DNA of 45,267 nucleotides. Source: Candidatus Nomurabacteria bacterium (lineage in GTDB: Bacteria > Patescibacteriota > Minisyncoccia > Phycocordibacterales > UBA9973). Below the pieces are notes generated by a model. It searched no databases and was not told the origin of the DNA. It saw nothing but the letters and a program-made list of their open reading frames with translations. Of the stretch, positions 1 through 45,267 are shown in pieces. The stretch covers positions 1-45,267 of the forward strand of contig JANYAX010000033.1 in the NCBI GenBank assembly GCA_025361085.1. Reading direction: 5' to 3'. Numbering within the stretch: position 1 is the stretch's first letter; every line of letters begins with the position of its first letter. Both the position numbers and the translations under genes were made by a program.

Positions 1-771
1 CTTTTCTGTCCAATCAGAACCGGTAGCAACTAGAGTGTATGTAGTTGTAACAACTGGAGAATATATTTTACTACCTGAAAGGCCTACTGAGCTACCGTAA
101 TCTGTGGTTGTTTGAATATTTGCACTTTGGCAATTACTTGTACCCCAAGATAATGTTGTGCTATCACCAACGGTAATAGAAGTCTTGTTTGCTGTAAAGC
201 TAGTAATTGCACAAGATGGAGCGACCGGCTGATCAACTTTAAAAGCCATTACAATAGAACCTTGAGCACTCCAACCAGTAGCAACACTTCCAACATAAAA
301 ACCACTTGAACTTGTAAAGCCTGAAACAACTTGTTGAGATTGTCCTTGGTTTGGATACCATATAGCACTACCTGGAATTAAAGTAAGTGATGAAGGAAGA
401 TTTACACTAACAGTACTAGAAGATTTCCCCCCTTGATCAGAAGTAATCATAGCCGAAAAAGAATGTCGAGTTGAAGAACCAGTAGATGTATTTAAAGATA
501 TGCGTGTATTTGTGTTTGTAACACTATTAGTATTGTGATAATAAACTCGAACGTTTATTGTCTCTCCTGGGTTAGCACTAATACTCGTCCCATTCCAGCA
601 AGGGTCACCAAAACCTTCTCCAGTATCAGCATTGGTTATGCTAATTGTTGGACAATCAGCATTATCCCCATTCCAGACACTCGATGCTGTTGCAGCAAAA
701 GAACTTTGCCCCACAAAGAGAAAAGCTAAACTTAACAAACCGACTATTATTTTTTTCATATAATTTTTCAT
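1..771 (-). CDS. Secreted Ig-like/adhesin-type protein, 3' end beyond window
   Basis: Reading the minus strand from 771 to 1 gives 257 uninterrupted codons with no stop, so the C-terminus lies outside the window. The N-terminus is a clear signal peptide (MKKIIVGLLSLAFLFVGQSS, then FAATA). After it comes a Ser/Thr/Asn-rich beta-type region (residues about 30-165), then a short Ig-like module containing TSITVGDSTTLSWGTSNC and TTTYTLVATGSD. The same Cys-containing Ig-like style recurs in the 1054-aa protein at 26573-29737. The first ATG is at 771; an ATG at 759 gives the more usual MKKII start, and no Shine-Dalgarno site decides between them. Probably a surface or secreted protein, function unknown. 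Confidence 0.75.
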   Translation of the reverse strand, partial: MKNYMKKIIVGLLSLAFLFVGQSSFAATASSVWNGDNADCPTISITNADTGEGFGDPCWNGTSISANPGETINVRVYYHNTNSVTNTNTRISLNTSTGSSTRHSFSAMITSDQGGKSSSTVSVNLPSSLTLIPGSAIWYPNQGQSQQVVSGFTSSSGFYVGSVATGWSAQGSIVMAFKVDQPVAPSCAITSFTANKTSITVGDSTTLSWGTSNCQSANIQTTTDYGSSVGLSGSKIYSPVVTTTYTLVATGSDWTEK

Positions 772-864
772 TTTATTTTTATAATTTTTTATTTAATGTT
801 TATTTCGACGTAAACAGGTTAATTTTGCAATTTTAAACCTTCAACGATTTTTCGTTCAGGGCTT

Positions 865-902
865 AAAAAAGCAAAGGAGAGTAGAGATCATCTATCTCTC
901 CT
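865..902 (-). terminator. Rho-independent terminator after the 929-1696 gene
   Basis: On the minus strand the arms AGGAGAGATAGA and TCTACTCTCCT (one bulge) form a hairpin at 875-902. It is followed by TTTGC and a run of six T (865-870). It sits about 27 nt past the stop of the leftward gene. Confidence 0.7.
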
Positions 903-928
903 AAGCAAACATACTGCAAAGAACAAGT

Positions 929-1696
929 TTAATCCCAGTGGACAGGTACGCCCACCGGACCTCCGATTTCACCGCTTTCACCGCTAAGGCGATGGACCAA
1001 GAAATAAATTCCTGTGCCTATCAAAACGGCGGCAGTACCAGCAATAATCCAAGGCAATGGATTTTTTTTAACTACTGGTGGTAGCAAAGGCTCAGAAACC
1101 TTATTTTCCGCCAGCGGTTTTGTGATAACAGAGGACCCGATATCTTTTGGAAGATCGGGTTTCCCAAGATCAACTTTTGGTATTTCAGTCAACGGAGTTG
1201 GCTTGAGACCAAAAGACGTTTCGGTTTTAACCTCCGGAACCACAACCTCCTCGTTCTTCTTCTTAGGAATTGTGACGGGAATTATTTTTACAACATTTCC
1301 ACAGTCACCTTTCATAATAGGAACAGAGTGAGTCCCGATTCTGAAAACCCAACCAAATCCGGTCCACTTATGACCCAAGCTAGGGTGCATTTTTTTTGAG
1401 ATAGAGTCATACCCGGAGTTTTTGTAACCTCCCTCTTTAAGGTAAATCTCTTCCCAATACAAATGGGCCATTATAAACTCAGGGTTAGCAGATACAACAC
1501 AGGTCGTATCTTTAAGACCAAAGTTTATAACATCAACCAAATAAGAAAGGTACGCCTTACCCTTCGGTGAGTTTTCAGAAGCCAAATCGTAGAGCTTCTG
1601 TTTGGTCGGATTATCATACGGGAACACGGGTCCCGTTTGCCCGGCTAACTTAAGCCCAACTAGAACTAAAGTTAACATCACTATTATTTTTTTCAT
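929..1696 (-). CDS. Exported protein with C-terminal membrane anchor, unknown function
   Basis: 255 aa. Residues 1-20 form a signal peptide (MKKIIVMLTLVLVGLKLAGQ). Residues about 21-130 form a compact domain with two cysteines and several aromatic residues. Residues about 140-215 are a Pro/Lys/Val-rich linker. A single membrane helix follows (WIIAGTAAVLIGTGIYFLV, about 217-235), then a short Gly-rich tail. This suggests a wall-spanning domain held in the membrane by its C-terminus. I do not recognise the family. It is monocistronic, with its own promoter (1800-1828), a long hairpin leader (1709-1788) and a terminator (865-902). It looks less AT-rich than its neighbours, which might indicate acquisition, though composition was judged by eye. 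Confidence 0.75.
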   Translation of the reverse strand: MKKIIVMLTLVLVGLKLAGQTGPVFPYDNPTKQKLYDLASENSPKGKAYLSYLVDVINFGLKDTTCVVSANPEFIMAHLYWEEIYLKEGGYKNSGYDSISKKMHPSLGHKWTGFGWVFRIGTHSVPIMKGDCGNVVKIIPVTIPKKKNEEVVVPEVKTETSFGLKPTPLTEIPKVDLGKPDLPKDIGSSVITKPLAENKVSEPLLPPVVKKNPLPWIIAGTAAVLIGTGIYFLVHRLSGESGEIGGPVGVPVHWD

Positions 1697-1708
1697 GAAC
1701 TTATATTT

Positions 1709-1788
1709 TTAGATTTCTATTTTTGTTGTATTTTTCTCCCAGGAACTTCGAAAAATGAGAAAGAAATACAACAAAAATAGAAATCTAA
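1709..1788 (-). repeat. 25-bp perfect inverted repeat forming a 5'-leader hairpin
   Basis: Positions 1709-1733 and 1764-1788 are perfect reverse complements (25 nt). The stem extends inwards by about six more pairs (TTTCTC/GAGAAA) across a 2-nt bulge, leaving a loop of about 18 nt. The predicted start of the leftward transcript (about 1793) lies just outside the arm and the start codon is at 1696, so the hairpin occupies nearly the whole 5' leader of the 929-1696 gene. No T-run follows on either strand, so it is not a simple terminator. Confidence 0.8.
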
Positions 1789-1799
1789 CATTTAATTTA

Positions 1800-1828
1800 A
1801 TCGTAGCATATTCAGCAACAAATGTCAA
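1800..1828 (-). promoter_or_regulatory. Sigma70-type promoter for the 929-1696 gene
   Basis: The minus strand carries a perfect TTGACA (1828-1823), a 17-nt spacer and TACGAT (1805-1800, 4/6 to consensus). The predicted start near 1793 is about five nt upstream of the long hairpin. Confidence 0.55.
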
Positions 1829-1854
1829 GTATCTACTTTACCCCATTAATACGA

Positions 1855-1860
1855 TATAAT
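1855..1860 (+). promoter_or_regulatory. -10 box giving a nearly leaderless pilB-like mRNA
   Basis: A perfect TATAAT lies only 8 nt before the ATG at 1869, so a transcript starting about 7 nt downstream would have essentially no leader. The -35 region is weak. No Shine-Dalgarno site is present. Confidence 0.45.
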
Positions 1861-1868
1861 AAGGCCAT

Positions 1869-3569
1869 ATGACCATTATATTTGATGATGAAAAAGAGAA
1901 AAAAAATCTTACTGAGTTAAGGAAACAGGAAGAAGAAGATTTGGTGCAGATGATAGCTGAAGCTAAATATGGTATACCACCCATTAATTTGTCTGGGGTA
2001 ACGATTGATAACAATGCACTAAGAGCAATCTCAGAAAGCGAAGCTAGAGAGTTAGAAATAGCCCCATTCAAAGTTGTCGGTAAGAATATTCACGTTGCAG
2101 TCAGATCTCCTCAGCCAGAAAAACTTGAGAGTTTGAAAAATTATTTTTCTGAACATGATTTTATCCCCCATTTTTATATGGCTTCAACTGCTAGTCTAGA
2201 AAAAGCTTGGGAACGTTACAAGGAGATGTCGTTCGCCTCTGAATCAAGAATGGGTGCCGTGACAATTTCTGGAGAAATATTGAAAAATCTCATGGCTGAG
2301 ATAAAAAACATAGACGATATAAAAAGCGCCATTACAGAAACTGAAAAAGATAAAACTCGTACGACTTCCCACATTCTAGAAATTGTTCTCGCTGGAGCAA
2401 TTGCTGTTAATGCATCAGATATACACTTCGAACCAGAAGAAAATATGGTTCGATTACGTTTTCGTTTAGATGGAGTTTTGCATGAAGTAATGCAATTACC
2501 TTTGGCAGTTCATAAATTTATAAATTCTCGCGTTAAACTTATTTCGGGTTTAAAAATTACAACAACCGCTATCGCGCAAGATGGTAGATTCAGTGTATTC
2601 CTTAATGAAACAGAAATAAATATCCGTTCTTCTATCATGCCCGGAGCTTATGGCGAATCAATAGTGTTGAGATTATTGAATCCAAAATCTATCCGCGGAA
2701 AATTAGAAGAAGCTGGTATAGAGCCCAAGTTATATGAAGTTTTTATGGAGGAAATCAGAAAGCCCAATGGTCTTATTCTTCTAACTGGTCCAACTGGGTC
2801 AGGTAAAACAACCACACTTTATTCCTTCTTACAGAAAATTTATTCTGATGAGGTTAAAATTATTACAATCGAAGACCCTATCGAATACCACCTTCCTGGA
2901 ATTTCACAAACTCAAGTAGAGGAAGAAAAAGATTATACATTTCTAAACGGCCTCCGTTCTGCTTTGCGACAAGACCCCGATGTAATAATGGTCGGAGAAA
3001 TTCGTGACGCTGAAACCGCAAAAACTGCTGTGGAGTCAGCACTTACTGGGCACCTAGTTTTCTCGACACTCCATACGAACAATGCGGCTGGTGTTATCCC
3101 CCGTCTCATCGACCTTGAAGTAAATCCAAAAATATTAGTTTCAGCTTTATCATTGTCTATCGCTCAACGTCTTGTCCGAAAACTTTGTAACGTATGCAAA
3201 AAAGAAAAAGTCATAACCGACGAAGAAATGCGTACAATAAAAACTATATATGAAAAAGCAAAAAATGATGGGAAGGATTTTATAAATTACGGAGTTGATA
3301 TGAACGCACCACTCAAAATATATGAAGCAGTTGGTTGTGATAAATGTAACAAAACAGGATACCAGGGGCGAATGGGAATTTTTGAAGCGATTAAAAATGA
3401 TAAAGATATCGAGGAAATAATTGTAAAAAATCCAAGTGAAAGAGAAATCAAAGCTATACAAGCAAAACAAGGAACACTTAGTATGCGAGAAGATGGAATA
3501 ATAAAAACACTGAAAGGAATTACGTCGCTAGATGAAGTTGCGAGTGTGGTAGATCTAAACGAAGAATAA
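1869..3569 (+). CDS. pilB: GspE/PilB-family type IV pilus (type II secretion-like) assembly ATPase
   Basis: 566 aa, the usual length for PilB/GspE. An N-terminal GspE_N-like domain (about 25-130) precedes the secretion NTPase domain. Visible motifs are Walker A GPTGSGKT (residues 307-314), the Asp-box region ITIEDPIEY, Walker B-type DPDVIMVGEIRD and the His-box STLHTNNA. A C-terminal zinc-binding pair, CNVCKK and CDKCNKTGYQGR, is typical of PilB/GspE and absent from retraction ATPases (PilT). In the family this cytoplasmic hexamer drives pilin polymerisation. The other pilus genes (pilC, pilM-O, pilins) are not in the window. The gene stands alone between two exported-protein genes and ends at a bidirectional terminator. 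Calling it PilB rather than GspE is inference from the presumed lineage. Confidence 0.93.
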   Translation: MTIIFDDEKEKKNLTELRKQEEEDLVQMIAEAKYGIPPINLSGVTIDNNALRAISESEARELEIAPFKVVGKNIHVAVRSPQPEKLESLKNYFSEHDFIPHFYMASTASLEKAWERYKEMSFASESRMGAVTISGEILKNLMAEIKNIDDIKSAITETEKDKTRTTSHILEIVLAGAIAVNASDIHFEPEENMVRLRFRLDGVLHEVMQLPLAVHKFINSRVKLISGLKITTTAIAQDGRFSVFLNETEINIRSSIMPGAYGESIVLRLLNPKSIRGKLEEAGIEPKLYEVFMEEIRKPNGLILLTGPTGSGKTTTLYSFLQKIYSDEVKIITIEDPIEYHLPGISQTQVEEEKDYTFLNGLRSALRQDPDVIMVGEIRDAETAKTAVESALTGHLVFSTLHTNNAAGVIPRLIDLEVNPKILVSALSLSIAQRLVRKLCNVCKKEKVITDEEMRTIKTIYEKAKNDGKDFINYGVDMNAPLKIYEAVGCDKCNKTGYQGRMGIFEAIKNDKDIEEIIVKNPSEREIKAIQAKQGTLSMREDGIIKTLKGITSLDEVASVVDLNEE

Positions 3570-3588
3570 AATAATTTAATATTTAAAT

Positions 3589-3620
3589 AAAAACCCCGGT
3601 TTGTTCTGACCGGGGTTTTT
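3589..3620. terminator. Bidirectional terminator between pilB-like gene and lipoprotein gene
   Basis: The perfect stem AAAAACCCCGGT / ACCGGGGTTTTT with an 8-nt loop has a T-run on both strands. It sits between the convergent stops at 3569 and 3630. Confidence 0.95.
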
Positions 3621-3629
3621 CATTTGGAA

Positions 3630-4238
3630 CTACTTAATAATTTTGGTTCCGGTGGCTTTTTTCCCTCCAGCTGAACCGTTAATCGTGTTCTGGCTTTTGA
3701 GACTATAAAAGTTAGACAGTAGATGATCAATTCCATCTCCTTTCCCTTTTATAGAAGCTTTTACCGAGTAGGGTTTATCTTCGAACGTAATTGTTTTATT
3801 AGCGTTCAAAGTAAAACTTTTGTCTTGTTGTACAAAAAATGAAAATGTGTAATTTTGATCTTCATCAAATGAAATTACCATTTCCTTAATCTTTCCGGCT
3901 TCTCTTTTTGCCTCTATTAGAACTCCAGGGGTCAGAGCTGGTACTACATAAGAGATAACCGTTGCGCTATCTATTTTGTAGACATTACCATCTTTAAACA
4001 TTGTCACCTTCTTGGGAATCTCGGCGACAACATTTATTTCATACTCGTTAAAAAAAGTGACCGGATCGGTCGGGTCAATACCGGTGTATGTATCCTGCAA
4101 CCACAACTCCGGCTTTTTCTGCTCTAACTGTTGCGGCTGCACTTCGGGGACAACTGGTTTTATAGTTGTTATCTTTTTATGCGAAGCACAACTAACCAAC
4201 ACTAGCCCTATCAAAAGGGCAAAAACGATTTTTTTCAT
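3630..4238 (-). CDS. Predicted lipoprotein, unknown function
   Basis: 202 aa. The N-terminus MKKIVFALLIGLVLVSCASH is a typical lipoprotein signal peptide, with lipobox LVSC and Cys17 as the acylation site. A Pro/Gln/Lys-rich linker (about 20-45) follows, then a beta-rich domain (about 50-185) and a basic Gly/Lys tail. No family is recognised. The start is secured by a textbook GGAGG (4246-4250) seven nt before the ATG; such a site is rare in this window, and together with the less AT-rich coding sequence it hints at a different origin. A promoter-like TTGACT-17-CATAGT lies upstream. Confidence 0.75.
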   Translation of the reverse strand: MKKIVFALLIGLVLVSCASHKKITTIKPVVPEVQPQQLEQKKPELWLQDTYTGIDPTDPVTFFNEYEINVVAEIPKKVTMFKDGNVYKIDSATVISYVVPALTPGVLIEAKREAGKIKEMVISFDEDQNYTFSFFVQQDKSFTLNANKTITFEDKPYSVKASIKGKGDGIDHLLSNFYSLKSQNTINGSAGGKKATGTKIIK

Positions 4239-4245
4239 TAAAAGT

Positions 4246-4318
4246 CCTCCAATTATTATTTTGTTGTTTAATATTCAATATTTACCATCACTATGTACTA
4301 TAAAAAACAGAAAGTCAA
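4246..4318 (-). promoter_or_regulatory. Promoter and strong Shine-Dalgarno site of the lipoprotein gene
   Basis: Minus strand: TTGACT (4318-4313), a 17-nt spacer, CATAGT (4295-4290), then GGAGG (4250-4246) seven nt from the ATG. An alternative TATAGT (4302-4297) would be wrongly spaced from TTGACT. The predicted leader is about 45 nt. Confidence 0.45.
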
Positions 4319-4356
4319 TAGACAACGAAAAATACCCTTTGAGATAAAGGATATTT

Positions 4357-4525
4357 AAAAAAGAAAAAAACATAAATCTCTAAACAATCCTTTGAAAGCA
4401 TGCGCGATCAAAGTAATATAAGATTACAGGATAGCCACAGTAAATATAAATATAAACCAAGACGTCCTATGCACATATATAGAGCACGGGGCCGATTGCT
4501 TAGAGATTTATGTCCTCTTCGCAAA
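4357..4525 (-). ncRNA. Candidate structured small RNA closed by a 19-bp stem with U-tract
   Basis: The arms 4371-4389 and 4494-4512 are reverse complements apart from one position. On the minus strand that position is a G-U pair, so the 19-bp stem is continuous; on the plus strand it is an A-C mismatch. Minus-strand transcription of the 3' arm is followed directly by a T-rich run (seven T, C, six T), as in an intrinsic terminator. Inside the closing stem are smaller hairpins: GTAAT/ATTAC with loop CTTAT, CTTTGA/TCAAAG, and TCTAT/ATAGG. The 5' end is guessed from a TATTAT box at 4537-4532 with a weak -35. The RNA ends before the lipoprotein promoter. I matched it to no known family: the SRP RNA, RNase P RNA and tmRNA signatures are absent. 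The long closing stem is reminiscent of 6S RNA but that is not shown. Confidence 0.5.
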
Positions 4526-4527
4526 AA

Positions 4528-4536
4528 TGCTATAAT
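4528..4536 (+). promoter_or_regulatory. Extended -10 element upstream of ruvB
   Basis: TGCTATAAT is a perfect extended -10. Transcription would start near 4543 and give a leader of about 45 nt to the ATG at 4588. The -35 is weak and lies in the end of the candidate RNA gene on the other strand. Confidence 0.45.
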
Positions 4537-4587
4537 ACAAACAGAATATGAACTTTCTATGAGAGAGTATATCATATTACTAATATA

Positions 4588-5610
4588 ATGTCAAGCCCAA
4601 ACAAAACACCAAAAGACGTTCGTCCCGAGTCCTCAGTCCCGAGGGATGACGTATTTTTAGACCAAACTCTCCGTCCAGAAGTTTGGAATGAATATATTGG
4701 TCAAGAAAACATCAAAGCAAACCTAAAAATACTTCTAACTGCGGCCGAGGAGCGTTCTCACCCAGCAGAACACATCCTTTTTTATGGACCTCCAGGTCTT
4801 GGAAAAACAACTTTGGCACATTTGATTGCAAAGGAAACCAGAAGACAAATAAAAATTACCTCGGGTCCTGCGATTGAAAAAGTTGGAGATCTCGCTTCTA
4901 TTCTTACAAATCTTGCTCCGGGTGATATCGTCTTCATAGATGAAATACACCGACTCAATAAAATGGTTGAAGAGATTCTATACCCCGCAATGGAGTCTGG
5001 TGTTTTAGATATTATTATCGGCAAGGGTCCATCAGCGCGCACAATACAACTTGAGCTTCCTCCCTTTACACTTATCGCAGCCACAACGCGTATCGCCCTT
5101 TTATCATCCCCTCTTCGCTCACGATTCTCTGGTGGAGTATTCCGACTTGAATTCTACACTCATGAAGAAATTAAAAAAATAATTGCACGTTCAGCAAAAA
5201 TTCTTGGCGTAGAATTAGATGAAGAAGCTCTAGACGAAATCGCTAAACGCGCCAGATTCACTCCTCGTACTGCAAATTATTTCTTAAAACGTTGTCGTGA
5301 TTATGCTCAAGTTCACAAGATTCCACTAACAAAAGATTCTGTCAAAAAAGCATTGGCATTACTCGAGATAGATGAGCTAGGGCTTTCTTCTTCTGACCGA
5401 CGAATTCTTAATATAATAATTTCTAAATTCAGTGGTGGTCCCGTCGGGTTAAAAACAATAGCCGCGGCCACAAGTGAAGAAGAAGCAACAATAGAAGAAG
5501 TTGTCGAGCCATATCTCATTCAGCTCGGGCTTCTTGATCGCACCACTCGAGGAAGAATTGTAACAAAAAAGGGGTATGCGCATTTAGGTTATGAGCATAA
5601 AGATAATTAA
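4588..5610 (+). CDS. ruvB: Holliday junction branch-migration ATPase RuvB
   Basis: 340 aa, normal length. AAA+ motifs: Walker A GPPGLGKT (67-74), Walker B FIDEIHR (D118/E119), sensor-1 AATTR and arginine finger SPLRSRF (about 174-180), followed by the C-terminal winged helix (FSGGPVGLKTIA through GRIVTKKGYAHLG). RuvB hexamers drive branch migration of four-way junctions with RuvA; ruvA is not in the window, but ruvC follows directly. The N-terminus (residues about 10-22, VRPESSVPRDD) carries a repeat-like DNA stretch at 4621-4650 and replaces the usual short family leader; see findings. The start ATG at 4588 overlaps a TATAATG sequence, but I favour transcription from the extended -10 at 4528. 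Confidence 0.96.
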   Translation: MSSPNKTPKDVRPESSVPRDDVFLDQTLRPEVWNEYIGQENIKANLKILLTAAEERSHPAEHILFYGPPGLGKTTLAHLIAKETRRQIKITSGPAIEKVGDLASILTNLAPGDIVFIDEIHRLNKMVEEILYPAMESGVLDIIIGKGPSARTIQLELPPFTLIAATTRIALLSSPLRSRFSGGVFRLEFYTHEEIKKIIARSAKILGVELDEEALDEIAKRARFTPRTANYFLKRCRDYAQVHKIPLTKDSVKKALALLEIDELGLSSSDRRILNIIISKFSGGPVGLKTIAAATSEEEATIEEVVEPYLIQLGLLDRTTRGRIVTKKGYAHLGYEHKDN

Positions 5611-5641
5611 TAATTTAATAGTTAGAAACTAAAAGTGAAAA

Positions 5642-6148
5642 ATGAGAATCATTGCTATTGATCCTGGGTTTGAAAGAATTGGAATTGCAGTTATAGAAAA
5701 GACTAATTTAAATAAAGATAGATTAGTTTTTTCAACTTGTTTTAAAACATCTGCAAAAATTCCTTTTTGTGAAAGACTAGAAAAAATAGGTTCGCGAATT
5801 GAAGAAGTAATTAAAAAATATAAACCCAAAGTGATGGCGATAGAAAAGTTATATTTCACAACAAATCAAAAAACAGTAATGGGTGTCTCCGAGGCTCGAG
5901 GAGTGATAGTTTATGTAGCTTCAAAAAATAACCTTCCCGTATATGAATACACCCCGCCACAAATAAAAGTAGCAGTGACTGGATACGGCAAAGCAAGTAA
6001 AGAAAACATAATGTCTATGATTCCCAAGCTCATAGATATTAATAGTAATATAAATTCTGATGATGAATTAGACGCTATTGCGACCGGGCTAACATGTCTG
6101 GCTTGTGAGAAGTTTTCCACAGATGAAAAGGTATTGCAAAGAAAATAA
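5642..6148 (+). CDS. ruvC: Holliday junction resolvase RuvC
   Basis: 168 aa, normal length. The RNase H-like fold opens with MRIIAIDPGFERIG (catalytic D7). The second acidic residue is E68 in MAIEKLYF, and the last two are D141 and D144 in SDDELDAIATGL. The usual His after the last Asp is not evident. RuvC is a Mg-dependent dimeric nuclease that cuts Holliday junctions symmetrically. It lies 31 nt downstream of ruvB and is probably cotranscribed. High confidence from motifs and context. Confidence 0.94.
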   Translation: MRIIAIDPGFERIGIAVIEKTNLNKDRLVFSTCFKTSAKIPFCERLEKIGSRIEEVIKKYKPKVMAIEKLYFTTNQKTVMGVSEARGVIVYVASKNNLPVYEYTPPQIKVAVTGYGKASKENIMSMIPKLIDINSNINSDDELDAIATGLTCLACEKFSTDEKVLQRK

Positions 6149-6192
6149 TATTTTGATACAAATAGTTCATTATAATTTTAGCGTATTTTAAT

Positions 6193-6381
6193 ATGAGTTA
6201 TAGTGACGACGAAGAATTAAAAATAGGAGATGATAATATTGAAGAAGACGAAGAAGAAATTGATCTAGATCTCAATGATGATAATCTTGATGGTCTTCTT
6301 GATGATGATGATTTAGCTGGTGATGAACTTCTTGAAGATAGTGACGAAGTTGCAGGACTAGATGGGTCTGCTGATTACTAA
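6193..6381 (+). CDS. Very acidic small protein, unknown function
   Basis: 62 aa. About half the residues are Asp or Glu, in runs such as EEDEEEIDLDLNDDN and LLDDDDL, with a single Lys and no Arg, Cys or Trp. It has its own TATAAT box (6171-6176) about 16 nt before the ATG and a strong terminator immediately after the stop, so it looks like a real, separately expressed gene. No family is recognised. Charge-mimic or chaperone-like roles are conceivable but unsupported. Confidence 0.6.
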   Translation: MSYSDDEELKIGDDNIEEDEEEIDLDLNDDNLDGLLDDDDLAGDELLEDSDEVAGLDGSADY

Positions 6382-6414
6382 AAAAGACTTCTGGTTTAAA
6401 CCAGAAGTCTTTTT
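6382..6414. terminator. Bidirectional terminator
   Basis: A near-perfect palindrome with arms AAAAGACTTCTGGTTT and AAACCAGAAGTCTTTT gives T-runs on both strands. It separates the convergent acidic-protein gene and tyrS. Confidence 0.95.
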
Positions 6415-6416
6415 AT

Positions 6417-7622
6417 TTATTTATTCATTATTTTGATAAATCTTTTTTTACCGATTCGATATGTTCCTGACTGAGCAAAGGCGTTATAATCTTTGGTTTT
6501 TTCTTTTGATTCTAAATTTGTAATCGCTCCCTCATCAACAAGTCTACGAAAATCTGATTTTGATGCAACTATTTTCTTTTGAAGTAAGATATCAACAAAC
6601 AATTTCTCATTACTCACCTCTACTTCTAAAACATCTTCAGGAATTTCTTTTTGAGAAAATGTTTTTTTCCAGTTTTCTTGTGCATCTATGGCTTCTTTTT
6701 CATTTTTTATTGTTTTAACAATCTCATATGCCATTAATTTTTTAAATTTCATTGGATTTTCTCCAGATTTAATATCTTTTTCTATTCTTTTTATTTCTTC
6801 CATTGATACTTCGGTTAAAAGCTCTAAACCAGATAAAATCGCACTATCGGGATAGGACATTGCCTTCCCAAACATTTGAAGAGCATTATCACCTAAATTA
6901 ATACCATTCCCTTTGGTCTTACTCATAGTAATACCATCCGGTGCGTCCATCATTTTGTTGGCCCTAATAAATTTTTCTTTATTAAGGTAAATCTTTGACA
7001 AATCTCTGCCCACCAACATATTAAATGTTTGGTCTGCTCCACCAATTTCTATATCAACATCCATTGCAACACCGTCATAACCCTGCATTAATGGATAAAT
7101 AATTTCATGTAGTTTAAGTGGAACATCTTCTTTTAATCTTTTCTTGAATAAATCTCTTTGTAATATTTGTTGTACTGTGAAACTAGACATTAGTTTTAAA
7201 ACATCTTCCAGTTGTAATTTTGATAACCATTTAAAATTTCTCTCAAAACGAACAGGGTTATCTCCCCCAAAATCAATAAGCTGAGCAGCTTGCTCTTTCC
7301 ACCCGGCCATATTTTTTTCAATTTCATCATCAGTTAATATTTTTCTAGTAGAACCCTTATCTGGATCACCAATTTTAGAAGTAAAATCACCAACTAAAAA
7401 AATAACTTCATGCCCAAGTTCTTGTAAAATTTTTAAAGCTCTTATCCCTATTGCATGTCCAACATGAAGATATGGACCTGTCGGGTCAAAACCTTGATAT
7501 ATTCTTAATCGTTTCCCTGACATTAATTTTTCCTTTAATTCTTCTCTTGATGGAAAAATTTCAGAAACTCCCCTGTCTAAAAATTTCTCTATTTTTTCTT
7601 CGCTTGTTATTATCTTTGCCAT
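6417..7622 (-). CDS. tyrS: Tyrosyl-tRNA synthetase
   Basis: 401 aa, a class I synthetase charging tRNA-Tyr. Visible: the substrate pocket YQGFDPTGP, HIGH-type motif HVGH (53-56), the tyrosine-pocket region QGYDGVAMDVDIEIGGADQ, KMSKS-type loop TMSKTKGN (about 235-242) and a C-terminal S4-like RNA-binding domain (ASKSDFRRLVDEGAI and on). Length and S4 tail match bacterial TyrRS, of the subgroup often called TyrZ. It is divergent from the PBP gene across about 100 nt and single in its orientation. Confidence 0.95.
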   Translation of the reverse strand: MAKIITSEEKIEKFLDRGVSEIFPSREELKEKLMSGKRLRIYQGFDPTGPYLHVGHAIGIRALKILQELGHEVIFLVGDFTSKIGDPDKGSTRKILTDDEIEKNMAGWKEQAAQLIDFGGDNPVRFERNFKWLSKLQLEDVLKLMSSFTVQQILQRDLFKKRLKEDVPLKLHEIIYPLMQGYDGVAMDVDIEIGGADQTFNMLVGRDLSKIYLNKEKFIRANKMMDAPDGITMSKTKGNGINLGDNALQMFGKAMSYPDSAILSGLELLTEVSMEEIKRIEKDIKSGENPMKFKKLMAYEIVKTIKNEKEAIDAQENWKKTFSQKEIPEDVLEVEVSNEKLFVDILLQKKIVASKSDFRRLVDEGAITNLESKEKTKDYNAFAQSGTYRIGKKRFIKIMNK

Positions 7623-7724
7623 GTGTATACTTTACCATATTTACACTATTTTAAGAATATAATGTGTTATTATGTGTAATAAGTGGTCAGAAAATCAATT
7701 TATAATTAACTATTAGTATTTTGA

Positions 7725-10220
7725 ATGAGAAAAATTAAAAAACTTTCATTAAAAAACATTATTTTTATAATTCTCGGCGTCGGGCTTGTTTTTACTGGGG
7801 CTCTTGCGGTTTGGATAAGTACTCTACAAATTCCTGATTTTAAAACATTTACCGAACGAAAAATACAAAGTTCTTCCAAAATTTATGACAGAACTGGTAA
7901 AATTCTGCTTTACGATGTAAACCAAGGAATCAAAAGAACTGTAATCCCCTATGAAGACATGGGCACAAATATTCTAAACGCAACTGTTGCCATCGAAGAC
8001 TCGGAATTTTATCAGCACAAAGGTATCCGCATCACTTCTATAATTCGTGCAACCATTTGGGCAAAATTAACCGGCAGAAAAATTCAAGGAGGCTCAACAA
8101 TCACTCAACAATTGGTTAAAAATACTCTTCTAACCCCGGAGGTTTCTATTTCTCGTAAAATAAAAGAGTGGATTCTGGCAACGAAAATTGAAAAAGTTAT
8201 GAATAAGGATGAAATTCTTGCACTCTATTTGAACGAGGCTCCTTACGGAGGAAATATTTACGGAATAGAAGAAGCATCAAAACTATTTTTTGGCAAAGAA
8301 CCAAAAGAGTTGACCTTGGCTGAGTCAGCATACTTGGCAGCAATTCCTAATGGACCTACATATTATTCTCCATACGGGAAAAATAAAGATAAACTAGATG
8401 AACGAAAAAATCTTGTATTGAAAAGAATGTTGGACGTCAATTTTATAAATGGAGATCAATACAATAAAGCTAAAGCAGAAGTTATCACTTTCTTACCTCA
8501 ACAACCAGTACATATCGCAGCACCACACTTTGTCTTTTTCATTAAAGATTATTTAGAAAAAAAATATGGAGCAAACACACTTGAAAATGGTGGGCTTAAA
8601 ATAATAACAACATTAGATTATGATTTACAAAAAAAGGCAGAAGAAATTGCAAAAACAAACGCTCTAATAAATGAAAAAAACTGGAACGGAAATAATGCTG
8701 CTGTTGTCGTTATTGATCCAAAAACAGGACAGATACTTTCAATGGTTGGTTCGCGTGATTATTTTGATAAAACAATTGATGGCAACTTCAATGTGGCCAC
8801 GGCCGGAAGACAGCCAGGATCATCATTCAAGCCAATTGTATACTCTCTCGCCTTTGAGAAGGGCTATACAGACCAGACGACGTTATTTGATGTAAAGACA
8901 GAGTTCAACGCTTCTTGTAGCCCCACAGGAACGTCTACAGCAACAAACTGCTATACACCAGACGATTATGACAACGCTTTCCGTGGGCCAATGACTCTTC
9001 GTGACGGACTTGCTCAATCAATCAACATTATCGCAGTGAAACTTCTTTATTTGGTTGGAGTTCCTGACGCAATCAAAATGGCTCAAAACCTAGGAATCAC
9101 TACTTTGGTTAATGATCAAAATAGATATGGATTATCACTTGTTATTGGGGGAGGAGAAACCACACTACTAGATATGACTTCTGCTTATAGTGTTTTCTCA
9201 AACAATGGAATAAGAAATCCTTATCAAGGAGTATTAAGTGTCGAAGATGGTAGTGGAAATATGTTTGAAGAGTTCAAATCAAACCCACAAGAAATTCTTA
9301 AACCAAATTCGACTCACATTCTTTCGAATATCCTTTCAGACAACACAGCAAGAACCCCAACCTTTGGTGCTCATTCTGTTTTGGAAATTCCGGGTAGAGA
9401 AGTTGCCGTCAAAACTGGTACCACAAACAACAACAAAGATGCGTGGACTATAGGGTACACTCCATCTGTCGTAGTTGGTGTTTGGGTTGGTAATAATGAC
9501 AATAAACCAATGAAAAAAGGAGGTGCTGCCTTGGCTGGTCCCATATGGAATGGAATAATGAGTGAAGCTCTTAAAAATTTACCAATAGAGTCGTTTGTTA
9601 GACCCGATCTTATAGACACTTCAATCCCACCAATCATTCGTGGCTTTTGGCAGGGAGGAGATACCTTTATCACAGATACTCTTACAAACACCCTAATGAC
9701 AGAATTTACTCCTAAAAATCTCCAAAAAGAAACGTCAATTACAAATGTTCACACAATTCTATATTGGATAGATAAAGACAATCCACTTATTAAAAAAGAA
9801 GGTCAGACAAACGACTCACAATATAATAATTGGGAATATGGGGTACAAGCATGGTGGCAAGCAAATAAAAGTAAATATAAAATTGTGACAAGTGCAGATG
9901 TCCCAACAACATACGATACGATACACACAAAAGAAACTAAACCAACTTTCTCAATAATCGGTATAGAAAACAGAGTTTATGAGAAAAACGAAACAATAAC
10001 AGTTTCAATCACTCCGACAAGTATAAATCCTATTTCGAAAATTGATGTATTTGTAAACAACACTTATATCACCTCTTTGAAAACATTTCCGTTCACAACA
10101 TCTTTTGCTTTAAGTTCTGTCAATGATATATCGAGCATCAATACTTTGAAAGTGATCGGGGTTGACTCACTAGGAAATATGGGGGAACAAACAAATACCT
10201 TTAGTGCAATAACAAATTAA
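7725..10220 (+). CDS. Class A penicillin-binding protein (glycosyltransferase/transpeptidase), PBP1a family
   Basis: 831 aa. An N-terminal membrane anchor (about 11-33) is followed by a GT51 glycosyltransferase with catalytic E91 in AIEDSEFYQHKG and the motif GGSTITQQLVKN. The transpeptidase motifs are S366-S-F-K369 (SxxK), S432-I-N434 (SxN) and K563-T-G-T. A C-terminal region (about 660-831) contains an Ig-like/Big module that probably contacts the wall. Family role: polymerising lipid II into glycan strands and cross-linking the peptides. The TATAAT at 7701-7706 is a possible promoter. Monocistronic, ending at the 10226 terminator. Both active sites look intact. Confidence 0.94.
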   Translation: MRKIKKLSLKNIIFIILGVGLVFTGALAVWISTLQIPDFKTFTERKIQSSSKIYDRTGKILLYDVNQGIKRTVIPYEDMGTNILNATVAIEDSEFYQHKGIRITSIIRATIWAKLTGRKIQGGSTITQQLVKNTLLTPEVSISRKIKEWILATKIEKVMNKDEILALYLNEAPYGGNIYGIEEASKLFFGKEPKELTLAESAYLAAIPNGPTYYSPYGKNKDKLDERKNLVLKRMLDVNFINGDQYNKAKAEVITFLPQQPVHIAAPHFVFFIKDYLEKKYGANTLENGGLKIITTLDYDLQKKAEEIAKTNALINEKNWNGNNAAVVVIDPKTGQILSMVGSRDYFDKTIDGNFNVATAGRQPGSSFKPIVYSLAFEKGYTDQTTLFDVKTEFNASCSPTGTSTATNCYTPDDYDNAFRGPMTLRDGLAQSINIIAVKLLYLVGVPDAIKMAQNLGITTLVNDQNRYGLSLVIGGGETTLLDMTSAYSVFSNNGIRNPYQGVLSVEDGSGNMFEEFKSNPQEILKPNSTHILSNILSDNTARTPTFGAHSVLEIPGREVAVKTGTTNNNKDAWTIGYTPSVVVGVWVGNNDNKPMKKGGAALAGPIWNGIMSEALKNLPIESFVRPDLIDTSIPPIIRGFWQGGDTFITDTLTNTLMTEFTPKNLQKETSITNVHTILYWIDKDNPLIKKEGQTNDSQYNNWEYGVQAWWQANKSKYKIVTSADVPTTYDTIHTKETKPTFSIIGIENRVYEKNETITVSITPTSINPISKIDVFVNNTYITSLKTFPFTTSFALSSVNDISSINTLKVIGVDSLGNMGEQTNTFSAITN

Positions 10221-10225
10221 ACAAT

Positions 10226-10255
10226 AAAAAACTGCTTCCAATGAAGCAGTTTTTT
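10226..10255. terminator. Bidirectional terminator between PBP gene and dciA-like gene
   Basis: Arms AAAAAACTGCTTC / GAAGCAGTTTTTT with a 4-nt loop. The right arm overlaps the stop codon of the leftward dciA-like gene by two bases. Confidence 0.93.
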
Positions 10256-10517
10256 ATTTAATGTCTATAAAATTATTTGAGGGAAGAAGGTTTTTTAGTT
10301 TATCTAGAATTTGTTTTTTATGCATCATAACTTCACACCTAAGGGCTGGAGATGCCTGCACATGTATATACCCTGATTTTATTTTTACTAATTGATTGTC
10401 TACTTTATGGCAAATCTCATCAGAAATTGTTTTCATCACAATTTCTTTTGTTTCTTCTTTTTGACAAATTATTTTTTTAAATTTATCTAAAAAAATTGTA
10501 ATGTGATTATAATCCAT
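10254..10517 (-). CDS. DciA/DUF721-like protein, probable replicative helicase loader factor
   Basis: 87 aa. The core VKIKSGYIHVQASPALRCEV, followed by MMHKKQILDKLKNLL, matches the DUF721/DciA signature: a short beta strand reading like 'gxLyVhvxspaw', then a helix with 'lkxxIlxxLn'. DciA interacts with the replicative helicase DnaB in bacteria that lack DnaC or DnaI. The gene starts 6 nt after dnaN, last in a dnaA-dnaN-dciA run beside the origin, which supports the replication role. It is short even for the family. Similarity was judged from the pattern only. Confidence 0.6.
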   Translation of the reverse strand: MDYNHITIFLDKFKKIICQKEETKEIVMKTISDEICHKVDNQLVKIKSGYIHVQASPALRCEVMMHKKQILDKLKNLLPSNNFIDIK

Positions 10518-10523
10518 ATTATT

Positions 10524-11621
10524 TTATCTATTCATAGGCATTACTAAATACATAAATGATGTATCCCCCACACCCCTGATAATCATAGCTCTATTATTAC
10601 TCGTCAATTCAATACTCAAACTATCTCCACTTATTGATTGGAAGCAATCTAAAATATATTTATAATTGAAGTTAGCCGAGACATCTTCACCAGATAAAGC
10701 TCCAGTAAGAAGTGTGGTATTCTCACCGATATCGGTATTCTTTGATTCGATCTCAAAAACTTTATCTTCTGGTTTAATTGTAACAACAACTTGATTAAAT
10801 TTATCAGAAAAAACGTTTGAAATTTTTAATGAAGAAATAAAATCTTGTTTCAAAACAACTGCTTTAGTAGTTGGATTTTTAGGAATAATTTGTTTGTAGT
10901 CTGGAAAACTACCATCAACAACACGAGATGTTAGATATGTATTCTCTGTGGCAAAAGAAATCTGATTTTTTTGTAGTGTTATTTTTACATCCTCTTCCAC
11001 ATTATCAAAAACTTTTATTATCTCGGTTACGTTTTTAAATGGAATTAATATACCACCAAAATTTAATTTCTGTTTTACTTTTATCTTCTTTTCCGCGAGA
11101 CGGAATGAGTCTGTAGAAACAAACACCAGCATATCATCTTCTGGATATATATAAACACTTCCAATTTCAGGTTTTATTTCTGAAATAGAAGCACTATAAT
11201 AAACAGCCTTAACTCCTTCGATAAATTTTCTTGTTGGTATCAATAGTTCCTCACCTTCTACGATTGGAATAGTAGGAAAATCTTCATGAGAAATACTTTT
11301 CAATAAAATAGTACTGGCTTTTGTTTTAACCAATAGGTTCCCATTAATTAATTCAAACTTAACAAGAAGATCACCCTGTAAAACAGAAAACAATGATGAT
11401 AAAATATCACCTCGAACAGCAACAACTCCTTCTTTCTCTACTTTTGCAGGTATTTCTATTTCAATTCCGATATTTAGATTGGTAGCTCGTAGTTTTAATG
11501 TTTTTCCTGTCGCAACCCAAAGAACAGAACCAAGTACAGGAAGAGTTAAATTTTTACCAGTAATTCTTTCTACTAAAACCAGGGCTTTTTTTATTTTATC
11601 TATTGAGCATTCTATTTTCAT
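10524..11621 (-). CDS. dnaN: DNA polymerase III beta sliding clamp
   Basis: 365 aa, normal clamp length, with the three-fold repeated clamp fold. Recognisable blocks are MKIECSIDKIKKALVLVERI, LPVLGSVLW, the middle-domain VDGSFPDYKQIIP and the C-terminal YLVMPMNR (family tail 'vMPmR'). The ring dimer tethers polymerase to DNA. It is second in the leftward dnaA-dnaN-dciA order. A TATAAT lies 11 nt before the ATG, giving a very short leader, and the DnaA-box variant TTATACACA (11659-11651, minus strand) lies in the same promoter region, so DnaA control is plausible. Confidence 0.95.
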   Translation of the reverse strand: MKIECSIDKIKKALVLVERITGKNLTLPVLGSVLWVATGKTLKLRATNLNIGIEIEIPAKVEKEGVVAVRGDILSSLFSVLQGDLLVKFELINGNLLVKTKASTILLKSISHEDFPTIPIVEGEELLIPTRKFIEGVKAVYYSASISEIKPEIGSVYIYPEDDMLVFVSTDSFRLAEKKIKVKQKLNFGGILIPFKNVTEIIKVFDNVEEDVKITLQKNQISFATENTYLTSRVVDGSFPDYKQIIPKNPTTKAVVLKQDFISSLKISNVFSDKFNQVVVTIKPEDKVFEIESKNTDIGENTTLLTGALSGEDVSANFNYKYILDCFQSISGDSLSIELTSNNRAMIIRGVGDTSFMYLVMPMNR

Positions 11622-11855
11622 AATTCTTCGACATTATAGTTTTCCTATTATGTGTATAATTATCTATTAATAATTTATTACTACTATTATCACTGTGGAT
11701 ATGTGAATTACTTTTTTAATTAATAAAAACAAGTATCTTTTTCGAAAATTTTTTTTTCTAATAATTTTAACTTGTTAATTAATCCTCTTATTTTTCTAAA
11801 TCAAATATTTATCCACATTTTACTCTTCTTTAATAACACCTTTTCCACACACTTA
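11622..11855. other. oriC: Probable chromosomal replication origin (oriC), dnaN-dnaA gap
   Basis: 234 nt of very AT-rich DNA. DnaA boxes: a perfect TTATCCACA at 11809-11817, TTTTCCACA at 11841-11849 (8/9), ATATCCACA on the minus strand at 11702-11694 (8/9), and TTATACACA on the minus strand at 11659-11651. A run of DnaA-trios starts four nt after the 11694 box (separate entry), then AT-rich DNA continues toward dnaN. The flanking gene order rpmH-dnaA-dnaN, with transcription directed away from the rpmH-dnaA gap, is the classic bacterial arrangement. A further ATATCCACA (13298-13290, minus strand) lies in the dnaA-rpmH gap. Confidence 0.85.
11675..11702 (-). promoter_or_regulatory. DnaA-trio element adjoining a DnaA box (basal unwinding element)
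   Basis: Minus strand: ATATCCACA (11702-11694), spacer GTGA, then five consecutive trios TAA TAG TAG TAA TAA (11689-11675). Trios of the form 5'-TA(G/A)-3' beside a DnaA box are the known element on which DnaA opens the strands, and they point towards dnaN as in Bacillus. Confidence 0.7.
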
Positions 11856-13220
11856 TTATTTGAACATTATTCTAATCTTTTCTATTTCTTGTAGAAGCGA
11901 CGGGTCGGTTTTTAGGTCAGCTTTTATTTTCAAATGAGAGTGAATTACTGTTGTGTGATCTCTGTCTCCTAATTTTTGTCCAATCAAAGGATATGAAATA
12001 TTGAAATCTTCTCGTAATAGGTACATTGCAACCTGACGGGCTCGAACTATTTCTTTTCTTCTCGTTTTTTCATAGATGACATCTTCAGAAAGGTTATAGT
12101 GGTTTGCAACAATCTGCACAATATCTTTAATCGCAACTGTTTTCTTTGGTTTGATATTATTTTTAATAAGTGATTTTACTTCAATTAATGACAGTGCTCT
12201 GTTTTTCAATTGAGATTGGCAAATAACGGTATTTAAACTTCCCTCTAGTTCACGAATATTACCTTCAAGTATTTCTGCTAAATAAGAAACAATCTCTGGT
12301 TCCATTATGCAATTAGTCGATTCAAATTTTGCTTTTATTATTGCTACTCGCGATTCATAATCCGGTTCTATTATTTGGACTGTCATTCCTGAAGCAAACC
12401 TAGACTGAAGTCTGTCCTCAAGGCCTTGGATAAAATTGGGATGTTTATCAGAAGAAAAGATTATTTGTTTGTTGTTCTCATATAAAGTATTGAAAAGGTG
12501 GAATAATTCTTCTTGGGTTTTGTCTTTACCAGAGATGAACTGGATATCATCCATTATTATTACATCATATTTTCTGTATTTTTCTTTGAAGGAGTTCGGA
12601 TTTTTGTTTTGGATTGAATTTATATAATCAATAGTGAATTTTTCTAAACTCACATAGTAAACTTTCTTGTGCGGGTGTTTTATTTTGATGGTATTCCCTA
12701 TTGCTTGTATCATGTGTGTCTTTCCGAGCCCGGTGCCACCATAAACAAAGAAAGGGTTATAGTTTTGCCCAGGGTTAGAGATTATTGCTTGTGCAACGGC
12801 ATAGGCGAGCTCATTGAAAGGGCCGACAATAAAAGAATTGAAGTTGTATTTTGGATTTAGATTATCATCTTTATTGATATATAAATCATTTAATGGGAAC
12901 TCCTTGTTTATATTGGCATGGATTTTTGATGTTATTCTGTCGTTAATTTTTATGTCATCTGGTGTTCTTGTTTCTTGTTTATGTATGACATACTCAATAC
13001 TACGGATATTATCTTCATATCCCATAAGGGTTTTAATGACCATTTTGTGAAATTTATTATATAACCAATCTTTGACAAACTCATTTGGGACGCCAACGTA
13101 AATAACCCCAGAATCTTCTTTAATGATAGAGGTATTTTTGAACCAAGTAGTGAAATTGGCTTTTGAAATATTTAATTCAATTTCTGATAAGCATTTGTTC
13201 CAGAGACTTTTTGTATCCAT
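11856..13220 (-). CDS. dnaA: Chromosomal replication initiator DnaA
   Basis: 454 aa from the ATG at 13220 (MDTKSLWNK). A longer frame opens at 13256, but a TATAAT at 13235-13230 lies inside that extension, and [20 protein letters not shown] matches the usual DnaA start. Domain I spans about 1-75, followed by a linker and the AAA+ domain with Walker A GGTGLGKT (161-168) and Walker B IIMDDIQF (D224/D225). The C-terminal DNA-binding helix-turn-helix ends with [12 protein letters not shown]. DnaA binds the boxes in the flanking gaps, melts oriC and recruits DnaB. The predicted mRNA is leaderless or nearly so. Confidence 0.96.
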
Positions 13221-13229
13221 ATGGTGTAT

Positions 13230-13256
13230 ATTATACATTGTTTTTTGAGATGGCAA
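13230..13256 (-). promoter_or_regulatory. dnaA promoter, nearly leaderless
   Basis: Minus strand: TTGCCA (13256-13251), a 15-nt spacer and a perfect TATAAT (13235-13230), then 9 nt to the ATG at 13220. A start about 7 nt downstream leaves a leader of only one to three nt. The 15-nt spacer is short. Confidence 0.55.
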
Positions 13257-13289
13257 TAATTACACCTCTTGATAACAGTGTTAATATCG

Positions 13290-13342
13290 TGTGGATATGT
13301 TTTTTAGCACATATTGCTTTATTGTCTAATATAGTATATATT
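13290..13342 (+). promoter_or_regulatory. rpmH promoter and nearby DnaA box
   Basis: TTGCTT (13314-13319), 17-nt spacer and TATATT (13337-13342) end 6 nt before the rpmH ATG, again implying little or no leader. TGTGGATAT (13290-13298) is an 8/9 DnaA box between the divergent dnaA and rpmH starts, where DnaA could repress or time both. Confidence 0.4.
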
Positions 13343-13348
13343 TTTATC

Positions 13349-13489
13349 ATGTCTCAAACATATCAACCAAATAGAAGGAAAAGAGCAAAAACCCATGGAT
13401 TTCTTGTTCGTACCAAAACTAAAAATGGTAAAAAAGTAAATCAAGCACGACGCCGAAAGGGTCGAGCCAATGTTTCCATAAAGAAATAA
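13349..13489 (+). CDS. rpmH: Ribosomal protein bL34
   Basis: 46 aa, very basic: [20 protein letters not shown], then a tail with RRRKGR, all diagnostic of bL34. An open frame runs upstream from 13163, but the conserved N-terminus fixes the start at 13349. bL34 is part of the large ribosomal subunit. It is first in the rightward rpmH-rnpA-yidD-yidC-jag run; rnpA starts 2 nt after its stop. Confidence 0.96.
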
Positions 13490-13491
13490 AC

Positions 13492-13815
13492 ATGCTTCCA
13501 AAGAAAAAGCGGGTTACAAAAGAAATTTTCCAAAATCTAATGGACGGCGGGAAAACCTTTTCTACCCCGCTTTTTCTATTTCGTTTTGATAAAAGTGATC
13601 TACCCAAATACGCCTTTGTCGCCCCAAAAGGGATATTCAAAAGTGCTGTTAAAAGGAATAAATATAGGAGAATTGGCTATAATATAATACGTTTTATCTC
13701 AGTAAGGGTAGGAATGGGTGTTTTTATTTATAAAAAACAAGCTTTAATGGCAACAACTGAAGAAATCAAAGAAAATATCCTATTTATTCTAAAAAAGGCC
13801 GATATATATAGATAA
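13492..13815 (+). CDS. rnpA: RNase P protein component
   Basis: 107 aa, basic. The hallmark block is AVKRNKYRRIGYNIIR, corresponding to the family RNR motif, with KRVTKEIFQNLMDGGKTF at the N-terminus. The family protein assists the RNase P RNA in removing 5' leaders from pre-tRNAs; no RNase P RNA gene was seen in the window. Position directly after rpmH is conserved across bacteria. Confidence 0.93.
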   Translation: MLPKKKRVTKEIFQNLMDGGKTFSTPLFLFRFDKSDLPKYAFVAPKGIFKSAVKRNKYRRIGYNIIRFISVRVGMGVFIYKKQALMATTEEIKENILFILKKADIYR

Positions 13816-13856
13816 ATTACAAATACGCACAAAATATGCTTATTTATCAATGGATT

Positions 13857-14063
13857 ATGAAAAAAGTCATTATTTTCATCATTAATATATATCAAAAAAC
13901 CCCACTTAGGGCCCATTCTTCGTGTGTATTTTTGCCTACATGTTCTGAATATACCAAGCAAGCTGTACAGAAATATGGTTCTTTGGGAGGGTTAGGACGT
14001 GGTTTTATTAGGATTTGTCGATGTCATCCATGGCAAAAAACCCACTACGATCCACTTAAATGA
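13857..14063 (+). CDS. yidD: Membrane protein insertion efficiency factor YidD
   Basis: 68 aa from the ATG at 13857 (MKKVIIFIINIYQK). An upstream ATG at 13836 adds seven residues but is less likely. The family signature is intact: PLRAHSSCVFLPTCSEYTKQ, then the GSLGGLGRG stretch and RICRCHPWQ. YidD assists YidC-mediated membrane insertion. It lies between rnpA and yidC, the standard order. Confidence 0.93.
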   Translation: MKKVIIFIINIYQKTPLRAHSSCVFLPTCSEYTKQAVQKYGSLGGLGRGFIRICRCHPWQKTHYDPLK

Positions 14064-14136
14064 GAAAAGGAAGTTAATTCTCACGCGCTATTAATAAAAA
14101 TTTTGATTTTTAAACCTTTTCATATACAATAGATCC

Positions 14137-14886
14137 ATGATTAACACATTATGGAATGCTATATTCTATCAACCAATATATAACGTCCTGATTTTCATTA
14201 TAAACCACATTACTTTCGGCGATGTTGGTTTTGCTATTATTTTAGTTACAATCATTGTTAAATTAATACTCTCTCCCCTAACAAAGAAATCAATCCGTAG
14301 TCAGGTTCTCATGAAGAAAATGGAACCAGAAATAAAACAAATAAAAAAAGATTTTCCAAACAAAGAAGAACAAGCTAAAAAAACTTTTGAATTATACAAA
14401 AAATATGGGACAAATCCTTTCTCTGGATGTCTTGTTGTGCTTATTCAACTACCAGTCATCCTGGCACTGTATTCCGTCTTTTATAAAGGTTTATCTATAG
14501 ACCCAAGTAAAGTTTATTCATTCATTCAAATCCCCGCTACCCTTCACACAAACTTCTTGGGTTTGATAGAAATGAGTAGTAAGAGTATTTTCCTTGGAAT
14601 TTTTGCTGGTGTAACACAATTTATCCAAGGGTATTTGTCTATTCCAGTTAAGTCAAAGAAAATCGAAATTGTAAAAGAGGTAGGAAAACCTGAAGAACCA
14701 AAAACATTTCAAGAACAACTTTCTGATAGTATGCAGATGAATGTTCGTTATATTTTACCAGTCTTCATTGCCTTTATCGCATGGAAAATATCTGCGGCAG
14801 TTGCAATATATTGGATTGTGAGTAATATATTTACTATCGTTCAAGAATGGTATATCAGGAGGCAGTTGTCACAAAATACGATTTAA
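14137..14886 (+). CDS. yidC: Membrane protein insertase YidC/Oxa1
   Basis: 249 aa, the short form without the large periplasmic domain of Gram-negatives. Multiple membrane helices; characteristic blocks are GFAIILVTIIVKLILSPLTK, the amphipathic region rich in Lys/Glu, GCLVVLIQLPVILALYSVFY and a last segment AVAIYWIVSNIFTIVQEWYI. The Arg in SIRSQVLMKKMEPEI may be the conserved positively charged groove residue of the family. It inserts proteins into the membrane with or without SecYEG. It is followed 30 nt later by the jag-like gene. Confidence 0.95.
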   Translation: MINTLWNAIFYQPIYNVLIFIINHITFGDVGFAIILVTIIVKLILSPLTKKSIRSQVLMKKMEPEIKQIKKDFPNKEEQAKKTFELYKKYGTNPFSGCLVVLIQLPVILALYSVFYKGLSIDPSKVYSFIQIPATLHTNFLGLIEMSSKSIFLGIFAGVTQFIQGYLSIPVKSKKIEIVKEVGKPEEPKTFQEQLSDSMQMNVRYILPVFIAFIAWKISAAVAIYWIVSNIFTIVQEWYIRRQLSQNTI

Positions 14887-14916
14887 ATATCAATATTAAA
14901 TAATAAATTAAGAATT

Positions 14917-15390
14917 ATGCACCAAGATAAAATCAAAGAAACTATAGAGCAAATATTTAAACACACATCGTGTGCTATTACTAAACTCGAGTTTTCAGAT
15001 GACAACGGAATGCTTTGGTGTATGATAGAAACTCCTGATTCAAGTTACATTATCGGACGTGATGGAGAAACATTACGTTCTCTTAACCATTTAGTTCAAA
15101 AAATTGTTGAAAAAGATATAATTGGCGAGGAGGAAGGAAGAGGGCCAAATGTTTTCATTGATGTAAATGGATATCAAAAGAAACGTTTTGAAAATTTGAA
15201 AAATATTGCACACATGATGGCTGAACGCGCTCGATATTTCAAAAGCAATATTGAGATTGACCCAATGCCGGCCTATGAAAGAAAGATTATTCACATGTAT
15301 CTAGAAGGAGCTAAAGATATCAAAACTGAATCAGAAGGATATGGTCCAACCCGCAGAGTGGTAATCAAATACGTAGATAATACACTATAA
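14917..15390 (+). CDS. Jag/KhpB-like KH-R3H RNA-binding protein
   Basis: 157 aa. A KH-type domain with the GxxG-like loop IIGRDGETLRSLNHLVQKI (about 47-65) is followed by an R3H domain (AERARYF through DPMPAYERKIIHMYL and GPTRRVVI). The N-terminal Jag_N domain of longer homologues is absent. Family members bind RNA and affect cell-wall synthesis and division in Firmicutes. The position after yidC is strongly conserved. Confidence 0.9.
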   Translation: MHQDKIKETIEQIFKHTSCAITKLEFSDDNGMLWCMIETPDSSYIIGRDGETLRSLNHLVQKIVEKDIIGEEEGRGPNVFIDVNGYQKKRFENLKNIAHMMAERARYFKSNIEIDPMPAYERKIIHMYLEGAKDIKTESEGYGPTRRVVIKYVDNTL

Positions 15391-15392
15391 TT

Positions 15393-15424
15393 AAAAATCC
15401 CCAGAAGTCATCTGGGGATTTTTA
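15393..15424. terminator. Bidirectional terminator between jag-like gene and the secretion operon
   Basis: The stem AAAAATCCCCAGA / TCTGGGGATTTTT with a 5-nt loop gives T-runs in both directions. It closes both the rightward origin cluster and the leftward secretion locus (stop at 15433). Confidence 0.95.
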
Positions 15425-15432
15425 TTTCTTAC

Positions 15433-16908
15433 TTATTTTAGATCTAAACTCCACAATGTCGAATCTTTTTTATTTACAAAGAATAGAGTGTCTTCATTGT
15501 CACTTAAAAACATTTTAGTTGCATCTATTGGGGTTTCTCGCATCGAGTTTGCTATAGTCGAGATGTCCCCTGTCGTAGAATCGATTAGTACAAAATAATC
15601 GTCAAAAGATATAAGCCCTTTATACCAAATGTCAGGATATTGATTACCATTTATAGCATTTGGTAAAGCACAAAAAATATTTGTCGTATTGTTTGACCAA
15701 ACACACTTCTCTGGCAAACCATATATACCTAAATCTTTTGTTGTGTGACTTTTAGTGTCAAATATTTTAAGGCGAGGGCCAGCTCCAGTAGATTCACTAT
15801 ATAAGACCGAATAACCATTTTGGTTAACTAAAGTGGTAAGACCTTTTATTCCACCAAAAACCTTAGATGTTGTTTGGTTTTTTGTATTTAGTAAAAAAAT
15901 ATCACCACCTACCCCATAAGAAGCTTTTGTAGTTAAATATATGTCTTTATTTGTTGCCCACTGTGATAACCACTCTGTAAGTGGAGATGTAAATACAGTA
16001 TCAATTTTTGTGTTACCAAATATTCTAATTTTACCTACTACTCCGCTATCATTTTCTTCTAAGTAAAAAAACTTATCTTTATCTGGAGACAAACTCAAGT
16101 CTGAAATTCCTTCTGGTAGGAATTCACCAGCTGTTGCGCCAAGTGTTGAGACAAAGCTGCTTATTTTATTTTCAGAAGAAACATATCTAAAGACTATAGT
16201 ATTACCTAGCCCGTTGAAGAAAGATTCATAAATACTCGGTATTGTCGAGTTTGAAATCTTTTCCTCTATTTTTTTATCTAAAAACATTTTATATATGTGG
16301 CCATTTGCCCTTTCGACATATCTCAATGATGGAACTAATTCATACTGGTTTTTATCAGCTACTGTGGTTATTACTGTTTTTATGAGCAATGGAGCCGTTT
16401 CGGAGTCTATTGTTCCTGTAGTTGTAAGACCTTTTAATTTTTGGAAATCCTCAATTGCTTGTGTTACTTTTTTGCCAAAATTCCCATCTACCACAAGAGG
16501 AGGATTTAAAGAAAGAGTGTTGTTTAAAAATATTTGAATTTCTTTTCTTCCGTTTTGGTCTTTAGGATCTAGTATCACAGTTTTTGTTTCTGGAACAACA
16601 GGAGTTTCTTTAATTAAAGGTCTTTTATCTTCAAAAAAAGAAGCGCCAGATACTGCAAAGTTTGTTATTTGGTGGAATGAGGTTTTTGCTTGAGACCCTT
16701 CTAGATCTGGGTTATTTGTTGTTTGCCCACTATTATTGTCACTTGGGTTTTGTGCCCCAGAATTGAATGGATTTAAATTTTGATACCAAGTAGCTGGATT
16801 ACTAGTAGTCGCTGGATTCTTTTTATTTATTAATGAAAAAATTATAAAGATTATTACTCCTATGATAACAAATGTTGATACAAAAATGATTATAGTTTTT
16901 TTTGACAT
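15433..16908 (-). CDS. Membrane-anchored protein with peptidoglycan-binding domain
   Basis: 491 aa. A single N-terminal membrane helix (about 5-27) is followed by a Pro/Asn/Ser-rich linker (30-75). A PG_binding_1-like domain spans about 117-175 (EIQIFLNN, VVDGNFGKKVTQAIEDFQKLKG, TGTIDSETA). A long C-terminal domain (about 190-491) has repeated beta-strand elements with WATNKDIYL-, GVGGDIFLLNTK- and WSNNTTNIFC-type blades, consistent with a beta-propeller. Last gene of the secretion locus, 3 nt after the NlpC/P60 fusion. Likely anchors or senses the wall near the channel. The propeller call is inference. Confidence 0.7.
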   Translation of the reverse strand: MSKKTIIIFVSTFVIIGVIIFIIFSLINKKNPATTSNPATWYQNLNPFNSGAQNPSDNNSGQTTNNPDLEGSQAKTSFHQITNFAVSGASFFEDKRPLIKETPVVPETKTVILDPKDQNGRKEIQIFLNNTLSLNPPLVVDGNFGKKVTQAIEDFQKLKGLTTTGTIDSETAPLLIKTVITTVADKNQYELVPSLRYVERANGHIYKMFLDKKIEEKISNSTIPSIYESFFNGLGNTIVFRYVSSENKISSFVSTLGATAGEFLPEGISDLSLSPDKDKFFYLEENDSGVVGKIRIFGNTKIDTVFTSPLTEWLSQWATNKDIYLTTKASYGVGGDIFLLNTKNQTTSKVFGGIKGLTTLVNQNGYSVLYSESTGAGPRLKIFDTKSHTTKDLGIYGLPEKCVWSNNTTNIFCALPNAINGNQYPDIWYKGLISFDDYFVLIDSTTGDISTIANSMRETPIDATKMFLSDNEDTLFFVNKKDSTLWSLDLK

Positions 16909-16911
16909 AAA

Positions 16912-18195
16912 TTATTTTACTCTTCTTATATATTTAATATAATCTTTATATTTACTAATTGGGAATATTCCAAGTGCTTTGCCCGGTTCTATTTTTTCAC
17001 TGCTATGAGAGTCAGCGAGCTGACCACCTCCTATATAAATCATTACATGCCCGTTACTCCCATATCTTTGTGGGTTGTCATCTGGTCTCCACCCTACTAT
17101 GTCCCCTATCTGTAGTTCCACTCCATTAATGCTTGTTCCGTTTATTGATGTTACTTTTTCTGCTCCAAGGAATATTGTATTAGTTCCACCATTAATATGA
17201 GATACACCCGCGCATTCTAGTACTTTAGAAACGAAACCGGAACAATCATATTTAACAGTATTATTAGGGCCGATACCACCCTTAGGAAGATCTTTACTAT
17301 ATGTCATTTTTCCGTCAAAGCTTCTTACAATAGCTGGTATATTAGATACACCAGGAGAACAAATTATTCCACTGGGTAAAACAGTCCCCCCTGGAATTCC
17401 AATATCAACGTCACCACCCACTTCTGCTGTTACTGCAGCTATGTTCATGTCTGTTGATAATAAATCAGGATTAATTGTATTTAATAATGCATAAGCACCA
17501 AGAGCAATAAATAAACCAAACAAAGCATTTTTTATCTGTGCTTTTGCCTCTGTTTTTCCAAAGATTGATTCATCCCCCATATATTGAAAACCTCCTATAA
17601 CAATCATTACCACCGCTAAAACAGCACAAAGGCCTATGGCTATTTTGAATATTATATTAAAATAATCACCCATATTGCTCGGTGCTTGTTTCAGACTACC
17701 TATTGGGGCAAGTAAGGTATAAACATCTTTTGGCTTATTGTCTTTTTGGGGAGTGACAGTTTGAACCTCCGAGTCAGTTTTTGTAATTATTTCAGACCCA
17801 GCAACCCCGGGCTGTGCAGAATATTCGATTTTTTGTAAACCGCTATTTCTAATTTGGAAAGTAATTTTATAGGTATTTCCTGCCTCTAAAATATCTCCAG
17901 TAAGGTAAGTTGATTCATTATTAAATATTTTTTCTTCACTAGCTTCTGAAAATATCTCCGCGTTATTTTTATAGAAATTAATGATGACAGGAGTATCATT
18001 GAGGATGTCTGTTGTTTTTATGCTGAAGCTCCAAGCATATTTTTTTAACAACCCATTTTCATGCTCGCTTTCTCTTTTCACCTCCATTGTTGAGGCCGCC
18101 GCCTCTGTTCTTCCCGCAACATTATAGGAAAATAAACCATCAATAACACACACAAAGACAAGTATCACTAAAAAATAAAAAATGTGTTTTTTCAT
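16912..18195 (-). CDS. VirB2/TrbC-like two-helix segment fused to NlpC/P60 peptidase
   Basis: 427 aa. A signal peptide or anchor (3-25), then a beta-rich segment (about 45-130). Next comes a pair of membrane helices (about 178-203 and 223-240) joined by GGFQYMGDESIFGKTEAKAQ; this hydrophobic hairpin with a basic loop resembles TrbC/VirB2 pilin-like proteins. The C-terminus (about 305-427) is an NlpC/P60 domain with candidate catalytic C318 (KYDCSGFV), H383 (GHVMIYIGG) and H397 (DSHS). In the family such enzymes cut peptide stems of peptidoglycan. In a VirB4 locus this would combine a channel/pilus part with a VirB1-like wall-opening enzyme. The VirB2 comparison is topological, not proven. Confidence 0.75.
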   Translation of the reverse strand: MKKHIFYFLVILVFVCVIDGLFSYNVAGRTEAAASTMEVKRESEHENGLLKKYAWSFSIKTTDILNDTPVIINFYKNNAEIFSEASEEKIFNNESTYLTGDILEAGNTYKITFQIRNSGLQKIEYSAQPGVAGSEIITKTDSEVQTVTPQKDNKPKDVYTLLAPIGSLKQAPSNMGDYFNIIFKIAIGLCAVLAVVMIVIGGFQYMGDESIFGKTEAKAQIKNALFGLFIALGAYALLNTINPDLLSTDMNIAAVTAEVGGDVDIGIPGGTVLPSGIICSPGVSNIPAIVRSFDGKMTYSKDLPKGGIGPNNTVKYDCSGFVSKVLECAGVSHINGGTNTIFLGAEKVTSINGTSINGVELQIGDIVGWRPDDNPQRYGSNGHVMIYIGGGQLADSHSSEKIEPGKALGIFPISKYKDYIKYIRRVK

Positions 18196-18196
18196 A

Positions 18197-19192
18197 TTAT
18201 AAATTAATTTTTAATAAACCCTCAACGTTTTGGAATAATTCCCTAGTATTTTCCATTATGAAATTTATTGTCGCGTATCCACCGTGTGAATCTGGGCGTA
18301 TTGTGAGTTCTGTTTTCTTCGTTGGTGTTTGTACAATTTCATCATTTATTTTCCATGTATATAATAAATTATTTTCTTTACCTTTTACTGATAAGAAATA
18401 TGGTTCTCCAACTATTGTTATCTCGTCTTCTTTGAAAGACACTTCTTTTTTGAAACCATTATTATATAAAACACCCTCTATCGGAGATTTTTTATAAAAA
18501 ATCATTTCTGGGTTAAAAAGCGGTATTTCTACTGTATTTTCTGCAGAATAATCTCCATTTACCGATGAAGCATTAACTGTTATTTTGTTTGTCTTGTCGA
18601 ACATACTATTTTTAAACACAAAAGAATTTTTATTGTAACCAGAAGCATCAAGTACTGCATCATCATTGTTTTTCCATGAATATGAGACATCTCCATTTCC
18701 AGATTTTATCGTATTTGTATTTGGTATTGCTACTACTTTTATAAGAGCGCCACTTATTGGTAATGATTTACCTCTGTAAAATGGTGGTGTATAACCATCG
18801 GCAGACTCCCACATTAGTTCAATTTCAGAGGGATTTATGATTACTTGTTTTTTTATTGTACTCATTGATCCAGGGGGGGCGATGGTAATATCAAAAGTAG
18901 TAGTGGTATTTGGTCCTCCAGTTTGGAAAGTATAACTTGTTTTACCTATGCCATATAAAACAATACCTGAATCTGTTTGCCACGTGATTGTAGCCATATT
19001 TAAATCAGTAGCATAACTAATTAAATTGATGGTTACATTTTTGTATGGTTGTGGGTTATTTGGAGATGTATTTACTCCTATCTCCCCTTCTTGGACATCA
19101 ATCTGAGTTTCAGCTCGAGAAAAACTCGGTATGTTTATTATACCTATAACAAAAATTACAATGATAAAAATTTTAATGCCGATAGATTTCAC
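18197..19192 (-). CDS. Exported Ig-like-fold protein of the secretion locus
   Basis: 331 aa from a GTG at 19192 (MKSIGIKIFIIVIFVIGIIN). A TTG start at 19237 would add 15 residues with no signal-peptide logic. A strong promoter, TTGTTA-17-TATAAT, ends 7 nt before the GTG and supports the later start. After the signal peptide (cleavage near SRAETQ) come three or four beta-sandwich modules with motifs such as TITWQTDSG, DVSYSWKNNDDAV and LLYTWKINDE, similar to PKD/Ig-like repeats. It lies 2 nt from the NlpC/P60 fusion gene. Probably an extracytoplasmic structural component; family not recognised. Confidence 0.7.
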   Translation of the reverse strand: MKSIGIKIFIIVIFVIGIINIPSFSRAETQIDVQEGEIGVNTSPNNPQPYKNVTINLISYATDLNMATITWQTDSGIVLYGIGKTSYTFQTGGPNTTTTFDITIAPPGSMSTIKKQVIINPSEIELMWESADGYTPPFYRGKSLPISGALIKVVAIPNTNTIKSGNGDVSYSWKNNDDAVLDASGYNKNSFVFKNSMFDKTNKITVNASSVNGDYSAENTVEIPLFNPEMIFYKKSPIEGVLYNNGFKKEVSFKEDEITIVGEPYFLSVKGKENNLLYTWKINDEIVQTPTKKTELTIRPDSHGGYATINFIMENTRELFQNVEGLLKINL

Positions 19193-19199
19193 TTTGTAT

Positions 19200-19228
19200 A
19201 TTATATAATAACTTTTACTCTCTAACAA
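19200..19228 (-). promoter_or_regulatory. Internal promoter for the last three genes of the secretion locus
   Basis: Minus strand: TTGTTA (19228-19223), 17-nt spacer, perfect TATAAT (19205-19200), then 7 nt to GTG at 19192. This would give a leaderless transcript for the Ig-like, NlpC/P60 and PG-binding genes. Confidence 0.55.
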
Positions 19229-19242
19229 CCAAACCAAATATA

Positions 19243-21087
19243 TTAGTTTTGGATACCGCCATTTGAAGCCTCCAGCTCCTCTTTTGCCTTTTTAATTGCG
19301 AAAAGCTGTGAAGGATCTGAGGTTATAATCTGATCTTCTGTATATGAAGCTATCGTCTTAACTGCGACATGTTTCAAACCAACAAAGAATATCCCCTCAC
19401 TCACATTTGCTTCAAGTAGTAAGAATTTTTCTTCTTCAGTAAGACTAAAAGTCTTTTGCAGTACATCTATTGTTGCTGGTGACTGTTTTAACAATAATTG
19501 GATTGATGAGTTGGTTATGATTGGTACTCCATATGGACTTTTCATAAAGTCGCCTACGTCTTGGGTGATAGTTGCAAGTCCGAGCCAGTATTTTCTACCT
19601 CTTTTGGCAATTGAGAACAAGAAAGAAGCTGTATCTTCTGATTTCATCATCCACCAGGCCTCATCAACCACAAGTAATCGTTTCTTGATATTTTTACGAA
19701 CAGCATTCCATATATAGTGGGTAACTATATACATTGCGACTGGTTTTAATTCGTCTTCCATGTCACGAACTGAGAAAACAATAAATTTTCTGTTTATATC
19801 TACATTTGATGGTTGATTCAAGAAAGAAGCCCAAGAACCGCGAGTGTATTTTGTGAGACGCTGGACAAGAGATTCACTCCCTTCCATTCCAGAAAGAATT
19901 GCTTCAAAATCAGACAATAAAGGAGTTTCGATGTTTCTAAAATCAGATTCAGCGGTGATATCTTTCAACGCATAAGTTTCTGTAATAGCGCGGTCTATGA
20001 TCGAATCTTCTTCTGGGGTTAAACCACCGAGCATTATGCGGAACAATCCGACGAGATTTATAGTGTTTGATCTAAGAACGTCAGCCCCTGTTTCATCTTG
20101 GCCAATTGCAGGTAACTCGAAAGGGTTTATATGGTGATTTGAAGAAAGTGAGATATTGAAATATCTGCCACCAACTGCTTCAGCCAGGTATTCATATTCA
20201 CGTTCTGGGTCGATAACAATGACTTCAGTATCAAACATCAAAGTTCTGATAATTTCTAATTTTGTCGCATAAGATTTACCCGCACCGGCGGTTGCGAAAA
20301 TTATAGAATTGTAGTTCGGAAGAGAAAATCTATCAAACAAGATAAGACTAGAATTATGACGATTTATGCCATATAATATACCCTTATCATCGGTTAGATC
20401 AAAAGATACAAATGGGAAAATACTTGAAAGTGGTTCGGTGTTTAGCTTTTGATGAATACTAAGTATATCTGTGCCAAGCGGAATGACACTTTTAAACCCT
20501 TCAGACTGCTGGAAAAGAGCCGGTTTTAGATATATAAGTTTTGATTCTAGTAGTGATTTAATCTCATTCTCAATTTTAAACAAATCATTTTCACTTTCCG
20601 CATATACAGTGATATAAAGACCTACATCAAACATTTTTTCTTGAGCCTGCATCAGATTATCTCGCAAATTTTCAAGATCTTGGTATGCAGTATCGAGCAT
20701 TGGGTCACGCACTAGACCTTTTGACTCCCGAACAGAGATTTGACTTTGAACTTCAGCAACTTTTTTCTGGAAAGTTCTCAAAATTTCAGCAGTTTCGATT
20801 GGGTGGATAAAGATCGATACATCAAAAACTTTATCAAGGTTTATTATTGGAGAAAACCAATTGTCACTAAGATATCGTGGGTATGAAATGACAAAAAATG
20901 TTCTCGCAATTTTGTCTCCGAGATTTAACGATCTTGGAGTTATTTGAAGAGCACTTGGTGCAATAATATCTTGAAGTTCGAGAGTAGCTGCTTTGTATAT
21001 TTCACTTGGAAGAACCGGCATAACCATGTTGCTCTTTGCCCTCGATATGTTACTTTTTTTGCCCAATAAGTCTGAAAATATTGACAT
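19243..21087 (-). CDS. VirB4/TraC-family type IV secretion ATPase
   Basis: 614 aa. The N-terminal VirB4 region (about 20-230) includes a helical segment at 105-150. The C-terminal ATPase domain has Walker A ATAGAGKS (265-272), the following strand EVIVIDPEREY, Walker B LLVVDEAWWMM and the motif TITQDVGDF. VirB4 is the signature ATPase of type IV secretion and conjugation machines, working at the inner face of the channel. It has its own N-terminal domain in addition to the separate VirB4-N-like gene just upstream (2-nt gap). All ATPase motifs look intact. Confidence 0.92.
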   Translation of the reverse strand: MSIFSDLLGKKSNISRAKSNMVMPVLPSEIYKAATLELQDIIAPSALQITPRSLNLGDKIARTFFVISYPRYLSDNWFSPIINLDKVFDVSIFIHPIETAEILRTFQKKVAEVQSQISVRESKGLVRDPMLDTAYQDLENLRDNLMQAQEKMFDVGLYITVYAESENDLFKIENEIKSLLESKLIYLKPALFQQSEGFKSVIPLGTDILSIHQKLNTEPLSSIFPFVSFDLTDDKGILYGINRHNSSLILFDRFSLPNYNSIIFATAGAGKSYATKLEIIRTLMFDTEVIVIDPEREYEYLAEAVGGRYFNISLSSNHHINPFELPAIGQDETGADVLRSNTINLVGLFRIMLGGLTPEEDSIIDRAITETYALKDITAESDFRNIETPLLSDFEAILSGMEGSESLVQRLTKYTRGSWASFLNQPSNVDINRKFIVFSVRDMEDELKPVAMYIVTHYIWNAVRKNIKKRLLVVDEAWWMMKSEDTASFLFSIAKRGRKYWLGLATITQDVGDFMKSPYGVPIITNSSIQLLLKQSPATIDVLQKTFSLTEEEKFLLLEANVSEGIFFVGLKHVAVKTIASYTEDQIITSDPSQLFAIKKAKEELEASNGGIQN

Positions 21088-21088
21088 A

Positions 21089-21742
21089 TTATTGTAATTT
21101 TATACCCTGGCTAATATCACCAGGATTAAACGTTTTATAAAACAACTCCACTACTTGGTCTGTCTTGAGCTCAGATGTTCTTATCCCCATCCCGCCGAGA
21201 CCTTCACTGATGACTCTTGTCCGCTGGTCTAATTGCGTTCTTTTTTCTTCAAAAGAGGCCATATCTATGGCTTTTTTGGTGTCTTCGACTTGTTTTTTGG
21301 GTGCTCCACCACCCAGGAGATTGTCCATCATTTTATTCCCCGATTTTATTATGGTGGGTGTATAAGGAACGATTATAAAAAAAGTCTTCGTCATTATGTT
21401 AACCTCGTCGGTGAAAGATTTTATAAAATTTATATATTCTTTTGTTTGTATTTTTAATAGCGGTTCAACTTGTTCTTTTATTCTTCCCTCAAGAAGTAGA
21501 AGATATGGTCTGATATCTAGTCTTCGTGATTGGACTACTATTTGAGTAGAGAAATCTAACCCGTTTATGAAATTTTGGAAACCACTTATTATGGCAGCTT
21601 GTTCTTCAGAAGATTTTAAAGAAAGATTTAATGATGAAGCAACCAATATAGAACGAAGACCACCATCTTTGAGGACAATGATTCCATTCCGCACCTCTTT
21701 GATTTCGACAAATTCTTGTGAACTTTTTGCGCTTATTGCCAT
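21089..21742 (-). CDS. VirB4 N-terminal-like (TraC-type) partner protein
   Basis: 217 aa from the ATG at 21742 (MAISAKSSQEF); a TTG at 21763 falls within the inverted repeat and is unlikely. The opening, with FVEIKEVRNGIIVLKDGGLRSILVAS, reads like the start of VirB4/TraC N-terminal domains. It continues with IISGFQNFINGLDFSTQIVV and a helix-rich middle. No Walker motifs and no membrane segment. Genes of this size directly upstream of virB4 are, as I recall, common in Patescibacteria secretion loci. Probably a cytoplasmic partner of VirB4; family call moderate. Confidence 0.65.
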   Translation of the reverse strand: MAISAKSSQEFVEIKEVRNGIIVLKDGGLRSILVASSLNLSLKSSEEQAAIISGFQNFINGLDFSTQIVVQSRRLDIRPYLLLLEGRIKEQVEPLLKIQTKEYINFIKSFTDEVNIMTKTFFIIVPYTPTIIKSGNKMMDNLLGGGAPKKQVEDTKKAIDMASFEEKRTQLDQRTRVISEGLGGMGIRTSELKTDQVVELFYKTFNPGDISQGIKLQ

Positions 21743-21747
21743 AAAAT

Positions 21748-21846
21748 AATTACTAATTAACAATTACTGATTACTAATTGTATATTTACATTATATCATA
21801 TTTCTTTACTCAACAATTAGTAATTAGTAATTGGTAATTATCAATT
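21748..21846. repeat. 33-nt imperfect inverted repeat inside the secretion operon
   Basis: The arms 21748-21780 and 21814-21846 match as reverse complements at 29 of 33 positions and are built from ATTACTAATT-like units. They lie between the PrgI-like stop and the VirB4-N-like start, with a TATAAT (minus strand 21795-21790) in the loop. Similar units occur at 42095-42119. Possible roles are mRNA processing or protection; none is demonstrated. Confidence 0.7.
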
Positions 21847-22255
21847 ACTCCTTCTCTTTCCCCTGCACGTCTAAACTCCAAGAAAGATCTTTGAGTTTAT
21901 TTGCAGATGTCATTGGAACCATTGAGACAATCTGAGGTGCTTCCGGCTCCTCCCCCTCTTTGTCATTTGGATTTATTAATCTCTGTTTCCATATATATAA
22001 TTTATTTGAAATAAAGTAATTGATACCGGCCTGAAGATAATATGAAAATGGTTTATTATTTATCTTATAAAAAACCAAAAGTATAGATAATATGGCCACA
22101 GGAATAATCAAAAAGATACCAATCCAAAGTGGAAGTATTTTATATATAACGAAAATTAACCCTCCCCCTCCTATCATGTATGCGAACTGAGAAAAAGTGA
22201 AAGGCCCGAAGAGCTTATCGTCTATATCAATAAATTGTGGGACTTTGAATTGCAT
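21845..22255 (-). CDS. PrgI-family (VirB3-like) membrane protein
   Basis: 136 aa. The N-terminus MQFKVPQFIDIDDKLFGPFT, followed by FSQFAYMIGGGG, is the PrgI-family signature. Two close membrane helices follow (about 28-45 and 50-68), then a cytoplasmic tail with LYIWKQRL. In Gram-positive-type conjugation systems PrgI-like proteins take the VirB3 place next to VirB4, and that is its position here. Part of the core membrane channel. Confidence 0.85.
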   Translation of the reverse strand: MQFKVPQFIDIDDKLFGPFTFSQFAYMIGGGGLIFVIYKILPLWIGIFLIIPVAILSILLVFYKINNKPFSYYLQAGINYFISNKLYIWKQRLINPNDKEGEEPEAPQIVSMVPMTSANKLKDLSWSLDVQGKEKE

Positions 22256-22309
22256 GATAATAATTACTAATTAAAAAACAATTTGAAAATTAAAAACCTC
22301 AATTATCTT

Positions 22310-23326
22310 TTACTCAAATGATTCTCTGTATGGATCAGCTTTTGAACTTGATTGTCTCGCATCGTTTTTCTTGATGTCTGACATGCTACTTATTTTAGGC
22401 AAAGAGTGATCTGATATTGTATGTTCACTGGTAGTTACTCCTTTTAATTTTTCTTCGATTATATTCTGAAGAGTGTTTTTTTCCTCAACTATTTCACTTG
22501 TGGTTGATTTAGCGTATGAAGGAATAGGTATTTTAACCGCTTCTTGGAGAGGTTTAGTCTGTTCTGGTTTTTCTATTATACCCGATGTTTCATTTTTAAT
22601 TGTTTCTTTATATGGCGGTAGTGGTATTTCATCATTTTTTGTATTTTTGCTCTCATTTTCTTTTCCCCAGTGTGTTTTCAATATCTCTCTTATCTTTCCT
22701 AATATTTTTTCGTTAACATCATCTACAAGACCAGTGAGTTCATCTTCGTCTATCTTTATTTTCGAAGCTAGTTCTGTTTCGTACTGATCGGGGTGTATTA
22801 TTCCCAGCATTACTTTAATGGTTATATCTTCAAGTTCTCCCATCTGTGCGACATTTAATTTATGTTTTTCAGCAATATCATAAAGTACTCCCTGATAATT
22901 TGATTCACTTATAGACTCCTGAACCTCTTTTGGTAGAGAATTAAATCTATCATCAAGTTTCATTTCCCCACCATATTTTTCTTCTAGTAGTTCTTTGTTG
23001 TTGTTTAAGTATGTGTCGAGTAACTTGCCGTAATTATCATTCAATATATACATATTGATTTCATTTAGAAGCTCGTTAAAAATTATTTTATCCAAACCAA
23101 GTTCATTTTCTATGGTTATCTTATATTCTTCGGGCTCAATAACGGCAAGTAAAAGTAGGGTTGTTTCAGTTGCTAGAGTTTTTGATTGTTCATCAGTTAG
23201 TTTATATTTGATACTAGCGTTTTGCAAAATACTCATCCATTTCATCTCAGAAAATAGCTTCTGTAGATTGTCTGGAAGTTTTAAGTAATATTTCTTAATA
23301 TTTTGTTTTAATTCATTCTGATCCAT
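22310..23326 (-). CDS. Cytoplasmic helical protein with duplicated domain, secretion locus
   Basis: 338 aa, no signal peptide or membrane helix. Two similar all-helical units of about 85 residues: residues about 17-95 (LPDNLQKLFSEMKWMSIL through EPEEYKITIENELGLD) and about 126-210 (LPKEVQESISESNYQGVL through HPDQYETELASKIKID). Shared elements are L-P at the start, a central I.P..Y or IHPDQY and a final N..I. The C-terminal third is Pro/Lys/Glu-rich and probably disordered. It lies between the TrbL-like and PrgI-like genes. Probably a soluble accessory factor; function unknown. Confidence 0.65.
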   Translation of the reverse strand: MDQNELKQNIKKYYLKLPDNLQKLFSEMKWMSILQNASIKYKLTDEQSKTLATETTLLLLAVIEPEEYKITIENELGLDKIIFNELLNEINMYILNDNYGKLLDTYLNNNKELLEEKYGGEMKLDDRFNSLPKEVQESISESNYQGVLYDIAEKHKLNVAQMGELEDITIKVMLGIIHPDQYETELASKIKIDEDELTGLVDDVNEKILGKIREILKTHWGKENESKNTKNDEIPLPPYKETIKNETSGIIEKPEQTKPLQEAVKIPIPSYAKSTTSEIVEEKNTLQNIIEEKLKGVTTSEHTISDHSLPKISSMSDIKKNDARQSSSKADPYRESFE

Positions 23327-23353
23327 TTTCTAATTTTTAATTATTAACTAATT

Positions 23354-26300
23354 TTAGTGATGCCCTCCTCCTCCACCATGGTCACCTCCCCTGTGCCCAC
23401 CTCCTCCGCTGGATGGTTTTGGAACTTCTATTTTTAAGTCTTTTAATGATTCAGATAAAACACTCCCTATATCTTTCCAAACATCTTTTTGTCCTGTGCC
23501 GTAGTTAACATCAACCCCACTCTTTAAACCAGCTCTTATGCCACTAGCAAGAATAGCAGTTAACCCAATTCCAAACTTTGCAAAACTTTTTGATGAAGTT
23601 GTAAGTTTTGATAAATTTCTGAGGTCGAATGAACCCCTACGTAGCGCAGCAGAAAACTCACCCAAAGATTGGCTCGCCTCGATAGCCGAAATCATTTCTC
23701 CCGATGAATCTTTTTTCTTGAGCCCTGCACTATTTAAGTCTGATTTGAGAGTTGCTTCAGCGACAGCCGGGTTTGTTTTTTTGTTTATTTCATATTGGTC
23801 ATAAGCATAATTTACATTATGTTCAATAATTCCTCTGTCGGACTCCTCTTTTACAGATTTCCAGTCGCTAGCTTTATAGTGATCTCTTGCTATCTGATCT
23901 TTATCCAATGCTTTTCGAGCATCTATTTGTTGTGGTTCGGTTAATTCACTAAATTTAACACTATCTCCATACCCAAATTTTCCACCGAATTCACTTTTAG
24001 CTGCACTATCTAGTGCTTTTTGTGATCTATCTTTTTTACCAAAATCTTTTTCTGATTGCTGTAATTTCTCTTTGGTGTTTATACTACTCCCAGCGGCATT
24101 TTTACCTGCAGGAATTTTACCAACTAACGTTGCAATCCCGGCAGTCCCTGCTTTTCCAACCCCGGATATCGCTTTGCCTCCAAGTTTGAAATAAGAAAAA
24201 GGATTAAGTTTATTCATATTATTCCACTGATCTTTAACTCCCCCAAATTTCAAATCTTTTTGTCTAGCACTATCATTTTGAATATTTCTAGCCACAGATC
24301 CAACAGTACTTCTCCCTAGCGCGGCAACTCCCAGTGCTGCACCTCCCAATGCAACACTACCAACAGCTGCTATTCCTTTTGTAATTGCTTTGCCGATTTC
24401 TCCAGACATATTATGAGCAATATCTTTTGCTTTCATTAATAGAATCATTATAAATATAAATGGAACCAAAATAGCAATAACTAAATTCAATCCAGTTTTG
24501 TTTGTTACATCGATTAACCCAAGTCCCTTATCCAGAAATTTAACAATTAAATACATAAAGAAAACAAACACGGGCGCCAAAAATGCCAGTTTTATTGTGT
24601 CCGGCCACCATTTTTTCCAGCCTATCATGTCGAGGTCTTGAAGGCCTGGGACTGTATAGCTAAAAAAAGCAATAGGTGCGAGTATCATAGCTAGCCATAG
24701 GCCTATTACTCTTGTTATAAAAATAAGTGCTGAAGACATGAAAGCTATCATTCCTATAACATTGATTACGATCGCTAGTATTTCTACAAGGATAAATGTT
24801 CCTACTGTTATACCATCATTCGTAGTTTGTTCATTTTCTACTACTGTAGAACTTTTTACTTGAAGAGTATTTACATCTTTTGCTCGACTTATAATTACTT
24901 GTGGGTTAACTTTGGCAACAATTGCTTCGGATAATTTTATTTCTCCAAATTCTCCAAGTTGACTGCCAGCTTTTGCTGGATCACTTTGGTCTGTTTTACT
25001 ATTAAGAACAATTACTTGTGGATTATAAAATACTCGAGTTATGATATTTGATGCATCAATAATAACTTGGACGGCGAACAAACTGAAGTTTATCAAGAGT
25101 CCGATTATTACTACATTTATAATCATTTCTTTTGTTTTACCACCACCCACATTTAAAATAGTTGAAAATGCAATGTATAGCATCACAAAGATGAAAAACA
25201 TATTGCAGAAATCTCTAACTACGCCCCACCCTTCTACCACAAATGACGAACGGTATGAAGTATCACTTACCGAATACATAACTGCGAAATCTAATGCTTT
25301 ACCAGTAAGACCAAAAAGGAAAGATGTTGGTTTAAAAATTAAATAATGTATCCCTTGAGCAATACAACCACCTATTTTAGTTGGGAAAAGAATACGACAA
25401 GTTGGTAAATCAGAAATTTTTTTGAGATCTTCGCTGTTGCTTGTTCCGGTTACTATTTGAGTCGTTGTCGTTTTTATACACTCTCCTATTATGAGGTCTA
25501 CGGCTTTGTTTATGTCGGCTTCATTTTTTAGCGAGTCATGAGATTCTTGGCAAGATTCTATTGTTGTGAAGCTATTTTCTTCGGTTGTGGTGTTACCGCT
25601 ATTGTCCTTCGAGGTAACTATATAACTATATGAATCTATATTTTTTATGTTTCCACTTGCAGCATTGTTAGAGTTAAATAATTGACAAGGTGAATATACG
25701 ATATCCATATTTGTACTTACCGATAATGCTACTGTTGAATTCTTTCTTTCCGTTTCTCTATCGATATTGCATGAATCTATATAATCAAAAGGTTTTGATT
25801 TCTCGATGGTTTTTTCAACTGAATATAAACTTGTCGTGGTTTTCGTGTAATAGTATTTCCCTGTATAAGTAGCTACATCACTAGAAGAGGTAGAGAGCCC
25901 AGATGTAGACCTAATACCCCAACTGTTATCAAGATTACCCGCGCCACATTTAATTGCTCCTGTGAGATCTTTGCCAAGACATTGGTATTGAAGTGGCCCT
26001 TTATTTATGGGCGTTTCATTTTTATTATTTGTATCGCTGACATCAAATATAAACCAAACATGATCACAAGCTGTGCCACTGCAAGTCTTCTCCCCCATTT
26101 TAAATGTAAAAGAAAAGGTGTCATTGGTTATTAAATATCGATTAGATTTGAGTTCCTGATTTAAAATACCGGCATTTTTTGTGGAGTTAACTTCAACCAC
26201 AATATTGTATTTGTCTTTACACCCCGTACTTTTTATCAGAACTTTCATTTCATCTGGTCTGGGGATACTAGTATTATTAAATTCGTTATCATTCCAGTGA

Positions 26301-26455
26301 GGTGTTGGGTAAGAGATATTTTCATCAGAAATCACACAGTCAGCGGCTTCGGCGATATTATTTTTTGATATTAAGTTATTACCAACACCAAAAAACGCAA
26401 ATAATTGCAAAAATATTGTAGCTATTATGATATATGGCACAAATTTCTTAATCAT
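23354..26455 (-). CDS. TrbL/VirB6-like polytopic channel protein
   Basis: 1033 aa. A signal peptide (about 5-25) and a Cys-containing extracytoplasmic domain (about 35-340) precede a polytopic core (about 370-700) with at least six hydrophobic helices, for example MFFIFVMLYIAFSTILNV, IINVVIIGLLINFSLFAV and LVIAILVPFIFIMILLM. After that comes an Ala/Gly-rich then charged cytoplasmic tail (about 700-1010). It ends in the His/Gly-rich sequence SSGGGGHRGGDHGGGGGHH. Large TrbL/VirB6 proteins form the membrane channel core of type IV secretion systems. The His-rich tail could bind metal. Family call from topology plus locus context. Confidence 0.75.
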   Translation of the reverse strand: MIKKFVPYIIIATIFLQLFAFFGVGNNLISKNNIAEAADCVISDENISYPTPHWNDNEFNNTSIPRPDEMKVLIKSTGCKDKYNIVVEVNSTKNAGILNQELKSNRYLITNDTFSFTFKMGEKTCSGTACDHVWFIFDVSDTNNKNETPINKGPLQYQCLGKDLTGAIKCGAGNLDNSWGIRSTSGLSTSSSDVATYTGKYYYTKTTTSLYSVEKTIEKSKPFDYIDSCNIDRETERKNSTVALSVSTNMDIVYSPCQLFNSNNAASGNIKNIDSYSYIVTSKDNSGNTTTEENSFTTIESCQESHDSLKNEADINKAVDLIIGECIKTTTTQIVTGTSNSEDLKKISDLPTCRILFPTKIGGCIAQGIHYLIFKPTSFLFGLTGKALDFAVMYSVSDTSYRSSFVVEGWGVVRDFCNMFFIFVMLYIAFSTILNVGGGKTKEMIINVVIIGLLINFSLFAVQVIIDASNIITRVFYNPQVIVLNSKTDQSDPAKAGSQLGEFGEIKLSEAIVAKVNPQVIISRAKDVNTLQVKSSTVVENEQTTNDGITVGTFILVEILAIVINVIGMIAFMSSALIFITRVIGLWLAMILAPIAFFSYTVPGLQDLDMIGWKKWWPDTIKLAFLAPVFVFFMYLIVKFLDKGLGLIDVTNKTGLNLVIAILVPFIFIMILLMKAKDIAHNMSGEIGKAITKGIAAVGSVALGGAALGVAALGRSTVGSVARNIQNDSARQKDLKFGGVKDQWNNMNKLNPFSYFKLGGKAISGVGKAGTAGIATLVGKIPAGKNAAGSSINTKEKLQQSEKDFGKKDRSQKALDSAAKSEFGGKFGYGDSVKFSELTEPQQIDARKALDKDQIARDHYKASDWKSVKEESDRGIIEHNVNYAYDQYEINKKTNPAVAEATLKSDLNSAGLKKKDSSGEMISAIEASQSLGEFSAALRRGSFDLRNLSKLTTSSKSFAKFGIGLTAILASGIRAGLKSGVDVNYGTGQKDVWKDIGSVLSESLKDLKIEVPKPSSGGGGHRGGDHGGGGGHH

Positions 26456-26572
26456 CTGTTTTTAATTAATAATTTTTTAGATTATTAATTACACAATCAT
26501 CTCTTTATGCATTCTAATTCTAACACTTTTTTCTTTTATACTCTATTTACACAACATACACACAACTTTCTC

Positions 26573-29500
26573 TTACCAAATATTAAGAATCCTCTCTGCG
26601 TTTTCGAGAATTACACCATCTTTCCATTTACAACCTGCCTTCAAAAGTTCTTCTCTAGGAGGAGCCTTCATAGTACCGAATATCTTGGTACTCATATTAG
26701 AACAACTTTGAGAAGTATAACGAGTTTTGATGTTATTACCAGAGCATTTATTTTGTGTAGAATTTGCAGTTGTACAATATTGGAAAGCAAATTTATTAAA
26801 TAAATCATAACAACTAGCACCTCTTGTTCCAGAAGTAACTTGATATTCATAATCTCCTTCTTGGTTTGTATCGGAGCCAATTGGTATTGGGGGATTAATG
26901 AAACTCACATCTTCTACTAGTGTTCCATAATAGTAACCTGAAACAGCTTTACACCCAGGGCCATCACCAGTAGAATAATAATTACCAGTTTGCTGTACTC
27001 TTGCGGATGAATATGTCCCATTAATATTATATTCATAGTTACCCTCAAGCCAGTTATAATCTGTATATGCTACGGCACCCGTCCTTGAATAAGGAAATGC
27101 TCCAGATGGATTATGATATTGGTATGATGGTTGATACCAAGGATTACCGTGTCTCATGTCTTGTGCCAGATCACTTGTCCTTGTTCCGTAAAAACTATCG
27201 TTGTATTTTGTGTTTGCTTCAGCCTCGAATTCTGCTAAGAAATTGGTGTCACATGATTTAGGATTTCTTATACAAAAATTATTGAAACCATAACTATCCT
27301 TTGTTTGCAAATAGCATTGTTTTGATAGACCATCGATTTGATCCATGAAATTGTTTTGTTGGTCTATCTCATTATATATAGTAGAGATGTCCTCGCTGGT
27401 TCTTAGTGTTGATGAGATAAGATAAAACTTACGAAGCAATACTGCCAATCTTGCCTTTTCTTCATCTGTAAATGTTATTGGGTTTTGCTCTATATCTAGA
27501 CAAATATTTGGTGACATTGGAGCATCTAACTCTGAGCTGTTTGTTGGTACGTATTCGTTTTCTAGTTTTCCATCTATGTGGCATTGTGGGTCTTGTATAT
27601 CTATTTTCCAATCACCATCGTTATCTATACCATCATTACATGCAGATGGTGGAGTTTCTTCATCATTCCAAAGCGGAATATAGGGCTCTCCCAAGATACC
27701 ATTTGTATGACAACCCTCATCATCAATATCTTTCTTATGATCTCTATCATTGTCTATTGTATCATCGCATTGTTTTGGAGAAATACTTTCAGAATCGTGT
27801 GTTGGTACAAAGAGTCCTTCCATTTTACCACCAATGTGACATTGTGGGTCATTTATATCTATTTTCTCATCCCCGTCATTCTCTTTTCCATCACTGCATT
27901 CAGTGTATCCAACTGGCGCTGGTGCTGAACCAGATTCAGAAAGAATATTAGGATCATATGTTTTTGCATTATATGTCTCTACTGGGCTTTGGCCGTTTTC
28001 ATCTACTAGTCCTGCTGTCCCTCGGGAAGCATTGTTATCTAAAGCGATTCCATCTGTATGACAGTTTGGATCTTGTATATCGATTAATCTGTCCCAATCA
28101 TTATCTATTCCATCAGAACATTGAGGTTTGTATCCCCAAGGGACACTTTCTGAATACCAATCTGGATCATAACTATCATTGTTCTTTGGATTTCCATCTT
28201 TATGACATTCTGGGTCGGCACTATCGACGAGAGTATCATTATCATTATTACTTATACCATCGCGACATTCTGGAACAATAGGAATAATTTCTGGGTTTAC
28301 GAAAACTAAAACAGTTGCACTACTCGAACCCGTTCCAGGCAATCCTTCGCACGACACTACGTATGATCTGCTTTCTGTTAATGCTCCTGTCGAGAATGAT
28401 CCATTAGTTGTTGATACGCTCTCTCCTCCTTCAACTGTATCAATCGGAACACTAGCGGCACAAGAAACCGCGTTGGTTGATGTCCAACTTATTGTAGATG
28501 ACCCATTATATGGGATGGTTTCTGGGTTCGCTTCGATTTGTACTGATGGAAATTTATTCAATTCCACTGTTACGAAAACAGTTCCACTTGTTGACTCATT
28601 TGCTCTAGTACATTTTACTGTGTAAGACATATCCTTAGTAAGTTTCCCAGTAGAAACTCCAGAGTTTGTTGTTCCTGTTCCAGTAATTCCTCCACCAGAA
28701 AGAGTACAAGCTGTTGTATTTTCAGACTTCCAACTGATTGATGAAGTTCCTCCATAAGTAATAGTTTGTGGTGTTGCAGTGACTGTGACACTCGGCATAT
28801 TGTCCTCACCTGTTGTACAAGCTTCCGGATTTGTTGCTCCATTCAAACAAGCTCCATTTAAAGTAGTACAAGTTGGAAAATTATCTGCTCCATTTGTACA
28901 CTTATTAACTCCGGTAGTACATTCTGGAGGATTAGTTGCGTTATTTATACAAACAGCAGTCCCCACTGTGATCAAAACATTACCGCTACTAGCACCTTTG
29001 GGACCATTACAAATTACAGTGAAAGATTTACTTGCTGTCAGTGGCCCGGTAGAAAATGATCCAGATGTTCCTATCCCATTTCCAGCACCAGCATTACACG
29101 ATGTAGTATTTGTCGAACTCCATGTAACAGTAGATGATTGACCGCTAGATACAAACATGGGATTTGCCGAGACTATTACATTTGGGAAAGTGCCAAGGTC
29201 TGTTCCATTATTATTACACAAAGGATAGTTTGTTGCACCATTTGCGCATTTATTATCAGCGGGGTTATATCCAAATATACCCCCTACCCAATCTTTTATT
29301 TTTCCCCAGAAACTTTTATCGGTTATAAGAAAACTTCCTAGTTGCCCAGTTTTATAATTCCCGAGAGATGTTCCAAATTTATTTGTGTTTTTTGGGTCAA
29401 TCTTTTTAACTACGGGAAAATTACTTTTATTCACACCGAATTTGTAAACACTATCTCCTTGGGCGATATCTTCTCCTGCTTCTGCGTTCCCGATATTCCC

Positions 29501-29737
29501 ATTCTGCCCAGTTGCTAGAGACTTCGAATTAGATGATGTTGTTAAGGGTGCAAATATTTTAGAGAAAAATCCTTGTGAATTATTCGAAGGTGGTAGTGAA
29601 TTAAGCTCTGTGTTCGTAGATGATTTTACTCCGAAGAAACTATTATTTTTAAATATAAAATAACCAGCTACAAGAAGCAGTAATATCAAGATTATTGTTA
29701 TAATGAGAGCTTTACTTTTTTTAGGGTTATTTTCCAT
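26573..29737 (-). CDS. Membrane-anchored surface protein: three Ig-like domains plus Asp-rich Cys repeats
   Basis: 1054 aa. One N-terminal helix (about 9-28), a linker, then three Ig-like modules of about 75-90 residues, each with a [S/T]xSWxSxN core and a paired Cys (VTWSSTNTTSC, ISWKSENTTAC, ISWTSTNAVSC). Next are five copies of a CxDGxDNDxDxxxDxxDPxC unit, which resembles Ca-binding Asp-rich or MopE-type repeats. A Cys-rich C-terminal domain of about 320 aa is rich in Tyr/Gly and ends in ENAERILNIW. Probably the exposed part of the secretion machine or an adhesin. Ca binding is inferred from the Asp pattern. Confidence 0.72.
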   Translation of the reverse strand: MENNPKKSKALIITIILILLLLVAGYFIFKNNSFFGVKSSTNTELNSLPPSNNSQGFFSKIFAPLTTSSNSKSLATGQNGNIGNAEAGEDIAQGDSVYKFGVNKSNFPVVKKIDPKNTNKFGTSLGNYKTGQLGSFLITDKSFWGKIKDWVGGIFGYNPADNKCANGATNYPLCNNNGTDLGTFPNVIVSANPMFVSSGQSSTVTWSSTNTTSCNAGAGNGIGTSGSFSTGPLTASKSFTVICNGPKGASSGNVLITVGTAVCINNATNPPECTTGVNKCTNGADNFPTCTTLNGACLNGATNPEACTTGEDNMPSVTVTATPQTITYGGTSSISWKSENTTACTLSGGGITGTGTTNSGVSTGKLTKDMSYTVKCTRANESTSGTVFVTVELNKFPSVQIEANPETIPYNGSSTISWTSTNAVSCAASVPIDTVEGGESVSTTNGSFSTGALTESRSYVVSCEGLPGTGSSSATVLVFVNPEIIPIVPECRDGISNNDNDTLVDSADPECHKDGNPKNNDSYDPDWYSESVPWGYKPQCSDGIDNDWDRLIDIQDPNCHTDGIALDNNASRGTAGLVDENGQSPVETYNAKTYDPNILSESGSAPAPVGYTECSDGKENDGDEKIDINDPQCHIGGKMEGLFVPTHDSESISPKQCDDTIDNDRDHKKDIDDEGCHTNGILGEPYIPLWNDEETPPSACNDGIDNDGDWKIDIQDPQCHIDGKLENEYVPTNSSELDAPMSPNICLDIEQNPITFTDEEKARLAVLLRKFYLISSTLRTSEDISTIYNEIDQQNNFMDQIDGLSKQCYLQTKDSYGFNNFCIRNPKSCDTNFLAEFEAEANTKYNDSFYGTRTSDLAQDMRHGNPWYQPSYQYHNPSGAFPYSRTGAVAYTDYNWLEGNYEYNINGTYSSARVQQTGNYYSTGDGPGCKAVSGYYYGTLVEDVSFINPPIPIGSDTNQEGDYEYQVTSGTRGASCYDLFNKFAFQYCTTANSTQNKCSGNNIKTRYTSQSCSNMSTKIFGTMKAPPREELLKAGCKWKDGVILENAERILNIW

Positions 29738-29750
29738 AAATAATTATTTT

Positions 29751-32700
29751 TTATTGAGACCACTTACACTTATATTTTTGGTTTTGACTATAATAATCAC
29801 CTTCCATTGAGCAGGCACTAGCTGGGTTTATTTCATATGTTCGATCTTCACATTTAACATTCTGCCCAGGAATAGAACCTGTATAGGAAGTAGCAGAAGT
29901 TAAGTCTGTTTTACAATTCCAAGGCTTATTATTGTTTACTTCTTCTCCTCCACCACTTTGTTGACAATCAGGGTCATCCCCATCTATTAATCCATCTGAA
30001 TCATTATCTATACCATCAGTACAGGTTAAACTTTTTGCGTAAGCCCCATTACAATCTGGATCTTTTGCGTCTATTAATCCATCTAAATCATTATCTATAC
30101 CGTCGCTACATCGTACACCTCTTTCTTCGACTGCTCCTATGTTCATTATTGTGTCTGAGTCATAGAAATTCATATCTTCTTCGGTTAGACAACTAGCATA
30201 TTTCTTTTTGTATTCATCTTTTGTGATCTGGATAACTGTTCTCAAACATTCATTTTCATTATCAGAACATGATTTCGGAGTATCTGGATTATTTAAGGAA
30301 CATTTTTCGTATATGTCTATACAATTTGCTTTTCTCTTTTGTATCTCGCCGTTAAGTATTACGAGTAGGTTTGCATCACGACGATCTTGGGCTGCTTTTA
30401 TTATTGCACTTACTTCTGCTTTGATCGGTTCAAGTTTTGCTATGTTCACTTTTGTTGTGGCAATAGCGTCTTTGTAATCTTGGATGATTTTTGTTGTATC
30501 ATCGTTGTAATACATTATATTTTTTGTTAGATCAAGACCGCTTTCAGCCATTGGAATATATCCCAAATTCTTATCTCCATCTACAGCATTTGTAGGTAAA
30601 ACGATTGCTATATCTTCCCTTGTTCTGTACATGCTTGTCATATTATTGAAGTAGATTTTATTCATCATCTTATCAAAAACCTCATAGAAATTTTGGAACA
30701 AACTGTTGTTTGCATAATTAAGATTAATATCCATTAATACTTTTTTTCTATCAACTTCTTCTTGTTTAGACGCACTTCCACTAAACCAATTTCCACTTAT
30801 ATATTTATAACTATCAAAGTTATCAAGAAGAAAATTCATAGAATCTTTGATTGGTTTCCAAACGTTAGGATTATCACTAAATATATTGGCTAAGTTGTCA
30901 TATGTTCGTTGGCTTGGATGATCTATTTTATAGGCTTGTCTATTTTCATCTATTGGCCCTACATATAATGACCCAGTCCAATCTTGATAAGCCGATTGAG
31001 CATCGGTCGAGTTGGTTTTGTAACTTGGGTTTGGTCCTGGGATACAATAATCAAGTTCACCGAGTTTGGGCATGATGTTTGGCAAGACACCCAATATTTC
31101 TTTTGCTGCGGTTATGTAATCATTTTGGATTTGAATAACCCCACGCTTCTTGATAGGATTTGCTTGGCCCTTTTTCCAATTTTGCCATCCGCTACCATCC
31201 CAAAAAGCTCTATCACCTACAACCCAACCGTTATATCCATCAAGTATAATTTTGGTATTTCCGGCGACATTCACGGTGTAATATGAATTAATAGAAGAGT
31301 TAGCATTCCCGTTTGCATCATATGATTCAGGAGCAAGATCTGGATACAATTTGTATCCATTTTTTAATTTAGTTGAATTTATGCTATTTCCTTGTCCATC
31401 AACAAGAGCAGCTTGAGCATTTTTTTTAGCAGGTGTTATTTTGTTATTTTTTGCATCCCAAGTACCTAGCGATGTAGGAGTTACGTGCAAGTAAGTATTA
31501 CCAAGGTCACTTGTAAGATTGAAATTATCATATGAGCCATTATTGTCATATGGTGTGTTGCCATCTAAGCTGGCTAGATCGTTTGTATTGTCGGTCCAGT
31601 TTGTCGTATTAACAACTGAATCAGAAAGGCCGTAAAGTCCACCCTCTTCAAGTTTTGAAATTAGAATAGAGAAAAGAGCGTTAAGTGAGTCGTTTATTGT
31701 TTTTGCTAATTCAAGCTGGCGCTCAGGAGAATTTAAATAATTTGTTGTTTTATCTTTGATGATACTTCCTGGGGTAATAGTTTTATATTCAGCACATACA
31801 CTTTTACCACCATCGTCTATCGGTTTAGTAGACGAATATACAGGGACACCCTGTTGCCCATCTGTAGCATTTCCGCCTTCAATAAAATCGCTTCCACTTG
31901 TGTCCAACAAAGGAGTACCATCTGGATTATAAACTTGCCAACGTATACAAGTTTGCTGACTTAAAAAGCCACCATTTTGTGTCAGTTCACTGTTTGTCTC
32001 ATCAATTTTTTGGGTTTGACTATCAGCAATATTTTGGGCAGCAAGCATTGTATACCCGAGTGGATTATTTTGGTCTCTTTGAGTAAAAGCCAGCCACCCA
32101 TTCCATCCACCCATCGAAAAATCACTAGAAAAGGCGTTGGTTGCGTCTCTGGATTTTTGAAGTGAAGTTCTTGTGTCTTTTATTTGGTCTTCTGGAAGAT
32201 AAGATTTTGGATCTGTAACAAAATATCCTAAATCTGATTTTAAGCTATCAAGAAAATTTAAAGAATTTGTAATTGCCACTCCGTTACTTGCAAGAACTGT
32301 AGTTCTTGCAAAGTCTTGAGCATAGGGGCTTTGGTTCATTGGTAATAATAGTCTGTTTACACTACTTTCCAATATATTTTTACCTATATTATCTTTGAGG
32401 TTACCTATATTTTGGACAAAAAATGGGTTACCTCCGTATCCCGAATTTACCCAATTCATAGCACTGCGGGTCATCGAGGTAAGTTGATTTTTGGCGAGAG
32501 TAATTGCGATACCATCGAAACATTGTGTTTTTTGTATGTCAGAAGCTTCTTGCTCTGTTTGTTTTACTAATTCAGCTAGTTTATCATCACTTACTTCTTT
32601 TACTTGATCAACACAAGGCTTAGTATCAATGCCCGCTACTTTTATGTTTATTTTTGATAATATTGTTTTTACAGTACTCACTAAATCGTTCACTTGTGGT

Positions 32701-33089
32701 ACTACACCAGCTCCTGTTTGTGCCCCGGCTTTTGTCGCAGCACAAGTAGCCTCTAGTTGATTTCTTATTATTTTAAGTTTTTCAGCGGCTATCTTTGCTT
32801 GCTGTACGGGAGACTGTATTATTTTAATCATCCAAGAAGAGACCTTGTTTACAACACCAGAACATCCAACAACACTTTGAATCATTCCTGATTTTAATAC
32901 TTGTGCCAAGGCAAATTTATAAGGGTTTTTGCCATTGTTTTGGTTTGGGTTGGAATACAAATCCGTCACACTCCCCTTTGTTGCATTGTCAGCAGATACT
33001 TGTGTGGGTAAAGCAAACTTAAAAATTGACACCACAAAAACAAGTATAATCAACCCTGAAATTATTTTTGTTATAGTTTGTTTTCCCAT
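29751..33089 (-). CDS. Large exported protein with C-terminal Asp-rich Cys repeats, secretion locus
   Basis: 1112 aa. N-terminal signal peptide or anchor (about 5-32, SGLIILVFVVSIFKFAL). A helix-rich first half contains single cysteines (CSGVV, CAATKAG, CVDQV, CFDGI) and the motif NWVNSGYGGNPFF. A helical section (about 860-930) follows. The C-terminus has two CSDGIDND-type repeats like those in the neighbouring 1054-aa protein, then a short Cys-containing tail. No family assigned. Helix-rich exported proteins beside TrbL occupy the VirB5/TrbJ place in other systems, but that is only a positional guess. Confidence 0.7.
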   Translation of the reverse strand: MGKQTITKIISGLIILVFVVSIFKFALPTQVSADNATKGSVTDLYSNPNQNNGKNPYKFALAQVLKSGMIQSVVGCSGVVNKVSSWMIKIIQSPVQQAKIAAEKLKIIRNQLEATCAATKAGAQTGAGVVPQVNDLVSTVKTILSKINIKVAGIDTKPCVDQVKEVSDDKLAELVKQTEQEASDIQKTQCFDGIAITLAKNQLTSMTRSAMNWVNSGYGGNPFFVQNIGNLKDNIGKNILESSVNRLLLPMNQSPYAQDFARTTVLASNGVAITNSLNFLDSLKSDLGYFVTDPKSYLPEDQIKDTRTSLQKSRDATNAFSSDFSMGGWNGWLAFTQRDQNNPLGYTMLAAQNIADSQTQKIDETNSELTQNGGFLSQQTCIRWQVYNPDGTPLLDTSGSDFIEGGNATDGQQGVPVYSSTKPIDDGGKSVCAEYKTITPGSIIKDKTTNYLNSPERQLELAKTINDSLNALFSILISKLEEGGLYGLSDSVVNTTNWTDNTNDLASLDGNTPYDNNGSYDNFNLTSDLGNTYLHVTPTSLGTWDAKNNKITPAKKNAQAALVDGQGNSINSTKLKNGYKLYPDLAPESYDANGNANSSINSYYTVNVAGNTKIILDGYNGWVVGDRAFWDGSGWQNWKKGQANPIKKRGVIQIQNDYITAAKEILGVLPNIMPKLGELDYCIPGPNPSYKTNSTDAQSAYQDWTGSLYVGPIDENRQAYKIDHPSQRTYDNLANIFSDNPNVWKPIKDSMNFLLDNFDSYKYISGNWFSGSASKQEEVDRKKVLMDINLNYANNSLFQNFYEVFDKMMNKIYFNNMTSMYRTREDIAIVLPTNAVDGDKNLGYIPMAESGLDLTKNIMYYNDDTTKIIQDYKDAIATTKVNIAKLEPIKAEVSAIIKAAQDRRDANLLVILNGEIQKRKANCIDIYEKCSLNNPDTPKSCSDNENECLRTVIQITKDEYKKKYASCLTEEDMNFYDSDTIMNIGAVEERGVRCSDGIDNDLDGLIDAKDPDCNGAYAKSLTCTDGIDNDSDGLIDGDDPDCQQSGGGEEVNNNKPWNCKTDLTSATSYTGSIPGQNVKCEDRTYEINPASACSMEGDYYSQNQKYKCKWSQ

Positions 33090-33124
33090 AAATAATTAAT
33101 ATTATTATATCATTTTATTGTTAT

Positions 33125-34024
33125 CTATTGCAAAACCGTCGAAACCTTTTCTAGATCAGAAGCAAGTAAATCGCTATACTTTTTGTAATTAATAATTGCT
33201 TTCATTCCAACTAGCGGGTCAGATAGTACTCTTGTCAGATCATTTATTGTTTGGCCTACTTTCTCATAATTATTCGCCATGCTCAAGTGTGTAGTAGCCA
33301 AAGAGCGTGGTACTGGTATAGAAATAAGCTCATTACCGAAAGATGTATATGATGAAGCTACTGTGGCCGCGGCATATAAAGCCCCCGCGTCTTTATTCCC
33401 TAGCCCTTGAATTATAAGGGTTAATTCACTTCCTATATCGGCATCGCTATATTTATTAATGAGTTTAGTCAATGCACTGTGATAGTTGGTATTAGCTAAA
33501 GTAGAATCGTTTTGTATTATTAGCTCACTAGTTGAATAAACGTCAGGAATTGGGTTTGTTTCAATATTTTTACCTAATGCTCCCGCAACAGAGTTCATAG
33601 AATTTGCATCTAATTCGCCGGTTTGCTGGAGAGAAATAATTGTGGCAAAAAATTCCTGAGAAAGCATCTCATTATCTGATACCTTTTCTGAGCCAGCTGG
33701 TATCGAAATAACCCCGTTTTCTTCTAATGTTTTTTTCTTGGCTAAAATATAGTCTTTATTTTCAGACCCATTTTTATTTGGGTCAAGCCCCCAGAGATAT
33801 TCTTCCCAGTCAGCTATCCCGTTTTTATTACTATCTTTTTGAATAATTTGGCTAACAGTGATGCCTACTTGTTTGTTGATCGATCCGTTTTTTTTGTTTT
33901 TTATTAAATAAACTATACCTTTAACTCCCCAAAAAAGGCCTATAAATAAGCCTATTGTTATAATTAAAAACAAAATTACTGATATAAATTTTTTACTAGG
34001 AAGGTATTTATCTAACTTATCCAT
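33125..34024 (-). CDS. Membrane-anchored protein with an EF-hand-like loop, first gene of the secretion locus
   Basis: 299 aa. One N-terminal helix (about 16-38, VILFLIITIGLFIGLFWGV) is followed by DSNKNGIADWEEYLWGLDPN (about 68-88), a dockerin/EF-hand-like Ca-binding loop pattern. A mainly helical domain (about 110-299) with evenly spaced Leu/Ile completes it. Extracytoplasmic with an N-terminal anchor. Function unknown. It opens the leftward run and shares with the next genes the theme of Asp-rich metal-binding repeats. A 15-nt palindrome, CAAGTATACTACTTG (34088-34102), lies upstream and could be an operator. Confidence 0.65.
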   Translation of the reverse strand: MDKLDKYLPSKKFISVILFLIITIGLFIGLFWGVKGIVYLIKNKKNGSINKQVGITVSQIIQKDSNKNGIADWEEYLWGLDPNKNGSENKDYILAKKKTLEENGVISIPAGSEKVSDNEMLSQEFFATIISLQQTGELDANSMNSVAGALGKNIETNPIPDVYSTSELIIQNDSTLANTNYHSALTKLINKYSDADIGSELTLIIQGLGNKDAGALYAAATVASSYTSFGNELISIPVPRSLATTHLSMANNYEKVGQTINDLTRVLSDPLVGMKAIINYKKYSDLLASDLEKVSTVLQ

Positions 34025-34115
34025 ATTTAAATTAATCGAAATTTAAGAGTGCAGAATTGTTATTGCATTTTCAGAGATATTATCTATCAAGTATACTACT
34101 TGTTTCTCAAATATC

Positions 34116-34922
34116 CTAAATTTCTGTGGATAATAATTGAGAAATTTGAAGCCATTTTTCAAATTTGATGTCTTCGGCGCGAGATTTTTGATCAATTTTT
34201 AATTTTTCGAAAATTTTGTCTATCTGGAACGGTTTTTTCTGTAAATTTTCAATATTTTTTCGCAAAACTTTCCTTTTGTGAGCGAAACCAGTTTTGACTA
34301 GGTTGAAAAAAATCTTTTCTCCTACTTTTGTGTGAAAATTATTTCTTGAAATGCTGTGGATAGCAATAATTGCCGAATCAACTTTTGGTTCTGGCGAAAA
34401 GAAACGCTTTCCCACCTTCATTATATATTTTGGAGTTCCATAGGCCTTAACACTTAGCGATAAAATACTTTCTTTCCCGTCACGAGCCACAATTCTTTCG
34501 GCAACTTCTTTCTGAACGAGGAGAACCATTTTCTTTGGTTGAATATCTGCAGATAAAAACTTTTTAAAAATTGCGCCAGTAATATTGTAAGGAATATTGG
34601 CGATAACTTTATACTTCCCTTTTTTCAAATGATGGTGCTTCGCATCGAAATGCAAAATATCTTCATTTAATAATTCCAATTTTCCTTCTTTTATTTCAGT
34701 AGCAAACTTTTCTTTCAAGAGTAGAAAAAGATCGTAATCTTTTTCTACTGCCAAAACTTTTGTAGCCTCATGCAAAAGTTTTTTTGTCAAAGCTCCTTTC
34801 CCGGGGCCGATCTCGAGAATTATATCGCCGTGTTTTATTTCTCCTGTTTCGCACATCATGTTGAGAGCAGGTTCTGACTTTAGAAAATTCTGCCCTAAAG
34901 ATTTTTTTGGTTTGTGGATCAT
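34116..34922 (-). CDS. rsmA: 16S rRNA (adenine1518-N6/1519-N6) dimethyltransferase RsmA
   Basis: 268 aa from the ATG at 34922 (MIHKPKKSLGQNFLKS), the conserved family start; an ATG at 34952 adds 10 residues. Motif I for S-adenosylmethionine is ILEIGPGKGALT, and motif IV NIPYNIT holds the catalytic NIPY. It dimethylates two adjacent adenines near the 3' end of 16S rRNA, a late step of 30S maturation. It lies between the secretion locus and the nested-repeat gap. Confidence 0.95.
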   Translation of the reverse strand: MIHKPKKSLGQNFLKSEPALNMMCETGEIKHGDIILEIGPGKGALTKKLLHEATKVLAVEKDYDLFLLLKEKFATEIKEGKLELLNEDILHFDAKHHHLKKGKYKVIANIPYNITGAIFKKFLSADIQPKKMVLLVQKEVAERIVARDGKESILSLSVKAYGTPKYIMKVGKRFFSPEPKVDSAIIAIHSISRNNFHTKVGEKIFFNLVKTGFAHKRKVLRKNIENLQKKPFQIDKIFEKLKIDQKSRAEDIKFEKWLQISQLLSTEI

Positions 34923-34946
34923 ATCAATAATTTTAACACAAAACTC

Positions 34947-35173
34947 AAACAAATAGCTCTTCTCAAAGGGTACGCAAATTTTTTGCTAAAAATTTGCTCA
35001 ATCCTCGCTCCGTCGAGTCTCAGAAGCCCCTTTGATAAGACTATTTGTTTTCGTTTTGTTTAGGCGAAGCTCTGAATAGTCTTTGAAAAAAGACTTGCGC
35101 AGGCCGACTGGGCCGAGCAGAGAAAAAACTCACCAGAGTTTTATTCGTGCTTTTCGAGAAGAGCTATTCAGAG
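34947..35173. repeat. Two nested inverted-repeat modules between rsmA and uvrD
   Basis: Module A (34947-35050): outer arms AAACAAATAG / CTATTTGTTT, inner arms TCAAAGGG / CCCTTTGA, enclosing a perfect GCAAATTTTT / AAAAATTTGC hairpin. Module B (35070-35173): outer arms CTCTGAATAG / CTATTCAGAG enclosing hairpins AGTCTTT/AAAGACT, GGCC/GGCC, AAAACTC/GAGTTTT and GCTTTT/AAGAGC. A 13-nt arm also links A to B (34953-34965 with 35156-35168). No protein-coding gene is evident here. The middle is GC-richer than its surroundings. Confidence 0.8.
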
Positions 35174-35194
35174 GGAAGCTCTTTTGTTGTATTA

Positions 35195-37129
35195 CTACAA
35201 ATATACTATTTTCTCCCCATTCTCAGAATATGCTTGTTCAAAATTTGTCAGATGCGCTGGAATATCGTAGATGAATTCACTCGGGCTGTTCACTTGTTTC
35301 ATTCCGAAAATTGTTCGAAGCGATGTATAAGACAAGAATAATTTTTCTCGAGCGCGTGTAACTGCGACATAAAACAATCTTCTCTCTTCTTCGTTGTCTT
35401 CTTTCGATCTATTATTTCCTTTCGTGTGTGGAAATAAATCTTGTTCAAGTCCGGTGATAAAAACATATTTGAATTCAAGCCCTTTCGACGCATGCACTGT
35501 CATTAATCTGACACCCTTACCTTTGTGCATGAGAGTGTCTTGATCACTCGAAAGCGAAGCGTCTTCAAGTAATTTTTCCATCCCTTCTCCACTCTGAATG
35601 TTGTCATATTTTATGGCTAAAGTTACCAATTCCATCATATTTTCCAAGCGTTCTTGTTCATCGCTCGTGCCACGAGAGAGTTCTTCTTTCAATCCAGTTT
35701 TCTCTATGACATATTTTACCGATTCCGATGGTTTGTGCCCATCTATATATATTCTGATGTCATTGATAAGCTCATAAAAATTTTTTATTTTTATCTGCAT
35801 TCCTGCCGGTAAATCATTTACTTGTCCTGCGAAAAGTTTTGCGATTGTAGTTTTGCCAATTCCACGAGTTGGAATATTTATAATTCTTTTTATGTCCGAT
35901 AAACTTTCTTTGTTGTAAGCAACGCGAATGTATGAGAGTAAATCTTTTATTTCTTTTCTTTCAAAAAATTTTATGCCGAGAACCTGATAAGGAATTTGTT
36001 TGTCGAGAAGAGATTCTTCTATTACACGTGATTGAAAATTAGCGCGGTAAAGAATCGCAATATTTTCTGGGTCGGTATTTTTTAAAAGCTCATCGATTTT
36101 TCTTGCGACGAAATGTGCCTCGCTTTGTTCGTCGTATGCTTCACAAATTGTAATCTCTTCTCCTTTCACGTTTTCGGTGAACAAAATTTTTGGCACACGG
36201 TAAATATTTTTTTCTATTACACTATTTGCTGCCTCGATGATATTTTTCGTTGAACGATAATTTTGTTCAAGCATTACAATTTTTGCGCTCGGAAAATCTT
36301 TTTCAAAATGCAACATATTTTTTATATTTGCTCCGCGCCAACTATAAATATTTTGGTCAGTGTCACCAACGACACAAATATTCTCATCTTTTCCAACCAA
36401 AAGTTTTGTCATCTCATATTGAACTTCGTTTGTGTCTTGGTATTCGTCAATGTGAAGATACTTCCACCTCTCTTGATAGCACTCTTTTACTTCAGGAAAT
36501 TTTTTTAAAATTAAAACTGTTTCGAGAAGAAGATCATCGAAGTCGAGAGCTTTTTCTTTTTTCAACCTCGCTTCATAATCTCGCCATATCATTGCGACGA
36601 TACTCTGAACCGCGCTCTGTGCATTTGCGCTGAATGTATCCACGGTGATAAAGTCTCCTTTTGATTTTGAAATAATAGATTTTATTTTTCTTGGCTCGTG
36701 TTGCTTCGCATCGATGTCTCGCTCTTTCATGATACTTTTGATTATACTCATCGCATCATTCTCATCTATAATTGTGAAATATTTGTTTAGACCTATAAGA
36801 TGAGCATTTTCTTTTATAATGTGAACCCCAAGCGAGTGGAAGGTGGAGACAAAAGGTACGTTGGCGCCTTCGCGAAGCGAAGGCGCGTTCCCGCTTTCCC
36901 TTTCATCCAAAAGTGCCATAACTCTCTCCCTCATTTCTTTCGCCGCTTTGTTTGTGAAAGTTACAGCCAGAATTGAGCCCGGATTTACCCCTTGGTGTAT
37001 AAGGTGAATTATTCGATGCGTCAATGTTTTGGTCTTTCCTGCTCCTGCCCCAGCCACTATCAAAAGAGGCCCATCTGTATATAAGACTGCCTCTTTTTGC
37101 TTTTCGTTTAGAGAATCAAGATATTGCAT
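35195..37129 (-). CDS. UvrD/PcrA-family superfamily 1 DNA helicase
   Basis: 644 aa, slightly short for PcrA/UvrD. Motif I is AGAGAGKT (26-33), motif Ia TFTNKAAKEM, motif II HIDEYQDTN, motif III GDTDQNIYSWRGA, motif IV LEQNYRS, motif V VRLMTVHASKGLEF and motif VI RRLFYVAVTRA. It unwinds DNA 3' to 5' in repair and replication restart. Odd feature: between motif Ia and VSTFHSLG (residues about 78-91) it carries ESGNAPSLREGANV, encoded by a GC-rich perfect palindrome (36864-36886). The ATPase motifs are complete, so the protein is probably functional. Confidence 0.94.
   Translation of the reverse strand: MQYLDSLNEKQKEAVLYTDGPLLIVAGAGAGKTKTLTHRIIHLIHQGVNPGSILAVTFTNKAAKEMRERVMALLDERESGNAPSLREGANVPFVSTFHSLGVHIIKENAHLIGLNKYFTIIDENDAMSIIKSIMKERDIDAKQHEPRKIKSIISKSKGDFITVDTFSANAQSAVQSIVAMIWRDYEARLKKEKALDFDDLLLETVLILKKFPEVKECYQERWKYLHIDEYQDTNEVQYEMTKLLVGKDENICVVGDTDQNIYSWRGANIKNMLHFEKDFPSAKIVMLEQNYRSTKNIIEAANSVIEKNIYRVPKILFTENVKGEEITICEAYDEQSEAHFVARKIDELLKNTDPENIAILYRANFQSRVIEESLLDKQIPYQVLGIKFFERKEIKDLLSYIRVAYNKESLSDIKRIINIPTRGIGKTTIAKLFAGQVNDLPAGMQIKIKNFYELINDIRIYIDGHKPSESVKYVIEKTGLKEELSRGTSDEQERLENMMELVTLAIKYDNIQSGEGMEKLLEDASLSSDQDTLMHKGKGVRLMTVHASKGLEFKYVFITGLEQDLFPHTKGNNRSKEDNEEERRLFYVAVTRAREKLFLSYTSLRTIFGMKQVNSPSEFIYDIPAHLTNFEQAYSENGEKIVYL
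36864..36886. repeat. In-frame palindromic element within the uvrD-like gene
   Basis: GCGCCTTCGC, a 3-nt loop GAA and GCGAAGGCGC form a perfect 10-bp hairpin of much higher GC than the surrounding gene. Translated on the minus strand it gives APSLREGA. It falls where UvrD homologues vary in length. Confidence 0.8.
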
Positions 37130-37188
37130 TAGCTAATATTAACACAAAAACAATCTTAAACCATTATAAAATGAGTTGAATATATTTA

Positions 37189-40100
37189 TTAGTTTCTGTG
37201 TTTATTTAACCATTTAGCGACAGCGTCTACACCATTTTCCCATTTTTCGAAATCTATTCTATTTGATCCATAATTACCAACATTCCCTGGGTTAAAAGTA
37301 TCTGCTCCAACTCCTCTTGTTCCAAAACTAGAATCTTCCTGCATTATAGCCATCATTAATCTGCGATCGACCTCATATTTTTCTGAGGCTTCTATAATCA
37401 TTTTACTAGTTACGGGAACATCTTCCTCGTATCGACTTAAATATTTATCTATATCTTCTTTTGTTTCCATTTTTCCCATACCCCTCAATATTCTAGATAT
37501 ATTCACTTCGTGTGTGGTATCAGGAGTATATGAATCTATATTGTATTTATTGAGAACTCCTGTTCTCTCGGCCATGGCTATTTTCGCTGGTATTCTCTCT
37601 GTCGTAGTAACTGAGGGTTCGCTGTTGTCAGGTTTTAGGTCTTCTGGTTTCGTGAAAGAATTTTCTTTTTTTGTTTCAGCAGAACGTTCTTCTTGAATAA
37701 TTTTTTCTTTATGATTATTTATCACTTCTTCATGATGGTCATTTCTTATCAGGTTATTTGTGTCAGATGTTTCATCATTTATAAAATTATCTCTACTCAC
37801 TACTGGCTTGTACACATTATTCTCTAAATAAATTTTATTGTAAGGTATGTCAGTATTTGTCGGTTCTGTTGGTTCTATTTTTACATCCTCACTTTGTAAA
37901 TCAGAGTTCACACTTGCCTCTCTACTATTAGGATAAATAACTTCATTTTTTGCGCTATGATCGGAGTCAAACATTTTGCCTACATATTCTTTCCCTTTTT
38001 CAAGAGATATATCTTCGCCAGTTCTAATTTGGTGGAATTTAAGCTCTCCAGTTTCTTTATTAAAAATTAATTTATCTCCAGAAATTATTTTGGCACTTTC
38101 TGCATCTTCACCAGGGCGGTACATCCCGTATTCTTTTGCCAGATCCTCTGCCTTAGTTTTAATTATATGTTCTGCGTTTTTCGGTATTTTTTCGGGTGTT
38201 AAATTTTTATATTCATTTTCTAAATTTTTTTGCATTGCCTTGATGGTAGAAATTATACCACGTCCTTTATCTGTGGTAACCTCTACATTTAAATCTTTTA
38301 TTTCAGCAATCTTTTGTGCGCTTATTACATCTATAGAATCAGTACTGTTTTTCCCAAACAAAGAATCCATATATATTTTTTGTTCAGGAGTTAATTTGAG
38401 TACATCAATTTGCCCGTTTACGTTCTCGATACCGTTATTGATTGGTAGATTTGTAAGAGTATCTTGATCTCCGCGCAATGAATTAGCAAAAAATGATTTT
38501 AATTTACCACCAGAAAATAATTCCCCATTTCCACCATGCATTAAATCTGTTATTTTCCAAGTTAAAAGAGAAAATGTTGCCCCAACTGTTGCTCCGCGTA
38601 TCATTTCTTGGTTTTTTATTGTGGCTATTTTTTTACCAAAAGCCGAAGCATTTTTTTCTCGGACTTCATTTAGCAATATCTCTCTATTTTCCATTTCGCT
38701 TAATATAAAATTATAGGAGATTTTTTCAATATCGCTCATATTTTCGCTCTCATTAAAATCTGCTTGTGCTTTGTTTAGTAAATCTTGATATATAGATAAA
38801 GAAATATCTACCTGACTCATTATTTTAAACAAATCATAATTCAACCCCGCTGAATTTTCCTTTCCGTAATTCATTAATCCTTTTTCCTGTTTTGATTCAA
38901 CATAGGTTAGTCTAGTTTGTAGTTTGTGCCCAGTGGATATTTTATCGTTTATATTTTTTGCTTTTTCAAATTCGTTTAATAGCTTTTCTAATCTTTGTAT
39001 TTGGATGTCTGCATCTACGAAAGCTCCGACTTCTCTAGCGTTGACCTCTTGAGCTGAAATAATTTTTGAAACCTTCCCCCTATTTTTATTTTTGTCATCC
39101 ATTATTCCAGACAGCCCAAGACCCGCTCTCTCTTTTCTAGTTAATTCTTTATTGCCTCCGGCAAGAGCCATCTCGATTTTATTTTTTGCCTTTTGTCTAT
39201 TCCTAATACCACCAATTGCTCCTGATACAAGTGGTGCTGCAATCAGACCTATACTATAAGTTAGTGCTTTTCTTGAAACAAAACCAGTAGTCATATAAAC
39301 GCCCCTCCAAAGATTTTCGTTGTTAAGCAATCTTTTCCAAGATTTTTCATTTTCTATTTTGTTTAGTTCTTTATAGACCCAAGGGTTTGTTTGTGTGAAC
39401 TGAAGCATTGAAACTTTTCTATCTACTTCTTTTATGTCCATCATTGCTTTACCTGTAGCTATTTCGCTACTCATACCAAGAGATTCATATTCTTTTATTT
39501 TCGAATATAATATTTCATTTCTGTCTTCCTCGTATGAATTTTTTGCCTTAATATATTTTTTATATTCACTCCTTTTTACCCCATTTTTATTCTTCCAAGA
39601 ATCTGGCAATTGAGAAAAAGCATCTGCCTTTTCGTTAAAGTTATTAAATTGTTTTTGCTCGTTTTCATTTGTAGTATTGGATTTTAAGAAGTTGATTCTG
39701 GTTACTTCTATTCCATCACTATATGTATCTAAATCCAAGTCGGTCATTCTTTTGACGAAGAATTCCACAGTGTCTTTACTCGGTTTTATTTTTCCATATT
39801 TGAAATCTTGTATTGCGCTTTTCTCTTCTTTGCTAATCCAGTACGATTTTACTAAATTTTTCCCAATCTTTTTGATTACACCGCAATCTTTCATTTTTTC
39901 TTGGAAGCGTTCTTCTCCGATTTCTCTTACTTTAGATAAAGTATCCTGGGAAATTTGTTCTATCACAAATGTTTTTTGTAAATCATTTAGATTGTTCCAC
40001 TCGGGGATATCTTTGAAATCCTCTTCTGTTAAACCAGAATGTCCCATTCTTGAATATCTTTCTCGTTCTTCCCCGGTTGTTTTTATTGCCGTGTCGCCAT

Positions 40101-40599
40101 CAAATTCCACAGTATCACCTGCACTATATTCTGTTCCTTTTATTATTGAATTAGTAGCCAGTTCTACTATTTGTTCTACCTTTTCTTTTTTAGAAGCTTT
40201 ATATTTTTTATATTCCTCGCTTTCTATATATTTTTCTTTCTTGTTGGTAGTTTTTTGGTTTGGAATTAAAACCCTTTGCGCTTTATTTATTCTAGGTCTT
40301 TTCTGTGTTCTCGTTTTGGCACCTTCAGAAGAAGCTCCTTCTTGTTTATTGATCTCACCCATCAGGGCTTCTATCTTCTGTGTTTTTTCATCCGCTATTC
40401 TTTCTTGTTCCTTAACATACTCTTCTTCCTTTGAAATATTCTTATCATTTGTGTTAATTTTTGGGGTTTCCGTGATTTCCTCAAAAGGAGTATCTTCGGC
40501 TGTCACCAATTCTTCCTCGGTTAACAATTGAGGTTTTGCCCCTCCTTCTTTTTCACTAGGCACATTTCTATGTTTTATATATTCAAATTCTGATCTCAT
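37189..40599 (-). CDS. Large membrane-associated protein with C-terminal lysozyme-like domain
   Basis: 1136 aa. The first 430 residues are Lys/Glu-rich, helical and without a signal peptide. Hydrophobic segments lie at about 433-464 and 666-687, with a helical region between them. A linker rich in Asn/Glu/Thr (about 860-1010) leads to a C-terminal domain (about 1030-1136) with ASEKYEVDRRLMMAIMQEDS, then SFGTRG, FNPGNVGNYG and GVDAVAKWLNKH. That pattern fits a lytic-transglycosylase or glucosaminidase fold, with E1088 as candidate catalytic acid. The topology suggests an internal N-terminus and a wall-cutting domain outside. The N-terminal part matches no family I know. Strong own promoter at 40630-40659. 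Confidence 0.65.
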   Translation of the reverse strand: MRSEFEYIKHRNVPSEKEGGAKPQLLTEEELVTAEDTPFEEITETPKINTNDKNISKEEEYVKEQERIADEKTQKIEALMGEINKQEGASSEGAKTRTQKRPRINKAQRVLIPNQKTTNKKEKYIESEEYKKYKASKKEKVEQIVELATNSIIKGTEYSAGDTVEFDGDTAIKTTGEERERYSRMGHSGLTEEDFKDIPEWNNLNDLQKTFVIEQISQDTLSKVREIGEERFQEKMKDCGVIKKIGKNLVKSYWISKEEKSAIQDFKYGKIKPSKDTVEFFVKRMTDLDLDTYSDGIEVTRINFLKSNTTNENEQKQFNNFNEKADAFSQLPDSWKNKNGVKRSEYKKYIKAKNSYEEDRNEILYSKIKEYESLGMSSEIATGKAMMDIKEVDRKVSMLQFTQTNPWVYKELNKIENEKSWKRLLNNENLWRGVYMTTGFVSRKALTYSIGLIAAPLVSGAIGGIRNRQKAKNKIEMALAGGNKELTRKERAGLGLSGIMDDKNKNRGKVSKIISAQEVNAREVGAFVDADIQIQRLEKLLNEFEKAKNINDKISTGHKLQTRLTYVESKQEKGLMNYGKENSAGLNYDLFKIMSQVDISLSIYQDLLNKAQADFNESENMSDIEKISYNFILSEMENREILLNEVREKNASAFGKKIATIKNQEMIRGATVGATFSLLTWKITDLMHGGNGELFSGGKLKSFFANSLRGDQDTLTNLPINNGIENVNGQIDVLKLTPEQKIYMDSLFGKNSTDSIDVISAQKIAEIKDLNVEVTTDKGRGIISTIKAMQKNLENEYKNLTPEKIPKNAEHIIKTKAEDLAKEYGMYRPGEDAESAKIISGDKLIFNKETGELKFHQIRTGEDISLEKGKEYVGKMFDSDHSAKNEVIYPNSREASVNSDLQSEDVKIEPTEPTNTDIPYNKIYLENNVYKPVVSRDNFINDETSDTNNLIRNDHHEEVINNHKEKIIQEERSAETKKENSFTKPEDLKPDNSEPSVTTTERIPAKIAMAERTGVLNKYNIDSYTPDTTHEVNISRILRGMGKMETKEDIDKYLSRYEEDVPVTSKMIIEASEKYEVDRRLMMAIMQEDSSFGTRGVGADTFNPGNVGNYGSNRIDFEKWENGVDAVAKWLNKHRN

Positions 40600-40982
40600 T
40601 TTGTTAGAAAATTAATTTATATAGTATTTATTATACCACCATATCTTATTTCTTGTCAAAAATAATTTTTTATGTTCTAATCGATCAGTGTGGATTACCT
40701 GTGGATTAGTCGGTTGACTATCGTTTTCATATGGGCTACCCTTAATATATGGGACTTTTGGTATGAGTTCCTAAGTACCGAATTCTGAAAAAAGCTCTAT
40801 ATTTCAATCATTTCTGGATGATCGTAACAATTACATCAGTTTACTATTAATTACAGCCTTCGCAATTTGCGGTCGTACTGTGGTTCCCAAAATGGGGGTA
40901 ATGTGGTGTAATTATTTAATTAAACTTTATAAAAACCTCAATAAAAGACTCTGATGATAGTTCTGCGCAATCAGATTATCGG
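40600..40982. other. 383-nt divergent intergenic region with tandem DnaA-box-like repeats
   Basis: Contains the promoter of the 1136-aa gene and the leader of the LysM-M23 gene. TGTGGATTA occurs twice in tandem (40689-40697 and 40700-40708), each 8/9 to an inverted DnaA box. A TTGACT (40714-40719) has only a poor -10 (TACCCT) at 17 nt. Small hairpins (CGCA/TGCG, ATCAT/ATGAT, CTGAT/ATCAG) occur in the last 200 nt. I recognise no riboswitch, tRNA or open frame in it. Confidence 0.5.
40630..40659 (-). promoter_or_regulatory. Near-consensus promoter of the 1136-aa protein gene
   Basis: Minus strand: perfect TTGACA (40659-40654), 18-nt spacer, perfect TATAAT (40635-40630), giving a leader of about 24 nt to the ATG at 40599. 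Confidence 0.8.
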
Positions 40983-42089
40983 ATGATGAAAATAGCCTTA
41001 CCACACAAGCCTTATACTATTAAGGTCTGTTCATTTTTTATAATAGCTTCCCTTTTTATTGGCACCCCTATGTTGGCGGATGCCAATTTTGTTACTGATC
41101 TATTTAGTGGTGGAGCTGCGCAAGCTGATGAAGTAGCTTCTTCTGACAATAATTCTCAAAATGTTGCGATTCTTTCCACCGAATCTGTTAATCCAGATAT
41201 TAAAAATGCCGAGCCACCCAAAGATCCAATCATAGAACAGGGTGGTTCTTTTATTTATAATGATGGGTTGTCAGAGACTGATATAAGTTCATTGAAATTG
41301 GAGAAAAGCTCGATTTCTGATCAAATCAATGTTTATACCGTCCAACCCGGGGATACCCTTTCTGAATTAGCTGAGATATTTGATGTGTCTACTAATACTA
41401 TTCGTTGGGAGAACAACATTTCTGGACAAACAATCTCAGTCGGGCAAAAACTCAACATCCTTCCAGTTACAGGAGTTAAACATATTGTTAAAAGTGGAGA
41501 TACAATAAGCAAAATTGCTGATAAATACGAGGCAGAAACCGAGGATATTTTAATATTTAATGATATTACAGATGGTAGTCCTCTTAAACAAGGAGATGTA
41601 ATAATCGTTCCAAACGGTATTATTAAGACTCCTGTATCAATAATATCCAAGATATCTTCTGGAAAAGGTAAAATTGTTGTTTCAAATACGAAAGCTCAAG
41701 CCGGATACTACGTGAGACCAGCTTCTGGAATAATAACTTCACCATATGGTTCAAGACATGGAAGTTTCCACCCTGGAGTAGATATCGGGAATGTTCGCGG
41801 GACTCCAGTTGTTGCTGCCGCTTCCGGTGTAGTCACTGAAGTTGTTTATGGATGTGTCGAAGGAAGAAAGAGTTGCGGTGGTGGATATGGAAACCATATA
41901 GAAATTGCTCACGCCAATGGAACAACTACTAGATATGCTCACTTGCAATCGGTCTCGGTTAGTCTTGGTCAAACAGTTTCTCAAGGAGACAAAATCGGAG
42001 GGCTTGGAGATACTGGGAATTCTACAGGGCCTCATCTTCACTTTGAGGTTATGAATGTCAATGGTTCTAAAATGAGACCGCCAGTGTAG
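40983..42089 (+). CDS. Secreted M23 endopeptidase with two LysM domains
   Basis: 368 aa. Signal peptide or anchor (about 14-33), a low-complexity Ser/Asn region, then LysM 1 (about 117-161, YTVQPGDTLSELAEIF) and LysM 2 (about 167-211, HIVKSGDTISKIADKY). The M23 peptidase domain (about 245-368) has HPGVDIG with Zn ligands H263 and D267, H320 in RYAHL and H351-L-H353 (HLHFEV). M23 enzymes cleave peptidoglycan cross-bridges, and LysM binds glycan. All metal ligands are present, so it should be active rather than a NlpD/EnvC-type activator. Two adjacent ATGs at 40983 and 40986 are equally possible. Confidence 0.93.
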   Translation: MMKIALPHKPYTIKVCSFFIIASLFIGTPMLADANFVTDLFSGGAAQADEVASSDNNSQNVAILSTESVNPDIKNAEPPKDPIIEQGGSFIYNDGLSETDISSLKLEKSSISDQINVYTVQPGDTLSELAEIFDVSTNTIRWENNISGQTISVGQKLNILPVTGVKHIVKSGDTISKIADKYEAETEDILIFNDITDGSPLKQGDVIIVPNGIIKTPVSIISKISSGKGKIVVSNTKAQAGYYVRPASGIITSPYGSRHGSFHPGVDIGNVRGTPVVAAASGVVTEVVYGCVEGRKSCGGGYGNHIEIAHANGTTTRYAHLQSVSVSLGQTVSQGDKIGGLGDTGNSTGPHLHFEVMNVNGSKMRPPV

Positions 42090-42144
42090 AATAATTACTG
42101 ATTACCAATTACTAATTAGAAAATCAAAATCAAAATACAAATGT

Positions 42145-42180
42145 AAAAGAGCAGTTTGGCGAAGCCAAACTGCTCTTTTT
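42145..42180. terminator. Bidirectional terminator after the M23 gene
   Basis: Arms AAAAGAGCAGTTTGGC / GCCAAACTGCTCTTTT with a GAA loop, T-rich on both sides. It separates convergent genes ending at 42089 and 42202. Confidence 0.95.
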
Positions 42181-42201
42181 ACTCGCGTCGCGTTTTAATT
42201 A

Positions 42202-43857
42202 TTAATACACCTCTTGCTGATAGCATGATTCACAATAAATAATCTCTGGTCTATCTGGCGCATAAGTCGTTTCGAATTCATTCGTGCAACCCTCTTTCAT
42301 ACAAGAGCGATGATATAATTTCATCCCATTTCTTTTTTTCATTCTATCGTTGTGTCGGCATTCAAAATCTTTTTGAGGCAATGGCAAGTTTATTCTCTTA
42401 TAAAATTCTAACTCGGCCCGTATTATTTTATAATTTTTATTACAATCACTACAAACGAGAATTTCATCGAGAATATTTTCATCAACCCCAGAGATACTTT
42501 TTGGAATGTCTTCATTTTTAATTGTTTCTTTGCCGTACGTTCCTGTTGTTTTCTCTTGCCACCTGTAACCTCTTTTTATTGCTTCGTCTTTAGTGAGTGG
42601 ATAAAAATCATTTATTAATGATTCATTGTATGCAAACGGAGCAATTTCTGGCGGAAAAAACTGCCCATAATCTTTTTCTTTTTTCATCTCTGCAATAATT
42701 TGCGTCCTGAGCTTGTCGAAGGATTCCTTTTCATATTCTTTATTCAAAATCATATAGTTTCCTTTTCTGATCGAGATGCAACCGATTGCATTTGCCAAGT
42801 TGTAGCACATATCGCAATAATCAACTTCATTACTGTAAAATACAAAAGCAGAATTTCGTAACATGCTTCCTTCAAGTGCTCCCATTATATTGTATCCAAA
42901 ATGCGGATTGTAATAATAATTATTGCAATCCATGCTGTCTATTGGTTTCTCAGTGTCTTTCATGTAAGAGCAATTTTTTGCATCAAAAGTATCAAAAAGT
43001 TCTACCCCATCATAACAGTTGTGAATGTAATCGCCCGTCACGTTATGACATTTTGTTTGCATCGTGAATTTTCTTATTGTGTTTTTCTTTAATTCCACGA
43101 ATTCTTTTTTGGCTTTTTCTATACTCTCATAATCTTTTAGGATTTCCTTTTTCTTTTTTTCAAATTCTTCTTTTGTGTATTTAATATTTAAAATTGAGTT
43201 TGATGCATTTCTTCCATTTGTAGACAATATACAATTTTGAGAATTGCGCATGTTGTAACAGAATAATAAGTCGCTCGAATCTCGGCATTGCTCCGAGAAC
43301 ATACATTTAAAACATTTCCGGCAATCAATACACTCATAACAAAGTTCTGATTCATGGAGAAAAGCGCAATCTACGCATTGCTTGTCTCTTTGTAAAAGTC
43401 TGCTATATAGACACTCCTCATTATAATCAGAAGCAAATATCAAATAACAATCTTTATTTTCTGCTGATCCATTTGTGTAGTCACTTTGAATATTTTTAAA
43501 GGCTGCCAGTCCTAATCTCGGTACTTCTTTTTGTAGTTTTTTGTATTGTTCAAAAAAAGTTTTTGAAAAATCATAATCTCTCCCAAAACTTTTTGGGTTC
43601 CAATCATCACTCCACCAGCAATCATGACAATACACTTTGTATAGTGATTCGGGTGAGTAAAGAGTTATCATATCTTTCTTACACAAATCGCAAGGTCTCT
43701 TGTATAAAATTCTTTCATTTCTGAAAAGTAATCGTCTGGCCATGCGACACTCTGGGCAGTATATAGGAGGAACAGTTTTCACCTGCTCATAAAAAACAAG
43801 ATCTTCATCTCTGATCACAAACTCTTTACTACATGTCTTACAAATTTCTTTTGTCAT
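42202..43857 (-). CDS. Cys-rich zinc-ribbon protein typical of Patescibacteria, unknown function
   Basis: 551 aa. The N-terminal zinc ribbons (CKTCSKEF, CPECRMARR, CDLCKK, CHDCWW) are followed by a long middle with regularly spaced Cys and Tyr (for example CVDCAFLHESELCYECIDCR). This spacing suggests a repeating, possibly beta-helical or multi-metal fold. A further zinc-ribbon-like set ends the protein (CSDCNKNY, CRHN, CMKEGC, CESC). No catalytic motif, signal peptide or membrane helix. I know proteins like this only from Candidate Phyla Radiation genomes, where a mistaken 'CAIB/BAIF' name circulates. A stretch reading ESFDKLRTQ comes from a dispersed repeat (42704-42726). Function unknown. 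Confidence 0.75.
   Translation of the reverse strand: MTKEICKTCSKEFVIRDEDLVFYEQVKTVPPIYCPECRMARRLLFRNERILYKRPCDLCKKDMITLYSPESLYKVYCHDCWWSDDWNPKSFGRDYDFSKTFFEQYKKLQKEVPRLGLAAFKNIQSDYTNGSAENKDCYLIFASDYNEECLYSRLLQRDKQCVDCAFLHESELCYECIDCRKCFKCMFSEQCRDSSDLLFCYNMRNSQNCILSTNGRNASNSILNIKYTKEEFEKKKKEILKDYESIEKAKKEFVELKKNTIRKFTMQTKCHNVTGDYIHNCYDGVELFDTFDAKNCSYMKDTEKPIDSMDCNNYYYNPHFGYNIMGALEGSMLRNSAFVFYSNEVDYCDMCYNLANAIGCISIRKGNYMILNKEYEKESFDKLRTQIIAEMKKEKDYGQFFPPEIAPFAYNESLINDFYPLTKDEAIKRGYRWQEKTTGTYGKETIKNEDIPKSISGVDENILDEILVCSDCNKNYKIIRAELEFYKRINLPLPQKDFECRHNDRMKKRNGMKLYHRSCMKEGCTNEFETTYAPDRPEIIYCESCYQQEVY
42704..42726. repeat. Dispersed repeat translated in frame as ESFDKLRT
   Basis: GTCCTGAGCTTGTCGAAGG, extended by ATTC, matches a short repeat I recall as widespread in bacterial genomes. 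Here it lies in the Cys-rich gene and is read on the minus strand as ESFDKLRT. Only one copy was noticed in the window. Confidence 0.6.
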
Positions 43858-43910
43858 AATTCAGTTATTAAATCTAACTTAATAATATCACTTTAATTAA
43901 CTTTATAAAG

Positions 43911-43939
43911 CAGAGGAGAAATTTTAAAAATCTCCTCTG
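43911..43939 (-). terminator. Possible terminator after the 101-aa gene
   Basis: A 9-bp stem CAGAGGAGA / TCTCCTCTG lies downstream of the leftward stop at 43960. The following T-run is poor (CTTTAT), so termination may be inefficient. Confidence 0.45.
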
Positions 43940-43959
43940 GTCTAAAAATTAACTCAATT

Positions 43960-44265
43960 TTAAATTTCTGAAATCAATTGAAAAAGGGGCTCATTTTTTG
44001 TTACAAAATCGTAGATTGGAGAATTTGCCCTATGTAGACGAATCTCTTTAAATCTTTTGCCCTCTATATTTATTTCATAAATTATGAGAGAACTAAACCC
44101 GCAACCCCCACCCTCGTATGATTCTACTATTTTTATTTCACCCCCAGGGTTAAATATAATCTCGCTTGTTTCCGAATCTTTATCATCCTTAGATAGGTAT
44201 GTTATAAACTTAATTGGTTTATCAATCAAAAGTTTATAAATCTTGGCACATAAAAAGTTTTTCAT
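43960..44265 (-). CDS. Small protein of unknown function
   Basis: 101 aa. No signal peptide or membrane helix. It contains VESYEGGGCGFSSLIIYEIN and IEGKRFKEIRLHRA, consistent with a small alpha/beta fold, with two Cys (C6 and that in GGGCGF). Family not recognised. It is clearly expressed: a near-consensus promoter and a leader hairpin precede it, and it is divergent from the TrmB-type regulator gene, which might control it. Confidence 0.6.
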   Translation of the reverse strand: MKNFLCAKIYKLLIDKPIKFITYLSKDDKDSETSEIIFNPGGEIKIVESYEGGGCGFSSLIIYEINIEGKRFKEIRLHRANSPIYDFVTKNEPLFQLISEI

Positions 44266-44280
44266 AGTATTGATTTTTTA

Positions 44281-44335
44281 CAAATAACACATCATTATTT
44301 GCACACAGTATATCATATTGAGATATAAATGTCAA
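44281..44335 (-). promoter_or_regulatory. Near-consensus promoter and leader hairpin of the 101-aa gene
   Basis: Minus strand: TTGACA (44335-44330), 17-nt spacer, TATACT (44312-44307). The leader of about 35 nt holds a hairpin CAAATAA / TTATTTG with a 7-nt loop (44301-44281), ending 15 nt before the ATG. Confidence 0.75.
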
Positions 44336-44407
44336 GCATAGTAAACAAAAAAGTCTTAAAATATGCATTAAAAACAAGGATAAAAGTAGTATACAAGAAT
44401 TTTGTTC

Positions 44408-44444
44408 AAACATATTGACAAAGTATGGGGCCTTGATATATACT
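44408..44444 (+). promoter_or_regulatory. Promoter of the TrmB-type regulator with possible operator
   Basis: TTGACA (44415-44420), 18-nt spacer, TATACT (44439-44444), then 10 nt to the ATG at 44455, so the leader is about 4 nt. An imperfect palindrome, TTGTTCAA / TTGACAA, overlaps the -35 and could be an autoregulatory operator. Confidence 0.65.
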
Positions 44445-44454
44445 TAAAATAGCT

Positions 44455-45228
44455 ATGAATGAGAATATAGATATTAAAAAATCACTCGAGTTTATCGGGT
44501 TTTCTAACAAGGAAATTTCGGTATATTTGGCATTACTTTTGCTTGGGAAGGGGACGGTTACAGAGATATCTAGAAAAGCAGGAATAAACCGCCCAACGAC
44601 CTATCATATTCTCGCTTCCCTATCATCCAAAGAGCTTGTAAAAGTCTCTGGCAAGGAACCGAAACAAGAATATACTTCTGAATCGCCAGATCAGATTGAG
44701 AAATTACTTTTGGAGAAAATAAAAAATGATGAAAAGATTCTTATCGAAGCAAAAAAGATAATTCCAGAATTAAAATCAATGCACAATATCACAGATCGCC
44801 CCAAAGTTTTTTTCTATGAAGGGCAAGATGGTATGAAAAAAGTTTATGAAGACACTCTCACCTCTCACGAACCAATACGAGCTTATGCTACCCCCGATGA
44901 TATGCACGCAGGGCTCCCCGGGTATTTCCCAGACTATTATCATCGTAGAGCGAAGGCTGGTATTTTTATCAGAGCCATCGCTCCTGTCACTGAAATAGGT
45001 ATCGAAAGAAAAAGTCACGACAAAGAAGAAAAAAGAGAAATTGCTTTCGTTCCGAAAGATAAATATTATTTTTCTCCAGAGATAAATATATATGACGACA
45101 AAGTCATGATTGCTTCTTGGCGAGAAAAACTTGGAATCATTATTGAATCACACGAAATTGCCGATGCAATGAAAAAAATATACGAGCTTGCTTGGGCCGA
45201 AGCCAAACGCCTCGATAAAGAAATTTGA
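44455..45228 (+). CDS. TrmB-family transcriptional regulator
   Basis: 257 aa. The N-terminal winged helix-turn-helix (about 8-75) reads IGFSNKEISVYLALLLLGKG, TVTEISRKAGINRPTTYHIL and LVKVSGKEPKQEYT, typical of TrmB. A short coiled coil (about 80-110) precedes the C-terminal effector-type domain (about 112-250) with KVFFYEGQDGMKKVYEDTL, YFPDYYHRRAKAGIFIRAI and MIASWREKLGIIIES. Archaeal TrmB proteins sense sugars; bacterial homologues in this group are mostly uncharacterised. Ends with TGA at 45226-45228, one sign of the standard code. Confidence 0.88.
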   Translation: MNENIDIKKSLEFIGFSNKEISVYLALLLLGKGTVTEISRKAGINRPTTYHILASLSSKELVKVSGKEPKQEYTSESPDQIEKLLLEKIKNDEKILIEAKKIIPELKSMHNITDRPKVFFYEGQDGMKKVYEDTLTSHEPIRAYATPDDMHAGLPGYFPDYYHRRAKAGIFIRAIAPVTEIGIERKSHDKEEKREIAFVPKDKYYFSPEINIYDDKVMIASWREKLGIIIESHEIADAMKKIYELAWAEAKRLDKEI

Positions 45229-45267
45229 AACATCTTTTTTTATTATCTATACTTGCAACACTTGCAC

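Follow-up and report, generated by a model that had tools for sequence, protein, structure and literature searches.

The intergenic region between a pilB/gspE-type gene and ruvB in Candidatus Nomurabacteria raises the question of whether it carries a gene of its own and, if so, on which strand and of what kind. It lies within a 45,267-nt stretch of contig JANYAX010000033.1, referred to here as the window. A preliminary description had proposed an independent small RNA on the minus strand, spanning positions 4357–4525 and closed by a 19-bp stem, and had named conservation in relatives, covariation and strand as the points on which the proposal would turn. We consider it probable that the region holds a single-copy noncoding RNA gene of about 200 nt on the minus strand, which is driven by a sigma70 promoter, adopts a branched fold, is conserved across the class in the arrangement pilB–RNA–ruvB, and acts in trans while bound to protein.

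The proposed stem is present (4371–4389 paired with 4494–4512) and forms the inner part of a longer helix, P1, which runs for 27 bp without a break on the minus strand when G·U pairs are allowed. The strand asymmetry reported for it is also real, as one A·C mismatch on the plus strand becomes a G·U pair on the minus strand. A search of the 45-kb window for stems of at least 19 bp, over a range of 60–180 nt, found P1 on the minus strand only, while 20 shuffles of the window yielded no such stem. The folding energy of the minus strand corresponds to a z-score of −6.4, equalled by none of 200 shuffles, compared with −4.1 for the plus strand. A separate 27-bp hairpin at 1709–1788, located between two genes and present on both strands, is probably a bidirectional terminator.

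A structure comprising P1, P2, P3–P4 and P5 was drawn by hand from 40 homologues (alignment A1; Table 1). The sequences support a predicted overall fold in which the long P1 encloses a three- to four-way junction of P2, P3–P4 and P5. P2 is a long hairpin in two homologues (L272 and L332) and is absent from some class members, such as L343. One of the internal hairpins in the preliminary description, CTTTGA/TCAAAG, corresponds to P5; the other two, GTAAT/ATTAC and TCTAT/ATAGG, fall outside the conserved structure. A pseudoknot search among the unpaired alignment columns returned nothing beyond extensions of the apical stem.

Table 1. Positions of the RNA gene, its helices and its neighbours in the window.
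Feature	Position	Strand	Basis or remark
sigma70 promoter of the RNA	4566..4594	-	−35 TTGACA at 4594–4589, 17-nt spacer, extended −10 TATACT ending at 4566
Whole transcript, inferred, ~208 nt	4352..4559	-	Folding z-score −6.1
Conserved structured core	4367..4518	-	Class-wide model R3, 101 bits, E 5.5e-26; R1, 142.5 bits
P1 closing stem, 5′ strand, 27 bp	4494..4520	-	Covariation order-wide and class-wide
P2 small hairpin, immediately 3′ of P1 5′ strand	4483..4493	-	3 bp in the window (weak); covaries in relatives
P3–P4 long arm	4416..4480	-	Conserved AGGAC-G..YUGG / CUGG..C-YA-UCCU, tandem U·G/G·U pairs
P5 hairpin CUUUGA..UCAAAG, abutting P1 3′ strand	4390..4413	-	Covariation in relatives
P1 closing stem, 3′ strand, leading into U-rich tail	4363..4389	-	27-bp pairing with 4494–4520
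U-rich tail	4352..4369	-	Sequence; probable intrinsic terminator jointly with P1
ruvB, divergent, 5′ side of RNA	4588..5610	+	Pfam RuvB_N/RuvB_C; synteny
Probable ruvB promoter, extended −10 ATGCTATAAT	4527..4536 (−10 at 4531–4536)	+	Faces the RNA promoter
pilB/gspE-type ATPase, 3′ side of RNA, convergent in most relatives	1869..3569	+	Pfam T2SSE, MshEN; synteny

Covariation is present in every helix. In A1, 91.1% of the cells pair and double-sided changes occur in 37 of the 57 pairs. This family alignment contains 282 double-change cells, compared with 85 in shuffles, and the signal was lost when partners were slid by 1–3 columns. A1 was aligned independently of any model, though the structure was drawn from it. 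Double-change cells number 852 versus 260 in shuffles across the order (alignment A3, 94 sequences) and 574 versus 185 across the class (alignment A6), where 52 of the 57 pairs vary on both sides; both alignments are model-fitted, so that these counts are biased towards the model structure. The length of the core ranges from about 124 to 214 nt among homologues, which indicates that it is non-coding. Given this variable length and the covarying helices, an open reading frame on the plus strand (4400–4588) was set aside as a protein-coding explanation.

The same alignments bear on the strand. The consensus folding energy of A1 (alifold) is −42.4 kcal/mol for the minus strand versus −12.2 for the plus strand, and the minus strand folds better in all 40 family sequences and in 87 of 94 sequences order-wide. 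A promoter directed towards the RNA (score of at least 11 out of 13, within 150 nt of the RNA) was called at 167 of 212 distinct loci, versus 5 of 212 on the opposite strand and 0.6% in shuffles, which preserve neighbouring bases only roughly. The promoter in the window matches 11 of 12 consensus positions and carries the TG of an extended −10. It had been missed in the preliminary description, whose span is consequently too short: with the 5′ end placed about 7 nt past the −10 box and the 3′ end at the U-tract, the transcript would begin near 4559 and finish near 4352, while the assignment of a structured RNA to the minus strand stands. The T-rich tail noted after the 3′ arm is there as well, and P1 3′ strand and the U-tract would together end transcription. 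U-rich 3′ ends were found at 117 of 212 loci, versus 39% in shuffles; a clear U-tract is thus not universal among loci.

Could the element instead belong to the plus strand, as a ruvB leader or a pilB 3′ UTR, or be a mere elaborate terminator? The stem does pair on the plus strand, as its z-score there indicates, but alifold and every family sequence prefer the minus strand, the promoters point in the minus direction, and the conserved G·U pairs would turn into A·C; we assign this explanation a close to negligible probability. An independent transcription unit on the minus strand, rather than a ruvB leader, is strongly supported by sequence analysis, and the original proposal of an independent small RNA appears well founded on conservation, covariation, folding strand and promoter direction.

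Homologues are widespread. BLASTN detected the RNA in 58 of 100 relatives, and an Infernal model, R1, matched 214 of 297 genomes of the window's GTDB order. Matches to an order-wide Infernal model of 94 sequences (R2) extend into other orders of the class. We also built a class-wide model, R3, without the window or its genus; the window's score against it is given in Table 1, with E-values from short calibrations. Of the 41 rows in A6, on which R3 is based, a single one (L266) is a reverse-strand match, and it slightly weakens the model. R3 was positive in 25 of 32 sampled class genomes, and gave one weak match in 348 other Patescibacteria. This match (L350, 24 bits) was taken as chance, since neither ruvB nor pilB is nearby; the matches L305 and L308 are likewise doubtful. 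The class is taken to be Paceibacteria from the names on the contig records matched in a GTDB scan, whose titles include Nomurabacteria, Taylorbacteria, Zambryskibacteria, Vogelbacteria, Adlerbacteria, Yonathbacteria and Paceibacterota. Loss, incomplete assembly or divergence may account for the roughly one-fifth of sampled class genomes without a match.

The sequence pattern of the RNA also occurs in two contigs titled Gracilibacteria and Nanoarchaeota (L169 and L204); these titles are probably binning errors, and L169 shows the Paceibacteria locus. The 771-kb genome to which the window belongs contains a single copy, ruling out a MITE or other repeat. In another contig, L128, two copies lie in tandem (301–673, minus strand), with near-identical arms and differing closing stems, resembling a duplication of the 6S-1/6S-2 type.

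At nearly all loci the RNA is divergent from ruvB and convergent with pilB/gspE. Weak model matches also fall at the pilB–ruvB locus, which provides independent confirmation because the model is blind to synteny. The usual downstream neighbour is the convergent pilB; in the window only, a co-directional lipoprotein gene (3630–4238, minus strand), possibly acquired, is inserted between the two and adjoins the RNA. With no constant co-directional gene 3′ of the RNA, a riboswitch or leader of a downstream gene was rejected. The lipoprotein gene and a second signal-peptide/lipoprotein gene (929–1696, minus strand) have Bacteroidota-like N termini, and neither matches a Pfam family above the cut-off.

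The spacing between the RNA and ruvB is always short (about 50–450 nt), while that between the RNA and pilB is variable. In the window, the −35 box is the complement of the first codons of ruvB, ATG-TCA-A (4588–4594), and an exact complementarity between −35 TTGACAT and the ruvB start ATGTCAA is found at 119 of 168 loci with an RNA-facing promoter. This placement within the ruvB start brings the two promoters face-to-face. It also makes the genes hard to separate and their linkage permanent, and is the likely explanation for how tightly the RNA stays with ruvB. A promoter whose −35 box overlaps the start codon of its neighbour represents a clear case of interlocked genes. On the ruvB strand, TGNTATAAT occurs at 19% of loci versus 0.8% of shuffles.

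These features also suit an alternative in which the chief function of the locus is to control ruvB in cis: with face-to-face promoters and overlapping 5′ ends, synthesis of the RNA would repress ruvB and the RNA itself would be a by-product. The start-codon overlap, the constrained spacing on the ruvB side and the extended −10 on the ruvB strand all favor such an arrangement. However, interference alone would not preserve a covarying structure of 57 pairs together with conserved helix sequences, and the overlap by itself suffices for the linkage; we regard a purely local role as quite unlikely.

The RNA gene that we favor was compared with known RNA families. ARAGORN found no tRNA or tmRNA in the window, and a search of the region against Rfam 15 gave no match at the gathering score and only a chance snoRNA match at E ≤ 10. 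RNase P RNA (RF00010) was rejected as an identity because its matches lie elsewhere, both in relatives and in the window's own genome (C15:511–831). That own-genome copy scores 29 bits, compared with up to 138 in sister genomes, and is divergent or damaged.

SRP RNA deserves separate consideration. Neither Ffh (ffh) nor 4.5S RNA (ffs) was detected in Parcubacteria genomes (PMC4508563), and both are likewise missing here from 13 genomes, the window's own and 12 relatives: the SRP RNA models RF00169 and RF01854 matched none of the 13, nor did the SRP54 M domain PF02978, which was found in 14 of 14 controls. The breadth of the RNA, comparable to that of a housekeeping RNA, would fit a stand-in for SRP RNA in a protein-targeting particle; its co-occurrence with SRP loss was examined within the window's order. 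The RNA nevertheless lacks any SRP motif and, without the Ffh M domain, has no known partner. Identity with SRP RNA was rejected for want of a model match and of the M domain, and the stand-in role appears very improbable.

How might the RNA act? Conserved nucleotides lie in helices, with almost no conserved single-stranded stretch, which points to protein binding. We propose that the RNA would work in trans, bound to one or more conserved proteins, with a putative recognition surface formed by the conserved sequences within P1 (CUSUARGCAA/UUGCYUASAG) and within the P4 arm (GGAC..UGG/CUGG..AUCC); the conservation pattern is the ground for this step. Antisense base-pairing as the main action seems unlikely, as few conserved nucleotides are unpaired. 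The single locus retained class-wide and the near-consensus promoter suggest that the RNA is probably abundant and important.

A very large share of the candidate phyla radiation consists of Paceibacteria, whose genomes measure about 1 Mb at most and have lost much standard machinery, SRP among it. These Paceibacteria/Parcubacteria probably depend on an undescribed RNA. Being absent from Rfam, it is overlooked by annotation pipelines that rely on that database; a model from the present alignments would annotate it across Paceibacteria genomes and make its expression testable with strand-specific metatranscriptomes.

The main rival reading is a possible 6S-like role, in which the RNA would take the place of 6S RNA in Paceibacteria, binding sigma70-RNA polymerase by imitating a promoter; P1 would serve as the downstream duplex and P3–P4 as the upstream one. 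The layout is similar in size, long closing stem, apical arm and a hairpin on the 3′ strand of the junction, and the best-conserved sequence is the 5′ strand of P1, where the pRNA template would lie. The occurrence of the two RNAs is complementary: matches to Rfam 6S are confined to other classes of Patescibacteria (27 of 333 genomes), with none in the 100 relatives. Yet the 6S model RF00013 does not match the RNA, with no hit to the region at E ≤ 10 and none in its own genome, while control genomes were positive. Conversely, the 6S genes of Patescibacteria, which occupy other loci and lack the P4 motif, give no match to R3. The covarying P2 on the 5′ strand of the junction, very long in L272 and L332, leaves no large open bubble. 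The 6S genes of other Patescibacteria classes (L276–L294) have the canonical shape and mostly score under the Rfam 6S cut-off, suggesting that Rfam under-detects 6S in Patescibacteria. Membership of the 6S family was rejected on models, shape and motif, and we judge the counterpart reading unlikely. A broader conjecture, tentative and on balance doubtful, is that a Paceibacteria ribonucleoprotein, so far undescribed and probably essential, is built around the RNA; it would have arisen or been retained in bacteria that have lost SRP and lack a recognisable 6S RNA, with the role of either or a new one.

Compared with known systems, the RNA shares with 6S RNA (RF00013, including L276–L294) its size class, sigma70 promoter, closing stem, apical arm, 3′-side hairpin and single copy. 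It thus has the long closing stem and apical stem-loop of 6S, but not the large unpaired central bubble with a single-stranded 5′ strand: a covarying hairpin takes the place of the open strand, and motif, locus and lack of cross-matches also set it apart. With SRP RNA (RF00169, RF01854) it has in common a housekeeping-type breadth, whereas no model matches it and the M domain is gone. raiA and OLE are lineage-restricted structured noncoding RNAs whose structure was known before their function. The RNA resembles them in combining a conserved fold with a fixed neighbourhood in one lineage, and differs in which lineage and locus these are. The family is new relative to Rfam 15 and to the literature searched, in which no publication dealt with 6S RNA or novel structured RNAs from this lineage, while its kind, the structured independent bacterial noncoding RNA, is already known.
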